Below the pieces are notes generated by a model. It did no database searches. It saw nothing but the letters and a program-made list of their open reading frames with translations, and had not been told where the DNA came from. From assembly GCA_017355425.1 (NCBI GenBank), contig CP070233.1:908501-972500 (forward strand): DNA of 64,000 bases. Direction: 5' to 3'. Both the position numbers and the translations under genes were made by a program. Below, one piece after another: positions 1 to 64,000 of this stretch. Numbering within the stretch: position 1 is the first letter of the stretch; each line of letters starts with the position of its first letter. Source of the stretch: Dolichospermum sp. DET69. GTDB taxonomy: Bacteria; Cyanobacteriota; Cyanobacteriia; Cyanobacteriales; Nostocaceae.

Positions 1-696
1 CGAGCAGTTTACATTGATATTTTATTAGGTAAAATAAAATTTTGGGATGATCCGGCGATCGCTCAAGCTAATCCCGGTGCTAAATTGCCAAAAGAAGAAA
101 TTAAAGTTATTTATCGCGCTGATGGTAGCGGAACTACAGGCGTTTTCACCAAACACCTCAGCGCCATTAGTCCCGAATGGAAAACTAAAGTAGGTGACGG
201 GAAAAATGTCAAATGGCCTGTAGGAATTGGTGCTAAAGGTAATGAAGGTATTACCGCCCAAATCCAACAAACTCCTGGTTCTATTGGTTATGTTGAATAT
301 GCCTACGCTAAAGAAAGTAAGCTCAAATTTGCATCTTTAGAAAATAAAGCCAAAAAGTTTGTTTCAGCTTCCCCAGAATCATCAGCTAAAACCTTAGAAT
401 CAGTAACTCTACCAGAAAATCTGCGCGCTTTTATTTCCGATCCTGAAGGTGCGGATTCTTACCCCATCGTCACTTACACTTGGATTCTGGCTTATAAAAA
501 ATATGCTGATGCTGCCAAAGCTAAAGCAATGGAAATAACCATTGAATACGGTTTGACAGATGGACAAAAGATGGCTAGTCAATTAGGGTATGTGCCTTTA
601 CCAGCTAATGTAATTGCCAAAGTCGCAGCAGCGGCTGATCAAATCAGTCCTGATTATAAAATTTCTGTTGGCACTACTCCTAAAACTGGCAACTAA
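1..696 (+). CDS. pstS: Phosphate ABC transporter substrate-binding protein PstS (5'-truncated by window edge)
   Basis: Periplasmic phosphate-binding lipoprotein that delivers inorganic phosphate to the PstCA channel. The reading frame is open from the first base, so the N-terminus and signal peptide lie outside the window. The visible part contains the family hallmark RADGSGTT (phosphate-contacting loop), then GNEGITAQIQQTPGSIGYVE and a C-terminal Y-P-I-V-T-Y-T-W segment, all typical of PstS. The stop is TAA at 694-696. It is followed by pstC, pstA and pstB in the same orientation, which settles the identity. Expression is presumably induced by phosphate starvation through the Pho regulon; the promoter is not in view. 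Confidence 0.95.
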   Translation, partial: RAVYIDILLGKIKFWDDPAIAQANPGAKLPKEEIKVIYRADGSGTTGVFTKHLSAISPEWKTKVGDGKNVKWPVGIGAKGNEGITAQIQQTPGSIGYVEYAYAKESKLKFASLENKAKKFVSASPESSAKTLESVTLPENLRAFISDPEGADSYPIVTYTWILAYKKYADAAKAKAMEITIEYGLTDGQKMASQLGYVPLPANVIAKVAAAADQISPDYKISVGTTPKTGN

Positions 697-724
697 ATTC
701 TTGATATTTCCTTCCTTCTTCCCT

Positions 725-789
725 CTTCCTTCGTGTCCTTCGCTCCTATATCCCTCCGGTCTCGTAAGAGATACGTGGTTCATTAACTC
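725..789. repeat. 65-bp repeat, left copy of an inverted pair flanking pstC-pstA
   Basis: This stretch between pstS and pstC is the reverse complement of 2768-2832 with only about two mismatches (TTCGCTCC here against TTCGTCCC in the other copy). The core includes TCCGGTCTCGTAAGAGATAC. The pair encloses pstC and pstA. It may be a dispersed intergenic element; no coding potential is apparent. Confidence 0.85.
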
Positions 790-811
790 CTAACTCGGTG
801 ACTCCTGATTT

Positions 812-1762
812 ATGGCTACAAATTTTCCAGAAACACCATCACTGATGAAAAATCGCTCTGAAATAGATAGAAACTTAGATCGGAGCTTTATTTGGTTAAC
901 TCGAATTTTTGCCCTAGCGATCGCTGGTACTTTATTATGGATTGCTGTACAAGTTACTATTGCCGCTTGGCCTGCTATCCAAAAATTCGGGTTTAATTTC
1001 CTAATTACCAGCAGTTGGAATCCTGTCAAGAATGAATATGGGGTACTACCTGCGATTTATGGGACTCTCATGAGTTCTTTAATTGGACTAATTTTAGCAA
1101 TCCCGATTGGTGTAGGAACAGCAATTTTATTGAGTGAGAATTTTCTCCCCTCTCAAGTGCAGTTAGTCCTAGTATTTTTAGTAGAGTTACTGGCTGCTAT
1201 TCCCAGTGTTGTATATGGAGTCTGGGGAATTTTTGTTTTAATCCCGATTTTAACTAATTTGGGAAAATGGCTGCATAATTACCTGGGTTGGTTGCCAATT
1301 TTTAGTTCTGCACCCACAGGACCAGGAATGTTACCAGCAGGAGTGATCTTAGCAATTATGACTTTGCCAATTATCACAGCTATCTCTCGTGATGCTTTGG
1401 TTTCTCTACCTTCGAGTTTGCGTCAAGCGGCTTTGGGAGTCGGTGCAACCCGTTGGGAAACAATTTTTCAAGTTCTCATCCCCGCTGCTTTTTCCGGTAT
1501 TGTCAGTGCAGTAATGTTGGCACTTGGTAGGGCAATGGGTGAAACAATGGCTGTGACAATGTTAATAGGTAATGCCAACAATATTAATATCTCTTTACTA
1601 GCGCCAGCAAATACGATTTCTTCTTTATTAGCAAATCAGTTTGCTGAAGCTAATGGTTTACAAGTTGCGGCTTTAATGTATGCAGCTTTAGTTTTATTTG
1701 TATTAACGATGATAGTCAATATTCTGGCGGAGTTTATTGTGACGCGAGTGCAGAGACTATAA
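812..1762 (+). CDS. pstC: Phosphate ABC transporter permease PstC
   Basis: Inner-membrane permease subunit that pairs with PstA to form the phosphate channel. The 316-residue product has a soluble N-terminus, a first membrane segment around residues 30-52, further hydrophobic segments, and the binding-protein-dependent permease EAA loop near residues 205-225 (ALGVGATRWETIFQVLIPAA), which docks on PstB. Length is normal. The ATG at 812 is 115 bp after pstS, separated by a repeat. pstA follows after 20 bp. The Met-rich stretch RAMGETMAVTMLIG is characteristic of PstC. Confidence 0.95.
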   Translation: MATNFPETPSLMKNRSEIDRNLDRSFIWLTRIFALAIAGTLLWIAVQVTIAAWPAIQKFGFNFLITSSWNPVKNEYGVLPAIYGTLMSSLIGLILAIPIGVGTAILLSENFLPSQVQLVLVFLVELLAAIPSVVYGVWGIFVLIPILTNLGKWLHNYLGWLPIFSSAPTGPGMLPAGVILAIMTLPIITAISRDALVSLPSSLRQAALGVGATRWETIFQVLIPAAFSGIVSAVMLALGRAMGETMAVTMLIGNANNINISLLAPANTISSLLANQFAEANGLQVAALMYAALVLFVLTMIVNILAEFIVTRVQRL

Positions 1763-1782
1763 TTTAGTAATAGGTTAAATTT

Positions 1783-2664
1783 ATGACTTCTTCTTTTCCT
1801 CAAAGGAGCTTAACTCATTCCCCTTCCTCTGGTCGAACATTGTTTAATACAGCAATGACTGTATTAGCTTTTATCTGTGGAGCATTGGCACTTATTCCTT
1901 TATTGGCAGTGCTTTATTATGTAGTTATTAGAGGATTTAGTAGTTTAAATCTCAATGTTTTTACCCAGTTGCCACCATCTCCTTTTGGTAAAAATGGCGG
2001 TTTTGGTAATGCCATTTTGGGAACATTATTGATGGTAGGAATTGCTGCTGTAATTAGCGTTCCTTTTGGTGTATTGGCAGCAATTTATTTAACTGAATTT
2101 AGTTCCCAAAAAATTGCTAGATGGATACGTTTTGCTACTGATGTTCTCAGTGGTGTACCCTCGATTATTGCTGGGGTGTTTGCCTACGGAATTGTGGTTT
2201 TAACCTTAGTCAAGCTGAATTTAGGCTCTTACTCAGCCCTGGGAGGTGGATTTGCCCTAGCAATTTTGATGTTACCCATTATTGTGAAAACCACAGAGGA
2301 AGCTTTGCAATTAGTATCTGAAGATTTGCGACAAGCATCTATTGGACTAGGTGCAAGTAATTTGCAAACTGTGACACTGGTGGTATTGCCGGCTGCATTA
2401 CCCGCAATTGTAACTGGTTCTACTCTAGCGATCGCTCGTGCTGCTGGAGAAACAGCACCATTACTATTTACGGCTCTTTTCTCTTCTTTCTGGCCAGATA
2501 GCATTCTCAAACCGACTGCTTCTCTAGCAGTTTTAGTTTACAACTTTGCTACTTCTCCCTATCAAACCTGGCAATCTCTAGCTTGGGCTGCATCTTTAAT
2601 TCTTGTACTGATGGTGTTAATTACGAGTATTATTGCTCGCTGGGTTACGAAACAAAAGGTTTAG
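1783..2664 (+). CDS. pstA: Phosphate ABC transporter permease PstA
   Basis: Second channel subunit of the high-affinity phosphate transporter. The 293-residue product has about six hydrophobic segments. The EAA-type coupling loop is near residues 185-205 (ASIGLGASNLQTVTLVVLPA), and it is followed by ARAAGETAPLLFTALF, the PstA counterpart of the PstC GETM motif. It starts 20 bp after pstC, consistent with one transcript. A 413-bp repeat-rich gap separates it from pstB, longer than usual inside a pst operon. Confidence 0.95.
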   Translation: MTSSFPQRSLTHSPSSGRTLFNTAMTVLAFICGALALIPLLAVLYYVVIRGFSSLNLNVFTQLPPSPFGKNGGFGNAILGTLLMVGIAAVISVPFGVLAAIYLTEFSSQKIARWIRFATDVLSGVPSIIAGVFAYGIVVLTLVKLNLGSYSALGGGFALAILMLPIIVKTTEEALQLVSEDLRQASIGLGASNLQTVTLVVLPAALPAIVTGSTLAIARAAGETAPLLFTALFSSFWPDSILKPTASLAVLVYNFATSPYQTWQSLAWAASLILVLMVLITSIIARWVTKQKV

Positions 2665-2737
2665 TTAAAAACTGTCCACAAAACTGAAATTCATCCCGAC
2701 AAACTTCTTCTTTAAGTAGGGTTTGCTAAAAAAATTA

Positions 2738-2765
2738 GTAGGGGCGTATTGCAATACGCCCCTAC
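2738..2765. repeat. 28-bp perfect palindrome, dispersed family
   Basis: GTAGGGGCGTATTG is followed directly by its exact reverse complement. Close relatives occur at 27574-27601 and 27680-27707, where the centre reads TTGCTA. All three lie in intergenic DNA. This fits the short palindromic repeat families common in Nostocales. It may also act as a hairpin between pstA and pstB. Confidence 0.9.
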
Positions 2766-2767
2766 AA

Positions 2768-2832
2768 GAGTTAATGAACCACGTATCTCTTACGAGACCG
2801 GAGGGATATAGGGACGAAGGACACGAAGGAAG
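2768..2832. repeat. 65-bp repeat, right copy of the inverted pair flanking pstC-pstA
   Basis: Reverse complement of 725-789 with about two mismatches. It sits directly beside the 28-bp palindrome at 2738-2765. Confidence 0.85.
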
Positions 2833-3077
2833 AAGTAAGAGAAGGGTTGGGTAATTAGTTCTCGAAGTTACGCGGTTATTTTTTGTGAAAGCTCTAAAAC
2901 CCACATTCCGCACCCCCCAGTGTCACAATCGGTAATTTCGGATTTTTGAAGACCTGTGAGGATAATTTTGATACAAAATGGTCTAAATTTTAGGTAGCGA
3001 TCGCCAATCTCAAATCCCCAAATGACCATTTTTCGTTGTGTGACAGTTTAGGGTGCGGAAGGTGGGCTAAAATATTT

Positions 3078-3884
3078 ATGAATGCTGCAATTAGCACGAA
3101 CAATGGGACGGAATCGGTTTTACGCACGGAAAACCTGAATATCTATTATGGCAATTTTCTGGCTCTACAAAATGTTTGGCTAGATATTCCCAAAAATCGG
3201 GTTACGGCTTTTATCGGACCTTCTGGTTGCGGTAAAAGTACATTATTGCGATGTTATAACCGTCTGAATGATTTAATTGAATCGTTTAGAGCCGAAGGTA
3301 AGGTTTATTTCTGTGACAAGAATCTCTATGCACCTGATATTGATGCTGTAGAGGTGCGAAGACGCATTGGCATGGTGTTTCAAAAGCCAAACCCATTCCC
3401 CAAGTCAATTTATGAAAATATTGCTTTTGGTGCCAGAATTAATGGCTATACAGGTGATATGAATGAGTTGGTGGAACGGAGTTTGCGACAAGCGGCTTTG
3501 TGGGATGAAGTCAAGGATAAATTAAAACAAAGTGGTTTATCTTTATCCGGTGGACAACAACAGCGTTTATGTATTGCTAGAGCGATCGCTGTCCAACCAG
3601 AAGTTATCCTCATGGATGAACCCTGTTCTGCTCTTGATCCTATCTCTACTGCGCGGGTGGAAGAACTAATTCACGAACTCAAACAGCAATATACCATCGT
3701 CATAGTTACTCACAATATGCAGCAAGCATCACGAGTATCTGACAAAACGGCATTTTTTAACGTCAAAGCCTCGGAAACAGGTGGCCGGAGTGGGTATTTA
3801 GTAGAGTACAACTCAACAGAATTAATTTTTAATCATCCTCAGCAGGAAGATACCAAAGCTTATATTAATGGTAGATTTGGTTGA
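3078..3884 (+). CDS. pstB: Phosphate ABC transporter ATP-binding protein PstB
   Basis: Cytoplasmic ATPase that powers phosphate import through PstCA. It has Walker [13 protein letters not shown] signature LSGGQQQR, Walker B VILMDEP followed by CSALDP, and the H-loop VTHNM. The frame is open from a TTG at 3036, but the ATG at 3078 gives [13 protein letters not shown] and a normal 268-residue length, so it is preferred. The final part ([20 protein letters not shown]) is typical of PstB. Confidence 0.95.
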
Positions 3885-3903
3885 TGTTTTTTAAAGAATA
3901 AGT

Positions 3904-3925
3904 GGCAAAAATCGAACCCGCATTA
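3904..3925 (-). other. tRNA-Gly 3'-end-like fragment
   Basis: Read on the minus strand this short stretch contains ATGCGGGTTCGATT followed, after a few bases, by GCCAC. It matches the T-arm and part of the 3' acceptor of the complete tRNA-Gly at 5898-5967. The rest of a tRNA is absent. It lies between pstB and ndhD and could be a leftover of an integration event or chance similarity to a conserved T-arm. Confidence 0.4.
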
Positions 3926-3968
3926 AGATGGGATAGTGACTTATTGCCAAACATGATTTTAATAAAAG

Positions 3969-5543
3969 ATGAATATAGCTAATTTCCCGTGGCTAACGAC
4001 GATTATTTTATTCCCGATAGCTGCATCTCTGCTACTTCCCATCATCCCAGATAAAGACGGCAAAACGGTACGCTGGTATTCCCTTATTGTCGGGCTAATA
4101 GATTTCGCCCTGATTGTCTACGCTTTTTATACGGGTTACGATTTCTCTAATCCCGATTTGCAATTGGTGGAAAGTTATCCCTGGGTTCCCCAATTGGGTT
4201 TAAATTGGTCTTTAGGGGTTGATGGCTTATCTATGCCTCTGGTGCTTTTAACTGGATTTATTAGCACGCTGGCAATTTTAGCAGCTTGGCCTGTCACTCT
4301 CAAGCCGAAATTATTTTATTTCCTCATTTTGGCTATGTATGGTGGTCAAATTGCGGTTTTCGCTGTCCAGGATATGCTGTTATTTTTCCTGGTGTGGGAA
4401 CTGGAACTTGTGCCAATCTACTTCCTGCTGTCAATTTGGGGAGGGAAAAAGCGTCAATATGCAGCGACTAAATTTATTTTATACACCGCTGGTGGTTCGC
4501 TGTTTATTTTGCTGTCTTCCTTGACAATGGGGTTCTATGGCGATACGGTAACTTTCGATATGCGATCGCTCGCCTTGAAAGACTACGGACTGAATTTACA
4601 ACTTTTACTCTACGCTGGCTTCCTAATTGCCTACGCTGTTAAATTACCCATCATTCCCCTCCATACCTGGCTACCAGATGCCCACGGTGAGGCTACAGCG
4701 CCCGTGCATATGTTACTAGCAGGGATTTTGTTAAAAATGGGTGGTTATGCCTTAATTCGCATGAATGCCCAAATGCTGCCCGATGCTCACGCTTATGTTG
4801 CCCCTGCGTTGGTAGTTTTGGGGGTAGTAAATATCATCTATGCGGCTTTAACATCCTTTGCCCAGAGGAACTTAAAACGGAAAATTGCCTACTCTTCAAT
4901 TTCTCACATGGGCTTTGTTCTCATTGGTATTGCCTCTTTCACTGATTTGGGGTTAAGTGGGGCAGTTTTACAAATGGTTTCTCATGGATTAATTGGGGCA
5001 AGTTTGTTCTTTTTAGTCGGTGCAACTTATGATCGCACACACACCCTGATGTTAGATGAAATGGGTGGTGTTGGTAAGAAGATGCCGAAGATTTTCGCCA
5101 TGTTTACAACTTGTTCTATGGCTTCTTTAGCATTACCAGGAATGAGTGGTTTTGTGGCGGAGTTAATGGTATTTGTGGGCTTTGCCACTAGCGATGCTTA
5201 TAACCCGACATTCAAAGTTATTGTCATTTTCTTAATGGCTGTTGGTGTGATTTTAACGCCAATTTATCTACTATCAATGTTGCGCGAGATTTTCTACGGA
5301 CAAGAAAACGAAGAGTTAGTTTCTCACCAAGCTTTGATAGATGCTGAACCTCGTGAAGTATTTATCATTGCTTGTTTGTTGATACCTATTATTGGTGTTG
5401 GTTTTTATCCTAAGTTGCTAACGCAAATGTATGACGCGACGACTGTACAATTAACAGCCAGATTGCGTGATTCTGTAACAACTTTAGCAGCCAACAAAGC
5501 ACTGCAAGATGTTTCTTTAAGTGCGCCGACAATTGGCAATTAA
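3969..5543 (+). CDS. ndhD: NAD(P)H-quinone oxidoreductase subunit 4 (NdhD)
   Basis: Proton-pumping membrane subunit of the thylakoid NDH-1 complex (respiration and cyclic electron flow). The 524-residue polytopic protein carries NuoM/NdhD hallmarks: the conserved glutamate region [20 protein letters not shown], lysine and histidine residues in [20 protein letters not shown], and the segment [20 protein letters not shown]. Length is normal for the NdhD1/D2 type. It stands alone after pstB, not next to an ndhF in this window. A rho-independent terminator follows at once. Confidence 0.95.
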
Positions 5544-5555
5544 TTCTTGATTAAG

Positions 5556-5583
5556 GGGTGGGTTTAATGCCTACCCTTTTTTT
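5556..5583 (+). terminator. Rho-independent terminator of ndhD
   Basis: GGGTGGG and CCTACCC form a 7-bp stem (one G-T pair) with a TTTAATG loop, followed by seven T residues, 12 bp after the ndhD stop codon. Confidence 0.8.
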
Positions 5584-5897
5584 CGCGCAAAGATGCTAAG
5601 TAGCAAAGCCTAATCCACTAAAATAATCGTATGAGTTTTGTATTAATAAAATGTAACGCACCTTGTAGACGAACTGATAAGTCAGTGCTTACCCTATAGA
5701 ACTATTCAGCATTTAAACTTTAGTAATACTATATTGCGATTAAACTAGTAGTATGCCTGTATATATTCTAACTTTTGTTTTATGTCCAGATAAGTACAAT
5801 TTATTAATACTGTAGCCAAATTACGAGGGTTCAACGGCTGTAGAAGCATTATGAATAGGACCAAGACAGGTAACAGAGTAGTTTTTTTTATTCAAAA
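5584..5897. other. Intergenic region between ndhD and tRNA-Gly
   Basis: AT-rich DNA without a credible reading frame. It contains the phrase GATAAGTCAGTGCTTACC, which resembles dispersed repeat sequence also seen around 28910-28930. Nothing else is recognised. Confidence 0.5.
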
Positions 5898-5967
5898 GCG
5901 GGTGGCGGGAATCGAACCCGCATGATCAGCTTGGAAGGCTGGAGTTTTACCACTAAACTACACCCGC
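5898..5967 (-). tRNA. tRNA-Gly (anticodon UCC)
   Basis: On the minus strand the 70-nt sequence folds as a cloverleaf: acceptor GCGGGTG with CACCCGC, D-arm GTTT...AAAC, anticodon loop CTTCCAA (anticodon TCC), and T-arm GCGGG-TTCGATT-CCCGC. CCA is not encoded. The top pair of the anticodon stem is mismatched. It is a single tRNA gene, not in a cluster. Confidence 0.95.
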
Positions 5968-6017
5968 GCTTTTGTAACTTAATCAAGATAACATAGCTTT
6001 TATAAAATTGCAAGTAC

Positions 6018-7166
6018 CTATTGGGAATTTATTGGTTTAATTTTCAGACGTATATATAAATTGCTCAAATCAGGTTTTGAACCGTCTTGATTATATGCAG
6101 CGGCAAAACTCTCTTGTGCAAATATCTCATTAAGTGCTTGCTCATAAATATTCGTTTGGCTGTTGAGTGTGTCTGGTTCAATCGTTATGACTATTGCTTG
6201 TTGAAACTGTCCATTTTTATCAATGATTAAACTAGCCAGTATATTTGCTGGTTTAAGTACCTCGTCGCTAGGAAGTATACTAGCCTCTAATTCCTTTTCT
6301 GTACTTCCTTTGTATTCAGCTAGAACATCTGGTAAAGCATCTGCTATCAGTTGTTTTTGTTGTATTAGTTCACTAACTTCTTCTTTAAGTATAGGACTCA
6401 CTGTAGCTATAGCACCCCCCCCATTGGCACTTGGAGAAGGTTCTGGGTTAGGATTTGCAGAAGCTTCTGCTGTGGGAGTCGGGGAATCAGTAGGAATATC
6501 CTGGGGGAGAAGAGTTCCTTCACCTAGTTTCACTTCTTGACGACGATTCCAGGGAAGTTCATTTTCTGGAATTATTGGTGTTGGTTCTGGTGTTGGGTTC
6601 GTGGGATAGAATTGTTGTCTAACTGGTGGTTTTTCAGGTTCAGGTTTTTCAACTTCAGATTTTCTAACTTCAGGTTTTTCAACTTCAGATTTTCTAACTT
6701 CAGGTTTTTCAACTTCAGGTTTTTCAACTTCAGGTTTTTCAACTTCAGATTTTCTAACTTCAGATTTTCTAACTTCAGGTTTTTGAGTTTTATCTTGTTC
6801 TGGTAAATTAATTCTAGAAGTTATTTCACCATCATCTTGATTGTTGGGTGTAACTGATGATGAGTTTGGTAAAGGTAAAAAAGAGGGTTCTGGTTTAATT
6901 TTTGAAGTTGTTGATTGGGGTTTAATTGTAGATTTTGGTTCAGATGGAATTTCGATAAAGTCAATGGGAATAGAACTTTGGTTAGATTGAGGAAACCAAG
7001 CCTTAAACTCATTAGATGAACGCATTAACCAAAATACTAACAAATGAAGCGACACTGAACCAATACATACAACAGTCCATAACCAAGGCGGATCAGTATG
7101 TCGTCTTAAATTATGAGATGTAATTGAATCATTATTTGAGTTATTACTTATTAGCGTTGGTATCAT
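6018..7166 (-). CDS. TonB-like membrane-anchored protein with pentapeptide-repeat linker
   Basis: Product of 382 residues with a short cytoplasmic N-terminus and one membrane helix at about residues 29-48 ([20 protein letters not shown]). A long proline-, lysine- and glutamate-rich linker follows, then a globular C-terminus of about 110 residues ending [10 protein letters not shown]. Residues 131-180 are ten tandem pentapeptides of the form EV(R/E)K(S/P), encoded by 15-bp DNA repeats. The layout (inner-membrane anchor, extended charged linker, small periplasmic domain) is that of TonB-type energy transducers. No ExbB/ExbD gene is nearby and the C-terminal match is weak, so the function is inferred from architecture only. 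Confidence 0.6.
6627..6776 (-). repeat. Coding 15-bp tandem repeat, ten units
   Basis: This is the part of the TonB-like gene that encodes the ten EV(R/E)K(S/P) pentapeptides. Two unit types alternate: EVRKS twice, EVEKP three times, [20 protein letters not shown], and a final EPEKP. The near-identity of DNA units suggests recent slippage, so copy number probably varies between strains. Confidence 0.9.
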
Positions 7167-7213
7167 GTTAATTAAAAACTTAGATCTTATTCAAGAAGCA
7201 GTTTAGAAGTTTT

Positions 7214-7232
7214 GGGCGCAGGCCCTGCGCCC
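7214..7232. repeat. GGGCGCAGG-type palindrome
   Basis: GGGCGCAGG, one base, then CCTGCGCCC. The same palindrome type is tandemly arranged at 35528-35645. It is an intergenic dispersed repeat. Confidence 0.75.
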
Positions 7233-7283
7233 CTACGGAACTGCTGTATTCTTCTTTTTTTCCGCACCCTGATACCAAACCAA

Positions 7284-7532
7284 TTATTTTATGGGTTCTG
7301 ATGTCACCATGAAAGTTAGAACTGTTTCATCTATGCCTTTTAATTCTAAGGGACTACCTTTAGTAATTTCTGCTTCCTGTAAATAATCGGCTACAGCAGC
7401 AGAAACTAGAATAGTACCAGGAACAGCCGCGGCTTGTAAACGAGCAGCAATATTAACACTTGGACCAATGGCTGTATAGTCAGCACGCTGGGCGCTACCA
7501 AACATCCCGACAACGGCTCTCCAGATTCCCAA
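7284..7532 (-). pseudogene. Class III adenylate/guanylate cyclase, C-terminal fragment
   Basis: The 82-codon frame reads VVGMFGSAQRADYTAIGPSV followed by NIAARLQ, the second half of a class III nucleotide cyclase catalytic domain (the conserved DYTAIG...VN.AARL region). The first half with the metal-binding aspartates is missing: a stop codon lies immediately upstream in frame and the following DNA encodes no related sequence. It therefore cannot make a functional cyclase and is called a remnant. A complete cyclase of the same class is at 36419-39013. Confidence 0.8.
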
Positions 7533-7623
7533 TTAGAGAAATTTTTTAGCCCTAATCCGCTAAGATATTTTGTTTAGCTAGATTTTACTACCTTGATGAT
7601 AAGTTACTCTAGCTACTTTCTAG

Positions 7624-7656
7624 GAATTTAGAATTTAGAATTTAGAATTTAGAATG
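7624..7656. repeat. STRR heptamer array (GAATTTA x4)
   Basis: Four tandem GAATTTA heptamers, then GAATGAATACAGC. The reverse-complement version (TTCTAAA x4, preceded by GCTGTATTCA) is at 33651-33682. Short tandemly repeated heptamers are a known feature of heterocystous cyanobacteria. Confidence 0.9.
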
Positions 7657-7692
7657 AATACAGCTATAAATCAAATTAATCCCTAACTAGCT

Positions 7693-8289
7693 TTGAAATC
7701 CTGGTTTTTTAACCCTACCCAACCCCTACCCAACCCAGAAACCGGTACTTTACCTGTTGGAAAACTCCAAATTCGCGTAGCTACACCTGATGATTTTATA
7801 GATATTGCCCAAATTGTCGCTGAAAGCTTTCACTCCCAGGAAGGTTTATGGGGTTGGGCTTTCCCTTTGCTTCGTGTGGGTATTTACGAAGATATCAGGC
7901 ATCGTCTCAAGTTTCCCACACCCCATCACATTTGTTTGGTTGCTGTTGATGCTACCACTGAAGATCAGAAAATTATGGGAACTATCGAAATGGGTGTCAG
8001 GGTTACTGATTCTTGGGCTATTGTCAATCCAGGTTTCCCTTATCTGTCTAATTTAGCTGTTCACCCAAGGTACCGCAGATTGGGTGTAGGTTCTAGTTTG
8101 TTGATTCGCTGTGAGCAAATCTCCCAGGACTGGGGATTTCAAGACTTGTATCTCCATGTTTTGGAAAATAATCATCATGCCCGTCAGCTTTATTTTAAGT
8201 TGGCATATCGAGTATATAAGGTTGAATCTCCTTGGGAAGCATTTTTCCTTAATCGCTCACGTCAGATATTACTACATAAACATATATAG
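7693..8289 (+). CDS. GNAT family N-acetyltransferase
   Basis: Probable acetyl-CoA-dependent N-acetyltransferase of 198 residues; the substrate cannot be told from sequence. The GNAT fold is supported by the N-terminal strand-helix IRVATPDDFIDIAQIVAESF, by the central strand LSNLAVHPRYRR, by the acetyl-CoA pyrophosphate loop RRLGVGSSLL around residues 130-140, and by the C-terminal YLHVLENNHHARQLYFKLAY. The annotated start is TTG at 7693; no ATG gives a full domain. It is a stand-alone gene with no operon partner. Confidence 0.85.
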   Translation: MKSWFFNPTQPLPNPETGTLPVGKLQIRVATPDDFIDIAQIVAESFHSQEGLWGWAFPLLRVGIYEDIRHRLKFPTPHHICLVAVDATTEDQKIMGTIEMGVRVTDSWAIVNPGFPYLSNLAVHPRYRRLGVGSSLLIRCEQISQDWGFQDLYLHVLENNHHARQLYFKLAYRVYKVESPWEAFFLNRSRQILLHKHI

Positions 8290-8619
8290 AAGGAGTCACC
8301 GAGTCACCGAGTCACCGAGTTAAGAAGAAGGGAGGAAGGAAGGAAGGAAGATAGTGGGAGTTAAGAGTTTCTGGGTGTATGGCTTTTGACCTAATGTTTG
8401 TGCCTCATTTCAGTAGCTATCGCTATATACCAGGGAATAGGTGCTTTTTCTGGGTCAACTGCTTCATATTTTCTAGTTTATCTGCATAAAAACTTTATAT
8501 AAAGATTACTCTGGGTTGAGTTAAATCCAGGCTTAATCCCATAGAATAATAGGTGTTTATTTCCTAAAATAAATTACGAAGAGTATATATTACTAAAAGC
8601 GTAAAAATTCTCACACAAT
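8290..8619. other. Intergenic region with short tandem repeats
   Basis: It starts with three GAGTCACC octamers (8293-8319) and a GGAAGGAAGGAAG run (about 8331-8350). The rest is unremarkable AT-rich DNA. No gene or RNA recognised. Confidence 0.5.
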
Positions 8620-9171
8620 ATGGATAGCGCAAAGTGTAGACGCTATCAAACTACTATGGGGTCAAATTGTTACGCTTACAACAGTGTTATTAATCAAATT
8701 ACCATACCAGATGGAACTGAGCAATACAATGGAGCGAAGATCCTCAAGCTGATTCATGGTGGCAAGATTTTCATGGTTAATAGTCGGAGAAAGAATGGGT
8801 TAATACTCTTTAAAGAATACTATGCGGAGTTTGCTGGACTTGGAGCAGCAATTGGTGGAGATTATGATAGTGATTGCCAAGGGGTTTTACCCATAGGCAA
8901 TCTATCTTTGTTGACTCCTGAATCTCATGAAGATCGTCAAAAAGCTTACTTGATTCGAAGACAATGGATTCGCTTAATTAAGCAGATTACAGAGAGTCCA
9001 GTTGCTAAACAACGAGTACAAAAGATTCTTGATCAGTTTGACGTGTTTTTTCCTGCTGAAATAGTGGGTTATATCCCAGATGAAGCTTTTGCTATGTTGG
9101 TGGGGGTGCTAACACAAACTGTAACGATAGTTCGTCGTGCAGGTATTGAAGCAGGTGCTGATGAGTGGTAA
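8620..9171 (+). CDS. Conserved hypothetical protein (183 aa)
   Basis: Not recognised. The product is soluble, with a beta-rich N-terminal half (residues 1-90, including KILKLIHGGKIFMVNSRRKN) and a helical C-terminal half (residues 105-183). The C-terminal part contains RRQWIRLIKQI and IVGYIPDEAFAMLVGVLTQT, followed by VTIVRRAG. No transmembrane segment or signal peptide is seen. An alternative ATG lies 15 codons downstream (MGSNCYAYN). Codon use and length indicate a real gene. It is convergent with hisC, with only 13 bp between the stop codons. Confidence 0.65.
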   Translation: MDSAKCRRYQTTMGSNCYAYNSVINQITIPDGTEQYNGAKILKLIHGGKIFMVNSRRKNGLILFKEYYAEFAGLGAAIGGDYDSDCQGVLPIGNLSLLTPESHEDRQKAYLIRRQWIRLIKQITESPVAKQRVQKILDQFDVFFPAEIVGYIPDEAFAMLVGVLTQTVTIVRRAGIEAGADEW

Positions 9172-9184
9172 TTGCTCTCTATTC

Positions 9185-10318
9185 TTATAAAACTGATTGT
9201 ATTCGTTCTAGAGTGCGCGTGTTTTCTGCTGGTGTACCGATAGTGATTCGTAAACCATTGGGCAGAAGTCTAATCAAAGTCCCCTGATTTCTAAGTTTTT
9301 GGTTGAGACTTGTTAAAAATGTAGCTGGTGTGTTAGAGACATCAGTTTTAATCCGCAAGTAAATAAAGTTGGTGGCACTGGGTGTGATTTCTAAGGTTGA
9401 GTGTGCTGATAAAGCTGTGATCATTTTGGTTCTTTCACTCAGGGTTTGGGCTATTGACTGGAGTAAAAGTTGCCGATTTTCTAAAGCCATGAGGGCAGCG
9501 GCAATGGAAAAGCTGGGAAGGTTATAAGGAAGACGGACTTTTTCTAAAATAGCGATCGCATCTGGATGTGCGATACAATAACCTACACGCATGGCAGCCA
9601 GACGGAAGGCTTTGGAAAAAGTCCGTAATATTATCCAGTTAGGACGTTGTAATAATTCTCCTGCTAGGGTAGTTTGACTAAATTCAAAGTAAGCTTCATC
9701 AATAACTACTAACATCTCTTCTGGTAAATTTTTTAACCATGTTAATTCTGCTGCTGTTAAACAATTGGCAGTGGGGGAATTGGGATGAACTACAAAAACA
9801 ACCCGAATAGGAGGATTTTGTGTTTGTGTAATGGCAGATTTGGCTGCTTCTAAATCGGTTTCAAAGTTATTTTGATTTCTGCCTACTGTGACTACTGGAA
9901 TCCCTAAAGTCTGCGCTAAAATTCCATACATGGAAAAGGTGGGATTGGCGACTAAAATAGAGCCTTCTCCTCCTAGACAGGTGGCAATTAATAGCGAACG
10001 AATTAGTTCATCTGAACCGTTACCGACGGAAATATTAGCAGCGGTGAAGGGGGAATTTGCCAGGTTTGCAGATTCATTGACATATTGGGCGATCGCATTT
10101 TTAAGACTTTCATGTCCACCATCAGGATAACGATTAGTTTCAATAACTTGTTGATATGTCCAAGCTAATTTTTCTTTAATTTCTGGTGGTAAATCTAAGG
10201 GACTTTCATTAGTATCTAATCGGTCAAATTGCATAGCTACAGGTTCGGCACTATCACTACCAGGATGAGCTTTATAAGCGTTAAGTTGAGATAAATCGGA
10301 ACGAATAAATTTAAGCAT
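9185..10318 (-). CDS. hisC: Histidinol-phosphate aminotransferase
   Basis: PLP-dependent class I/II aminotransferase that converts imidazole acetol phosphate and glutamate to histidinol phosphate. The 377-residue product has the N-terminal [15 protein letters not shown], the cofactor-binding region [13 protein letters not shown], the aspartate motif [11 protein letters not shown], the Schiff-base lysine in [18 protein letters not shown], and the C-terminal [11 protein letters not shown]. All are typical of HisC. No other his genes are adjacent, which is usual in cyanobacteria. Confidence 0.93.
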
Positions 10319-10324
10319 TTGTTG

Positions 10325-10357
10325 TTAGTGGTCAGTGGTCAGTGGTCAGTGGTTAGT
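10325..10357. repeat. STRR heptamer array (AGTGGTC type)
   Basis: Tandem AGTGGTC heptamers between hisC and the upstream esterase gene. A larger array of the same heptamer lies at 30819-30917. Confidence 0.85.
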
Positions 10358-10363
10358 TGTTGG

Positions 10364-10996
10364 TTAAGGTAATTGACAGAATGAGGAAATTGCTTGCCAA
10401 ATTTCGGGGGTGACATTGCCTAAGCTATGATCACTATTGAGTTCTATTAATTCTACCCAAGGACGGGAAATAGCGAAATGGCGACTAGCTTGGATAGGAA
10501 TGACTTCATCATGTTTACCATGTAAAATTAAGGTAGGAAGGGGACGTTGTAATAAGTTTTCTGAATATTGGTGAGCATCGGTAACAAAATTATAATGTAA
10601 TGGTAGTAATTGTTGATAGCCATAATGGTAAATCATCATATATTTTGTTAATTGCCATACTTTTAATCCTCTTCCTAATTTTGGCAACCAGTGGGATAAA
10701 AAACCAAAAGCGGGCGCTAGTAAGATTAAATTTTGGACTTGTAAATATTGTTGGGCTATGTGGGCTGCGGTTAGACCTCCTAAACTAGAACCAATGAGAG
10801 TAACGGGTTGAGAATCTGGAGGAAATTGAGTGGCAATTTGTTGGATTTGGCGCGTTATGGTTAAGTGAGAAAATCCGCCATTATTTAAATCAGGGACAGA
10901 AATGGGTATTTGTAATTGTGTTAATCTTTGTTGAATATCTTGGGATTTTGTTGATTTGGGACCAGAAGCGAAACCATGAAGGTAAAGGTAATTCAT
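10364..10996 (-). CDS. YqiA/YcfP-type alpha/beta-hydrolase (esterase)
   Basis: Small alpha/beta-hydrolase of 210 residues. It begins MNYLYLHGFASGPKSTKSQD, the YqiA/YcfP family start with an oxyanion-hole HGF. The nucleophile elbow is GSSLGG (serine near residue 88). Later come LILHGKHDEVIP (acid) and DHSLGNV (catalytic histidine). The triad appears complete, so an active esterase or thioesterase is likely, with unknown substrate. It is 45 bp upstream of hisC in the same direction. Confidence 0.85.
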   Translation of the reverse strand: MNYLYLHGFASGPKSTKSQDIQQRLTQLQIPISVPDLNNGGFSHLTITRQIQQIATQFPPDSQPVTLIGSSLGGLTAAHIAQQYLQVQNLILLAPAFGFLSHWLPKLGRGLKVWQLTKYMMIYHYGYQQLLPLHYNFVTDAHQYSENLLQRPLPTLILHGKHDEVIPIQASRHFAISRPWVELIELNSDHSLGNVTPEIWQAISSFCQLP

Positions 10997-11074
10997 GATA
11001 TGATTGAAAAATATAAATTATTACAGCATACTATATCTATTATTTATTGACATCAACTATATTGAAAATTGGAA

Positions 11075-11131
11075 TTACCATCCTTCTCTAACTAATATTT
11101 CTGATAACTTTTTCCCCGATATTGCTTTCAT
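11075..11131 (-). pseudogene. hicA: HicA toxin remnant (first 18 codons)
   Basis: On the minus strand an ATG overlaps the hicB stop as ATGA and encodes MKAISGKKLSEILVREGW, then TAA. This is the start of a HicA mRNA-interferase (canonical MK.ISGKEL...L...GW followed by a KGSHH segment). The downstream DNA does not encode the catalytic histidine segment in any frame, so the toxin has been deleted rather than frameshifted. Too short for routine gene callers. Confidence 0.75.
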
Positions 11132-11325
11132 ATACTTAATTCTACTACTCTGTCAGAGGGGCTAATATTTAGGGGTTCATCATCTGCATATAAACTGATT
11201 ACCTCTTTAAGGTTCTCCAATACTTCTTCAATAGTTTCTCCTTGAGTGTAACAGCCATGAAAAATTGGAACTTCAGCCCAATAACCACCTTCTTCGGCTG
11301 TATGAATTATTGCTTTTATTTTCAT
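11128..11325 (-). CDS. hicB: HicB family antitoxin-like protein
   Basis: The 65-residue product matches the HicB/UPF0150 fold: IKAIIHTAEEGGYWAEVPIF, then GCYTQGETIEEVLENLKEVI. There is no obvious C-terminal DNA-binding extension, as in short HicB forms. It lies upstream of, and overlaps by 4 bp, a truncated hicA. It is thus an antitoxin gene retained after loss of its toxin, or it may act on a HicA encoded elsewhere. Confidence 0.85.
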   Translation of the reverse strand: MKIKAIIHTAEEGGYWAEVPIFHGCYTQGETIEEVLENLKEVISLYADDEPLNISPSDRVVELSI

Positions 11326-11520
11326 AAGGGTTTTCTTGAAAATATGAGTGTGATTAATATAATTATATACAAAAAATCATTTTATGTCGATAATAATTTT
11401 TATAATGTTACATGAACGCCGTTGATATAAATATTTGATTTAATTTAGGTTTTCATGGGCATTTCACACCCTAGTAGAAGCAAAACCATGAAGATAGAGA
11501 TAATTCATAGTTAGAGAGTT

Positions 11521-12459
11521 TTATATTGCATTAATAACAGAATCAATAACAGTAGCTACACAAGGAATAGCGATCGCATTACCAGCTAATTTCCGCATGG
11601 TTTGATAACTTCCCACTATTTTATAAGATTCAGGGAAACCTTGCAATCTTAACATTTCTCTTTCAGTTAATCTTCTTTCTCCATTTACTAATAAATAATT
11701 ATAAGATGCTCCTGCTCTCAATGCACAGGAATAAGGATATACACTAATATTACCAGATTTGTTTTCATGCCATATTGTTGGTTCCTCATATTTTTGCTCA
11801 GGTTTGACTTTTTGTAACCGATTCTGGCGAATTTTCTCAGACGCATAATAAAAGTCAGAAACAGACTTTTCTAATATTTCTGATAAAGGCTGCATGGGCA
11901 TTTTGATTACTGGCCAATTAAAATTATGATGATGATTTTGATTTCTTAAGCCAACTATCAAAATTCTTTCTCGCTTTTGCGGTAAACCAAAATTAAGGGC
12001 ATTCAGGATTTTATACTCTGTATAATATCCCAATTCTTTTAATGTATTAATAATTATTTTTAACGTTTTTCCTTCTTGATGCCCTTTTAATTGTTTGACA
12101 TTTTCTAATATAAAAGCTGAAGGCTGTTTATTTTTAATAATTCTGGCAATATCAAAAAATAATGTTCCTCTTGTATCTTCAAAACCTTTAAGTTCCCCAC
12201 AAATACTGAAAGGTTGACAAGGAAAACCACCTAATAATATATCATGGTCAGGAATATCATTTTCATCAATTTTCGTAATATCTCCTATGGGTGTTTCTCC
12301 AAAGTTTTCTGAATAGATTTTCTGGGCATTTATATCAATATCACTAGAAAAAACACATTGAGCCTGAATTTTATAATTATGACAAATCCTTTCAATTGCT
12401 AATCTAAATCCACCTGTACCGCTAAATAAGTCTATAAATTTTATGCTGTTATTTATCAT
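11521..12459 (-). CDS. dcm: DNA (cytosine-5-)-methyltransferase
   Basis: C5-cytosine DNA methyltransferase of 312 residues with all key motifs in order. Motif I is FIDLFSGTGGF; motif IV is GGFPCQPFS with catalytic Cys; motif VI is FILENVKQL; motif VIII is PQKRERILIVG. The variable target-recognition region follows, then motif IX (RRLTEREMLRLQGFPESY) and motif X (AGNAIAIPC). It appears intact. No cognate restriction nuclease is recognisable next to it, so it is either a solitary methyltransferase or part of a degraded system. The upstream divergent module at 12751-13796 contains a nuclease-fold-like protein. Confidence 0.93.
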   Translation of the reverse strand: MINNSIKFIDLFSGTGGFRLAIERICHNYKIQAQCVFSSDIDINAQKIYSENFGETPIGDITKIDENDIPDHDILLGGFPCQPFSICGELKGFEDTRGTLFFDIARIIKNKQPSAFILENVKQLKGHQEGKTLKIIINTLKELGYYTEYKILNALNFGLPQKRERILIVGLRNQNHHHNFNWPVIKMPMQPLSEILEKSVSDFYYASEKIRQNRLQKVKPEQKYEEPTIWHENKSGNISVYPYSCALRAGASYNYLLVNGERRLTEREMLRLQGFPESYKIVGSYQTMRKLAGNAIAIPCVATVIDSVINAI

Positions 12460-12750
12460 GCTATTATTCTATTCAGGAAAATCTCATAGTATATTTTATC
12501 ATTAAAGATTACTAATTTTGGAAATATTGAATATTATAAACAAACTTTACATATTGAGATAAACTTAGCCTATAAAAGTTAAAAATTACTTAATGGTATC
12601 TCCAGATTTAAAAACAAGTTTAATCAACTTTTAGTGGTGAGTTAATATCGAGACAGAACAAGATTTGAGAGTAAGCCTTATGCAAAACTAGATATTAATT
12701 GTGTTATAATAAAATAGTTTCAATTTTACTTAAATAACAGGTAAAATACC

Positions 12751-13194
12751 ATGTTAAAAATACAACCACCAACCGTAATTGATTTTTATCCGGCAATTGT
12801 TGCTAAAGATAAAGATGATCACCCTATTTTAATGATAGATGTGAGATTTTCCGGTGTGTATTCTTCCCCGGATCTTGATATCTTAAAAATGGAAGCATAT
12901 CAATATATTCCTTTCTTAATGTTTGTTAATTCTAATGTTATGAGAATCTTTAAAAGTCCAACTTTTACAGAAATAGGAAGATTTGATACCAAGCAAGTGT
13001 TATCATTCTATGATCCAGAGAGTATTGAAGCAATCATATATCAATCTACTTTAATCACTTTAATTCAAGCATGGTTACATGATTTATCATATCATTGGAA
13101 AAGTCAAAATCCTCCTTATATTGAGCAAATGAAAGAAATTGGCTTATTTGCTCTTTTGGTTGATGGAACTACAGAGGAGTTAGACTTATTATGA
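12751..13194 (+). CDS. Hypothetical protein, degenerate PD-(D/E)XK-like
   Basis: 147 residues. The N-terminal pattern VIDFYPAIVAKDKDDHPILM followed by IDVRFSG, then a strand-helix unit and NSNVMRIFKSPTF, recalls cyanobacterial Uma2/REase-like proteins. In those the strand normally reads VEVK and is followed by DRFYLWK. Here the catalytic E-x-K is replaced by D-V-R, so nuclease activity is doubtful. Its stop overlaps the start of the next gene by 4 bp (ATGA), implying translational coupling. I infer that it is the partner or antitoxin-like subunit of the PIN-like protein. Confidence 0.6.
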   Translation: MLKIQPPTVIDFYPAIVAKDKDDHPILMIDVRFSGVYSSPDLDILKMEAYQYIPFLMFVNSNVMRIFKSPTFTEIGRFDTKQVLSFYDPESIEAIIYQSTLITLIQAWLHDLSYHWKSQNPPYIEQMKEIGLFALLVDGTTEELDLL

Positions 13195-13796
13195 TTATTA
13201 TTTACTTAGAAACTAATTCAATTATGGCAATTGCCAAAGGAAGAAACAAAGAATTAGAAGATTTTGTTTATCATTCTTCAGACAATCTGAAATTCATTAT
13301 TCCTAGTATTTGTTTAATGGAAACCTTAGTAGCAATAGAAAGAGAAGAAAAACGTAGTCAATCTTTTTCTCAAACTATTCAGATAGAAATGAATGAAGGT
13401 AAACGCAATAAAGAATTAACTAGCTCTCAATCTTTTGTTAATTATTTAGACCGCTCTTTAGTTGATCATCAAAAAATATTACGAGACTTTAGGAAACGTT
13501 TTTTGCATATTATCGAATATTTAAAAAATCATGGACAGTTAATTGAATCAAGCATTGAAATGTTAGAAACTACTTTAAATATTCCTTTACTTCCTGGGAA
13601 AAATCAAAGGAGAGATGATTTTATTTTACAGGTTATTCTAGCTCATGCTCAAAATAATTTATCACTTACCAAAGCTTTTTTTAGTGAGAATACCAAGGAA
13701 TTTTGTAATACTAATATTCAACAGGTATTAGCTAGTTATCAAATTACTTATTTTAGTAAAATTTCTAATTTATCAGGATGGTTAAATGAAATATGA
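13191..13796 (+). CDS. PIN-like domain protein
   Basis: 201 residues. The start IIIYLETNSIMAIAKGRN resembles the PIN-domain strand (usually LDTN; here glutamate replaces the first aspartate). Next come FIIPSICLMETLVA (second acidic position), a long helical insert at residues 45-120, RRDDFILQVILAHA (third acid) and KAFFSENTKEF (fourth position). The arrangement fits a divergent PIN ribonuclease. It is coupled by ATGA overlap to the upstream gene. A toxin-like or defence role is an inference; the divergent C5 methyltransferase lies 291 bp away. Confidence 0.6.
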   Translation: MIIIYLETNSIMAIAKGRNKELEDFVYHSSDNLKFIIPSICLMETLVAIEREEKRSQSFSQTIQIEMNEGKRNKELTSSQSFVNYLDRSLVDHQKILRDFRKRFLHIIEYLKNHGQLIESSIEMLETTLNIPLLPGKNQRRDDFILQVILAHAQNNLSLTKAFFSENTKEFCNTNIQQVLASYQITYFSKISNLSGWLNEI

Positions 13797-13821
13797 CTAC
13801 TTATTATTGATTCAGATATTC

Positions 13822-13854
13822 AGATCTCCGACTTCTTGAAGAAGTCGGGGATCT
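13822..13854. terminator. Convergent hairpin between the PIN-like gene and gor
   Basis: The sequence AGATCTCCGACTTCTT is followed by AAGAAGTCGGGGATCT after GA, an almost perfect 33-bp inverted repeat between two convergent genes. It probably works as a bidirectional terminator, although CCGACTTCTT...AAGAAGTCGG is also the form of a dispersed cyanobacterial palindrome. Confidence 0.65.
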
Positions 13855-13862
13855 TGTTATTA

Positions 13863-15242
13863 TTATCTCATCGTTACAAATTCCTCTGCTGCTGAGGGAT
13901 GAATACCTACGGTTGCATCAAAGTCAGCTTTAGTTGCGCCCATTTTCACTGCAATAGCCACACCTTGAATTATCTCTGCGGCGCTATCTCCCACCATGTG
14001 AGCGCCTAAAATCTTATCAGTGTTAATATCTACTATTAACTTCATCATGGTTTTTTCTTGCTTACCTGGCAAAGTGTAGTACATGGGACGGAAGCTAGTC
14101 CGATAAATTTTGATACTATCATCACCGAATGTTGCTCTAGCTTGGGCTTCTGTCAAGCCGACTGTAGCTGCTTCTGGGGTAGTAAATACGGCTGTAGCTA
14201 CGGTTTCGTGACTAAATTCGCGGCGATTGTTACCAAATTCAGTATCAGCAAAAGCCCGTCCTTCACCAATGGCGACAGGGGTTAAATTTAACCTGTCTGT
14301 GACATCACCAACGGCATAAATATGGGGTTGGCAAGTTTGACTATATTCATTGACAGATATAGCATCTGAGGTACTGTATCCTGGTTCTTCTTCAGAACTG
14401 GGAACACAATTAAGTTGGGCATTTTCTAAGCCTAATCCTTCAACATTGGGACTGCGACCGGTGGCTACTAAAAATACATCAGCAATAATTGGTTCTTGAT
14501 TATCTCCAGATAAAGTTAATTTCAGTCCTTCTTCCACTTTTTCTATGGCTGTCACTTCAGTATTTTGGATAATGCGAATCCCATGATTAGTCATTCCTTC
14601 TTGGATACTGGTGCAGATATCTTGGTCAAAACCACTGAGAATTTGCTCTTTGCGGATAATTTGCGTAACTTCACAACCCAAACCGCGCATGATACAGGCA
14701 AACTCACTACCAATATAACCAGAACCAATAATAGCGATATGTTTGGGTTGGGTTTTTAGATGGAAGATTTCATTGGAGGTAATACCGTGTTCTATCCCTG
14801 GTATGTCTGGTTTAACGGGACGGCCGCCCACAGCAATTAAAATTTTCTCGGCTGTATATTTTTTGCCATCAACTTCTACGGTATGAGGGTCTATAAAAGT
14901 GGCCCGACCAGAAATTAGTGCGACTCCGGCTTTCTCTAAAAAGCTGATATGAAGTGCTGAGAGTCTGCGGACTTCGTTATCTATGGATGTAATAAAATGT
15001 TCCCAATCAAATTTTACATCGCCCACAGTCCAACCATAACCTGCGGCTTCTTGGAATTGGGCAGGAAAGTGAGAACCATAAACCATGAGTTTTTTAGGTA
15101 CACAACCGCGAATTACGCAAGTACCACCTACTAAATCATATTCGGCGATCGCCACTTTTGCACCATAACTAGCCGCCCGTTTAGAAGCAGCCAAACCCCC
15201 AGAACCAGCACCAATCACAAACAGGTCGTAATCAAAAGTCAT
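13863..15242 (-). CDS. gor: Glutathione-disulfide reductase
   Basis: FAD-dependent disulfide reductase of 459 residues that regenerates glutathione with NAD(P)H. Visible motifs: FAD site VIGAGSGGLAAS, redox-active disulfide GGTCVIRGCVPKKL, NAD(P) site IGSGYIGSEFACIM, second FAD region YAVGDVTDRLNLTPVAIGEG, and C-terminal HPSAAEEF carrying the catalytic His-Glu. The VIRGC spacing is the cyanobacterial glutathione reductase type rather than lipoamide dehydrogenase (LN.GC). Likely a stand-alone transcript. Confidence 0.92.
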   Translation of the reverse strand: MTFDYDLFVIGAGSGGLAASKRAASYGAKVAIAEYDLVGGTCVIRGCVPKKLMVYGSHFPAQFQEAAGYGWTVGDVKFDWEHFITSIDNEVRRLSALHISFLEKAGVALISGRATFIDPHTVEVDGKKYTAEKILIAVGGRPVKPDIPGIEHGITSNEIFHLKTQPKHIAIIGSGYIGSEFACIMRGLGCEVTQIIRKEQILSGFDQDICTSIQEGMTNHGIRIIQNTEVTAIEKVEEGLKLTLSGDNQEPIIADVFLVATGRSPNVEGLGLENAQLNCVPSSEEEPGYSTSDAISVNEYSQTCQPHIYAVGDVTDRLNLTPVAIGEGRAFADTEFGNNRREFSHETVATAVFTTPEAATVGLTEAQARATFGDDSIKIYRTSFRPMYYTLPGKQEKTMMKLIVDINTDKILGAHMVGDSAAEIIQGVAIAVKMGATKADFDATVGIHPSAAEEFVTMR

Positions 15243-15321
15243 AATTTTCTACTTTTTAACTAAAAATAGGCTGTTGAACTATATATAGTCAGATTGCCCA
15301 GATTTAATCTAGCGTAACTGA

Positions 15322-16137
15322 TTAATAACTAATCCAATCACTCCAACTACCAGCATAAAGTTTAGCGGGGGGAATTCCAGCTATGGCTAAAGAAAGTAAA
15401 TTTACACAAGCTGTCACACCAGAACCACAATAAACTAAAATTTCTTTACTGGTATCTATGTTTTGCCAACGTTGAGATTGTTCTGACTGTGGAAGTACAG
15501 AACCAGAAGTATCAGTTACTTCTTGCCAAGGATAATTAACAGCACCGGGAATATGGCCAGCAATTTTATCAATTGGTTCTTTTTCGCCCCGATAGCGTTC
15601 CCCTTCCCTAGAGTCTATCAAAACTACATTTGGATTATCTTTGTGATTTTTTACATAAGTAAAATCTACAACTTGATCCTTTTGTAATTGGGGAATAAAT
15701 ATTCCTCTTGCAGCAGTAGGTATTACATCTGTCACAGAATAACCTGCTTTTTGCCAACCTGAAAAACCACCATTTAAAACAGCTACTTGCTTATGTCCTA
15801 AATACCGCAATAACCACCATAAACGAGATGCAAAAGCAAAGCGAGAATCATCATAAGCTACTACTAAAGTTTTTTGGGAGTTCACCCCAATGGCTGATAA
15901 CTTTTCTACTAATTTTGTGGTATTTGGTAAGGGGTGTCTGCCCCCATGTTCTTCTACAGGACTAGATAAATCTTGATTTAAGTCTAAATAGTAAGCACCT
16001 GGGATATGATTAGTTTGATACTGTTGTTTTCCTAATTGAACATCAGCTAAAGAAAACCGACAATCAACAATCACAACTTGAGGATGATGAAGATTTTCAA
16101 ATAGCCATTCTGAAGAAACAATAAATTGATTACTCAT
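15322..16137 (-). CDS. sseA: Sulfurtransferase (two-domain rhodanese)
   Basis: Thiosulfate or 3-mercaptopyruvate sulfurtransferase of 271 residues with two rhodanese domains. The first is at residues 1-125 and includes GAYYLDLNQDLSSP and VVAYDDSRFAFASRLWWLLR, with an aspartate at the inactive loop. The second is at residues 150-271 and carries the active-site loop VYCGSGVTACVN with catalytic cysteine. The CGSGVTA loop is nearer the mercaptopyruvate type. It lies 79 bp upstream of gor in the same direction, which suggests a shared thiol-redox context. Confidence 0.88.
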   Translation of the reverse strand: MSNQFIVSSEWLFENLHHPQVVIVDCRFSLADVQLGKQQYQTNHIPGAYYLDLNQDLSSPVEEHGGRHPLPNTTKLVEKLSAIGVNSQKTLVVAYDDSRFAFASRLWWLLRYLGHKQVAVLNGGFSGWQKAGYSVTDVIPTAARGIFIPQLQKDQVVDFTYVKNHKDNPNVVLIDSREGERYRGEKEPIDKIAGHIPGAVNYPWQEVTDTSGSVLPQSEQSQRWQNIDTSKEILVYCGSGVTACVNLLSLAIAGIPPAKLYAGSWSDWISY

Positions 16138-16164
16138 GGGTAATTGATAATTGGGGAAGATATT

Positions 16165-16203
16165 TTTCTTTCAACTGACAACTGACTACCGACAACTGAC
16201 AAA
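16165..16203. repeat. Short ACTGACA-type heptamer repeats
   Basis: Imperfect tandem heptamers (CAACTGA, CTACCGA, CAACTGA) run up to the ATG of the next gene, a recurring position for STRRs in this window. Confidence 0.7.
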
Positions 16204-17088
16204 ATGTTTACACCTCAACAAACACAAGATGGTTCTTTTACTTTATTTTCCACAGAATTTAATGAAGCGTTTCATAGTCACTATGGAGCAAAACAGGAGA
16301 GTTTACTGAAGTTTGCTGTTCCGACTCGACTACCAATATTAGCAGAGACGGGATTTGTGCGGCTGCTAGATGTTTGTTATGGTCTAGGATACAATACAGC
16401 AGCAGCTTTACAGACAATTTGGCAAGTAAATCCTCGTTGTCATGTGGAGGTGATAGGTTTAGAACTAAATCCCGCAGTACCCATAGCAGCAATCAGTTAT
16501 CATTTATTTGATAGTTGGGACGACAAGTATATAAAAATATTAACTCAAATAGCTTTTGAACATCAAATCCAAATAGATCATCTGCAAGCTACTTTACTAA
16601 TTGGTGATGCTAGAAGCTTAATTTTACAAGTACATGAATCAGGCTTTCAAGCAGATGCAATTTTTCTTGATCCCTTTTCACCCCCACATTGTCCGCAATT
16701 ATGGACTGTGGAATTTATCCAAAAAGTATCAGAATGTTTGCATTTAAATGGGTTGCTGGCTACTTATTCCTGTGCTGCGGCTGTACGAACTGCATTGTTA
16801 GCTGCTGGTTTGGTGGTCAGTTCAACTCCACCGATAGGAAGACGGACTTCGGGAACTATCGCTGGACATCCCCAATATACTGAAGAATCAAATATATTCT
16901 ATTTGCCGCCTCTTTCCCAAGTTGAAGCAGAACATTTATTGACTCGTGCGGCTATTCCTTATCGAGATCCCAACTTAAGTGATACTGCTGAAGTGATACT
17001 CAACCGACGACAACAGGAAGCACAAGCATCTACTCTGGAATCAAGTTCACAATGGCATAAAAGATGGCATAAAAGATGGTTAAAATAG
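16204..17088 (+). CDS. MnmC-type SAM-dependent tRNA methyltransferase domain protein
   Basis: 294 residues matching the methyltransferase half of MnmC (DUF752). MnmC makes the last methylation of 5-methylaminomethyl-2-thiouridine in tRNA. It begins QDGSFTLFSTEFNEAFHSHY, has a motif I-like LLDVCYGLGYNTAAALQ, then IFLDPFSPPHCPQLWTVEF (the D-P-F-S-P-motif), then ATYSCAAAVRTALLAAGL and IGRRTSGTIA. The FAD-dependent oxidase half of enterobacterial MnmC is absent, as is usual in cyanobacteria. An odd KRWHKRW C-terminus arises from a short in-frame duplication. Confidence 0.85.
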   Translation: MFTPQQTQDGSFTLFSTEFNEAFHSHYGAKQESLLKFAVPTRLPILAETGFVRLLDVCYGLGYNTAAALQTIWQVNPRCHVEVIGLELNPAVPIAAISYHLFDSWDDKYIKILTQIAFEHQIQIDHLQATLLIGDARSLILQVHESGFQADAIFLDPFSPPHCPQLWTVEFIQKVSECLHLNGLLATYSCAAAVRTALLAAGLVVSSTPPIGRRTSGTIAGHPQYTEESNIFYLPPLSQVEAEHLLTRAAIPYRDPNLSDTAEVILNRRQQEAQASTLESSSQWHKRWHKRWLK

Positions 17089-17417
17089 GGATTGAAGGCA
17101 CATTATGTATATTTACTGAAAATTTAACGGATTGTTAAAGATAAGCTCTTTACTGAAATTAATATTGATGTAATAATTTTTAATATATTCAATATAATAT
17201 GTAATCAAGATATAACAGCACAAGTCAACGAACTATTAAGTAGGTAGGCACAATTAAATATAACATGGGCAGGCAGGATGCCCACCCCACGAGAATATTA
17301 TTGGGTATTTATTTCCGTCTATCTATTTATAAAGTTGACAAACTTCTTATAAAATCCGTTCTTTTAATTTTTAATTTCGCCCTGCGGTAAATTATCAAAT
17401 AACTAGGAAGTAATTTC
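17089..17417. other. Intergenic region
   Basis: AT-rich, no gene. It contains GGGCAGGCAGGATGCCCACCC around 17269, a fragment of a dispersed repeat also seen around 42014-42080, and TTGACA at 17335, which could be part of a promoter for the HD-GYP gene. Confidence 0.45.
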
Positions 17418-18122
17418 GTGACACAAGAAGTAAATTTAATGTTGGAAGTAGCAGCACTGTTATCTGCTGAAATTAAATATAATATGACTACAAATACTTA
17501 CGATTCTATAAGTTCTAAAACATCAGATATTTTAGAAAAGTATCCAAATTTAGAATGTACTGATCAACTATTACTTTTCTTTGCTGTAGCTATTGGTAGT
17601 CGTGATCCTAATACAGGTAATCACTGTGAAAGGCTGGTGAAAATTGGTTCTGAATTTGGTGCATATTTGCAACTTTCACCTTTAGAAATTAGAAATTTGA
17701 ATTGGGGTGCCTATCTTCATGATATTGGTAAGATAGCTACTCCTGATGCAGTTTTATTAAAAAATAGAAAACTTACTCCAGATGAATGGGAAATTATGAA
17801 GCAGCACGTTGTAATTGGGGAAAGAATTTGTCAGCCCCTGGTTAGCATAAAAGGTGTACTTCCTATTATCCGCCATCACCATGAACGCTGGGACGGTTCA
17901 GGTTATCCAGATGGAATCAAAGAACATGAAATACCCTATATAGTACAAGTATTTCAAATTATTGATATTTACGATGCTTTGATTAGTGAAAGACCTTATA
18001 AAAAAGGTTTGACTTCAGAAGTAGCAATTTCACTAATGAGGAAAGAAGCTGATGCTGGTTGGCGTAATCCTGAACTAACAGAAAAATTTGCCGCATTTAT
18101 TCTTTCCAGCCAAACAATCTAA
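17418..18122 (+). CDS. HD-GYP domain protein (cyclic-di-GMP phosphodiesterase-like)
   Basis: 234 residues, mostly a single HD-GYP domain with no receiver or sensor domain. Motifs: NHCERLVKIG, AYLHDIGKIATPD (HD metal ligands), LTPDEWEIMKQHVVIG, and IIRHHHERWDGSGYPDGI, whose HHE and GYP are complete. Predicted to hydrolyse cyclic di-GMP. The start is GTG at 17418, preceded by AGGAAG at good spacing; a later ATG (17439) is possible. It is followed by glmU after 118 bp. Confidence 0.88.
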   Translation: MTQEVNLMLEVAALLSAEIKYNMTTNTYDSISSKTSDILEKYPNLECTDQLLLFFAVAIGSRDPNTGNHCERLVKIGSEFGAYLQLSPLEIRNLNWGAYLHDIGKIATPDAVLLKNRKLTPDEWEIMKQHVVIGERICQPLVSIKGVLPIIRHHHERWDGSGYPDGIKEHEIPYIVQVFQIIDIYDALISERPYKKGLTSEVAISLMRKEADAGWRNPELTEKFAAFILSSQTI

Positions 18123-18240
18123 TACAACATGGGAGATTTTGCCTTGACGACCAACAGTTAACGATAATTAACTGATATGATTTGACCTGGAAGGGAGTAA
18201 ATCAAAAAAGTATTTATCGCAAATTTACTGATACATAATT

Positions 18241-19596
18241 ATGGTTGTTGTAGCAATTCTCGCGGCAGGAAAAGGAACAAGAATGAAGTCTAATCTACCC
18301 AAAGTTTTACATTCTTTGGGTGGAAAATCTTTAGTTGAGCGTGTTATTGAAAGTGTCGAACCTCTTTCACCATTACGCAAATTAGTGATTGTTGGTTATC
18401 AGTCTCAGGAAGTAAAAAGGGCTATGGATTCAATTCAGGGCGTGGAGTTTGTAGAACAGACTGTACAATTAGGCACAGGTCATGCTATCCAACAATTACT
18501 TCCCCATTTAGAAGGTTACACTGGGGATTTATTGATTTTAAATGGTGATGCTCCCTTATTGCGGACAAAAACTTTAGAAAATCTCTTACAAATTCATCAA
18601 GAAAATCAAAATTCCTGTACTATTCTCACTGCACAATTAGCAAATCCTCAAGGTTACGGACGGGTTTTTCGGAACAGTGAAGGTATTGTTCAAAAAATAG
18701 TTGAGGAAAAAGATTGCACTCCTAACCAAAGAGAAAATGACCGGGTAAATGCTGGTATTTACTGTTTCCGTTGGCCAGATTTAGCGGAGTTTTTGCCTCA
18801 ATTACAAGCTAATAATGCCCAAAAAGAATATTATCTGACTGACGCTGTAACTCAAGTTGGTAAAGTTATGGCTGTAGACGTGAAAGATAATCAAGAAATT
18901 TTGGGAATTAATGATAGATTGCAATTAGCGACAGCTAACGATATTTTACAAAGACGGATTAAGGAAAAATGGTTGTTAGCAGGTGTGACTTTAATTGATC
19001 CTGCTAGTATTACTATTGATGAAACGGTGGAATTGCAAGCAGATGTAATTATTGAACCGCAAACTCATTTGCGAGGAAAAACGGTGATCAAATCTGGTAG
19101 TCGGATTGGTCCGGGTAGTTTAATTGAAAATAGTGAATTAGCTGAAAATGTCACTGTTCAATATTCTGTAATTACAGATAGTTTGGTGCAAGCAGGAACT
19201 CGCATTGGTCCTTATGCACATTTGCGAGGTCATGCGAAAGTGGGTGCTAATTGTCGAATTGGTAATTTTGTGGAGTTGAAAAATACCCAATTAGGCGATC
19301 GCACTAATGTAGCACACTTATCATATTTGGGTGATACAACAACAGGAACTCAGGTCAATGTCGGTGCGGGGACAATTACCGCTAATTATGACGGTGTGAA
19401 GAAGCATAAAACAATTATAGGCGATCGCACTAAAACTGGTTCTAATAGTGTTTTAGTTGCACCTATAACGGTGGGAAATGATGTCTACATAGCCGCAGGT
19501 TCAACGGTGACGGAAGATGTCCCTGATGATTCTTTAGTAATTGCAAGAAGTCGTCAAGTAGTTAAACCTGGTTGGAAGATTAAAACTGAAAGTTAA
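18241..19596 (+). CDS. glmU: Bifunctional UDP-GlcNAc pyrophosphorylase / glucosamine-1-P acetyltransferase
   Basis: Makes UDP-N-acetylglucosamine for peptidoglycan and lipopolysaccharide. 451 residues. The uridyltransferase domain carries [19 protein letters not shown] (nucleotide-binding loop, residues 6-24) and LNGDAPLL. The C-terminal left-handed beta-helix has hexapeptide repeats from about residue 250 and the acetyltransferase residues in [20 protein letters not shown]. Length and order are canonical. A strong terminator follows the stop. Confidence 0.96.
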
Positions 19597-19606
19597 TGTT
19601 TTATGG

Positions 19607-19630
19607 GGTGCGTTTTTAACGCACCTTTTT
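19607..19630 (+). terminator. Rho-independent terminator of glmU
   Basis: GGTGCGTTTTTAACGCACC forms a stem and is followed by five T residues, 11 bp after the glmU stop. The GGTGCGTTA half-sites also occur as dispersed repeats at about 20393 and 49411-49480. Confidence 0.8.
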
Positions 19631-19649
19631 ACTACAGCTATTTAGTTGT

Positions 19650-19985
19650 TTAGAGATATTCAATTCTACCTTTCATCTCCTCAAGAGTAGCGACTTCATA
19701 AAGCAAGATCAGCATCCGAATAATGTAACCAATTGATTTTATATCTTTACGACAATAAACAATACCACTATGATCAATTCCTTGATGATTGAGAATCAGA
19801 AAATCATCATCGTGGGTAACTAGCACGCGAAACTGTTCCTTAGCAAAATTTAACTGCACTATATCACTCTTTGCTAAAAGATTTACACTCTGTGTAGTTG
19901 TCACATCAATACCAGCCTGTCTCAAAGATAAAGCAATATCAGGATCAACATTTTCATCAAGGTGAAATTGAATGCGTTTAGGCAT
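19650..19985 (-). CDS. DUF5615 family PIN-like protein (putative toxin)
   Basis: 111 residues: IQFHLDENVDPDIALSLRQA, then VLVTHDDDFLILN and IGYIIRMLILLYEVA. This is the DUF5615 family, a small PIN-like fold in which LDEN and HD.DF are the acidic positions. Its gene overlaps the upstream DUF433 gene by 8 bp. DUF433-DUF5615 pairs are predicted type II toxin-antitoxin modules; activity is inferred from that association. Confidence 0.85.
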   Translation of the reverse strand: MPKRIQFHLDENVDPDIALSLRQAGIDVTTTQSVNLLAKSDIVQLNFAKEQFRVLVTHDDDFLILNHQGIDHSGIVYCRKDIKSIGYIIRMLILLYEVATLEEMKGRIEYL

Positions 19986-20292
19986 ATTTTTTCATCGCAT
20001 TGAGTTTTTCCTGTAACAGCGAATGACTATTGAGACGTTCGGCTTCAGCATAAGCTTCTGCATCAGCAATTTGCTGGTCAATTTCTTGGCGATGTTCATA
20101 GTAAAATGCCATTGCTATATGAACTGATCCTAATGAAAGCTGATATTTACCAGCAATTTCTTCTAAGGAATGTCCCATGCGAAGATACATAATAGCCACA
20201 TCTGCAACTGTAATTCTAGTACCAGTAATACATGGCTTACCACTACGAATCCCAGGAGTGACTTCAATATATTTATCCAAGTTGTTTTCCAT
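19978..20292 (-). CDS. DUF433 domain protein (putative antitoxin)
   Basis: 104 residues. The DUF433 core is IEVTPGIRSGKPCITGTRIT, then VADVAIMYLRMGHSLEEIAG and YQLSLGSVHIAMAFYYEH. It contains a winged or homeodomain-like DNA-binding helix, so it is probably the antitoxin and autoregulator of the DUF5615 partner, with which it overlaps by 8 bp. Confidence 0.87.
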   Translation of the reverse strand: MENNLDKYIEVTPGIRSGKPCITGTRITVADVAIMYLRMGHSLEEIAGKYQLSLGSVHIAMAFYYEHRQEIDQQIADAEAYAEAERLNSHSLLQEKLNAMKKYA

Positions 20293-20516
20293 AAATATCC
20301 TTATTTAGCAACTAGCTTTAGTTTAAACCAATCTTATACTTATTGCTACATTGGTTAATTTTTCGCCATTGAAAGTTTCGTGGATTAGGTTCTTAACGCA
20401 CCTTTTTATAGCTATTTTCAGGTAAATGAACTACAGTTTTTGTTTCGCGCAATCTCTCTTAGAGATCCCGCAGGGTAGATGCAAAGGAGCAAAGACGCAA
20501 AGGAAGAAATACATTT
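20293..20516. other. Intergenic region with repeat fragments
   Basis: It carries a TTAACGCACCTTTTTA fragment (like the glmU terminator) and GCAAAGGAGCAAAGACGCAAAGG-type sequence (dispersed repeat) next to an 8-bp inverted repeat TCTCTTAGAGA. No gene. Confidence 0.4.
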
Positions 20517-21023
20517 TTATGCGGAAATTTGATTAATTCCTATTTGATAAAATATCTGTTCTTGTACTGAATTTGCAGCAGATACAGCTATTTCTTCCCA
20601 ATCACTAGCTAATAATAAAATGCTCAAAAGTGACTTTAATAAATCCCGATTAGATATAAATTTTTCAACATTATATAATTCATCTTGCTTTAAAATATCT
20701 TGCAGTGCTGATAAAGCCACAGGTTGGGGTAATTGTAGTCTTTGAATCAAGCGTTTTTGTGCTACTTCTAAAGCCGTTTTTTCCCCTATACCCAAATTCC
20801 ATTCTTTTATGAGTAACCGCAGTTCTCGGTTGAGTGATACGCGCAACTGTGTCATTCTTCCAAACATTCCAGGATTTTGTAATAAAGCGGGAATTGCTAA
20901 ACCCCAATCTAATCCTGCTGTCACGTCGCAGTCGGTTTCATCTTCAATTTGAATTGCTTCTTGAAGGGATACTGGGTTAAAAAGTAAATTAATAGCTTCA
21001 GCTACATTTTGGTTATTATTCAT
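20517..21023 (-). CDS. Hypothetical protein (168 aa)
   Basis: Not recognised. Largely helical; it includes AEAINLLFNPVSLQEAIQIE near the start, CDVTAGLDWGLAIPALLQNP in the middle, and SLLSILLLASDWEEIAVSAA near the C-terminus. The start at 21023 is chosen because GGAG lies just upstream. An in-frame ATG at 21041 overlaps the stop of the GNAT remnant (ATGA) and would add six residues. No membrane segment is certain. Confidence 0.55.
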   Translation of the reverse strand: MNNNQNVAEAINLLFNPVSLQEAIQIEDETDCDVTAGLDWGLAIPALLQNPGMFGRMTQLRVSLNRELRLLIKEWNLGIGEKTALEVAQKRLIQRLQLPQPVALSALQDILKQDELYNVEKFISNRDLLKSLLSILLLASDWEEIAVSAANSVQEQIFYQIGINQISA

Positions 21024-21037
21024 AATTACTCCGTGGA

Positions 21038-21319
21038 TCATTTTTGTAGTCGTAACATACCATATTCAAAATAGGTAAGATTCTCGTATTCTTCATCAAT
21101 ACCAAGATTGAGCATATTTTGGTTTTCATAAAATCGTTCCGCAGTTGGAAGTGAATGCAGTCCAATTCTTCCACCATAACCTAACTCTACACTTCTGAGT
21201 CGTGCATATCTCAATAATGCAGTACCTACACCTTTGTATCCTGGTGGACGTTGTATTTCTTTACGATTCCAAGGTGCAGAGGTAATGTACTGGATATATA
21301 CTAAAAAATTATCTAAATT
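21038..21319 (-). pseudogene. GNAT acetyltransferase remnant, C-terminal part
   Basis: The minus-strand frame, open from 21319 to a TGA at 21038-21040, reads VYIQYITSAPWNRKEIQ, then PPGYKGVGTALLRYARLRS (acetyl-CoA loop) and IGLHSLPTAERFYENQNM, ending YFEYGMLRLQK. This is the C-terminal part of a GNAT enzyme. There is no usable start codon and a TAA stands in frame immediately upstream, so the N-terminal part is lost. Its stop overlaps an ATG of the downstream hypothetical gene, a trace of the former operon. Confidence 0.75.
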
Positions 21320-21370
21320 TTACAAAAGTTATTTACACAACTAAGTAAAGTATGGTAATAATCATATTTC

Positions 21371-21417
21371 TACTGGATTAAATTTTTATGAACAAAGATT
21401 TAGTGTAAAATCCAGTA
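21371..21417 (+). promoter_or_regulatory. Inverted repeat upstream of the restriction gene
   Basis: TACTGGATT at 21371-21379 and AATCCAGTA at 21409-21417 form a perfect 9-bp inverted repeat with 29 bp between, ending 30 bp before the ATG of the restriction gene. It could be an operator or a transcript hairpin controlling the restriction-modification operon. The role is inferred from position. Confidence 0.45.
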
Positions 21418-21447
21418 AACATAATTTTTGAATTAAAGGTATAATTA

Positions 21448-22383
21448 ATGCACCCCTTTGAAGAAGTTTTATCAGTATCGAAAGAAAATATTGAACTTGA
21501 ATTAAAATGTATAAACGAAATTAGTTGGGCTGACTTTTGGTTAAATCCAAGACGTTTAAGGGGCAGTGATTTTTTGATGCGTTGGTCTCAAGGTGTTTGG
21601 AGTGAAAAACGCTTAACTGATGCCATTAATCAGACTAATGAGTTTTATGCAATTCCTTATGGACCAAGCGGAACAGCCCCTACAGATGACGTAAGGGCAT
21701 TTGAACTTTACTTTGAAAGACTAGAAGCTGCTGGACTGGGGAAAATAAAACGTCCTGATTTATTGATTTTTAAAATAGAAGAAAAATCCTATGTTGATGA
21801 TTTCTTAAAAGATATTGGTGGTAGTGAAGAATTACCTTTTATAGTTGAAAATGAACTACAACCTCTGATTAAAAAATCACTTATAGCTGTTGAATGTGAA
21901 AATTCACTTTGGGTTGCCGAAAAAATGCCTGATTATAATAAAGAAATGAAACCTCAAAAAAGACTTGGAGGTAAAATAGGATTGTCTAAAAGTGCTGTTT
22001 TACCAACAGTAATTATTAAAGAAGAAGATCGGATTCCATTACATAAATGGCAAATAGAAAATAAAATTCCTATCCACATTTGGCACGTTTTTTTTGATAA
22101 AGCTTATGGGTTATCTCTTGATCAGGCTGAACACCTTGTCAAAGAAGGTTTAATTGAGCCAACAATTCAAACCTTTCAAGCTCCAGGTGGAGCAACAACT
22201 AAAAAAGCCATTTACAAATTTTATTATCATTATGCTTATCCTCTAGGAATTTCAACAGAGCGACCCACTTTAGTACCTAATTATATCGAAGACAAAAATG
22301 GACATATTTTACCTTATGTAAAATTTGTAGGAGGATCACTTCAGATTAACGAAGATGCTTTAAAAATTCTCAATAACCTTTAA
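21448..22383 (+). CDS. Putative type II restriction endonuclease
   Basis: 311 residues directly upstream (6 bp) of a DNA adenine methyltransferase. A likely PD-(D/E)XK centre is KRPDLLIFKIEE followed by LIAVECENSLWVAEKMPDY, with E-C-E in place of E-x-K. The N-terminal part contains SWADFWLNPRRLRGSDFLMR. The arrangement resembles the AccI restriction-enzyme family, but that attribution is from memory and uncertain. Position and size make it the cognate nuclease of the next gene. Confidence 0.7.
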   Translation: MHPFEEVLSVSKENIELELKCINEISWADFWLNPRRLRGSDFLMRWSQGVWSEKRLTDAINQTNEFYAIPYGPSGTAPTDDVRAFELYFERLEAAGLGKIKRPDLLIFKIEEKSYVDDFLKDIGGSEELPFIVENELQPLIKKSLIAVECENSLWVAEKMPDYNKEMKPQKRLGGKIGLSKSAVLPTVIIKEEDRIPLHKWQIENKIPIHIWHVFFDKAYGLSLDQAEHLVKEGLIEPTIQTFQAPGGATTKKAIYKFYYHYAYPLGISTERPTLVPNYIEDKNGHILPYVKFVGGSLQINEDALKILNNL

Positions 22384-22389
22384 TAAATT

Positions 22390-23883
22390 ATGATTCATCA
22401 AAAACTACCTAATAACTGGCAAGAAAGAGAAAAATTACGTGATAAAGGTCAATTTTGGACACCAGAATGGGTGACAAAAGCAATGGTTTCCTATATAGTA
22501 AAAGATACAAATTTAGTGTTTGATCCCGCTGCTGGAAAAGGAGCTTTTTTAAATGCTTTATTACAAACAAATCCCTCTATTAATTATTATGGAATTGATA
22601 TAGATGAATATGTTTTAGAAGATGAAATTTATCACAAAAATAATTGCTTTGTAGAAATACGTGATTTTATTAAAAATCCTCCACAGAAAAAGTTTAACGC
22701 AATTATAGCTAATCCACCTTACATCAGACATCACCGCATTGATGAAAAGATGAAACAATTTCTAAAAGAGCTTTTTATAAAAATTACAGGTTTTACAATT
22801 GATGGTAGAGCAGGTTATCATATTTACTTTTTTATCCAGGCATTAAATTTACTTGATAAAAATGGAAGATTAGCTTTTATCATGCCTGCTGATACTTGTG
22901 AAGGAATTTTTTCTCAAAAACTGTGGCAATGGATTACTAAAAATTATTGTCTTGAATGCGTTGTTACATTTCATGAAAATGCGACACCTTTTCCAAAGGT
23001 TGATACTAATGCGATTATTTTTTTTATTAAGAAATCTGAACCTGTCCAGACGATTAAATGGATAAAGGCTAATGAAGCTAATGAAGAACTTTTCAATTTT
23101 GTTAAATCGGATTTTACAGATACAAATTATATAACCCTAGAAATTGATAATCGAGATTTAAAAGAAGCATTAGCAACAGGTTTATCAAGACCTGAACACA
23201 ATAATTCTAATTGTAAATATCACCTCAATGATTTTGCAAAAGTGATCCGTGGTATTGCTACAGGAGCGAATGATTTCTTTTTTTTAACAACACAACAGGT
23301 AGAAGAACTGGCAATTCCCAAAGAATTTCTTAAACTCGCAATTGGACGAACAAAAGATGTAACAGGAGATAAATTAACTATTGAAGATATCAAAAAACTA
23401 CAAGAAAATAACCGTCCAACAATTTTACTTTCAATAAATAGTAATGATGATATCCCTGAATCAGTTGCTAAATATCTTCAAGAAGGTGAAAAATTAGGTC
23501 TTCCTAACCGTCCCCTGATTAAACAACGTAAATTGTGGTATAAAATGGAATATAGAGAAGTGCCACCGATATTATTTGCTTATCTTGGTAGGAGAAATTC
23601 CAGGTTTATTAAAAATGAGGCTGGTGTTGTACCATTAACAAGTTTTCTATGTATTTATCCTATTTATGATGATGAACTATATATCACTAATCTTTGTGAA
23701 GCTTTGAATGATCCTGAAACAATTCAAAATCTCAGACTTGTAGGCAAAAGCTATGGTTCTGGAGCAATTAAAGTTGAGCCTCGTAATCTTGATAAAGTTC
23801 CCATTCCAGAACACATAGTAGATAAATATAATTTAAACAGACAAAAATATAAAACTAAAAGTCAGCAACTTGAACTATTTTAA
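22390..23883 (+). CDS. N6-adenine DNA methyltransferase (class I, gamma type)
   Basis: 497 residues. It has SAM-binding motif I FDPAAGKGAFLNALL, an acidic motif II (YYGIDIDEY), and catalytic motif IV IIANPPYIRHHRI (NPPY). A long C-terminal target-recognition region follows, including VIRGIATGANDFFF and LGRRNSRFIKNEAGVVPLTS. This is the TaqI/Eco57I-like class that methylates adenine N6. Start ATG 22390 follows the restriction gene by 6 bp, forming a compact type II operon. Confidence 0.92.
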   Translation: MIHQKLPNNWQEREKLRDKGQFWTPEWVTKAMVSYIVKDTNLVFDPAAGKGAFLNALLQTNPSINYYGIDIDEYVLEDEIYHKNNCFVEIRDFIKNPPQKKFNAIIANPPYIRHHRIDEKMKQFLKELFIKITGFTIDGRAGYHIYFFIQALNLLDKNGRLAFIMPADTCEGIFSQKLWQWITKNYCLECVVTFHENATPFPKVDTNAIIFFIKKSEPVQTIKWIKANEANEELFNFVKSDFTDTNYITLEIDNRDLKEALATGLSRPEHNNSNCKYHLNDFAKVIRGIATGANDFFFLTTQQVEELAIPKEFLKLAIGRTKDVTGDKLTIEDIKKLQENNRPTILLSINSNDDIPESVAKYLQEGEKLGLPNRPLIKQRKLWYKMEYREVPPILFAYLGRRNSRFIKNEAGVVPLTSFLCIYPIYDDELYITNLCEALNDPETIQNLRLVGKSYGSGAIKVEPRNLDKVPIPEHIVDKYNLNRQKYKTKSQQLELF

Positions 23884-23998
23884 TAATCGGTAAATAATGT
23901 ATAATTAGAGAAATTAAATTTTGTATAAATCAAAGTTCTATAGGGTGTTTTAGGCTAGATAGATAAATCTCAATAAACCCAAAATTATCAAATTTAAC

Positions 23999-24421
23999 AT
24001 GGAAGAACTACTAGAAATTAAACAACTCCTAGAACAAGGAAAAATCAATGAAGCTTTACTGTTAGTGGATGAATTAGAAGAAATGAGCCTCAGTGATAAA
24101 ATCAATAAAATTGATAGTTATGGCGTAATTCTCCTCATTCATTTAATCAAACAAAAAGCTGAAAAACGTTCCACCCGTTCTTGGGAACTTTCCATAGAAA
24201 ATGCAATGCGGGAAATCAATAAAATTAACAAGCGCCGCAAATCTGGAGGTGTTTACTTGAATCAAACAGAATTAATGGAAATTCTCCAACAAGGATATCA
24301 AGTAGCACTAAAAAGAGCGGCGCTAGAAGCTTTTGAAGGACGTTATGAAACCGAAGAATTAGCAGCTATGGTTAATGAACAAGAAATTTTATCTCAGTCG
24401 CTGGAATTGATTCAAAAATAG
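23999..24421 (+). CDS. DUF29-like protein
   Basis: 140 residues, mostly helical: LLEIKQLLEQGKINEALLLV, ELEEMSLSDKINKIDSYGVI, LIHLIKQKAEKRSTRSWELS. The S-x-x-x-LLIHLIKQ...R-S-W-x-x-SI layout is that of the DUF29 family, abundant in cyanobacteria and of unknown function. The family often accompanies restriction or toxin-antitoxin genes; here it follows a restriction-modification pair. Confidence 0.75.
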   Translation: MEELLEIKQLLEQGKINEALLLVDELEEMSLSDKINKIDSYGVILLIHLIKQKAEKRSTRSWELSIENAMREINKINKRRKSGGVYLNQTELMEILQQGYQVALKRAALEAFEGRYETEELAAMVNEQEILSQSLELIQK

Positions 24422-24444
24422 AGACGTTTCATGAAACGTCTCTA
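24419..24444. terminator. 26-bp perfect palindrome between convergent genes
   Basis: TAGAGACGTTTCA followed by its exact complement. It overlaps the DUF29 stop codon and ends 7 bp before the leuA stop. It probably serves as a two-way terminator and also belongs to a GAGACGTT...AACGTCTC palindrome type dispersed in Nostoc genomes. Confidence 0.75.
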
Positions 24445-24450
24445 CATCCT

Positions 24451-26043
24451 CTATGCTGTTACTTTTTCTTTAACTTCCTTGTGCAAAGCTGCATACAATC
24501 TATTCAGTGCATTCACATAAGCCTGAGCCGATGCGACAATAATATCTGTATTGGCTGCATGACCTGAAAATACACGGGATTCATGACGTAAACGAATTGT
24601 CACTTCTCCCAAAGCATCAATTCCCCCGGTGACAGATTGCACAGAAAACTCAATCAACTCATTCGGTACATTAACTACTCGATTGATAGCTTTGTAAACT
24701 GCATCTACAGGACCTGTACCAATAGCTGCATCAGTTAATTCTTCCCCGTCGGGAGTGCGGAGTGTCACAGTAGCGGTAGGTTGGGTATTACTACCACAGG
24801 AAACCTGTACCAACTCAACTCGAAATAACTCTGGTGCTTGTTGGATTTCATCATTGACAATGGCTTCCAAATCCCAATCAGAGATTTCTTTCTTTTTATC
24901 GGCTACGTCTTTGAATTTGACAAAGGCTTTATTCAGTTCGGTTTCTGATAGTTCAAAACCCAATTCTTTCAAACGGGTACGAAAAGCATTTCTGCCAGAA
25001 TGTTTACCCAATACTATTTGATTGTCTGATAAACCAATTATTTGGGCATCCATAATCTCATAAGTGAGTTTATTTTTCAAAACTCCATCTTGATGAATAC
25101 CAGATTCATGTGCGAACGCATTTGCACCCACAATAGCCTTATTTGGTTGCACCAACATTCCTGTTAAATTGGAAACCAAACGGGAGGTTTTATAGATTTG
25201 TTTGGTGTCAATATTGGTGAGTGGTGCTTCCGAATTTTCAGCGCGTCCCAAGAAAGGATTGAAATATTGTCTGCGGACGTGCAAAGCCATGACTAATTCT
25301 TCTAAAGCTGCATTTCCGGCTCTTTCTCCAATCCCATTGATGGTGCATTCTAGTTGACGAGCGCCATTTTTCACAGCTTCTAAAAAGTTAGCAACTGCTA
25401 AACCCAAATCATTATGGCCGTGAACCGAAATAATGGCTTTATCAATGTTGGGGACATTGGCAATAATGCCTTTAATGATGGCCCCAAATTCGCTGGGAGT
25501 AGTGTAACCTACGGTATCAGGAATATTCACAGTTGTTGCCCCAGCCGCGATCGCTCTTTCCAAAACTTGATACAAAAATTCAGGATCAGATCGTCCGGCA
25601 TCTTCAGGAGAAAATTCTACATCATCGGTGAAGGTTTTGGCATAAGCGACCATTTCTTCAGCGATCGCAATTACTTCTGGTCTGGTCTTTTTTAACTTAT
25701 ATTGCAGGTGAATATCAGAAGTAGCAATAAAAGTATGAATTCTGCCTTTAGCAGCAGGTTTAATGGCTGCTGCTGCGGCTTTAATATCATCATGTCTGGC
25801 TCTGGCCAAACTACAAATCACGGGACCATTTTCTGTTCCCACAGTTTGGGCAATTTTGCTAACTGCTTCAAAATCCCCAGGACTAGCGAAAGCAAATCCA
25901 GCCTCAATAATATCTACTCCTAAACGTGCTAGTTGTTTAGCAATAACTAGTTTTTCGTCTATGTTGAGAGTTGCTCCTGGACACTGTTCTCCATCACGCA
26001 ATGTTGTGTCAAAGATGATAATTCTATCGGCTTGTTTGCTCAT
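24451..26043 (-). CDS. leuA: 2-isopropylmalate synthase
   Basis: First committed enzyme of leucine synthesis: condenses acetyl-CoA with 2-oxoisovalerate. 530 residues. Catalytic TIM barrel with [13 protein letters not shown] at the start, metal ligands in [28 protein letters not shown], and HESGIHQDG. The C-terminal LeuA dimer regulatory domain (residues about 395-520, [18 protein letters not shown]) gives leucine feedback control. Length is canonical. Confidence 0.96.
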
Positions 26044-26248
26044 TAGCTTAACCTCGTTTAGTTTTGAGAGTGGGCTGAATAAAAGAAAATAACGGAATTA
26101 GAATTAATCAAATCTGGTTTGATTTGTCAGTCATATAAAACTTATGATCATGACTGACTGCTAATTCCTAAATTCTTTCTTGATAAAATAGTTAGAACTG
26201 TGAAGCTTATATTTTAACTTGGAGATTTGTAAATAAATACTCAGGTAA

Positions 26249-26770
26249 TTAACCGTCAGTTTTTTCTATTCTCTCTCTAATATCGTTCAAATCTATATAT
26301 CTATCAGTAGCATTACGTAATTCTCTAGCAATCATGCCTTCAGTTGATACTACCGTAATATGGGTATTTTTTGAGCGTAATAGTTCGATAGCTCTTTCAA
26401 AATCACCATCTCCGCTGAATAATACAACTCGGTCATATTGATCTACCGTATTAAACATATCAACGACAATTTCAATATCTAAATTCGCTTTTTGGGAGTA
26501 ACGACCGGAAGCATCATCATAATACTCTTTGAGGATTTTGGTGCGGACTGTATATCCCAAACTGATGAGTGCATCTCGAAAACCCCTTTGGTCTTGTGGG
26601 TCTTTTAGTCCAGTGTACCAGAAAGCATTGATTAATGTAGTGTCTGACTGTTCGTATTTGAAGTATTCTAAAACGCGCCGGGGGTCAAAAAACCAACCAT
26701 TTTTTTGTTGAGCATAGAACATATTGTTTCCGTCTACAAAAATAGACAGACGATTCATTGGAGAACCCAT
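26249..26770 (-). CDS. NYN domain protein (LabA/DUF88 family)
   Basis: 173 residues of PIN-like NYN fold. It has RLSIFVDGNNMFYAQQK (first acidic motif D-x-N), LDIEIVVDMFNTV, and VLFSGDGDFERAIELLRS (SGDGDF acidic motif), then VVSTEGMIARELRNATDRYI. The family includes LabA of Synechococcus, which acts in circadian output, and bacterial nucleases. All acidic positions are present, so ribonuclease activity is plausible. An ATG four codons later (26758) is an alternative start. Confidence 0.85.
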   Translation of the reverse strand: MGSPMNRLSIFVDGNNMFYAQQKNGWFFDPRRVLEYFKYEQSDTTLINAFWYTGLKDPQDQRGFRDALISLGYTVRTKILKEYYDDASGRYSQKANLDIEIVVDMFNTVDQYDRVVLFSGDGDFERAIELLRSKNTHITVVSTEGMIARELRNATDRYIDLNDIRERIEKTDG

Positions 26771-27573
26771 AAAAATTTACACCTAATAATAGATAAGAAT
26801 GTTAGAGGGAATAATAGATTATAGCAATTATCAAGTAGTAATTTCGCTAATATCTTGAAAGTACATAATGATGTATAAACATTATCTTACCTCTTTTAAA
26901 GCCAAAATTTGGACAAAATATCCAAGTTAAGATCCGAATTATTTAACTTGTTTCACCTCCGGGACTTGTAAATATGTTGTCTGATCAAAATCTACCAATA
27001 AAATTGACCTAGTAACAGGATTCTGAAGTAGATGATATCCAATTTTACTCCTAAAGAGGTATGTATAGGATTTTGGTTAGGGAATAGGATAATCTCATCA
27101 ATAGATTTTTTCATCAACTATAGGGATGATTTAAGAGAATTATCAATGCTTCAGGAGAGAGAAGACTATTGAGGATACGCATCTAGGATAGTCAAAACGA
27201 ATACAGAATAGGCTTTTGGTGAGATTTGGAATGGTTAGTTTATTTACGCCGCAGTCTACTATTATTTGAATAATACTCTATTACACTAGTCTGAATAAGT
27301 TAATGACTCCAAATATAAATTTTTATGACAACTAACCTGATCTGCTATCACAGAGGCGGGTTCAGCTACATAAATATGGGGTTGTATCTGTATATAATTT
27401 TTGTCCGGCGAATATACCAGTATGAGTTGGATGGAAATTAAAAAATAGGCAAAAAACGGATAAGATGCTCATTTAAGTCATAAATTTGAAGTTTTTAGCA
27501 ATCGAATAGGGTTCTGAATCAATAAAAGTATTGTACTTAAACTAATCAGTAACATAATCTTGAACAAGAGATA

Positions 27574-27601
27574 GTAGGGGCGTATTGCTATACGCCCCTA
27601 C
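27574..27601. repeat. GTAGGGGCGTA palindrome
   Basis: GTAGGGGCGTA-TTGCTA-TACGCCCCTAC; same family as 2738-2765. Confidence 0.85.
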
Positions 27602-27679
27602 TTAAGTGACGGACTCCACAAACTCCCTCTCAAGTGAGTGTGGGTTTCTGGGCGACTCTTTTTTGAAGACATTTACTGA

Positions 27680-27707
27680 GTAGGGGCATATTGCTATACG
27701 CCCCTAC
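27680..27707. repeat. GTAGGGGCATA palindrome
   Basis: GTAGGGGCATA-TTGCTA-TACGCCCCTAC, one mismatch in the stem; same family as 27574-27601, about 80 bp away in direct orientation. Confidence 0.85.
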
Positions 27708-27941
27708 TCCGTGCGCCCCAAGGTTCTTTGGTTTTAATATTTGTTTTTTCGTAGGCTGCATTTGGAGCATTTAATTGGGTTACACCTACCCTGTAATAAT
27801 GACATAGAAATCAATATTTTGCACTCGCAGGGCGGGAAGCAAGCTATGCTTCGTGGTAACAGAGCTTGTCGAAGTATCGAAGTGTCGCTGTAGCCTTGAT
27901 TGTTTTCGCTACAGCTTAAATACAATTCAATTCTAACTCCA

Positions 27942-28730
27942 TTATTTAGACACAGTTGGAGTTTCTAAATCTTGTTTCTCTGGTTGAGGATAAACAGTTA
28001 CCCAATCTAAATACCGAATTGGCGGAAATAACTCTATTTTCGCTATTGATGCGGGAAGTTTCTTTAAATCCAACGACTTAATTTTGCCTATGGCTAAACC
28101 AGCCGGGAACTTCTGACTATAAGTAGATGTAGATACCAAATCGCCTACTTTAACATTAGGAACTTTTTCATAAAACTCTAACACCCCTTCAGCAGAAGCA
28201 TCACCTTGCAAAATTCCTTTAGCTGAGGTACGGCTGATAGTTACGCCCACTTGACTTTTTAAATCACTAATTAACAACACACTGCTAGTATTAGTGGTAA
28301 CACTTTCTACTAAACCGACTAATCCACCATCAGCTTTAACAATAGAACCTTCTTGAATACCTGATGCAGTCCCCCGATTCAAAATCACCTGTTGCCACCA
28401 ATGATCAGCACTACGTCCCACTACCCGGGCTATAATTGGCTTTTGTGGCAAGGTTTCTTTTTCTACGTAACTCAGTAAACTTTTTAATTTTTGGTTTTGA
28501 CTTTCTAGATCGACGATGCGAGTCTGTAACTCCAAAAATCTTGCATCTCTAATACTTTGCTCAGGAATCGCTCCTGACTGTAGCATCTGTAATGGGCTGG
28601 TAATTCCTTGATAAATCTCGCGTAACAATGCCCCTTTAGTTTCTCTGAGTGTCCAAGCACTACCTAGGACTAGAGCTAATAAGCCTACTTGTAATCCTTT
28701 GTATTCCCACCAACGTTTAATAGCAAACAT
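27942..28730 (-). CDS. mreC: Rod shape-determining protein MreC
   Basis: 262 residues. There is one N-terminal membrane anchor (LQVGLLALVLGSAWTL) and a coiled coil at about residues 65-92 (RFLELQTRIVDLESQNQKLK). The periplasmic beta-barrel pair follows, including ARVVGRSADHWWQQVILNRG, then GIQEGSIVKADGGLVGLVES and VGDLVSTSTYSQKFPAGLAI, hallmarks of MreC. It links cytoplasmic MreB to the peptidoglycan elongation machinery. It lies downstream of mreB but 341 bp away, with a MITE between them. Confidence 0.93.
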   Translation of the reverse strand: MFAIKRWWEYKGLQVGLLALVLGSAWTLRETKGALLREIYQGITSPLQMLQSGAIPEQSIRDARFLELQTRIVDLESQNQKLKSLLSYVEKETLPQKPIIARVVGRSADHWWQQVILNRGTASGIQEGSIVKADGGLVGLVESVTTNTSSVLLISDLKSQVGVTISRTSAKGILQGDASAEGVLEFYEKVPNVKVGDLVSTSTYSQKFPAGLAIGKIKSLDLKKLPASIAKIELFPPIRYLDWVTVYPQPEKQDLETPTVSK

Positions 28731-29071
28731 AATATACCTGTATATATTTTTATAAATTATTCAAGAGTTATAGAAATATAGCCTAGTACCGCAAGGCGAA
28801 AGTCAAAAGTCAAAAGTCAAAAGTCAAAAATAATATGGCGTAAGCTTTTTGGCGATTGAGAATGGTTGTTTTATTTACGCCGTGCTGTACTAGTTCCATT
28901 TTTTGCGACCTGACAAGTCAGCACTTACGCGATCTCTATCCGCAAATTTTCGACTCAACTTCCTTGTACTTCTGCTGAAAATAAAATAATGGATTCTATA
29001 GTTATCAATAAATAAAGAACCCACATATTTCTAACTTATAGCAAGGGACAAAGTGGTTAGAACAATTACTA
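28731..29071. other. mreB-mreC intergenic region
   Basis: Holds the complete 111-bp MITE at 28783-28893 and a short dispersed phrase (GACAAGTCAGCACTTACGCG). No gene. The insertion probably separates mreC from mreB transcription or leaves mreC dependent on read-through. Confidence 0.6.
28783..28893. mobile_element. 111-bp MITE-like element, copy A
   Basis: Begins CTAGTACCGCAAGGCG and ends CGCCGTGCTGTACTAG, imperfect terminal inverted repeats. The interior has four AAAGTCA heptamers and GTAAGCTTTTTGGCGATTGA. Copy B at 33480-33590 has exactly the same length and the same order of parts. It has no coding capacity. Confidence 0.75.
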
Positions 29072-30118
29072 CTACATATTGCGAGAACGCCCGCTGAATA
29101 CTCTCTCCAACTGCTTGAAGTTTTCTAATACACGACCTGTTCCTAACACTACACAGCTTAAAGGATCCGCCGCGATATGGGTAACAAGACCTGTCTCGTG
29201 ACTAATTAATGTATCCATACCTTTAAGCAATGCACCACCCCCTGCCAACATAATACCCCGATCAATAATATCTGCTGCCAGTTCTGGTGGTGTCCGTTCT
29301 AGTGTCCGCCTCACTGCTTCGATGATTATGGCTAGAGGCTCTACCATACTTTCCCGAATTTCCGGGCCTTTGATAGTTACAGTCCTGGGTAAACCAGAAA
29401 GTAGATGCAAGCCGCGGACTTCCATTACACTATCATTATCATCTGCAGTGGGATAGGCAGAACCAATTTTAATTTTAATATCTTCGGCAGTCCGTTCACC
29501 AATGACCAGATTATGAACTTTCTTCATATACTGAGTAATCGCTTCGGTTAATTCATCTCCCGCAATGCGAACTGATTCGCTGATTACTGTACCTTGAAGA
29601 CTTAATACCGCTACCTCTGTTGTTCCCCCACCGATATCAATAATCATGTTACCAGTAGGTTCGGCAACGGGCAATCCCGCACCAATTGCCGCTGCAACTG
29701 GTTCATCAATCAAAAATACTTCCCTAGCTCCGGCTTGGGTAGCTGCGTCCATGACAGCCCGTCTTTCTACTCCGGTGACACCACTGGGGATACCAATGAC
29801 AATTCGGGGCGACATTAGGGATCTACCTTCGTTTACCCGGAGAATAAAGCTTTTTAGCATCAACTCAGCCGTATCAAAGTCAGCGATCACACCGTCCCGC
29901 AAGGGACGCAGGGCAACAACATTCCCTGGTGTGCGACCGAGCATTTTTTTTGCTTCTTCTCCTACTGCGATCGCCACTTTGAGATTTTGATCAATGGCCA
30001 CGACGGAAGGTTCTTGCAGGACAATTCCTTTACCAGACACATAAACTAGGGTATTAGCTGTACCGAGGTCGATACCCATATCCCATGATGGACGAAAATT
30101 TAAATTGAAAAGACCCAC
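29072..30118 (-). CDS. mreB: Rod shape-determining protein MreB
   Basis: Actin-like ATPase that forms filaments guiding cell-wall elongation. 348 residues. Phosphate-1 motif MGIDLGTANTLVYVSGKGIV, then LRPLRDGVIADFDTAE, phosphate-2 MIIDIGGGTTEVAVLS, and adenosine motif GIMLAGGGALLKGMDTLI. Length is canonical. Transcribed away from ssb; mreC follows. Confidence 0.97.
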   Translation of the reverse strand: MGLFNLNFRPSWDMGIDLGTANTLVYVSGKGIVLQEPSVVAIDQNLKVAIAVGEEAKKMLGRTPGNVVALRPLRDGVIADFDTAELMLKSFILRVNEGRSLMSPRIVIGIPSGVTGVERRAVMDAATQAGAREVFLIDEPVAAAIGAGLPVAEPTGNMIIDIGGGTTEVAVLSLQGTVISESVRIAGDELTEAITQYMKKVHNLVIGERTAEDIKIKIGSAYPTADDNDSVMEVRGLHLLSGLPRTVTIKGPEIRESMVEPLAIIIEAVRRTLERTPPELAADIIDRGIMLAGGGALLKGMDTLISHETGLVTHIAADPLSCVVLGTGRVLENFKQLERVFSGRSRNM

Positions 30119-30449
30119 GCTTCTCTATGCCCCTTATTTACGCTACTTATGACTAGAAAGATAAGATTTAATATTGATAGATTCTATGATGTTTGCTTGC
30201 CTGATTCGGTGTAAACTAGACTATTTTTTTAGCTAGTTTTTGTCAATCTTAATTTTAGGTTCAAGAATCTTAAGTTCTATCTTCTCAAGACAACTCAGTA
30301 TAACTGTATATTTTTTTTAAATACCAAGTATTTTTTGAATTTTCGCGCGAGTTATTTGTGAGGATCATAACATATTTTTAATGCTTTCACAATTAGTTAT
30401 TATAGAATTACTGAATAATACAATACAAAAATACTAAAAAATAAAAGCC
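30119..30449. promoter_or_regulatory. Divergent promoter region of mreB and ssb
   Basis: 331 bp of strongly AT-rich DNA between two divergent genes. Promoters for both must lie here, but I cannot assign individual boxes with confidence. No gene or repeat seen. Confidence 0.4.
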
Positions 30450-30812
30450 ATGAGCATTAATGTTGTCACTCTTGTTGGCCGTGTAGGCGGCGACCCAGAT
30501 ATGAAGTATTTCGAGTCTGGTACAGTTAAGTGTAGATTGACTCTAGCCGTAAATAGAAGATCAAAGAATAGGGATCAGCCCGACTGGTTTAATCTGGAAC
30601 TCTGGGGCAAAACGGCCGAAGTTGCGGGTAATTATGTCCGTAAAGGCAGCTTGATTGGGGTTAAAGGTGCTTTGAAGTTTGATTCCTGGAGCGATCGCCA
30701 AAGCGGAGTAACCCGTTCTAGTCCAGTTATTCACGTAGATCAACTTGATTTACTAGGTTCTAAGCGTGATGGTGAAGGTGGGATGTCTGATATGTCTCCA
30801 GATAATTTTTAA
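30450..30812 (+). CDS. ssb: Single-stranded DNA-binding protein
   Basis: 120-residue OB-fold protein: INVVTLVGRVGGDPDMKYFE, CRLTLAVNRRSKNRDQPDWF, WGKTAEVAGNYVRKGSLIGV, then a short acidic C-terminal tail DMSPDNF. The tail lacks the exact DDDIPF ending of SSB-Ct but keeps a terminal phenylalanine after acidic residues. The length matches the small cyanobacterial SSB. It binds single-stranded DNA in replication and repair. Confidence 0.93.
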   Translation: MSINVVTLVGRVGGDPDMKYFESGTVKCRLTLAVNRRSKNRDQPDWFNLELWGKTAEVAGNYVRKGSLIGVKGALKFDSWSDRQSGVTRSSPVIHVDQLDLLGSKRDGEGGMSDMSPDNF

Positions 30813-30818
30813 TTTAGT

Positions 30819-31003
30819 CAGTGGTCAGTAGTCAGTGGTCAGTGGTCAGTGGTCAGTAGTCAGTAGTCAGTGGTCAATTGTCAGTGGTCAGTAGTCAGTG
30901 GTCAGTGGTCAGTGGTCAGAAAAAAACAACGAACAACTAACAACGAACAACTAACAACTGACAACTGACAATTGACAACGAACAACTGACAACTGACAAC
31001 TGA
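30819..31003. repeat. Large STRR region (AGTGGTC / ACAACTG heptamers)
   Basis: About fourteen tandem heptamers of AGTGGTC/AGTAGTC type (30819-30917) are followed, after AAAAAA, by heptamers in the opposite sense (AACTGAC/AACGAAC, to about 31003). The two blocks are roughly complementary and could fold back. It lies between the convergent ssb and DUF4335 genes. Confidence 0.85.
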
Positions 31004-31005
31004 CA

Positions 31006-32436
31006 CTATTTATATCCTTTCCAAGGTGTGACTTCTAATTCACCTTTAGGGGTGAATATTACTTGAAAGTGAGCTAGAGCTTCTTTATTATCTGGTGCAG
31101 CTATATTTGAGCCATAAACTGATTGGAACATCTGGGGTAAAGGTGTTTCTCGAAAATAGTCAAAAGCAACTTGATTGAGTGGTTCATAGTCAGCAATCAC
31201 ACCTTCTTTATTCACAGCTACTCGATATTTCAAGTTTTTGGAAAAAGTAGGAGTAACACTCCAATTTTGACGAATTGTACTATACAGCTTTTGATTTAAA
31301 TCCTTGATTTTACTGGTATCAGTAATTTTTTCGCCGGTTACTTCTGGTGTTTTAGCGTATCCTAGCCAGGGACTAATTTCTAGAACCCCTTTTTGGGTAA
31401 ATACGACTTTAAATTGAGCAATAGGTTCATTCTGGACACGATTCGCCGGATTATAAAGGAGTTTAGGCAGTGGTGTTTTATCTATTGCGTCACTAGCTTT
31501 CTGATTTACCGCTTTATAACCAACGATGCTACCATCGGCAGCGATACCTAAACGATAGACTAAATCATCAGGCATTTCGGAGCGATTTGTCCAAGCTGGA
31601 TGAATTTGATTATAAACTTGGCGACTTAATGCCCGTAACTTAGATGGATCTGTTATTTCTGGAACTGTCTTTAAAAGTGCCTCTAAATCACTGGTAACGG
31701 GGGTTGCTGATACTGTAGGTGTAGGTGTGCTTGTGGGAGTTACTGGGGCTGCGGGTGTAATGGAGGGTGATGCTGTGGGTGTAATTAAGGGTAGGTCAGT
31801 GCTGGACTGTGTTTCTGGTTTGACTTGAGGTGGACGAACTTGGGGTGCAGGAATTAAGCTAAAAGCTAATGCAGCTACAGCTAGGCTAGATACACCTACG
31901 GTAGCTGGTATTGCTTGTTTGAGTAAGGTTTGACTTGAACCACCATAACTGCGATTAACTGGGTGTAGTTCTAGGCATAATTCTGGTAAGGTCTGGCTAT
32001 CAGCAAAAAACTGATCTACGGCTTCAACTAAATCAAATAATTGGACTGTGTTGAGGACGATTTGAATGGTTGATTGTGCTGCTTGGTTGGCGTTTCCTCC
32101 CAGGTTATCTCCTGTCATTTCGGAGCGCACTGTTAATCTGTGTTTGTTAGTATCAATTTTTTGTAATTCAACTAACTCTGAATTATGATTTTGGCTTTGG
32201 GGGTTGGGTATATTGCTTAAAACTTCTTGAGCATAGGCGCTGACTGCTCTAACTAGGCTTTCAAAAAATTCCCTTCCCCCAGCTATAGGTTGGTAACTGG
32301 ATAAATAACATTCTGCATTCACTAATATAGACAGTTCGGGACGCAGTTCTTGAAAGTTAGCTGTCCTTGTCATGTCACTTAACCCTTCTAGGAGCAGGGT
32401 ACAATTAGGCAAACTATATTTACGTTGGATATTCAT
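31006..32436 (-). CDS. DUF4335 domain protein
   Basis: 476 residues, cyanobacteria-specific. N-terminal part MNIQRKYSLPNCTLLLEGLS is the DUF4335 signature. There is a hydrophobic stretch around residues 175-195 (ATVGVSSLAVAALAFSLIPA), probably a membrane helix, then a proline/threonine-rich linker (PTASPSITPAAPVTPTSTPT). Two copies of a repeated C-terminal domain follow, each ending (G)xLE(I/V)(S/T)PWxGY. Function unknown. It is paired with DUF3038 15 bp upstream, as in other cyanobacteria. Confidence 0.88.
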   Translation of the reverse strand: MNIQRKYSLPNCTLLLEGLSDMTRTANFQELRPELSILVNAECYLSSYQPIAGGREFFESLVRAVSAYAQEVLSNIPNPQSQNHNSELVELQKIDTNKHRLTVRSEMTGDNLGGNANQAAQSTIQIVLNTVQLFDLVEAVDQFFADSQTLPELCLELHPVNRSYGGSSQTLLKQAIPATVGVSSLAVAALAFSLIPAPQVRPPQVKPETQSSTDLPLITPTASPSITPAAPVTPTSTPTPTVSATPVTSDLEALLKTVPEITDPSKLRALSRQVYNQIHPAWTNRSEMPDDLVYRLGIAADGSIVGYKAVNQKASDAIDKTPLPKLLYNPANRVQNEPIAQFKVVFTQKGVLEISPWLGYAKTPEVTGEKITDTSKIKDLNQKLYSTIRQNWSVTPTFSKNLKYRVAVNKEGVIADYEPLNQVAFDYFRETPLPQMFQSVYGSNIAAPDNKEALAHFQVIFTPKGELEVTPWKGYK

Positions 32437-32450
32437 TTTATTTTTTTAAT

Positions 32451-33077
32451 CTACTCCACTTCACCGTCAAAAAGAGAAATCCAGTACCGCTGCATTCCTG
32501 CTGTACCTGTGCAGAATAGTAATTTTCCTAATAAGTCTATAGCTAATTCATCTAATTTTTCATCAGAAGTTAATGCTAGTACACCGGAGCGACGGGAATT
32601 CATCCGACTTTTAAAGTGCGTTCTAAACCTTTCTAGGTAATTAGCTAATCTTAAATTTTGTTCTGGGGGAATCTGCTTTTCGGCTAATTGTTGATATATG
32701 GTTAGTAGTTGCCGAATCACAACTGTTAACCGCCGAGCAATATAGCAAGCAATCACTACTAAGGCTTTGGCTTCTAAAATGTCTAAAGGTCGGCGACTAT
32801 GCGCTCTCCGCATGGGGTTAGAGGCTCGCATCCGCCATAAGTTTACCCGATTTTTGATAATTCTTTGCAGGTCTAATTCTTCAGCAAAGGATAAAATGGC
32901 TTCAGAACCACCTAGTTCTAAGGCTTCAATGGCTAGTAACATTAAATCTATTTGCAATCTAGTTCTGGCTGGACATACCTGGCCAGCGATCGCTGGATCT
33001 GGTAAAGTATCCAAAATCATCGGCGTTCCCTGATCGTTGGGGATGTTTAAAGATGGGACACTAGCGGAGACATTCAT
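32451..33077 (-). CDS. DUF3038 domain protein
   Basis: 208 residues from the chosen ATG at 33077 (MNVSASVPSLNIPNDQG). The frame stays open further upstream but that extension has no family character. DUF3038 core: CPARTRLQIDLMLLAIEALE, LGGSEAILSFAEELDLQ, NRVNLWRMRASNPMRRAHSR, and C-terminal LCTGTAGMQRYW-like FCTGTAGMQRYWISLFDGEV. Soluble, helical, of unknown function, and the conserved neighbour of DUF4335. Confidence 0.88.
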   Translation of the reverse strand: MNVSASVPSLNIPNDQGTPMILDTLPDPAIAGQVCPARTRLQIDLMLLAIEALELGGSEAILSFAEELDLQRIIKNRVNLWRMRASNPMRRAHSRRPLDILEAKALVVIACYIARRLTVVIRQLLTIYQQLAEKQIPPEQNLRLANYLERFRTHFKSRMNSRRSGVLALTSDEKLDELAIDLLGKLLFCTGTAGMQRYWISLFDGEVE

Positions 33078-33479
33078 TCTATAAAGTACCTTATGCGTTT
33101 CCAATAAAGTGATTGATATTAACCTCCCACTGCTAATTGCTGGGGCGACATAGCAGTTCAATTATATACATTACTTAGTTTTTCTACCCAAATGTTCCCA
33201 TATACATTAAATTTTTAAATTTTTGGTAATCGTCAGCCAATTTTGGATTTGCGATTTTGGATTTTGGATTGACTCCACCCTCAAGTGTGGAGCTTGAGAA
33301 TTTTAGATTGGCGTTAGCGAAGCGTACGCAGCGCAGCGAGTATTTTGGATTAATTCCGCCCTGAAGAGGCGGGGGAACCTGTACCGAAAATTCTAGGGTC
33401 CAAAATCTAAAATCCAAAATCTAAAATTTTTCGGTCAATTGATGATTCCTAGGTCGCGCTTTGCTATCAACTCAATACC

Positions 33480-33590
33480 CTAGTACCGCAGGGCGGAAGT
33501 CAAAAGTCAAAAGTCAAAAGTCAAAAGTAACATGGAGTAAGCTTTTTGGCGATTGAAAATGGTTCATTTACTTACGCCGCACTGTACTAG
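33480..33590. mobile_element. 111-bp MITE-like element, copy B
   Basis: Begins CTAGTACCGCAGGGCG and ends CGCCGCACTGTACTAG. Same length and organisation as copy A at 28783-28893, including AAAGTCA heptamers and AGTAAGCTTTTTGGCGATTG. Confidence 0.75.
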
Positions 33591-33650
33591 TACAGTAAGG
33601 CGTAAGTTAATTAACCATTCAGAATCTGTGAAAAGCTGATGCTGTATTCA

Positions 33651-33682
33651 TTCTAAATTCTAAATTCTAAATTCTAAATTCA
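33651..33682. repeat. STRR heptamer array (TTCTAAA x4)
   Basis: Reverse complement of the GAATTTA array at 7624-7656, including the neighbouring GCTGTATTCA, so the repeated unit is longer than the heptamers alone. Confidence 0.85.
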
Positions 33683-33800
33683 TAAGAAAGCCGTACTAGT
33701 CTCCAGGGTATGACATTATAGGGTAGGATTTGGCAGGGATTGGAGAAAATTTTTGTCTCTTGTCCTTTGTTTCTTGGTTGAACACTAACTACTCACAAAT

Positions 33801-34319
33801 ATGGATTTAAAATCTCTAATTCGTGATATCCCCGATTTTCCTAAGCCGGGAATTTTATTTCGAGATGTCACTACTCTATTAAGCGACCCAGCCGGATTAC
33901 GTTATACTATTGACCTTTTAGCACAAAAATGTTCGGAAATTGAACTTCAGGTGGATTATATTATCGGCATGGAGTCGCGGGGGTTTATTTTTGGTGCGCC
34001 GGTGGCTTATAAATTAGGTGCGGGTTTTATTCCTGTTCGCAAAAAAGGGAAATTACCGGCAGCAGTTCACTCAATTGAATATCAATTAGAGTATGGTACA
34101 GATACATTAGAAGTACATCAGGATGCTTTACAACCAGGTTGCAAGGTTTTAATTGTGGATGATTTGATTGCTACTGGTGGGACGGCAAGTGCTACAGCAA
34201 AGTTGGTACAAAGGATTGACTGCGAACTTGTGGGATTTGGGTTTATCATCGAACTACGGGATTTGCAAGGACGGAAAAATTTACCTGATGTCCCCATTAT
34301 TTCATTGGTTGAATATTAA
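33801..34319 (+). CDS. apt: Adenine phosphoribosyltransferase
   Basis: Salvages adenine to AMP with PRPP. 172 residues. N-terminal [20 protein letters not shown] is the APRT signature; substrate region [24 protein letters not shown] loop [20 protein letters not shown]. Length and motifs canonical. The stop codon abuts two 41-bp repeats. Confidence 0.95.
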
Positions 34320-34417
34320 GTCGGAACTATGATTTGTTTGATTAATGTGATTGCCATGGGTGATAACTGATTAATTAAGTCGGAACTATGATTTATTTGA
34401 TTAATGTGATTGCCATG
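34318..34417. repeat. Two 41-bp copies of a GTC(G/T)GAACT-type repeat
   Basis: Copies at 34318-34358 and 34377-34417, identical except for one base: AAGTCGGAACTATGATTT(G/A) then TTTGATTAATGTGATTGCCA and TG. The first copy starts inside the apt stop codon. They match the arms of the hairpin array at 61428-63124 (GTCTGAACTGTGATTTGTTT then GATT..GTGAT), so both belong to one repeat family. Confidence 0.75.
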
Positions 34418-34420
34418 AAC

Positions 34421-34480
34421 GACCAATGACCAATGACCAATGACCAATGACCAATGACTAATGACTAATGACTAATGACT
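34421..34480. repeat. STRR heptamer array running into a start codon (AATGACC/AATGACT)
   Basis: About eight tandem heptamers each containing ATG; the last one supplies the ATG of the permease at 34475. Because the period is 7, successive ATGs fall in different frames. Confidence 0.85.
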
Positions 34481-35521
34481 AATACAAAAATTTCCTTGGA
34501 GACAAGTCGAAACTGGCTGATCAGCCTAGTTACGAATGAAACTTTTATTTATGTGATGAAACGGCTATTGCAAGCGCTATTGACGATTTTTTTAGCGTCG
34601 GCTTTGTCTTTTTTTATTATGAAGTTTTCTCCGGGGGATTATGTAGATACCCTGCGGCAAAATCCGAAAATTTCCCCGGAACGAATTGAGGAAATTAGGC
34701 GACAATTTGGTTTGGATAAATCTTGGCCAAAACAGTTTGTCTTTTGGGTGCAGCAAATTGTCACCAGGGGAGATTTTGGGACAAGCTTTGTTTATCAACG
34801 TTCTGTATCATCGTTGTTGTGGGAACGAGTCCCAGCGACGTTATTGTTAGCGATCGCTTCTTTAATTATCACATGGGCGATCGCTATTCCTTTGGGTATT
34901 CTCGCTGCTGTGAAACAAAATCGCCGCACTGACCAGGTTTTACAAATAGTCAGTTATGCGGGTCAAGGTGTTCCCAGTTTTATCACCGTCTTATTTTTGC
35001 TCTTTTTTGCTCAACTGACTACTCCACTTTTTCCGGTGGGGAATATGACCAGTATTGATCATGCAGACCTGACATGGTTAGGTAAAATTCTGGATATCGC
35101 TTGGCATTCAGTTTTACCATTAATTGCTTTGAGTATTACCAGTTTTGCTGGTTTGCAACGCATTATGCGAGGTCAATTATTAGATGTCTTGCGCCAAGAT
35201 TATATTCAAACTGCTCGCGCTAAAGGACTTCCAGAAAACCGGGTTATTTATGTTCATGCTTTGCGAAATGCTATTAACCCGTTAATTACTTTATTGGGTT
35301 TTGAATTAGCAGGTTTGTTAAGTGGGGCATTTATTACGGAAAATTTCTTTAATTGGCCGGGTTTAGGGAAATTAACCTTACAAGCTGTGTTAGCAAAAGA
35401 CCAATATTTGGTAATGGCGAGTTTGGTAATGAGTGCAGTATTATTAATTGTTGGTAATTTAATTGCTGACTTGATTTTAAAAGCAGCCGATCCCCGAATT
35501 AAGTTGGAAGATTTGAATTAG
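34475..35521 (+). CDS. Peptide/nickel-type ABC transporter permease (DppB/OppB family)
   Basis: 348-residue inner-membrane permease. First helix near residues 29-50 (RLLQALLTIFLASALSFFIM), then FSPGDYVDTLRQNP, RRQFGLDKSWPKQFVFWV and GDFGTSFVYQRSVSSLL, the typical DppB periplasmic region. The coupling loop is DYIQTARAKGLPENRVIYVH, and the end is ENFFNWPGLGKLTL. The substrate may be a peptide or metal complex. No binding protein, second permease or ATPase is adjacent; cyanobacteria commonly scatter these genes. The first 27 residues precede the usual family start, so a later start (ATG 34556) is possible. Confidence 0.9.
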   Translation: MTNTKISLETSRNWLISLVTNETFIYVMKRLLQALLTIFLASALSFFIMKFSPGDYVDTLRQNPKISPERIEEIRRQFGLDKSWPKQFVFWVQQIVTRGDFGTSFVYQRSVSSLLWERVPATLLLAIASLIITWAIAIPLGILAAVKQNRRTDQVLQIVSYAGQGVPSFITVLFLLFFAQLTTPLFPVGNMTSIDHADLTWLGKILDIAWHSVLPLIALSITSFAGLQRIMRGQLLDVLRQDYIQTARAKGLPENRVIYVHALRNAINPLITLLGFELAGLLSGAFITENFFNWPGLGKLTLQAVLAKDQYLVMASLVMSAVLLIVGNLIADLILKAADPRIKLEDLN

Positions 35522-35523
35522 TC

Positions 35524-35666
35524 AGTAGGGGCGCAGGGCCTGCGCCCAGTCATTATTCAATAAGGGCGCAAGTCCTGCACCCAGTCAGTAGGGGCGCAGG
35601 GCCTGCGCCCAGTCATTATTCAGTAGGGGCGCAGGGCCTGCGCCCAGTCATTATTCATTATTCATT
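35524..35666. repeat. Tandem array of GGGCGCAGG palindromes
   Basis: Four units of about 33 bp, each with a GGGCGCAGG(G)CCTGCGCCC palindrome plus CAGTCATTATTCA. The second unit is degenerate (GGGCGCAAGTCCTGCACCC). The same palindrome type occurs singly at 7214-7232. It lies immediately after the permease and may end its transcript. Confidence 0.85.
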
Positions 35667-35675
35667 AGTTATCCA

Positions 35676-35951
35676 ATGGTTTATTATATTATTCGTTCTA
35701 GGACAGACGGTAAATATCTCACAGCCCGTGTTGATGATGATGCCACATCAGGATATCTATTATTGTTTAAAGAAGATTTTGAGGCTCTGAGTTATCTAAA
35801 TACTCATGCTGCTGATTTAGCAAGCCGCTTGACTGTTGAATCTCTTGCTAGTACACAAATCGGCGGTTTGCTCAAACGTTGGGGTTTTGCTGGTGTGGGA
35901 ATTGTTAATGATCCCTTATTACCGGAAATTGAATTTTTACAGCATATTTAA
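35676..35951 (+). CDS. Conserved hypothetical protein (91 aa)
   Basis: Not assigned to a named family. Soluble: VYYIIRSRTDGKYLTARVDD, YLLLFKEDFEALSYLNTHAA, then VESLASTQIGGLLKRWGFAG. Composition and codon use look like a true gene, and I believe similar proteins occur in other cyanobacteria. It is followed closely by a secreted protein and the GAF cyclase, all in one direction, so co-transcription is possible. Confidence 0.65.
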   Translation: MVYYIIRSRTDGKYLTARVDDDATSGYLLLFKEDFEALSYLNTHAADLASRLTVESLASTQIGGLLKRWGFAGVGIVNDPLLPEIEFLQHI

Positions 35952-35974
35952 ATAATAAACAAAAGTGCAAAAAT

Positions 35975-36406
35975 ATGAATATGAGATTTGCAATTTCTGC
36001 CACATTGTTAACTACAACTTTACTATTAATACCAATTAACTCTAAACTAACATTAGCAGGAACTTGTGCTTCCCGGTGTGGAACTGCTCCACTTCATTTT
36101 ACCCCAGGACAATATATCCGGGTGAAAATTGTCAACCACAGTCATGGTGATGTGAAATTAGAACAGTTACCAGAATTGAGAAAAAAGACTTTAAGACCTG
36201 GAGAAAAATTACAATTTGACTTGCGAGGAGGAGAATTAGACGAATTTTCTCTGCTGTTTTGGGATGATGGGGGAAGATATCTCAAAGGTGTTGTGTCTAA
36301 ACCTAATTTTGGGACTTTGGTTTTAGAAATTCGTCCTAATAGTCGGGATTATCCAGGAGATCGCTCTCTTTATATTCGCAATAATGGACAAGTCCATATA
36401 TTTTAG
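35975..36406 (+). CDS. Secreted hypothetical protein (143 aa)
   Basis: N-terminal signal peptide (residues 1-28, FAISATLLTTTLLLIPI core, LAG cleavage region). A small beta-rich domain follows with a CASRCG pair of cysteines, GQYIRVKIVNHSHGDVKLEQ and RPGEKLQFDLRGG. No family name recognised. Exported to periplasm or cell surface. The ATG two codons later is an equally good start. It is 12 bp upstream of the cyclase gene. Confidence 0.7.
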   Translation: MNMRFAISATLLTTTLLLIPINSKLTLAGTCASRCGTAPLHFTPGQYIRVKIVNHSHGDVKLEQLPELRKKTLRPGEKLQFDLRGGELDEFSLLFWDDGGRYLKGVVSKPNFGTLVLEIRPNSRDYPGDRSLYIRNNGQVHIF

Positions 36407-36418
36407 TTTAAATATTGG

Positions 36419-39013
36419 ATGATAGTTATGTCAGTGCATGAACCAAATACTGAAGTAAACACAGATATGATTATTGATGTTAATCCTCAACCAAATAATA
36501 GAGAGCAAAAAAGTTCTCCTAATGTGGTTTCTTTAACTACACAAAAAGGAACGATTTCTCAATTTCTTGCTCCCTTGACCAAAGACACTTTTAAACAAGT
36601 AGTTCAAGAAGTTGAGCAAAAATTACAGGTTGTTAACCAAACCTTATCCATGTTGGATTATCAAGGTTTTGAGACAATCCTTCAGGAAATGCTCCATTCG
36701 ATTACTCTCAAAACTGCGGAATTATTGGGAGCAGATCGGACAACGATATTTTTATTAGATGAAGAGAAACAAGAACTTTGGTCTATTCTAGCTGAAGGAA
36801 AAAGTAAGCGCCCTTTAGAAATTAGGATTCCAGCCAATAAAGGTATTGCTGGTGAAGTTGCTACTTTCAAACAGGTGGTTAATATTCCCTTTGATTTTTA
36901 TGATGATCCCCGATCAATATTTGCTCAAGAACAAGATAAAAGAAATGGCTACCACACTTATACAATGTTGGCATTGCCACTGTTAAATACAGAGGATAAA
37001 TTGGTGGCCGTAGTACAATTACTAAATAAATTAAAACCTATTCATGATATTAATGATCCCCTCAACGAACGCATTGATACTAGAGGTTTTACTGAAGTTG
37101 ATGAAAATGTATTTCTAGAATTTGCTCCTTCAATTCGCCTGATTTTAGAATCATCTCGCTCCTTCTATATTGCCACTCAAAAACAACGAGCTGCCGCTGC
37201 ATTAATGAAGGCAATTAAATCCCTTAGTCAAAGTGGACTGGATTTAGAAGAAACTCTGAAAAGGGTAATGAATGAAGCGAAAAAATTGATGAATGCTGAC
37301 CGGAGTACACTGTGGTTGATAGATAGAGATCGCCATGATTTATGGACAAAAATTTATCAAGATAATGGTGTTGCTAAAGAGTTGCGCGTACCTATGGGTC
37401 AAGGTTTTGTCGGTATTGTTGCCGCGTCTGGCAAAAAACTAAATATTCCCTTTGATTTATATGAGCATTCTGACTCGGGAACGGCTCAAAAAATGGATCA
37501 AAGTAATGGCTATCGCACCTGTAGTTTGCTGTGTATGCCAATATTTAATAGTGATCAAAAATTGATTGGTGTTACCCAATTAGTAAATAAAAAGAAAGTT
37601 GGGGATTACTCACCTGATAATCCAGCCTTTTGGCCTAATGCTCCTGATTGCTTCCAAGCTAGTTTTGATAGAAATGATGAAGAATTTATGGAAGCATTTA
37701 ACATTCAAGCGGGTGTAGCTCTGCAAAATGCTCAGTTGTTTGCCAAACTTAAACAACAAGAAAAAATGCAGCGGGATATCTTGCGAAGTCTTTCCAATGG
37801 GGTGATTTCTACAGATAAAACTGGGATAATTATCACAGCTAATGAAAGTGCTAAACAATTATTAGGCTTTGGGGTAGAAGCAGCCTTGGAAGGTAAAATG
37901 GTGAGTGATATTGTCACTATTAAAGAGGGAGATTTTAGCAAATGGTTTCAAGATACTCTCCAGTCTAATAATGCTAAAAACAGTCAGCAATATTATCCTG
38001 ATCAGACTCTATTAACTACAGGCACAGAACAACATAGCGTTAATTTATCATTAAATAGTATTTCTGATGTCGAAGACGAAAATAAAGTCTGTGGCGCATT
38101 GGTGGTCATGGAAGATATTAGTGATGAAAAGCGTCTCAAGAGTACAATGTACCGTTATATGACCCAGGAATTAGCAGAAGAATTACTGAAATTAGATGAT
38201 GCTAAATTAGGGGGCGATCGCAAGGAAGTTACCATTTTATTCTCTGATATTCGCGGCTATACCACCCTCACAGAAAATATGGAAGCGGAAGAAGTGGTAA
38301 GAATGTTGAATGAATATTTTGAATCAATGGTGGAAGCAGTCTTTAAACATAAAGGCACTCTTGATAAATATATCGGTGATGCCATCATGGCTGTGTTTGG
38401 TTCTCCCTTACCTTTGGCAGAACACGCCGTTATGGCAGTACAAACAGCTTTAGAAATGCGCGATCGCTTGCTAGAATTAAATATCCTGCGTCAATCAACT
38501 AATCTTTGTGCCATTAAAATTGGGATTGGGATTAATTCTGATACCGTAATTAGTGGCAATATTGGTTCTAGTAAACGGATGGAATTTACCGCTATTGGTG
38601 ATGGTGTCAATCTGGGTTCTCGATTAGAAAGCGTCAGTAAACAATATGGTTGCGATATTATTATCAGCGATAATACATATAAAATTTGCCAAGATAGTGT
38701 TTGGGCAAGAGAACTAGATTATATCCGCGTTAAAGGACGGAATGAACCAGTCGCTATTTATGAGTTAATTGGAACGCGGACGGATCACATTAATAGCGCC
38801 AAACTAGAACTAATTGAGCATTATCACAAAGGGCGTGAATATTATCTAAAACGTCAATTTACCCCAGCCCTTTCGGAGTTTGTGAAAGCTTTATCTGCTG
38901 ACAATAATGATAAAGCCTCTATGTTATATATGAGTCGTTGTCAGCACTGGTTACAATCACCTCCATCTGATGCTACTTGGGATGAGGGTGTTTGGACATT
39001 TAAGGAAAAATAA
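36419..39013 (+). CDS. Adenylate/guanylate cyclase with GAF, GAF and PAS domains
   Basis: 864 residues, no membrane segments. First GAF domain at about 85-245 (ELLGADRTTIFLLDEEKQEL, and P-F-D-F-Y-D motif), second GAF at about 265-435 (ADRSTLWLIDRDRHDLWTKI, FDLYEHSDSG), PAS around 455-575, and class III cyclase domain at about 590-790. The cyclase has both metal-binding aspartates (TILFSDIRGYTTL and YIGDAIMAVFGSP) and IGIGINSDTVISGNIGS...EFTAIGDGVN. This is the CyaB-type cyanobacterial adenylate cyclase architecture, in which GAF domains bind cyclic nucleotides. A C-terminal TPR-like helix pair follows. ATG 36428 is an alternative start. Confidence 0.92.
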   Translation: MIVMSVHEPNTEVNTDMIIDVNPQPNNREQKSSPNVVSLTTQKGTISQFLAPLTKDTFKQVVQEVEQKLQVVNQTLSMLDYQGFETILQEMLHSITLKTAELLGADRTTIFLLDEEKQELWSILAEGKSKRPLEIRIPANKGIAGEVATFKQVVNIPFDFYDDPRSIFAQEQDKRNGYHTYTMLALPLLNTEDKLVAVVQLLNKLKPIHDINDPLNERIDTRGFTEVDENVFLEFAPSIRLILESSRSFYIATQKQRAAAALMKAIKSLSQSGLDLEETLKRVMNEAKKLMNADRSTLWLIDRDRHDLWTKIYQDNGVAKELRVPMGQGFVGIVAASGKKLNIPFDLYEHSDSGTAQKMDQSNGYRTCSLLCMPIFNSDQKLIGVTQLVNKKKVGDYSPDNPAFWPNAPDCFQASFDRNDEEFMEAFNIQAGVALQNAQLFAKLKQQEKMQRDILRSLSNGVISTDKTGIIITANESAKQLLGFGVEAALEGKMVSDIVTIKEGDFSKWFQDTLQSNNAKNSQQYYPDQTLLTTGTEQHSVNLSLNSISDVEDENKVCGALVVMEDISDEKRLKSTMYRYMTQELAEELLKLDDAKLGGDRKEVTILFSDIRGYTTLTENMEAEEVVRMLNEYFESMVEAVFKHKGTLDKYIGDAIMAVFGSPLPLAEHAVMAVQTALEMRDRLLELNILRQSTNLCAIKIGIGINSDTVISGNIGSSKRMEFTAIGDGVNLGSRLESVSKQYGCDIIISDNTYKICQDSVWARELDYIRVKGRNEPVAIYELIGTRTDHINSAKLELIEHYHKGREYYLKRQFTPALSEFVKALSADNNDKASMLYMSRCQHWLQSPPSDATWDEGVWTFKEK

Positions 39014-39194
39014 GTAAGTATTTTTGGGTAATGTGGAGTTGTTTTACTGACGCTGTGTTGTCCTAGAAAGTTTCTGGATATTATTCTCTACAGGGGGAAA
39101 TATACAGGAACTTTGAACTTTTTGTCCCGGAGAATTGGATAGAGAGAAAATGACGATATAATAAATAGTGAGGTTTTTCAATTTAATAGTCTAA

Positions 39195-39358
39195 GAGGAT
39201 GTTTTAAAAGTATTAGATGAAACCGATAATCTCCAAAAACCTAACCCCCCTGCCCCCCTTCCCTCCTAGGGAAGGGGGGTTTCAAAGCCTCTCCCCGCTT
39301 CGGGGAGAGGTTTACAAGAGGGGTTTGTTTATACATTAAAAACTTTTCAAACACCCTC
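39195..39358. mobile_element. 164-bp MITE-like element, copy 1
   Basis: Left end GAGGATGTTTTAAAAGT and right end ACTTTTCAAACACCCTC are imperfect inverted repeats, flanked on both sides by TAA. The inside contains CCTAACCCCCCTGCC, two GC-rich hairpins (CCCTTCCCTCCTAGGGAAGG and CTCTCCCCGCTTCGGGGAGAG) and no gene. Copy 2 is at 50521-50707. TAA duplications and this size suggest mobilisation by an IS5/IS1031-type transposase not present here. Confidence 0.8.
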
Positions 39359-39405
39359 TAATAATTTCCCACTCAAAAATAATTTAGTTTCTATTGGTAT
39401 TTTAT

Positions 39406-41265
39406 ATGCTGACACAAGAATTTTATAACGTAATTGATAGCAACCTTAATACACTTTTGGAGAAATATAAAGATGATGAATTCATAAAAAAACATAGCAA
39501 AAAAATAGAGAATCAAAAATCTTATGCCCTCTTAATTTGGTTTCTCGAATTTTACGGAAGAAAATCTAACTATAAAGATTTTATTACGGATGGTCATCAA
39601 GATCGTTCTTGTGACATTGTTTTTGATAATACAAATAATCAGGGAGAGAAAATTTTTTATGTCGTTCAGTCAAAATGGAATAATCCTAATAAATCAGGCA
39701 ACGAACCTGATAAAAAGGAAATACTACAAGCACTTAATGATTTTGACACAATTTTGCGGGGAGAAAAACAAAATGTGAATGAAAAAGTAAAAGCGAAATT
39801 AGATGATCTAGATAATCACCTTAAAGCTAATGGAGAGGTTAGATTTCTATTTTTGACACTTTCTCAATATAAAGGAGGGGCGGATGAAAATATTAGTGCT
39901 TTTAAAAAAGGTGATGAAAAAATTAAATTTGAACTAATTGATATAAATCGGATAAAATTAGATTATATTGACAGAACATATAAAAAAATAGACCCTTTAA
40001 ATCCTTTAGAAATTTATCATAACCCAGAAGAAAATCCTGTCACTATAGAAATAGTTCAAAAGAATGGAGTTGTTAAAATAGATAAGCCTTTTGAGGCATA
40101 TATGTTTTTACTTCGCCCCAAAAGTATATATAATTTATTTGAAAAATATGGATTTGCTCTTTTTTATAAAAATGTGAGAAATCCTCTACTGCAATCACAA
40201 TTTAATGAAGATATAGAAAGAACAGCACTGGACAATCCAGCCTATTTTTGGTATTACAATAATGGCATTACAGCAATTACTTATTTGTTGCCTACTATTG
40301 GAAAAAAAGCTGAACAAATAGAATTAACGGGATTGCAAATTATTAATGGCGCACAAACTGTTTATTCTATTTACCGAGCTTACAAAGATGCTACAGTAAC
40401 GAAGCGCAGACAGATGGATAGTGAATCTTTGGTAACTTTACGCTTATTAAAATCAGGTGGAAAAGATTTTGATTTAAATGTTACGAGGTATACTAATTCC
40501 CAAAATCCCGTAGAGGATAGAGATTTTTGTGCTAATGATGATATACAGATAATGCTTCAAAACGCATCATATCAAACTAATATTTGGTATGAAAAAAGGC
40601 GTGATGAATTTAGAGAAACTCCAGAGAATGTAAAAAAAGTTCCAAATTATATTTTTGCAAACGTCTATTTAGCTTATCATTTGCAAGACCCTGTTAATGT
40701 TATCAAAAATTATGATCAAAGAAAAATGAATAAAAACTTGAATTTTATTTCTCATAAAGAACATAAAGATGGTCTTTATGAGAAAATATTCAATGATAAA
40801 ACAACATTTGAAAATATGTTGTGTGCCTTTTATGTTTTTAACGTAATTTATAATGCTGCACCTTTTTCATATCAAGCTACTTTCAGAAGCTATTTATATC
40901 ATTTATTAGCTTTATTTAAAGTAGCTTTTACAAAGTATTTAAAGGCAAAATTTAATAATGATATAAATGTAAATAAACATATCATCGAAATTTATGAAAA
41001 AAATGAAAAAGAAATTATTATCAAAACTTTCAAGTTTATTAATCAGTTTGTTAAAAACCAACTTAAAGTAAGCGACAATGAAGAAAAAACAACAGAAAAA
41101 ATATTAAACTTCTTATTCAAACCTTTTCACTATGAGAAAATAAAAGAAGCCTTAGAAGATTTAGAACTTTTCGTTGAGGATATTGAAAATGTAATCATTA
41201 AAGATAATGAACAACTGATTGAGGGAGAAACCGATGAAGAAAATAATATCGAAAACAATGACTGA
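39406..41265 (+). CDS. AIPR family protein (abortive infection phage resistance)
   Basis: 619 residues from ATG 39406 (a TTG 12 bp earlier is less likely). The N-terminal third has a PD-(D/E)XK-like core (DGHQDRSCDIVFDN, then FYVVQSKWNNP with Q-x-K). The AIPR domain follows: LFYKNVRNPLLQSQFNEDIE, NPAYFWYYNNGITAITYL, LTGLQIINGAQTVYSIYRAY. The C-terminus is lysine-rich and acidic. AIPR proteins act in abortive infection against phage. No partner gene is adjacent. Its strong A/T content and the MITE 48 bp upstream suggest acquisition by transfer. Confidence 0.85.
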   Translation: MLTQEFYNVIDSNLNTLLEKYKDDEFIKKHSKKIENQKSYALLIWFLEFYGRKSNYKDFITDGHQDRSCDIVFDNTNNQGEKIFYVVQSKWNNPNKSGNEPDKKEILQALNDFDTILRGEKQNVNEKVKAKLDDLDNHLKANGEVRFLFLTLSQYKGGADENISAFKKGDEKIKFELIDINRIKLDYIDRTYKKIDPLNPLEIYHNPEENPVTIEIVQKNGVVKIDKPFEAYMFLLRPKSIYNLFEKYGFALFYKNVRNPLLQSQFNEDIERTALDNPAYFWYYNNGITAITYLLPTIGKKAEQIELTGLQIINGAQTVYSIYRAYKDATVTKRRQMDSESLVTLRLLKSGGKDFDLNVTRYTNSQNPVEDRDFCANDDIQIMLQNASYQTNIWYEKRRDEFRETPENVKKVPNYIFANVYLAYHLQDPVNVIKNYDQRKMNKNLNFISHKEHKDGLYEKIFNDKTTFENMLCAFYVFNVIYNAAPFSYQATFRSYLYHLLALFKVAFTKYLKAKFNNDINVNKHIIEIYEKNEKEIIIKTFKFINQFVKNQLKVSDNEEKTTEKILNFLFKPFHYEKIKEALEDLELFVEDIENVIIKDNEQLIEGETDEENNIENND

Positions 41266-41293
41266 TACACAATAGATTTGATAATTTTTAATT

Positions 41294-41319
41294 AACCAAT
41301 ACTTAATACAGTATTGGTT
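41294..41319 (+). terminator. Hairpin after the AIPR gene
   Basis: AACCAATAC and GTATTGGTT form a perfect 9-bp stem with an 8-base loop, 29 bp after the AIPR stop. There is no long T-run, so intrinsic termination is only possible. Confidence 0.45.
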
Positions 41320-41479
41320 GGTTTGTGAAGATTTGTTAATTGAACTTCAAAGTTCTTTACAAAACCATCTGAAACCCCTTTAATAACTATATTTTCTTGT
41401 TTGTAACAGTTAGTTGATATTTGTTGTCAAAATTATTGTTTTAGTTAGACACTAGGAAGACAACAAAGCAATTATTTTT

Positions 41480-41965
41480 ATGAACACTATTTCCAATCTG
41501 GAATTTAAACGGTCAACTTGGCAAACAGCTATTATGTTGACTTTGGGCTTCTGGCTCAGTGCTAGTCTATGTTTAGATTGGGTAATTATGCCTAGTCTTT
41601 ACTTTGCTGGCATGATGAACGAAGCTAATTTTTCTACAGCAGGTTATGCTGTTTTTTGGACTTTTAATCGCTTAGAATTATTGTCTGCTGCTGTGGTTTT
41701 AACTGCTGTACTGGCCATTAGCAAGACTAAATCTAATTGGCGTTTGGGTAGTATTGCTTTATCTGGATTACTGTTAACAGTAGCATTACTAGATACTTAT
41801 TTTTTAACTCCCCAAATGTGCGCTATAGGAAGTAATTTCAGCTTACTCGCTAGTCATCCAGTATCAGCAACAATGAATTTATTACACAGCGGTTATTTTT
41901 TGTTAGAAGCCTTAAAAGTATTAGCAGGAGGTATTCTTTTAAACTGGTACTGGCGAGAAGCTTAA
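41480..41965 (+). CDS. DUF4149-like integral membrane protein
   Basis: 161 residues with four predicted membrane helices (about 17-42, 56-80, 90-110 and 128-155). It includes LGFWLSASLCLDWVIMPSLY, AVFWTFNRLELLSAAVVLTA, and LLHSGYFLLEALKVLAGGIL. Similar cyanobacterial proteins are placed in the DUF4149/TMEM205-like group. Function unknown. No operon partner. Confidence 0.7.
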   Translation: MNTISNLEFKRSTWQTAIMLTLGFWLSASLCLDWVIMPSLYFAGMMNEANFSTAGYAVFWTFNRLELLSAAVVLTAVLAISKTKSNWRLGSIALSGLLLTVALLDTYFLTPQMCAIGSNFSLLASHPVSATMNLLHSGYFLLEALKVLAGGILLNWYWREA

Positions 41966-42310
41966 TTTTTAGAACCTAAGAGACTTCCAAATAAAAAAAT
42001 ATCCCAAAATTTCTTGTGGAGCAGGCATCTTGCCTGCTAATAATATCAGGAGGGAACCGGATGCCCATCCCACAAGATTGGATGACTAAAGCCATGCTCC
42101 GCGTTCACGAAGTTGACCGAATAGATACATCATGACAAGACAGGATAATTTATTTTATGACTTACTCATAGTAAAATATTATACCTGATGATTTCAATAA
42201 AATTGACAAAAAAAAGGTTACAATATTAAACATAAACATTAATATTCTTTAAGCTTTTGGCAATTCCTACAGCGTTCACGGAGGGTCTCGAAGAGAGCGT
42301 GGCGATCACT
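41966..42310. other. Intergenic region with dispersed repeat pieces
   Basis: Contains GAGCAGGCATCTTGCCTGCT (palindromic) and GGATGCCCATCCCACAAGAT, which belong to the same repeat type as about 17269, then GCGTTCACGAAGTTGACCG. Just before the desaturase start, GTTCACGGAGGGTCTCGAAG and AGAGCGTGGCGATC form another dispersed repeat. No gene. Confidence 0.5.
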
Positions 42311-43438
42311 ATGCAGTTAGAGACTTCCATAATGGTTAAAAAGTCAGATTTTGTCTTAGCTCCCTACATGAAGAGCAACGACTTACGTGCCACGTATCAA
42401 ATCCTAAATACAGTTATTCCTTATATTCTGTTATGGATTTTAGCAGTAAAAGCAGCAAAAGTTTCCTTTTATTTGCTGCCACCGATCATGGTGATGATCA
42501 CACTGTTTTCACTACGTTGTTTTTCTTTAATGCACGATTGTGGGCATTATTCACTCTTTAGATCGAAACGGGTAAATAGAGTCGTAGGATTTATTTTGGG
42601 AGTAATGAATGGAATTCCTCAATATCCTTGGTCAAGAGGTCATGCCTATCATCATAAAACAAATGGTGATTGGGAAAAATATCGAGGGCCAGTTGCATTA
42701 GTCTCCACGGAGGAATTTAGTAAACTTAGTCCTGCTGCCCAAAAGCGGTATGAATTGCTAAGGCATCCACTTATGCTTTTTCCGGGCGGTTTTTTCTACC
42801 TAGCAATTAAGCCAAGACTAGCACTAATCGCCGGATTATATGGTTTTATAGGTCATTTACTGAATTGCATACAAGAAGATCCAAGTATGGATATCAAGAA
42901 AATCATTTACTCTTATAAATCTAAAAATTGGTACACAACGGGGGAATTTTTTGATCTCCTTTTCAACAATATTTGTGTAGTTAGTAGTTGGATTTATCTG
43001 GGTTATTTACTAGGATTTGGATTCTTCTTGAGCATTTACTCAATTACCCTCACCTTTGCAGCAGCAATTTTCATCTGTGTTTTCTTTGTCCAACACAACT
43101 TTGAGGGATCTTACGCCCATAAAACCGAAGGCTGGGATTATACGCTAGGAGCATTAAAAGGCAGTAGTTACTTAGAATTACCCACTGTTTTGAAATGGTT
43201 TTCAGCAGATATAGGCTACCACAATATCCACCATCTTTCTGAAAGAATACCTAATTACAATCTGGAAGCTTGCCACAATCAAAATATTCATTTACTGACG
43301 GATTCAAAAAAGTTGAAAATGGCAGATATTCCTGATTGTTTCCAATTTATTTTGTGGGATCCCTCCACGAGTTGTCCTGTATCAATTGCCTCATTTCATC
43401 AATCAATCTCTTGTGAAATTAGTCTTATATCATCATAG
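42311..43438 (+). CDS. Fatty acid desaturase
   Basis: Membrane di-iron desaturase of about 375 residues introducing double bonds into membrane lipid acyl chains. Three histidine clusters: HDCGH, then SRGHAYHHKTNGDWE, and IGYHNIHHLSERIPNYNLE. Several hydrophobic segments lie between. The frame is open from 42257, but the extra residues are translated from a dispersed repeat, so ATG 42311 (MQLETSIM) is chosen; ATG 42332 is also possible. Regiospecificity cannot be assigned. Confidence 0.85.
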   Translation: MQLETSIMVKKSDFVLAPYMKSNDLRATYQILNTVIPYILLWILAVKAAKVSFYLLPPIMVMITLFSLRCFSLMHDCGHYSLFRSKRVNRVVGFILGVMNGIPQYPWSRGHAYHHKTNGDWEKYRGPVALVSTEEFSKLSPAAQKRYELLRHPLMLFPGGFFYLAIKPRLALIAGLYGFIGHLLNCIQEDPSMDIKKIIYSYKSKNWYTTGEFFDLLFNNICVVSSWIYLGYLLGFGFFLSIYSITLTFAAAIFICVFFVQHNFEGSYAHKTEGWDYTLGALKGSSYLELPTVLKWFSADIGYHNIHHLSERIPNYNLEACHNQNIHLLTDSKKLKMADIPDCFQFILWDPSTSCPVSIASFHQSISCEISLISS

Positions 43439-43472
43439 ATAATTGATCTAATTTTCGGTTGTTTGCTGTCTC

Positions 43473-43754
43473 TTATTCTTCGTCACTGTTGGGTAATAAG
43501 AGACGAATAGCCAGGATGGCAAAACCCACAGCAGCGATCGCTTTTAAAATTCTTGTAGGTAAAAATTGCGATACTGCACCACCAGCTAATGCTCCCAGGA
43601 GACTAGTTAATAATAATGCTCCGGCTGTACCAAAAAATACTGCCTTTCGAGATTGTCCCCTCCCAGAAAGAGCGATCGCTGCTAATTGACTTTTATCACC
43701 CAATTCTGATAAAAATACGGTGACAAAACTTAGTCCTAAAAGATGCCAGTCCAT
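43473..43754 (-). CDS. GDT1/UPF0016 half-size protein, subunit 2 (putative Mn exporter)
   Basis: 93 residues from ATG 43754 (MDWHLLGLSFV), with three hydrophobic helices and one ExGDK motif: FLSELGDKSQLAAIALSGRG. Full-size GDT1/TMEM165 proteins carry two such motifs. Here the two halves are separate adjacent genes. Family members transport manganese or calcium out of the cytoplasm; in heterocystous cyanobacteria the two halves are thought to act as a heteromeric manganese exporter. An upstream start at 43805 would overlap the neighbour. Confidence 0.88.
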   Translation of the reverse strand: MDWHLLGLSFVTVFLSELGDKSQLAAIALSGRGQSRKAVFFGTAGALLLTSLLGALAGGAVSQFLPTRILKAIAAVGFAILAIRLLLPNSDEE

Positions 43755-43783
43755 AATTCCCCAGTTCCAAATATTTAAAAGTA

Positions 43784-44155
43784 TTAACCTTGGATTACAT
43801 CCCATACCAACATCAGCGAAATTAGCAGCAACATGACCCCGGCTGATTTCTCGACAGTTTTAGGGCTGAGTTTTGTAGATATCCAACCACCTAATAATAC
43901 TCCCAGTAAACTAGTAGTAATTAATGCTGCCCCTGAACCAGCAAAAACCACCCAAGGGGCATGGGATTCTGCACTCATTAACAGGGTAGAAAGTTGGGTT
44001 TTATCACCAATTTCTGCCAGAAAGATCGTAATAAAAGTTGTCCCAAAGACCATAAATACGGATTCTTGGGGTTTATCCTTAACTATAGGCTGATTTAAAT
44101 TGGTTTCAGTTACAGACAAGTCAGAAACGCTGACAGGTGGGGTATCAAGTTTCAC
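43784..44155 (-). CDS. GDT1/UPF0016 half-size protein, subunit 1 (putative Mn exporter)
   Basis: 123 residues. The N-terminus of about 30 residues is soluble, followed by three helices with the motif IFLAEIGDKTQLSTLLMSAE. Second half of the split GDT1 pair with the gene at 43473-43754, 29 bp away, and the first gene of the pair. Each half contributes one ExGDK(T/S) to the presumed ion path. Confidence 0.9.
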   Translation of the reverse strand: MKLDTPPVSVSDLSVTETNLNQPIVKDKPQESVFMVFGTTFITIFLAEIGDKTQLSTLLMSAESHAPWVVFAGSGAALITTSLLGVLLGGWISTKLSPKTVEKSAGVMLLLISLMLVWDVIQG

Positions 44156-44464
44156 AGGTATTAGTTTTGTCTCTAAGTTGTTTTCATATTCTTTTCATTT
44201 TCTCATATTGTTGTCATAAATTGCAACTTTAGTGAATTAAAAACCGACAGCTTGATCAAAGCGGATAATTTCCAAACTGCGATCGCTCTGCTTGTACTCG
44301 TTAATAAACAATATCACGCAACTAGTAGTATTTATTTTTCATATAAAGATTGTTGATGAGAATATGCGCTTAATTAATGATATTAAAAAGTAATCTAAAA
44401 CAAAATCTCTGATCACAACTTTGAATGCTAAAATAACCCGATATAGAGTGAATGGAAGATATTC
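44156..44464. other. Intergenic region upstream of the ATPase/TOPRIM module
   Basis: Contains the 48-bp ykgJ 3'-end duplicate (44237-44284), here the left boundary of the inserted module. The rest is AT-rich. GGAAG lies just before the ATG at 44465. No further gene. Confidence 0.6.
44237..44284 (-). pseudogene. Duplicate of the 3' end of ykgJ
   Basis: On the minus strand it encodes DRSLEIIRFDQAVGF and a TAA stop. The intact ykgJ at 46521-46871 ends DRSLEQIRFDQAVGF and TGA. At DNA level 44239-44286 and 46523-46570 match at about 43 of 48 positions, and the two copies differ at a silent site as well as at Q/I and the stop. It is therefore a diverged allele, not a fresh duplication. It marks the far side of the ATPase/TOPRIM cassette. 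Confidence 0.85.
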
Positions 44465-45703
44465 ATGTCAGAAGTTCTTTTAGATTCTCTATATAATTGC
44501 TTGTTAAGAAAAGTAAGAAATATGAAAATACAGAGTTTTAAATTCAGTAACAATAAGCAAAATTGGCATATTGAGGAAGTTAAATTTGAGAATCTAAATT
44601 TACTTGTCGGTGGTTCTGGCGTTGGAAAGACAAGAATTTTAAAGGCACTTGACTTAATTTGTGATGTTGCAAAAGGTAGAAATCGCAATTTAGATGATTT
44701 GGAATGGAGTATTAATTTCTCTCATTTAGGACAAAATTATAGGTGGGAGTTAAAAAGTTCCTCACTCAAAGACGAAGAAATTATTCTAAATGTAAATGAG
44801 TCAGAACAGACCGAGATTGTTTATGAAAAATTAGTTCGATATGATGATGATTATGAACTGGAGATAGTTCTCCGCAATGATTCAGATTCAAAATTCAATA
44901 ACAAAGATTTGCCTAAATTTAAAAGAACTGAAAGTGCAATTACTCTTCTTTCAGAAGAAGATTTGATTATTCCAGTAGTTGAAGCATTTGGGCGATTAAT
45001 ATTTAACTTTGAAACTGCTCAGAGCCAGAAATATATATTTACAGTTGACGCTGATCATAGACTTACTACAGTGTTTAATAAACTGGAAGAACTTTATAAT
45101 AAAAATATTTTAAAGCGTTTCAATAAAAAACTTTTTGTACAATATTATACTGGTACTCCATCAGTTATAAAGGCTTTTTATTTGCAGAAATTTTTTCCTG
45201 AAATTTTTAATGAAATTAAAGAGCTTTACATTGATGTTTTTCCAGAAGTGAAAGATGTGAGAGTTAGTAGAGAGAGAAATCCAGATGTTGATTTTTTGCT
45301 AGTCTTTGAAATTCAAGAGAATGGTTTAGAAAACTGGATTCCTCAACAGCAAATTTCATCGGGGATGTTTCGTACTTTAATTTTTTTGGTTGAAGTAACT
45401 GCTGCTCCTGAAGAATCCGTGATTTTAATTGATGAATTTGAGAACAGTTTAGGAATTAACTGTATGTCTGAACTAACAGACTTTATCCTTGATAAATCCC
45501 CAGATGTACAGTTTATACTTACTAGCCATCATCCATATATTATCAATAATATTCCTTGGGAAACTTGGCAGATAGTGAGTAAATATGGAAACAAAGTCAG
45601 AGTTAGAAAATCTTTAAATATTCCAGAACTTAACACAGCTTCTAGTTTGGATAAGTTTACTCAATTAGTTAATTTACTTGATAGTGAGGAAGTGTCTGAG
45701 TGA
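44465..45703 (+). CDS. AAA/ABC-type ATPase of a two-gene defence-like module
   Basis: 412 residues. Walker A GGSGVGKT at residues 49-56 follows FENLNLLV, as in OLD/RecF-like ATPases. The middle region is helical. Then come QQQISSGMFRTLIFLVEVTA (signature-like), Walker B VILIDEFENSLG and the switch FILTSHHPYIINN. The stop overlaps the next start (GTGA), so it is translationally coupled to the TOPRIM-like gene. ATPase plus TOPRIM-type nuclease pairs include anti-phage systems such as PARIS and OLD-like systems; this pair is not obviously one of the named types. GGAAG precedes ATG 44465; ATG 44522 (MKIQSFKFSN) is the family-like alternative start. Confidence 0.8.
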   Translation: MSEVLLDSLYNCLLRKVRNMKIQSFKFSNNKQNWHIEEVKFENLNLLVGGSGVGKTRILKALDLICDVAKGRNRNLDDLEWSINFSHLGQNYRWELKSSSLKDEEIILNVNESEQTEIVYEKLVRYDDDYELEIVLRNDSDSKFNNKDLPKFKRTESAITLLSEEDLIIPVVEAFGRLIFNFETAQSQKYIFTVDADHRLTTVFNKLEELYNKNILKRFNKKLFVQYYTGTPSVIKAFYLQKFFPEIFNEIKELYIDVFPEVKDVRVSRERNPDVDFLLVFEIQENGLENWIPQQQISSGMFRTLIFLVEVTAAPEESVILIDEFENSLGINCMSELTDFILDKSPDVQFILTSHHPYIINNIPWETWQIVSKYGNKVRVRKSLNIPELNTASSLDKFTQLVNLLDSEEVSE

Positions 45704-46431
45704 ATCTTTTATTTTTAGTAGAGGGGGGAAAGACTGAACCAAAGGTATATAAAGCATGGTTAAAACATTTATTTCCTAGCTTAACTTTTGTTGTCCGTCC
45801 TGAAGATATGATAATCAATACTTGTCGTATTATCGCAGGTGACGGTTATCCAAATATGGTTAGTAAACCTAAGCAATATCCAGGAGTTTCTCGACTTGAG
45901 GCTTGTCTAATGGATATAGAAAAATTTGGCAATGTAAATCATTTTTTTATATGTATTGACTCAGAGGAAAATTCTTATATTGATCGTTTTAATGAAGTTA
46001 AAAATAAACTTGATGTTTTAAAATCAGGCTACAATATAGATAGTTCAAAAACAGAAATTCATTTAATAATTCAGCATTGCTGTTTTGAAACATGGGCATT
46101 AGGTAATGCCGAAATTCCTCACGAATATAGTTCAATTGTAAGTTCTCCAGTTTTATCGGCGTTTCAGGCATATTACGATATTTTGGTAAATGATCCTGAA
46201 GAAATGTCCTCCTTTCCACCTGGACATATTTTTAGAACAAAAGCGAAATTTCATGAACGTTATCTAAAAGAATATCTCCAACAATTTGGTTTGTCCTACA
46301 GTAAAAAAGATCCAAAGGTTGTAGAGGGTAAAAAGTATCTAGATGCGTTAAAAAAGCGATGCGAATCAATGAATCATTTATCTAGCTTGAAATTATTGTT
46401 AGATATATGGGATCGCATAGAAACTTTGTAA
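45700..46431 (+). CDS. TOPRIM/DUF4276-like putative nuclease partner
   Basis: 243 residues beginning at GTG 45700. The first strand-loop LLFLVEGGKTEPKVYKAWL carries the TOPRIM-type glutamate. FFICIDSEENSYIDRF supplies a D-x-E-like acidic motif, and IIQHCCFETWALGNAEIP resembles the C-terminal E-W-L/A-L segment of DUF4276/RloB proteins. It is coupled to the ATPase by 4-bp overlap. It is likely the effector nuclease of an ATPase-controlled abortive infection system (inference). Confidence 0.75.
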   Translation: MNLLFLVEGGKTEPKVYKAWLKHLFPSLTFVVRPEDMIINTCRIIAGDGYPNMVSKPKQYPGVSRLEACLMDIEKFGNVNHFFICIDSEENSYIDRFNEVKNKLDVLKSGYNIDSSKTEIHLIIQHCCFETWALGNAEIPHEYSSIVSSPVLSAFQAYYDILVNDPEEMSSFPPGHIFRTKAKFHERYLKEYLQQFGLSYSKKDPKVVEGKKYLDALKKRCESMNHLSSLKLLLDIWDRIETL

Positions 46432-46520
46432 GCAGTAGCAAAATTTAGGTACATGAAGATGAATCTCCCATTGATTACTGCGCTCAAAAACACAATGAGA
46501 GAATACCTGTTTGAATTAAA

Positions 46521-46871
46521 TCAAAAACCCACAGCTTGATCAAAGCGAATTTGTTCCAAACTGCGATCGCCATAAACCCCCTCAATTTGCTGACGACAGC
46601 AATCAATAGCAAAATCGTTTACGTCCTCCGCTTCAATTCCATACATCTCCTCAAAAGTCTCTGTTTCCACACGACAGAAACGGGGACGGGTAGAGTAAAT
46701 TTTACATTCCCGCGTGGTTTGGTCATAATTCACACACCATCCCCCCTCGCCTACCATACTGAGATAGAGTTCTAATTCAGGTGGTGAAAGATACTCTTCT
46801 AAATCGGGACGATCTGCTGGTGTCAGGTTACAGCACGCCCCACAATTAGAGATACATTGCCAAGTAGCCAT
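46521..46871 (-). CDS. YkgJ family cysteine-cluster protein
   Basis: 116 residues of the UPF0153/YkgJ family, probably binding a metal or iron-sulfur cluster. Cysteines: CISNCGACC near the N-terminus, GGWCVNY, RECKIYSTRPRFCRVE, and CCRQQ near the C-terminus. It ends DRSLEQIRFDQAVGF. Its 3' end exists a second time at 44237-44284, on the other side of the two-gene ATPase/TOPRIM module. Confidence 0.9.
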   Translation of the reverse strand: MATWQCISNCGACCNLTPADRPDLEEYLSPPELELYLSMVGEGGWCVNYDQTTRECKIYSTRPRFCRVETETFEEMYGIEAEDVNDFAIDCCRQQIEGVYGDRSLEQIRFDQAVGF

Positions 46872-47038
46872 ATTTTTTACCCTCTAGTCTTTCTGCTATT
46901 CTACTTTTTTATGACTTTTTCTATAATTTTGTGAACTAAATTAAATTTTAGATCCCCCGAACAGATATGATAAGTTGCAGGTTTTGCCATTGAATTATTA
47001 AATCTTTATTAAACCATTAAAATCATTAGGAGGAAAAA

Positions 47039-47158
47039 ATGGACATTTTAGCTAACATCAATTGGGAAGTTGTCTTACAGTTGACTTGTGTGGGACTAAT
47101 TGTGGTTTCAGGCCCTATAGTAATCTTCGTTCTAGCATTTCGCAACGGCAACCTGTAA
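47039..47158 (+). CDS. psb30: Photosystem II reaction center protein Psb30 (Ycf12)
   Basis: 39 residues, single membrane helix: MDILANINWEVVLQLTCVGL then IVVSGPIVIFVLAFRNGNL. This is the small thylakoid subunit Psb30/Ycf12 of photosystem II, near PsbJ and PsbK. A strong ribosome-binding site AGGAGG lies 5 bases before the ATG. Single gene with a hairpin terminator downstream. Too short for a 60-residue cut-off. Confidence 0.95.
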   Translation: MDILANINWEVVLQLTCVGLIVVSGPIVIFVLAFRNGNL

Positions 47159-47208
47159 ATTGGGTAGTAGTAGTGGGCGAATATAATTCACACCTACACA
47201 GGCAAAAC

Positions 47209-47256
47209 CCACCTGCGTGGGTTAAAATTTATACTAGTCCACGCAGGTGGACTTTG
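47209..47256 (+). terminator. Hairpin terminator after psb30
   Basis: CCACCTGCGTGG and CCACGCAGGTGG form a perfect 12-bp GC-rich stem with an 18-base loop, followed by ACTTTGTTTG. About 50 bp after psb30 and 40 bp before the recJ stop, so it may serve both convergent genes. Confidence 0.75.
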
Positions 47257-47289
47257 TTTGTGTAGTAGTGACTTCTAGTCGCCCTGTAT

Positions 47290-49323
47290 CTAACTTGATA
47301 AGGCTTGAATTGCAGTTTGCACAATTCCCTCATATATGGGTTGAGATAAGTTTATCTGTTCAGCATTTTCACGGTTGAAACCTAACAGACCAAATTTATC
47401 TTCTGGCCGCATCACTAAAACTTTACCTTCAGAATTTTTAACTCTTAATTCCGTACTGACACCATTTTCATAGATTCCGCAAGTATATTGACGCTGTTTG
47501 TATTCAAAACTAGCGCGTGGTGTCTTTAATGAATTACTGAAAAGTTCAATAACGTGATTTGGTAATTTTGCACCGACTAACTCCATTTCAATGGTAGTTT
47601 TGCCATTAAAGTTATTTTCCCGCAATTTATACGCAATATCTAATCTTGATGGTAAGGGAAAATAATCACCCCAACGCCATGCTATCCCTTTAATTTCCTG
47701 ACGCTGATTGTCTATAGTTTGGGATACAGTTAATTTAATGTGACCTTTACCAACAATTTTCTGTTCAATCACTTGAATATTAGGAGTCCAAAAAATGGGA
47801 TCTGAATTATCAATACCGCAGGGGTGAAGAATATTTAACTGTTGGAAAAGATCCTGATTAATGTCATGAATATTAATTTGAGTATCAATTTTTAAAAGAG
47901 GTTTAAGGTGTTGCAGTTCTAAACACTGATTTGCAAATTCAGATAACCGCAACCGCAACGCTGGTAAGTTTTTTGATGGGAAAGAGAATCCCCCCGCAGC
48001 TTTGTGTCCTCCAAATTTACCTAATAAATCCCGACAAGCATCTAAAGCCGCAAATATATTAAATTCAGGAATTCCCCGCGCTGAACCCCGAATTATCGTT
48101 TCGTCTTCATAAGTACCAATAAAAACAGGCACACCGTAACGTTCTAATAAACGGGAAGCAACAATACCAATTACACCATGATGCCAATTATCTTTGATAA
48201 CAACTAATACCCGGTCTTTTTGTAAAGAATTTACATATAAATCTTCAACAAGATCAATTGCTTCTTTTTCAATTTCCTCACACATTTGTTGACGTTGAGT
48301 ATTAGTTTGTTCGCATTGGATAGCTTTAGCCAAAGCAATGCTAAAATCATCAGTTGTGAGCAAATCTATCACAATTTGTGGATCACCAATTCTACCTATG
48401 GCATTAATTCGCGGTCCTAAGCGAAAACCAATATCTTCCGGTTTTAAAGATTTGGAACTTTGAGTTTTTTCTCCTTCACTAGCTTGAACTCCAGCAATTT
48501 GAATTAATGCTTGAACACCTGGTAAAGTAGATTTTGGTAATATATTTAAACCCCGTTTTACCCACCGACGATTCACACCAGTTAAAGGTGCTAAATCGGC
48601 AATAGTTCCTAAAGTAAATAAAGCTAACAGCGGCTGAACTAAACCTTTAAGTTCCCCTAACTGTTGTGCTAAACAAACCGCTAAGATATAAGCCACACCC
48701 ACACCAGCTACACCCCGATAGGGAGAAGATTCAGCTATTAGTTTGGGGTTGAGAATTGCGTTAGCTGGGGGTAATATTTGGGGAATATCATGATGATCTG
48801 TGATGATAACTTTTAAACCCAATTCTCTAGCTTTGGTAATTGGTTCAACAGCAGAAATTCCGTTATCTACAGTGAGAATCAGTTTCACCCCTTCATTGTG
48901 AAATTCTTCAACAATGCGGTTATTGATGCCATAACCATCGTGCATTCGACTAGGAATAGCATAATCAACATCAGCACCTAAAGCGCGAAGACTGCGAAGT
49001 AGTAATGCGGTGCTAGTCATACCATCTGCATCATAATCTCCACAGATAGCAATTTTATCTTTATTAGCGATCGCAATTTCTAATAATTCCACACTAGCAG
49101 CTAAATCAGGAAATTCTTCTAGGGGAGAAGGTAAATTCAGAGATTCAGGATCTAAAAATATCTTGGCATCTTCTGGGGTTTTCATGCCCCGATTAATTAA
49201 CAATTGGCTGATAATGGGGGAAATCTTGATTAAATTTGCTAATGTTAAACAGGCATCTGGATTTGTTGCTGCAATTTGCCAACGTTGATTGGGTAAGCGT
49301 CTAATAGATTGGTGATTGGTCAT
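47290..49323 (-). CDS. recJ: Single-stranded-DNA-specific exonuclease RecJ
   Basis: 5'-3' single-strand exonuclease of recombination and mismatch repair. 677 residues. DHH motifs: IAICGDYDADGMTSTALLLR, ILTVDNGISAVEP, VIITDHHDIPQILPPANAIL. DHHA1 domain: WHHGVIGIVASRLLERYG and GKFGGHKAAGGFS. The OB domain follows, with a C-terminal extension common in cyanobacteria. Complete. Confidence 0.95.
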   Translation of the reverse strand: MTNHQSIRRLPNQRWQIAATNPDACLTLANLIKISPIISQLLINRGMKTPEDAKIFLDPESLNLPSPLEEFPDLAASVELLEIAIANKDKIAICGDYDADGMTSTALLLRSLRALGADVDYAIPSRMHDGYGINNRIVEEFHNEGVKLILTVDNGISAVEPITKARELGLKVIITDHHDIPQILPPANAILNPKLIAESSPYRGVAGVGVAYILAVCLAQQLGELKGLVQPLLALFTLGTIADLAPLTGVNRRWVKRGLNILPKSTLPGVQALIQIAGVQASEGEKTQSSKSLKPEDIGFRLGPRINAIGRIGDPQIVIDLLTTDDFSIALAKAIQCEQTNTQRQQMCEEIEKEAIDLVEDLYVNSLQKDRVLVVIKDNWHHGVIGIVASRLLERYGVPVFIGTYEDETIIRGSARGIPEFNIFAALDACRDLLGKFGGHKAAGGFSFPSKNLPALRLRLSEFANQCLELQHLKPLLKIDTQINIHDINQDLFQQLNILHPCGIDNSDPIFWTPNIQVIEQKIVGKGHIKLTVSQTIDNQRQEIKGIAWRWGDYFPLPSRLDIAYKLRENNFNGKTTIEMELVGAKLPNHVIELFSNSLKTPRASFEYKQRQYTCGIYENGVSTELRVKNSEGKVLVMRPEDKFGLLGFNRENAEQINLSQPIYEGIVQTAIQALSS

Positions 49324-49404
49324 TGCTAATTTCCTGCTTTTTCCTTCTTTCTACTTTCAAAAATCAAATATGATTCCTATATTTATAATACTTAATTAAG
49401 TATT

Positions 49405-49485
49405 GGTAGGGTGCGTTAGGCATAGCCGTAACGCACATTAAGTTCGATTAATGGTGCGTTAGTGCCAGCGTAACGCACCCTACGT
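49405..49485. repeat. Imperfect long palindrome GGTAGGGTGCGTTA ... TAACGCACCCTAC
   Basis: Outer arms GTAGGGTGCGTTA and TAACGCACCCTAC, with inner GTAACGCAC and GTGCGTTA in the middle. It is upstream of recJ and the secreted protein gene. The GTGCGTTA half-site recurs at about 19607-19625 and 20393. Confidence 0.75.
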
Positions 49486-49587
49486 TCTACTATATAATAT
49501 TTTGTTAACAATTCTTACTAAAAAATAGATAGTATTTTCATGTAGAATCAGCTTTGGTATAAATTTCAAACTACCAAGTGATTAACC

Positions 49588-50475
49588 ATGAAGAATTGGC
49601 AGCATAAACTATTTTTAGGCTTACTTTGTTGTGCTTTTTTAGTTTTTGGATGGCAAAATAGGGTATTAGCTGAAGGAATAATTGGTCATAATGACCCCAT
49701 AGCAAAAACCCAATTAGCACAATTGGATGTAACTCCAAACGTCTATGATTATCTTTTGCAATATCAACCCGAAGTTTATAATTCTCTGACAAAGACATTA
49801 GCAGATAGTATTGAAGATGCTAAACAACCACTTGCAGATGAAGTTGTTAATAATCTTCAGGCTTTATCTCCAAATAATCCACAAGTTAAATTGAGAGAAA
49901 ATAATGGCAAAATAGAATATTTGATGTCAACTTGGAAATATACAAGTAATCCAAGTGCAGATTGGCCAATAGGTGCAAAAAAACTTTTACCTTATCAAAC
50001 TTGGTTTACAGCAGTTCCACAAGTTCAACAATTTTGTCAGAAATATCAAGCTGTTGATGCTAATATTCCTGATAATGTTGAACTATCTTTGCGGTTACAA
50101 CAGTATTTGGGTTTAATACTAAACAAGTATTCTACTAAAACCCATTTTGTCGAAATGTGGGTAAAAGCAGAGGATTTAATGCGACCATGTATTGATGGAG
50201 AAATTAACGATTCTAGTTGTAATCTTTTACCTATTCCTGTTCCTGATAGTAGTCCTGTGGTCAAGGCAATATACACCAATTCCTACACCAATGCTAAAAA
50301 GGAATATTATCCTTGGTCTGGTTTAGGCTATACCTATGATTGGGGAAATCCTCAAAGACCTCATGTCGGACCGAGTGAGTTTATTATTAACCCGACTCCA
50401 GAAAAGCCTGTAGAAGTGGAAGTTGTTTCGGTGACACCGACGCAAGAATACTGTAAGAATCAGGTTGTCCAGTAA
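49588..50475 (+). CDS. Secreted hypothetical protein (295 aa)
   Basis: Signal peptide at residues 1-29 (LFLGLLCCAFLVFGW core, VLAEG cleavage region). The mature part contains VTPNVYDYLLQYQPEVYNSL, several cysteines (QFCQKY, MRPCIDG, SSCNLL, EYCKNQ) that could pair in the periplasm, and LGYTYDWGNPQRPHVGPSEF. No known family recognised. No operon partner. Confidence 0.7.
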   Translation: MKNWQHKLFLGLLCCAFLVFGWQNRVLAEGIIGHNDPIAKTQLAQLDVTPNVYDYLLQYQPEVYNSLTKTLADSIEDAKQPLADEVVNNLQALSPNNPQVKLRENNGKIEYLMSTWKYTSNPSADWPIGAKKLLPYQTWFTAVPQVQQFCQKYQAVDANIPDNVELSLRLQQYLGLILNKYSTKTHFVEMWVKAEDLMRPCIDGEINDSSCNLLPIPVPDSSPVVKAIYTNSYTNAKKEYYPWSGLGYTYDWGNPQRPHVGPSEFIINPTPEKPVEVEVVSVTPTQEYCKNQVVQ

Positions 50476-50520
50476 GGTTTTTTTGTTAATAGCAAATATG
50501 TCTTTTGTAGGTTGGGTTAA

Positions 50521-50707
50521 GAGGTTGTTTGATAGCGAAGCGTGGCGTTAGCCATAAAGTATTAGATGAAACCAGTAATTTCCAAGAACCTAACCCCCCT
50601 ACCCCCCTTCCCTACAAGGGAATGGGGATTTTAAAGCCTCTCTCCTTATAGGGGAGAGGTTTACAAGAGGGGTTAATTTATACCTTGAAAACTTTTAAAA
50701 CACCCTC
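50521..50707. mobile_element. 187-bp MITE-like element, copy 2
   Basis: Left end GAGGTTGTTTGATAG, right end AACTTTTAAAACACCCTC, flanked on both sides by TAA. The interior matches copy 1 (39195-39358), from AGTATTAGATGAAACC through CCTAACCCCCCTACC to TTTACAAGAGGGGTT. Copy 2 carries an extra ~23 bp (CGAAGCGTGGCGTTAGCC region) near its left end, itself a dispersed repeat. Confidence 0.8.
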
Positions 50708-50800
50708 TAAGCGACAGCGTAATCCGAAAAAAGGATTTATAATTTTGGTTAACATGAGCGTCAACCCAACCTACGAAATTAGTGTATTGACATATAAAAC

Positions 50801-53800
50801 TCACTTTTCCAAGATATTTAATGTAGAATCTGCACTACGTCCGAACTCTTCCGGTGCATATTGTAGATGTACTTCTGCACCTGGCCAAATGAATGTTCCT
50901 GGAGTCACAGAACGGACTAAATAATGTAAACTATAAACTCCCGCTTCGAGATGATTTGCATAGGAAATAATCCGATCTTTATGGATAGTTTTATATCCTA
51001 ATTGCCAATTATCGGCTTTTGCTTGTAATGCTGGTGTTGCAGTTTGAAAACTATCATCTACAGCTTCAAAACCTGCGGGTAAGGGGTCTTTAATGACTAC
51101 ATGATCTACAGGATGATCTGTAATTACTTCTAAACCAATATCAAAAACTTGTCCAGGTTGTAAAGTCAATGGTTTATCTAAAGCATACATTCCAGTTTTT
51201 TGGATAACTTTCTCTTCATTAACTTTGCTAATTTCTCGTGTTACTCGTAAACCGTTGAATCTTCCTGGTTGATTTCCTTGCAAACGATATTTGTAAGCAA
51301 CTAAATAATGTAATCTGTCTCTTCCAGATTTTTGTAAGAATAAATTATGATTACCTTGAGGTAATTTATTCATCGGTATATTTATTTGAAAACTGGGATT
51401 TTGATAATCATTAAAACGAGTTTCTCCTAATTTATTATTATCTAGCTTGACTGTAGCTAGAAAATTAGGTGGTGTGGGTTGGATTTGGCTATATTCAACC
51501 AATGCTGTGAGGGCTTGGGCGTTATTATAACTAGATTCCCATGTGCCATTTTTGCGAAGATTGAGAAGACTTTGCAGTAATTTATCAATGATTTCTGGGT
51601 TAGTTTTTTGGTCAATAAATAACCGTAAAGCTAGAGCCTGATTGCTAGTATTGGAACTCATCCAACTCCAACTTTTTGGTAAGCTTACAACTGCATTACG
51701 TCCGGTTTCATAAATATTCTTTTGCAACTGCACGCGCATGATTTGTGCCTCATTTCGCCATTCAGGAAACTGATATAAATATCTGGCTAATTTGATTTGA
51801 GTAACGAGATCAAAATCATTGCGTTGTTGATAAATATCTGATAGAAAACTATTGCGTTTATCTCCTAATTGTGCTAAGGACATTAAAGCATTTAGTTGCA
51901 GTTGAGATTTGCAGAGTTTTTGTTTACAAAAGTCGTATTGTCCAGGGTTCGCAAGCACATTTTGTAAATAAGTTTTCAGATTAGAGATGATTTTACTATC
52001 CACTAAACCAGGAAAACTTTGATTAGCTGTAACTAAAGATTCCACCGCGTCACTAGAAACCCAAGGATCTGATTTTTCTTGTCCGGGAAATGCTGCAAAA
52101 CCACCGTCTGCTATTTGCAGTTTTTGTAATTGTGCTATTGCTAGTTTTGCTTGTGCTTGAGGATTGAATTCTGCGAATGTCTGATTATATTTTTGGGTAA
52201 GAGTTTGCAGATTTGCAGCAATTAATAATTGACTTGCGGCTGGTTCTGCAAATGGTAAATCATGATCTTCTAAAACTTGTTTTACAGGGGCTTTAATTGC
52301 GGGAATTAAGGTACTCGCTAATTGAATATCTAAACCTCCGGCTTCACGGAAGGTATTTTTAGCAATATTCAGCGGAATTTTTACCTGTCTTTCACTCACA
52401 CCAGTTTCTACAACTTGTTCTGTAATTTCTAAAGGTTTGATTTCCAAAGGTACAGTAAACGCGTCAGCGATATTATTTAACTGTGTGGTAAATGTCATTT
52501 TTCCTTCTCCCACATTTCCCGCTACCATTGGGAAGCGATAAGCTTGGGTTGCTGACTCAGCTTTTGGTTGTAATGTTGTGATTTTAGGGTTATTTTCCGC
52601 GAAGTTAAGAGAACCGCTAACTTCACCATTAATACTGAGATTTCCGGTGTTTGTGGTGGTGTTAGTAACGGATAAACCTGCCAAAATGCGATCGCCTACT
52701 CTAGCAAATTGTGGCAGAATAGCATTAGTTATTAATGGCTTTGTCGTGATAAATGTCGCGTCACTATTACCAAACCGCAAATTTCCATCTGTAGCCACCA
52801 CCATTATCCGCCATGTTGTTAAATTATCGGGTAATTTAAAGGTGATTTTCGCCTTACCATTTTCATCACTAATTATAGAGCCATTGTAATAAGCTAAAGC
52901 TTGAAAATCTTCACGAATCCGAGTATTTGCTAAAGCATTTGATAAACCACCACCATAACCCCAACCCTTGGGTAAACTTGTCGGTAATGGTGCTAATCTA
53001 ACGTTAGCACGATTATCAATAAACCGAGTAGAAATGGGTTGTTCTGCATAAACAGTATCTACTAAATTTGGCGGACGATAACCAGTTAGTTGTAACACCG
53101 CTTCATTTACCACCATAACAGTAAATTGTCCTGTGGTGGGATTTCCTTGATCATCTTTTAATTCTAGTTCTACAGTTTCTTCCTTTCCCGGTTCTAAAGA
53201 TTTTTCAACTGGATTAACTTGTACTTTCAGATATTTATCTTCTGTATTAATTTTAAAACTTGCAAAACCAATTTTGGCTAAATTTTCTAAACTTCCTGGT
53301 TCGACTTGATTAAGTGGTTTACCTTGTCTGACTAATACTGCTTCTACTGCTGCATTAGGTAACATTTCTGGCGTAATTGTAAACTGAATTTGGGGCGCAC
53401 CACCTTTAATTTTGATCACTTTTTGATAGAGAGGTTTATCTTTAATGACTGCAAAATATAATTCTCCTTCTGGGTAGGGAGATTGAATTAAAGCTGTAGC
53501 GGTTTCCCCTGGTTTAAACTCTTTTTTATTTAATTTAACTTCTAACTTATCTTTTTCCTCTCCACCCCAAAATACTTGATTTTCTCCTGTTACCCACATT
53601 TGTAAATCTGTAGCTGTAATCTCATCTCTACTATCACTAAAATTCGCCCGAATCCGATATGAACCGGATACCCTAGGTTTCAAATTCACTATTTTAGGAC
53701 TATTCGCAGATGTAATTTCTGTTTGAGAAACTGTCTGATATTCAACTTGATTTTTGGGAGTTTTACTACCTTCAACAATTTTGGTGACACTACTATATTT

Positions 53801-56506
53801 CATCTGTTGTAATTCCAGATTTACCCGTTGATTTTCGAGAATTTTTCCAGTTGCGTCAGTGACAATCAATTCTAGAGGAAAATCCTGACCAGCGTCAGCC
53901 ACAAAATTACTTTTTAAACCAATTAATCGGTTACTGGGTAAAGCGGTAAAAGTTTGGGAATTAGCAACAGATAAATTAGAAACATCACTAATTTGCACAT
54001 CTACCCGGTAAGTCATAGGGTAAGGTAAATCTTTAGCAACGGTTAAAGTTTGACTACTTTTACCATTAGTATCTAATTTAGTGTTAGTTTGTAAGACATC
54101 ATTAGGAACATTGGGACTTTCTTCTGGCCAAAACCATTGTCTCCCAAAATTAAATGCTTTCCAACCTTTAGGAATAAAATTAGCTTGTTGACGAGTGACA
54201 AAATATTTAGCTTCTCCCCCTTCTACAGGAGAACCAAATAAATAATTACTTCCTACTTGGGCATCAATTTTATCATCAATCAAGGCAAATTCTTTATTTA
54301 GTTTTAAATCAACTTTAAAATTAGGTGGTTTAAATTCGGCTACCCGAAACTCTCCAGAAATTTCCTGTCCATTTTTACCTTTAGCTTTGATAGTATAAAA
54401 TCCTAAAGGCTGATTTTTAGAAATTGGCAACTCTAAAGAAAATGTACTAAATTCATTAGTTGTCTTTGTTCCTAAATCTGTATTTTGTTCATTAGGATTG
54501 ACTAAGGTTATTTGATAAATTGAATTTTTATCCTCTTGAATTTTACCTTTATCTAAATAATCTGCAAAAGCAGTAAAAGCGGCTTTTTCTCCTGGTTGAT
54601 ATAACTTCCTGTCAGAAAAGATTATGCCTCTTGATTCTGGTTTATCAGTTACCCAACCTGCGTCAATTCCATAACCATAAGTGCCACTATATTCTTCCGT
54701 TCTTGCAAATGCCCAATCTTGATTTTCACTAGCAATTACTAATAATTGTGGTAGGCTGGAATTAGATTGAGGATAACATTGTTTTAATTGATTATTTTGA
54801 ATTATCAAAGTTCCCTGTTCATCAGTTTTTCCGGTTGCACAAGGTACAGATTGAGGACGAGATTTTTCAGATAATTTTGATTGATAAATTTCAATATTTG
54901 CCGCTTTAACTGGGGAACCATTACTCAAATGATGAACCCGAATTAAACCTAACTCTGGAAACCATTGAGAAAAAACACCTAAATTGGTTAATTGTACCAT
55001 GCCATAAGTTGTTGGTTCTCTCCATAATTGTTTACCGTCTTCTTGATATTTATGAGTCCGTGCTTGCACTCCATAAGCTAACATTCCCTGACTATTACCT
55101 AACTTTTCTTTCAGGGGAACATTGATATTGATTGACTGATTTTGCTTACCTCTAATTTGGAAATCTTGCCATTTAGCAGGTTGGGGTAATAAATCACTAG
55201 CATTATTTATATAAACTAAATCTGTAGGCTTAATAATCTGATAAGCTGCTTGGTATTTTGAATCTGGTAAATTAATTGCATCAATATTAATTTGCAAATC
55301 TTTATCCGTCGGAAAAATATTAAAATCTGATGGTGCAGAAATATTCCCAGCAATATCACCAGTATCATATTTAATTGTTATTGGTTTACCTAAAGTTTGT
55401 CCAAATTTATCTTGAAGATTTCTCTCAATATTAATTGTATAAGTAGTAGCTGGTTCTAAAGCATAAGGATTAATGCTAATAATTCTATCTGCTTCCGAAA
55501 TTTGCAGGACATTATCAATATTTTTCGGTGTTGGCTTAATTTTAATATTTTCCTTAACCGAATCTGCTAATAAAATATTATTAAATTCTAATTGGGGACT
55601 ACCTTTAATAAATCTGCCATAAGTACCTCCTGAATCTGGTTCTCCATAAGCTTTAATTCCCACAAATCCCAAGGGGGAATAGGTTGCTAATTTACTGATA
55701 AATTCTTTTTCACTGGGTAAATTGCCATTAGCAGGAAGAAGACCAGGAGAAAAAGTTAAACGGTAAGATGTGGCTTTTTCTAGATTTTGCCCAGGAGTAA
55801 GATTATAAACCCAATTTCGGACAGAAGCATCAAATTTTTTTAAAGGATCTAAACTTTCTGGTGTTTCTTCCTTCGCTAATTCCACCTTGAAACTTACACC
55901 TTGCTTTTTACCTTCAGGAATTAACTGTAAATGCTTTTGTACAGAATCTAAATCTAATTCTAAATTAGAGGTAAATTGTAACTTAGGTTGTAAATCAATC
56001 GGTTCAACTTCCGCTTTTTCAATCGGGTTAACACCTGGTAAATTAGTAATTTGAATAGCTTCAGTATTAAAAGTCCAAGCAAAATCTTGATTTAACCGAT
56101 GATTTTTTAAATCAGCTAAACCCTTTTTAAGAGTAATCTTAACTCGCGTCGCTTTAGGTATAGCCTTATCAGCTTGAAACCCCACCATACGCGGAGTTAA
56201 AAACCGAAATTGTCCAGGCAAAGGAGGCCAAATGACAAATTTAGTTAATAAATTTTGCTGTTGGGGACTATCAAGACTTTCAACAGGAATTAAAGCCTCC
56301 TTAAAGCGAATACGAATTTGATTATTAGTTTTTGCATCTCCCAAAGGGCTAATCTGTTCTATCCAGTCTGGTAATTTTGGCGTTATTAGCGACTCCACAA
56401 CTGGTAACTTTTCCTTACCTGATTGAATACCAATAAAATTACAACCTGATATTCCTAATATGAGAGTGGCAATAACAAGGAACTTAAAAACTTTTTTGAT
56501 CTTCAT
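50801..56506 (-). CDS. Alpha-2-macroglobulin family lipoprotein (thioester-less)
   Basis: Giant protein of about 1901 residues from ATG 56506. It begins MKIKKVFKFLVIATLILGIS then GCNF, a lipoprotein signal with lipobox cysteine, so it is anchored in the membrane facing the periplasm. Macroglobulin domains fill the middle, including DRKLYQPGEKAAFTAFADYL and DENGKAKITFKLPDNLTTWR followed by IMVVATDG, the A2M signature. At the place of the thioester (normally GC.EQ) it reads VLEDHDLPFAEPAASQLL, with no CxEQ, as in the YfaS subtype. Trapping of proteases by covalent bond is therefore unlikely. Divergent from pbpC, the usual partner in many bacteria. Confidence 0.92.
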   Translation of the reverse strand: MKIKKVFKFLVIATLILGISGCNFIGIQSGKEKLPVVESLITPKLPDWIEQISPLGDAKTNNQIRIRFKEALIPVESLDSPQQQNLLTKFVIWPPLPGQFRFLTPRMVGFQADKAIPKATRVKITLKKGLADLKNHRLNQDFAWTFNTEAIQITNLPGVNPIEKAEVEPIDLQPKLQFTSNLELDLDSVQKHLQLIPEGKKQGVSFKVELAKEETPESLDPLKKFDASVRNWVYNLTPGQNLEKATSYRLTFSPGLLPANGNLPSEKEFISKLATYSPLGFVGIKAYGEPDSGGTYGRFIKGSPQLEFNNILLADSVKENIKIKPTPKNIDNVLQISEADRIISINPYALEPATTYTINIERNLQDKFGQTLGKPITIKYDTGDIAGNISAPSDFNIFPTDKDLQINIDAINLPDSKYQAAYQIIKPTDLVYINNASDLLPQPAKWQDFQIRGKQNQSININVPLKEKLGNSQGMLAYGVQARTHKYQEDGKQLWREPTTYGMVQLTNLGVFSQWFPELGLIRVHHLSNGSPVKAANIEIYQSKLSEKSRPQSVPCATGKTDEQGTLIIQNNQLKQCYPQSNSSLPQLLVIASENQDWAFARTEEYSGTYGYGIDAGWVTDKPESRGIIFSDRKLYQPGEKAAFTAFADYLDKGKIQEDKNSIYQITLVNPNEQNTDLGTKTTNEFSTFSLELPISKNQPLGFYTIKAKGKNGQEISGEFRVAEFKPPNFKVDLKLNKEFALIDDKIDAQVGSNYLFGSPVEGGEAKYFVTRQQANFIPKGWKAFNFGRQWFWPEESPNVPNDVLQTNTKLDTNGKSSQTLTVAKDLPYPMTYRVDVQISDVSNLSVANSQTFTALPSNRLIGLKSNFVADAGQDFPLELIVTDATGKILENQRVNLELQQMKYSSVTKIVEGSKTPKNQVEYQTVSQTEITSANSPKIVNLKPRVSGSYRIRANFSDSRDEITATDLQMWVTGENQVFWGGEEKDKLEVKLNKKEFKPGETATALIQSPYPEGELYFAVIKDKPLYQKVIKIKGGAPQIQFTITPEMLPNAAVEAVLVRQGKPLNQVEPGSLENLAKIGFASFKINTEDKYLKVQVNPVEKSLEPGKEETVELELKDDQGNPTTGQFTVMVVNEAVLQLTGYRPPNLVDTVYAEQPISTRFIDNRANVRLAPLPTSLPKGWGYGGGLSNALANTRIREDFQALAYYNGSIISDENGKAKITFKLPDNLTTWRIMVVATDGNLRFGNSDATFITTKPLITNAILPQFARVGDRILAGLSVTNTTTNTGNLSINGEVSGSLNFAENNPKITTLQPKAESATQAYRFPMVAGNVGEGKMTFTTQLNNIADAFTVPLEIKPLEITEQVVETGVSERQVKIPLNIAKNTFREAGGLDIQLASTLIPAIKAPVKQVLEDHDLPFAEPAASQLLIAANLQTLTQKYNQTFAEFNPQAQAKLAIAQLQKLQIADGGFAAFPGQEKSDPWVSSDAVESLVTANQSFPGLVDSKIISNLKTYLQNVLANPGQYDFCKQKLCKSQLQLNALMSLAQLGDKRNSFLSDIYQQRNDFDLVTQIKLARYLYQFPEWRNEAQIMRVQLQKNIYETGRNAVVSLPKSWSWMSSNTSNQALALRLFIDQKTNPEIIDKLLQSLLNLRKNGTWESSYNNAQALTALVEYSQIQPTPPNFLATVKLDNNKLGETRFNDYQNPSFQINIPMNKLPQGNHNLFLQKSGRDRLHYLVAYKYRLQGNQPGRFNGLRVTREISKVNEEKVIQKTGMYALDKPLTLQPGQVFDIGLEVITDHPVDHVVIKDPLPAGFEAVDDSFQTATPALQAKADNWQLGYKTIHKDRIISYANHLEAGVYSLHYLVRSVTPGTFIWPGAEVHLQYAPEEFGRSADSTLNILEK

Positions 56507-56618
56507 AATATTAAATAAATGCAAAAAATATCAGCAGTAATTAGCTACTGTGTATATAGATAACCAATCTAATTTGACAATTTCCAAAAAAGTATACAAT
56601 TCTTAACATTACATTGTT

Positions 56619-58949
56619 ATGAAATTACCAACACGTCTCCTAAAATCTCTCACTCTCTGTGTCTTAGCTTCTCTGCGTCAGATAAAAGCATCTAAAATAA
56701 ATAAAATTATTTTTTCTTTTATCTTGATCTCTTTCTTAGTGCGATTATGCCCTTATTTTGCACCTATTCATAGTATAGATATTGCCCAGCATCAATTAGC
56801 AATAGAGTTTACAGATCGTAATAATTTACCATTAGGAACTGTACTAACAAGTGATCAAGAAAGTACATCAGTTGTGAAATTAAATCAAGTTTCACCTCAA
56901 TTTATCAAAGCAATATTAGCGGCTGAAGATGGTAGCTTTTATCAACATGGCGCATTAGATTTTAAAGCGATTTTCCGGGCTATAAAAACAGCTATTGAAA
57001 CCAAAAAAATTGTTTCCGGTGCTTCCACAATTACGATGCAATTGGCGAGAATGTTAGATAATTCTCCGCGTACCGTAAATGCAAAATTAAAAGAAATTTG
57101 GTTATCTTGGCGATTAGCTGCGGGAATGACTAAAGATGAAATTCTCGCTGCTTATATTAATCGTCTCCCCATGGGGGGAAATATTTATGGAGTGGAAGCT
57201 GCGGCGCGAATTTACTTTTCTATTCCTGCAAGTGATTTAAACTTAGCTCAAGCTTCTATTTTAGCAGCAATTCCGAATAATCCCACTTATTTTAATCCTT
57301 ATCAATATCAAGAAAGATTACAACAAAGACAGAAATATGTTTTAAACAGAATGGTACAAGAAAAATATATTTTTGAGGCAGACGCACAACTTATATTCAA
57401 CGAGAAAATTATATTTAAACCCCGTCAACAGGGAATTATTGCTGCACCACATTTTTTATTTTGGTTAGCAACAAAAAACAATCCATTTAGCAAAGAATCA
57501 TCACCTATTCGCACAACAATAAATCGCCCTTTACAGCAATTTGTGGAAGCACAAGTAAAACAAGTAATTGCTTCTTTAAAAGCTAATAATGTCCATGATG
57601 CAGCAGCGGTGATAATTGACAACTCCTCTGGGGAGGTTTTAAGTTATGTCGGTTCGCCTGATTATTTTAATGATGTGCAATTAGGAAGAAATGATGGAGT
57701 CCAAGCTTTGCGTCAACCAGGTTCTACTTTAAAGCCATTTGTTTATGAATTAGCTTTAGAAAAAGGAGTAATTAGTCCTCATAGTATTTTGCCAGATGTG
57801 CCTACTCATTATGCAATTCCAGGAGCAAAATTATATAGTCCCACAGATTATACTAACAGCTTTCTTGGTCCTGTTAGAGTCAGAGTTGCCTTAGCAAATT
57901 CTTTAAATGTACCTGCTGTAAAAGTATTAGAAAAAGTGGGTGTAGAAACTTTTCTGAATCGGTTGCATGAGTTAGGATTTGCACATCTCAATCAAGGTGC
58001 TGAATATTACGGTTTAGGTTTGATTTTGGGAAGTGGTGAAGTGAATTTATGGGAACTCGCTAGGGCTTATTTAACTATGGCTAATGTGGGAAAAAATATA
58101 CCATTAGTAACTGTCTTGAATAGTTCTCAAATTTCCGGTTCTCAAATTTCAGTTTCCAGTCATTGGCAATTAATTATTGATATGTTAAGCGATCGCTATG
58201 CCAGATCAACAGCTTTTGGTGTAGACTCAGTGTTAAATTTGCCCTTTCCCGTCGCTGTTAAAACTGGCACTTCTTCAAATTATCGTGATACCTGGACAGT
58301 TGGCTTTAGCAGTGATTATACAGTAGCTACTTGGGTAGGTAATTTCAATGGTGAAGCCATGCGTCAGGTTTCCGGTGTCACAGGGGCTGCACCCTTGTGG
58401 AACAGAATCATGTTACATTTGCATGAACATCAAACACCCGCTGATTTTTTACTTCCAGAGGGCATGGTAAAATTACCAATCTGTGCGACTACAGGGTTAA
58501 AACCTACACCTAATTGTACTTCAGTAGTCCAGGAATACTTCTCTTTAAAAGATAAAAATGCTTATGGAAAATCTACGGATTTCCATTTATCACCTGTGTA
58601 TGATGAATGGTTAGCAAAACAACCACAATTGCATTTTAATCCTGATAAGTTCCAAATTATATCTCCTCATGATGGGGATTTATTCCTGTTGTATCCCGGT
58701 GAAAAAGAACAGCAAAAACTAGAATTTAAAACTAGTGGAACATTAAATCAGCCTGTGGACTGGTGGCTAAATGGTCAGCATTTATCTACAAAATCAACTA
58801 ATGGAATATTTTGGCATTTACGCCCTGGTAATTGGAAGTTAGAAGCTAGAAGTGGTAAGCTACACAACCAAATAAACTTTCAAGTCAAGTTAGGAAAAAT
58901 TCAACCTAAAAAAACAGGCTTTTCTGTAGCAAATCCCACCAAAGAATAG
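56619..58949 (+). CDS. pbpC: Penicillin-binding protein 1C (transglycosylase/transpeptidase)
   Basis: 776 residues, bifunctional class A PBP of the 1C type. Membrane anchor at about residues 29-46. The glycosyltransferase domain has ILAAEDGSFYQHGALDFKAI, GASTITMQLARML and INRLPMGGNIYGVEAA. The transpeptidase domain has active-site GSTLKPFVYE (S-x-x-K), LANSLNVPA (SxN) and AVKTGTSSNYRDTW (KTG). The C-terminal PBP1C domain (BiPBP_C) covers residues about 690-765. It faces the alpha-2-macroglobulin gene; the pair is thought to act in periplasmic defence and cell-wall repair. Confidence 0.94.
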   Translation: MKLPTRLLKSLTLCVLASLRQIKASKINKIIFSFILISFLVRLCPYFAPIHSIDIAQHQLAIEFTDRNNLPLGTVLTSDQESTSVVKLNQVSPQFIKAILAAEDGSFYQHGALDFKAIFRAIKTAIETKKIVSGASTITMQLARMLDNSPRTVNAKLKEIWLSWRLAAGMTKDEILAAYINRLPMGGNIYGVEAAARIYFSIPASDLNLAQASILAAIPNNPTYFNPYQYQERLQQRQKYVLNRMVQEKYIFEADAQLIFNEKIIFKPRQQGIIAAPHFLFWLATKNNPFSKESSPIRTTINRPLQQFVEAQVKQVIASLKANNVHDAAAVIIDNSSGEVLSYVGSPDYFNDVQLGRNDGVQALRQPGSTLKPFVYELALEKGVISPHSILPDVPTHYAIPGAKLYSPTDYTNSFLGPVRVRVALANSLNVPAVKVLEKVGVETFLNRLHELGFAHLNQGAEYYGLGLILGSGEVNLWELARAYLTMANVGKNIPLVTVLNSSQISGSQISVSSHWQLIIDMLSDRYARSTAFGVDSVLNLPFPVAVKTGTSSNYRDTWTVGFSSDYTVATWVGNFNGEAMRQVSGVTGAAPLWNRIMLHLHEHQTPADFLLPEGMVKLPICATTGLKPTPNCTSVVQEYFSLKDKNAYGKSTDFHLSPVYDEWLAKQPQLHFNPDKFQIISPHDGDLFLLYPGEKEQQKLEFKTSGTLNQPVDWWLNGQHLSTKSTNGIFWHLRPGNWKLEARSGKLHNQINFQVKLGKIQPKKTGFSVANPTKE

Positions 58950-59057
58950 AATATTATGGGTTGATGAATTTTCAATAATAACTTCAATTTTTTGTCCGGA
59001 ATTTTAGAAATCAACTTCGATAATGTAAATAGGATTGAAAGTTTCAAGAAAGTGAAA

Positions 59058-59210
59058 ATGGACATGAAGAATACACAAGAAACCAAGTCTGCTAAAAAGA
59101 AACAGTCGTTTCCTCTTGTTGATATTGGGACTGCTAAAGTACCAGTCCGCAAATCCAAAGTTAAAAATAAACAGTCTGAATCACTCAGCGACTGGGAACA
59201 CGCGAGTTAA
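59058..59210 (+). CDS. Small basic hypothetical protein (50 aa)
   Basis: The frame from ATG 59058 encodes MDMKNTQETKSAKKKQSFPL followed by VDIGTAKVPVRKSKVKNKQS and ESLSDWEHAS. Lysine-rich, no membrane segment. The frame is longer upstream, but ATG 59058 or 59064 after AAGAAAGTGAAA is the likelier start. Not recognised. Moderate doubt that it is expressed. Confidence 0.4.
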   Translation: MDMKNTQETKSAKKKQSFPLVDIGTAKVPVRKSKVKNKQSESLSDWEHAS

Positions 59211-59276
59211 TTAAATAGTAAATTGCTGTGCAATTTAACTTGAATTTTTACTAGATCTTTAATGCCTTCGTTATGG

Positions 59277-59996
59277 TTACTGAATTAAACCCGCAATGAT
59301 ATTAATACTCATGGCAACAATTACAGTATTAAAGAAAAAGGAGAGGATACTATGGAGTAAAGCTAATCTTCTCAGCGATTGCGAGGTAATTTGGACATCG
59401 GAAACTTGACTAGTCATCCCAATCACAAAAGAAAAATATAAAAAATCCCAGTAGTCAGGTTCAATATCTTCAGGAAAATCTAGTCCTCCAGCGTGAGAAT
59501 TAATTTGGGTTTTGTGATCCTGATAATATTGGTAAGCATAGTGTAGGGCAAAAATAGTGTGAACTAGTAACCATGATCCAATAATCGTTATTACTACTAG
59601 AATCAGATGGGGAATTACTATATTTGCATCCTTGCCTTTTGTGTCTTTTAAGATAAAAATAATCGCTAATATGCTGGCACAAGCAGCAGCAGTAATTAAA
59701 CTCAAAATTACTAAACGTCCTTGGTCTTGACTTTGAGCGTGACGGCGCATTTTTTTGGGGTTTGCTTGCACCATAAGCACCCAAGTTGAGCCTAAAAAAC
59801 AGATCATTCCCGCATTCCAGATGCAAAGAATCCGAGTGAATAAATTAAGCCAAGATGGCAGCAAAAACGATAATATTAAAGCAAATATGCCAGATAAAAT
59901 TAGTCGGAAGTGAACTCTCCATCGGTGAGGAAGTTTACTTTTAACCGGAGTTTGTGTAGACTTTTGAGGTGAAGTCATTATCGCTAGATTTGACAA
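59277..59996 (-). CDS. DUF1345 family membrane protein
   Basis: 239 residues with about five to six membrane helices. DUF1345 features: RVHFRLILSGIFALILSFLL, HLILVVITIIGSWLLVHTIF, ALHYAYQYYQ, and the end YWDFLYFSFVIGMTSQVSDV with LRRLALLHSILSFFFNTVIV. Function unknown. Confidence 0.88.
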   Translation of the reverse strand: MSNLAIMTSPQKSTQTPVKSKLPHRWRVHFRLILSGIFALILSFLLPSWLNLFTRILCIWNAGMICFLGSTWVLMVQANPKKMRRHAQSQDQGRLVILSLITAAACASILAIIFILKDTKGKDANIVIPHLILVVITIIGSWLLVHTIFALHYAYQYYQDHKTQINSHAGGLDFPEDIEPDYWDFLYFSFVIGMTSQVSDVQITSQSLRRLALLHSILSFFFNTVIVAMSINIIAGLIQ

Positions 59997-60082
59997 AATG
60001 CCAGTGAAGAGTGGATATTAATCTCACACTGGTTATATAGCTATTTTCGATTTCTATTTTGAGTTTATTTATGCTTATCTAC

Positions 60083-60355
60083 TTATTGAATTTTCCACGC
60101 CATTAGACCAAAAAGCACAAGCAGACCTAATCCTCTCCGAAAGTAATTAACGCCTTGAAATAATTCTTCCCAAGCCCAAGTGAACAAAGAACCAAAAGCT
60201 ATTAGATCTAATCCTAGATTAATTCTACCTGTTGTCACAACTATCTTTAATAAACTAGCCACAATCCAGACAATGAGGGGTAGATTGGGCATCTGAGCTA
60301 GAACAATGTTGCCTTCACTATCCCGAAATGCTTGATCAAACAATGTATTTTCCAT
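60083..60355 (-). CDS. Small membrane protein (90 aa)
   Basis: Starts at ATG 60355 (MENTLFDQAFRDSEGNIVLA) or three codons earlier (60364). Three hydrophobic segments: LPLIVWIVASLLKIVV, LGLDLIAFGSLFTWAW, LGLLVLFGLMAW. Not recognised by family, but a protein-like frame of a type common in cyanobacteria. Follows the lmo0937-like gene in the same direction. Confidence 0.65.
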   Translation of the reverse strand: MENTLFDQAFRDSEGNIVLAQMPNLPLIVWIVASLLKIVVTTGRINLGLDLIAFGSLFTWAWEELFQGVNYFRRGLGLLVLFGLMAWKIQ

Positions 60356-60515
60356 GAAATTCATCTCATCTAAAATGTGGCTAGAGACTAAGTTTATCTC
60401 TAATTTTATGATAGTTGTCTCCTAAGAGGGTTTGCAGATCACTAATTTAAGCTAAACATCGTGGCTTGTTTATGAGTTAAAGTTTTTCTGCTGACTAACT
60501 AATGCACAATCGTGA

Positions 60516-60671
60516 TTATACGATACGTCGTCCTATAAGTAAGTTGTAGACAATGCCAATTAGTGCCAAAACCAGAAGTAGGTGAATTAAGCTACCACCA
60601 ATGTGAATCGAGAATCCTAACAACCAGAGAACGAAAAGTACAACAACAGCAGTCCAAATAAGATTCAACAT
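60516..60671 (-). CDS. Lmo0937/DUF5670 family small membrane protein
   Basis: 51 residues: MLNLIWTAVVVLFVLWLLGF, SIHIGGSLIHLLLVLALIGI, VYNLLIGRRIV. Two membrane helices with the G..L.H.LL..A.I....L pattern and a basic C-terminus typical of the lmo0937 family, often stress induced. AAGGAAAA lies just before the ATG. Below the usual length cut-off of gene lists. Confidence 0.88.
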   Translation of the reverse strand: MLNLIWTAVVVLFVLWLLGFSIHIGGSLIHLLLVLALIGIVYNLLIGRRIV

Positions 60672-60953
60672 ATTTTCCTTTTCTATTTAGATAAAATAGA
60701 CTTTTTTGAAAAAGCCATTTGATTTTTAGGCTCCTCTATCAGAATAAGATAGAGGTATTAAAATATCATCTATAATTGGACATATATAAATAAATTGTAA
60801 ATAATGACAAGTATGAAGATTAACCTACTTAAAGCTAATTATTTTGGCTACGCTTTACTTGTAATCACAAATTTTAATACTAGTATACATTACGAAGTAA
60901 AATTCAGTATTTTTCCAGCTATGCGTTACCCAGGTAACATTGAATAAATTATT
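60672..60953. other. Intergenic region before the GxxExxY element
   Basis: Contains a perfect 8-bp hairpin CCTCTATC...GATAGAGG at 60733-60755 and otherwise AT-rich DNA. No gene seen. The element's left end starts at 60954. Confidence 0.5.
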
Positions 60954-61004
60954 GTCTGAACTATGATTTTAGGTGATTTTTTTGATTTTGATGATTTAAT
61001 TGTA
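60954..61004 (+). repeat. Left terminal repeat of the GxxExxY element
   Basis: GTCTGAACTATGATTTTAGG, then TGATTTTTTTGATTTTGATG and ATTTAATTG. It starts with the same GTCTGAACTATGATT as every array unit and is inverted relative to the right arms of the hairpins (their complement reads GTCTGAACTGTGATTTGTTT then GATTTTGGTGAT). It lies 38 bp before the gene. Confidence 0.75.
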
Positions 61005-61041
61005 GTAAACATTTAATTAAATCAAGTAAGGTGAACAAAAG

Positions 61042-61440
61042 ATGATAAATGAGAAGTATAAATACTCGGAACTTACCTCTAAAATTATTGGATGTGCTAT
61101 GATTGTGCATAAAACATTGGGTAATGGTTTTCAAGAAGTAATTTATCAAAGAGCATTAGCAATTGAAATGCAGTTATCAGGTATTTCCTTTGCAAGAGAA
61201 TTTGAAATGCCTATTTTTTACAAAAAAGAACAAATAGGAACAAGACGAGTAGATTTTTTAGTAGAAAGTATTATTTCGGTTGAATTAAAAGCAATAACTA
61301 AATTAGAAGACGTTCATTTTGCACAAGCAATTAACTATTTAGAGACATACAACCTTGAAATTGGGTTATTAATTAATTTTGGTGAAACCAGTTTGAACTT
61401 TAAAAGACTAACTCACAAGAAATATCAGTCTGAACTATGA
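61042..61440 (+). CDS. GxxExxY family protein (PD-(D/E)XK-like)
   Basis: 132 residues. The name motif is GFQEVIY at residues 29-35, in LGNGFQEVIYQRALAIEM. A nuclease-fold core follows: RRVDFLVE (Asp71) and VELKAI (Glu81, Lys83), then FAQAINYLETYNLEIGLLIN and FGETSLNFKRL. All catalytic-type residues are present, so it may be an active nuclease. The family is widespread, of unknown function, and commonly bordered by repeats. Its last nine codons (THKKYQSEL) are also the start of every unit of the downstream array. Confidence 0.9.
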   Translation: MINEKYKYSELTSKIIGCAMIVHKTLGNGFQEVIYQRALAIEMQLSGISFAREFEMPIFYKKEQIGTRRVDFLVESIISVELKAITKLEDVHFAQAINYLETYNLEIGLLINFGETSLNFKRLTHKKYQSEL

Positions 61441-63124
61441 TTCTTGTGATAAAGATGATTTTGATGATTTATTTTAAAACACAATCTAATCATCTTTATC
61501 ACCAAAATCAAACAAATCACAGTTCAGACAATTTCATCATCTCACTCACAAGAAATATCAGTCTGAACTATGATTCTTGTGATAAAGATGATTTTGATGA
61601 TTTATTTTAAAACAAAATCTAATCATCTTTATCACCAAAATCAAACAAATCACAGTTCAGACAATTTCATCATCTCACTCACAAGAAATATCAGTCTGAA
61701 CTATGATTCTTGTGATAAAGATGATTTTGATGATTTATTTTAAAACAAAATCTAATCATCTTTATCACCAAAATCAAACAAATCACAGTTCAGACAATTT
61801 CATCATCTCACTCACAAGAAATATCAGTCTGAACTATGATTCTTGTGATAAAGATGATTTTGATGATTTATTTTAAAACACAATCTAATCATCTTTATCA
61901 CCAAAATCAAACAAATCACAGTTCAGACAATTTCATCATCTCACTCACAAGAAATATCAGTCTGAACTATGATTCTTGTGATAAAGATGATTTTGATGAT
62001 TTATTTTAAAACAGAATCTAATCATCTTTATCACCAAAATCAAACAAATCACAGTTCAGACAATTTCATCATCTCACTCACAAGAAATATCAGTCTGAAC
62101 TATGATTCTTGTGATAAAGATGATTTTGATGATTTATTTTAAAACACAATCTAATCATCTTTATCACCAAAATCAAACAAATCACAGTTCAGACAATTTC
62201 ATCATCTCACTCACAAGAAATATCAGTCTGAACTATGATTCTTGTGATAAAGATGATTTTGATGATTTATTTTAAAACAAAATCTAATCATCTTTATCAC
62301 CAAAATCAAACAAATCACAGTTCAGACAATTTCATCATCTCACTAATAAGAAATATCAGTCTGAACTATGATTCTTGTGATAAAGATGATTTTGATGATT
62401 TATTTTAAAACACAATCTAATCATCTTTATCACCAAAATCAAACAAATCACAGTTCAGACAATTTCATCATCTCACTCACAAGAAATATCAGTCTGAACT
62501 ATGATTCTTGTGATAAAGATGATTTTGATGATTTATTTTAAAACACAATCTAATCATCTTTATCACCAAAATCAAACAAATCACAGTTCAGACAATTTCA
62601 TCATCTCACTCACAAGAAATATCAGTCTGAACTATGATTCTTGTGATAAAGATGATTTTGATGATTTATTTTAAAACAGAATCTAATCATCTTTATCACC
62701 AAAATCAAACAAATCACAGTTCAGACAATTTCATCATCTCACTCACAAGAAATATCAGTCTGAACTATGATTCTTGTGATAAAGATGATTTTGATGATTT
62801 ATTTTAAAACACAATCTAATCATCTTTATCACCAAAATCAAACAAATCACAGTTCAGACAATTTCATCATCTCACTCACAAGAAATATCAGTCTGAACTA
62901 TGATTCTTGTGATAAAGATGATTTTGATGATTTATTTTAAAACAGAATCTAATCATCTTTATCACCAAAATCAAACAAATCACAGTTCAGACAATTTCAT
63001 CATCTCACTAATAAGAAATATCAGTCTGAACTATGATTCTTGTGATAAAGATGATTTTGATGATTTATTTTAAAACAAAATCTAATCATCTTTATCACCA
63101 AAATCAAACAAATCACAGTTCAGA
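61428..63124. repeat. 13-copy tandem array of a 133-bp hairpin-forming unit
   Basis: Units start (at GTCTGAACTATGATT) at 61428, 61561, 61694, 61827, 61960, 62093, 62226, 62359, 62492, 62625, 62758, 62891 and 63024: exactly 133 bp each, no indels. Each unit is a 102-bp inverted repeat plus a 31-bp spacer (AATTTCATCATCTCACTCAC then AAGAAATATCA). The hairpin has outer stem GTCTGAACT/AGTTCAGAC, one mismatch, TGATT/AATCA, an asymmetric internal loop, a perfect 15-bp inner stem GTGATAAAGATGATT, and a 27-base loop. Units differ at one loop base (C, A or G after AAAACA) and, before units 8 and 13, in the spacer (CTAATAAG for CTCACAAG). Not a CRISPR. Confidence 0.95.
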
Positions 63125-63125
63125 T

Positions 63126-63245
63126 GTTATAATTGGCGAGTGGGTAGAAAATCAGGGTTATAAAAATGCAAAATGGCGACCAAAATCTGATTATTTTGAT
63201 GATTTATATACTTGTTGTCTATTGGACAATCAATCGGATGATTGA
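63126..63245 (+). pseudogene. 3' remnant of a gene interrupted by the hairpin array
   Basis: Directly after the last array base the frame reads VIIGEWVENQGYKNAKWRPK then SDYFDDLYTCCLLDNQSDD and TGA, protein-like sequence with no start of its own. Upstream in frame it runs into the array. Its stop overlaps the next gene start by 8 bp, so it was the first gene of an operon. The N-terminal part is not seen at the other side of the element (before 60954). Confidence 0.6.
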
Positions 63246-63876
63246 ATCTATAGACGATATAGTAAAAGTTGATTTCCAAAAAGGTGCTATTGATGATCAA
63301 TTGAAAGAACAAAATCTGCAAGATACAGTAGGTATTTCTTTTAAAACAAATACTTATGGTTTGGATAAAGTGGAAGATGATCTGAAAGAATTATCAATGA
63401 GTATTGAAAATAAATCAGAGAGTATTGCTATATATGTTGACTGGGATAATAGTTCCTTCGTCGTTGAACATACCCAGCAGTCGCGTCGAGTGATTCGCAA
63501 ATCTCCAGATTTAACCCGCGATTTAGCCATATCCCAAGTTCCAACAATTATTGCTCCTAAAAAGACAATTTCTGAAAATGTCACCGCAGAAGATGTTTTT
63601 CAAAGAGATAAAGATTCAGGTATTTATAAACCAGCTTCACCTTTAATTAATATTGCTGCTGTTAAAAAGGATGATAAGAAAAAGAAGTTATACAAAGACT
63701 TTATAGATGGTAAAAAAGATTTGGAATTTTCATTACAACTGGTGCTGCGAATTTCCGAAATGAGAGTCGGTATTGCGCCGGGGATAAATGTTCCCCCAGT
63801 ATCAATTATTAATTGTCCTTTTACTATTAAAAAGCTCCCTTGGACCTATGCTCTACCTTGGAATAAGAAAAAGTGA
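63238..63876 (+). CDS. Hypothetical protein (212 aa)
   Basis: Start ATG 63238 (MIESIDDIVKVDFQKGAIDD), overlapping the preceding remnant's stop by 8 bp; a TTG-type longer start at 63166 is an artefact of another frame. Soluble; it includes SESIAIYVDWDNSSFVVEHT, RVIRKSPDLTRDLAISQVPT, KKKKLYKDFIDGKKDLEFSL and RISEMRVGIAPGINVPPVSI. Not recognised. Its translation may once have depended on the interrupted upstream gene. Confidence 0.65.
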   Translation: MIESIDDIVKVDFQKGAIDDQLKEQNLQDTVGISFKTNTYGLDKVEDDLKELSMSIENKSESIAIYVDWDNSSFVVEHTQQSRRVIRKSPDLTRDLAISQVPTIIAPKKTISENVTAEDVFQRDKDSGIYKPASPLINIAAVKKDDKKKKLYKDFIDGKKDLEFSLQLVLRISEMRVGIAPGINVPPVSIINCPFTIKKLPWTYALPWNKKK

Positions 63877-63917
63877 TTTGCACGTAACACTACACAGAAT
63901 CCAATTAAAGGTAAACT

Positions 63918-64000
63918 AGGAAAGGAGAGAGTAGGCGTAGGCAGTTGCAGATTAGTCATTAAGACTAGTTTGAGGAAAGTCCGGGCCCCCGAAAGACCAG
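63918..64000 (+). ncRNA. rnpB: RNase P RNA (rnpB), 5' part cut by window end
   Basis: AGGAAAGGAGAGAGTAGGCG marks the cyanobacterial rnpB 5' end, and GAGGAAAGTCCGGGCCCCCG followed by AAAGACCAG is the conserved CR-I region. The P3 region ATTAGTCATTAAGACTAGT lies between. RNase P RNA processes tRNA 5' ends. The rest lies outside the window. The exact 5' end is approximate. Confidence 0.92.

Follow-up and report, generated by a model that had tools for sequence, protein, structure and literature searches.

The GxxExxY gene of the window (the whole 64,000-nt stretch of Dolichospermum DNA that was analysed) and its GTCTGAAC ends form, as far as sequence comparison can tell, one small element. We give a probability of roughly 60% to the reading that this element is mobile, that gene-less hairpins derived from it have multiplied, and that tandem arrays were founded by a break at the terminus and then expanded. 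The comparisons behind this reading concern the sharing of termini, the hairpins and their arrays, a clean empty site, covariation of the arms and array edges that lie at the terminus. In its simplest form the element would consist of an inverted repeat, the GxxExxY gene and a second inverted repeat, about 460 bp in all, and would have spread horizontally. A gene-less derivative, the hairpin of two arms, would have multiplied in this Anabaena lineage in a manner comparable to REPINs arising from RAYT genes.

The gene (61042-61440, + strand, 132 aa) belongs to the GxxExxY family, with scores above the curated cut-offs against both TIGR04256 (135.1 bits, cut-off 35) and PF13366 (131.7 bits, cut-off 22). 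Its product is predicted to adopt a PD-(D/E)XK nuclease fold of the Cas4/RecB branch, closest to Cas4. The active-site residues of this branch are D, ExK and QxxxY; among 80 aligned proteins D71, K83, Q95 and Y99 are invariant and E81 is nearly so. A PDB sequence search with the 80-protein profile returned no match, PADLOC gave none for the window protein, and two tested ORFs neighbouring the gene matched no family. Unlike Cas4/RecB-type nucleases, the gene stands alone in the window, without CRISPR or helicase partners there, and is linked to DNA ends of its own. The 6.04-Mb genome holds two GxxExxY genes.

Behind the gene lie 13 hairpins of 102 nt at an exact spacing of 133 bp, as the sequence-only reading had described; Tandem Repeats Finder places the array at 61411-63124 (+ strand; period 133 bp, 12.9 copies, 98% match). 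The first hairpin runs from GTCTGAAC to GTTCAGAC (61428-61529, + strand) and is followed by the first 31-nt linker (61530-61560, + strand), while the 13th and last occupies 63024-63124 (+ strand), its final base unlike that of the other copies. The repeat does begin within the last codons of the gene, where the terminus GTCTGAACTATGA provides the protein end (SEL) together with the stop codon. The 12 complete units vary only at one loop base (C/A/G) and in a short linker stretch (CTCAC or CTAAT). Folded as RNA, 61428-61529 reaches -33.1 kcal/mol on the + strand (32 pairs in the predicted structure) and -40.6 kcal/mol on the - strand, with z about -7.6 on both and none of 200 shuffles equally good; as DNA, with the stretch shifted by 2 nt, z is -5.8 and -6.6. 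On either strand the hairpin thus greatly exceeds shuffled sequence in stability. An Rfam search of 58000-64000 matched the hairpins to microRNA models only, far below the gathering scores. The RNase P RNA gene (RF00010) starts at 63928, immediately after the ORF downstream of the array, and is truncated by the window end (63928-64000).

The origin of the unit can be read in part from the linker. About 17 nt of it resemble the 3' end of the GxxExxY gene, and the remaining 14 nt or so are AATTTCATCATCTC, which partially matches the end of an ORF that reaches the homologous array of another genome of the genus (G013) from the opposite side. The proposal that the array grew from the gene's own 3' end accordingly needs correcting in that only part of the linker is gene sequence. 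One hairpin at the 3' end of the gene, along with some 17 bp of the gene itself and about 14 bp of another flank, would have been duplicated, giving rise to the 13 units. In the draft genome G013 the start of one contig lies within the hairpin that follows the gene, and a second contig terminates in two tandem units whose linker is homologous; since a separate draft breaks off in homologous units, the array is unlikely to be an assembly artefact. The far flank of the G013 array is a different region, and the downstream flank of the window was not found in that draft, so that either a rearrangement or the draft assembly may account for the difference. On G013 contig 287 (L093), the region bordering the homologous array has an ORF that stops at the terminus TGA.

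We then compared the locus within the genus, reading the state of the site between two flank keys. The left terminus TGTCTGAACTATGATT (60953-60968, + strand) leads into left-arm sequence that is rich in TGATT and extends to about 61005; the arm that completes this 5' hairpin is present in G011 and missing in the window, and in G011 terminal inverted repeats surround the focal element. Of the 16 same-genus genomes, counting that of the window, 15 have the downstream flank, G013 being the one without it. In G008 and G014 the site is empty and 49 bp long, the left flank joining directly to TATGTTACC, which in occupied strains comes after the right terminus. Because these empty sites are bounded at the termini, the moving unit ends there, whether they represent the state before insertion or a precise loss; precise deletion may also produce such a site. 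No target duplication was found when the empty sites of G008 and G014 were set against occupied sites such as that of G001. Many insertion sequences produce no target-site duplication. The gene at the locus is intact in G000, G011 and G006, with a single 3' hairpin in G011 and two copies of a different unit in G006; one hairpin in G011 and 13 units in the window bear out the earlier suggestion that the hairpin end has been amplified. Elsewhere the gene is interrupted by other inserts (G005), truncated (G004) or gone with both ends kept (G012, G001, G007 and G003), or the right end alone is left beside other DNA (G002 and G009). In G015 about 90 kb of a single contig separate the gene from the right flank, and in G010 the right flank key was not found. 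Between a conserved ORF and the left terminus the window has about 1.7 kb with small reverse-strand ORFs (59211-60952), of which the part nearest the element is common to G013 and other parts occur elsewhere in G009, G006 and G002.

A scan of a genome collection retrieved at least 578 confirmed relatives, of which the best 80, G011 included, were analysed. These are 70-90% identical, come mostly from Bacteroidota and in many cases from metagenome bins; isolates also occur among these best 80 of at least 578, for example Runella zeae at 85%. Upstream, 52 of the 80 have GTCTGAA or TTCAGAC within 400 bp; 48 have it downstream and 41 on both sides. When both ends were required within 130-150 bp, with one mismatch allowed, 47 of the 80 passed, compared with 2 of 1901 random places in the same loci, and 33 failed; 20 of the 47 two-ended elements have a total length of 454-473 bp. 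Such ends in other phyla, together with the empty sites, support the earlier suggestion that gene and inverted termini constitute a small element. The longest string shared by the two flanks of each of the 47 elements revealed no repeat of constant length, with a lone 15-nt case in L140. The upstream ORF stops at the TGA of GTCTGA in 9 of the 47 (9 have no such ORF) and an ATG lies one base past the right terminus in another count of 9 of 47 (20 have none), so that the elements often sit between operon genes and leave them unbroken. A phage search gave no match, and 7 of 72,556 plasmid records matched, the best at 65%. GxxExxY elements of Bacteroidota and others (L131-L210) often lie inside restriction-modification operons.

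In the genome of the window, TGTCTGAACTNTGATT occurs 684 times at up to 2 mismatches, as against 18 occurrences of the reversed control pattern; the hairpins are thus dispersed in many gene-less copies, as in RAYT/REPIN systems. The second GxxExxY gene is flanked by another spelling, TGTCTGAATCAGGAT, with 675 occurrences versus 0 for its control, and is itself accompanied by a small array of that spelling (L063, 81 bp x 3.4). For randomly placed 400-bp segments, either terminus lay no more than 250 bp away on each side in 154 of 40,000 draws (20 stretches of 20 kb, evenly sampled). Tandem Repeats Finder, run on 24 loci picked from terminus matches, identified at least 16 other places with arrays of at least three units and periods of 42-159 bp, none with a GxxExxY gene beside it, and two further loci with two units each. 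The longest comprise 55 units of 67 bp and 41 units of 92 bp. Some arrays, among them L078 (44 bp) and L083 (42 bp), repeat one arm only. Since at least 16 arrays lie elsewhere in a genome with two such genes, an array is not tied to the gene, and since some repeat a single arm, the hairpin is not required. The tie between gene and array that the sequence-only reading had drawn does not survive in general: the L063 array speaks for it, and arrays of hairpin or one arm without the gene, named beforehand as evidence to the contrary, largely tell against it. One dispersed hairpin (L068:5666-5755) was also read in 15 other strains. It is present in G013, G005, G004, G011, G002, G009, G015 and G006, in some as local duplicates with flank, and absent from G003, G007, G012, G001, G010 and G008 (the last with another insert); in G014 the flank is deleted. 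Its right boundary alone is clear, the left flank holding other inserts.

Across the 16 same-genus genomes, terminus matches number 684, 194, 63, 56 and 51 in the five whose first-type gene is intact and 56 to 14 in the other eleven, in which gene absence was judged among the matches listed, the controls being 8 to 18. The groups overlap slightly (G005, whose gene is broken, has 56, and G015, whose gene is intact, 51), in a comparison that ignores kinship among strains that are not independent. All 16 genomes contain the second spelling in high number (56 to 675), which hence does not track the presence of the gene. Across 24 genomes that were reached from the loci of relatives, terminus counts mostly stay close to those of the control, so that the wide spread of hairpins appears special to a few lineages.

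The edges of the arrays bear on how they began. We compared 22 blocks at 19 places (the window and 18 loci), leaving out sub-periods, multiples that overlap, rows that are short or match poorly and the two L063 rows, which have the second spelling; L068, L073, L084 and L085 contributed no block. Judged by eye from sequence contexts in which the last terminus is often incomplete, an edge falls within 3 bp of the outer terminus end in 14 of the 22 blocks (8 left, 6 right), where 3.9 are expected if edges fall evenly along the unit. Six blocks (L065, L069, L086, the window, L064 and the second block of L086) break at TG/TCTGAAC or its mirror, the slash marking the break. In the other 8 neither edge coincides with the terminus, and of the window array the right edge alone fits. 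Because the edges fall at the terminus above expectation, we infer that breakage there founds arrays, most likely as a break or nick near TG/TCTGAAC, and the GxxExxY protein may be what makes the break and moves both the element and the hairpins. Slippage or unequal exchange would then enlarge and homogenise the arrays. Similarity is higher between adjacent than between distant units in L078 (p 0.0005) and not clearly so in L071, L072 and L083, a comparison that omits L070 and L082, whose register is lost through indels, and in which L067 gave just four units; this hints at ordinary repeat expansion after founding. The same pattern in L078 would also be produced if old dispersed hairpins had turned into arrays purely by replication slippage or unequal recombination, with the GxxExxY protein uninvolved. 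The arrays far from any GxxExxY gene, the one-arm arrays and the separate local duplications including flank in G006, G011 and G015 all suit such passive expansion, which we nevertheless consider unlikely, since the excess of edges at the terminus calls for a special site and the scattering of the hairpins is left unexplained.

GxxExxY could instead be a working accessory gene of restriction operons, its inverted ends acting as RNA that supplies a stop codon or a stem for processing or insulation, and its spread being operon transfer. The nearest long ORFs at the 80 loci are indeed on the same strand in 62 of 64 cases upstream and 66 of 77 downstream. Restriction-modification families recur among them, with Methylase_S in 14 and EcoR124_C in 8 of the 64 upstream proteins scanned, and HSDR_N in 7, RhuM in 7, Eco57I in 6, Methylase_S in 5 and HsdM_N in 4 of the 77 downstream, counts that come from element neighbours alone, without a control set. 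The upstream stops within GTCTGA point the same way. The two arms covary, which fits a stem, and equally a symmetric protein site or the correction of one arm by the other. However, many neighbours are unrelated to restriction, the two tested in the window match no family, and the gene-less Anabaena hairpins are unaccounted for, so that both the operon role and the RNA function appear improbable. That another host transposase, such as a Y1 enzyme (RAYT or IS200-type), moves the hairpins with GxxExxY as a passenger seems very improbable: the genome has 16 Y1_Tnp matches, and REPIN movement by such an enzyme is proposed in PMC3116915, but neither terminus spelling occurs within about 1.5 kb of any of the 16 loci of Y1, the one transposase family examined. 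The terminus-founded mobile element remains our preferred reading. Its boldest extension, that GxxExxY elements make up a mobile DNA class with one sole protein, a Cas4-like nuclease of about 130 aa that recognises and cuts its own GTCTGAAC ends and thereby also founds the arrays, is put forward tentatively.

Small dispersed repeats are known in Nostoc. The closest parallel to the present family is RAYT/REPIN, for which PMC3116915 describes a gene flanked by hairpin repeats with many gene-less copies, some in tandem, and different repeat spellings accompanying different gene copies. The likeness extends to all of these features, yet the flanked gene here is a PF13366 member with a nuclease-like PD-(D/E)XK product rather than a Y1 (HUH) transposase, the arrays reach 55 units, and inverted ends enclose the gene, whose site also occurs in clean empty form. 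Insertion sequences with MITEs likewise share inverted ends, one gene, gene-less derivatives and the focal empty site; in contrast to them, the only gene inside the element matches no transposase family, target duplication is absent and the short form is about 460 bp. The new parts are the enzyme and the large arrays. Open-access literature yielded no paper on what GxxExxY genes do, and motif strings gave unrelated matches only; in its available part PMC8934634 uses the word GxxExxY on another subject, and the parts available of the Anabaena WA102 genome paper (PMC4907049) cover tandem repeats without the window repeat among them. GxxExxY genes are common. A nuclease-driven mobile element can be tested directly here, since the gene comes with a terminus of its own, some strains have and others lack each of the two, and a clean empty site exists. 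If the reading is true, it would unite repeats from several phyla as one kind of element, place the 460-bp form among the smallest self-mobile elements and give one cause of the tandem hairpin arrays that fragment draft cyanobacterial assemblies.

STRR heptamers are abundant tandem repeats in heterocyst-forming cyanobacteria; their unit is 7 bp, unlike the 133-bp unit of the window. Genes for 23S-intervening proteins (PF05635) were tried as other partners of the terminus and rejected, as 8 of nine loci have no terminus within about 1.5 kb on each side and the remaining one has a terminus cluster in the outermost part of its flank. Unlike the window hairpins, STRR-type 7-bp repeats flank these genes in the same genome (L122-L130), with repeat runs on both sides in 5 of 9 loci versus 0.08% of random positions, and PF05635 gene elements may have such cyanobacterial heptamers as their ends, in parallel to GxxExxY.
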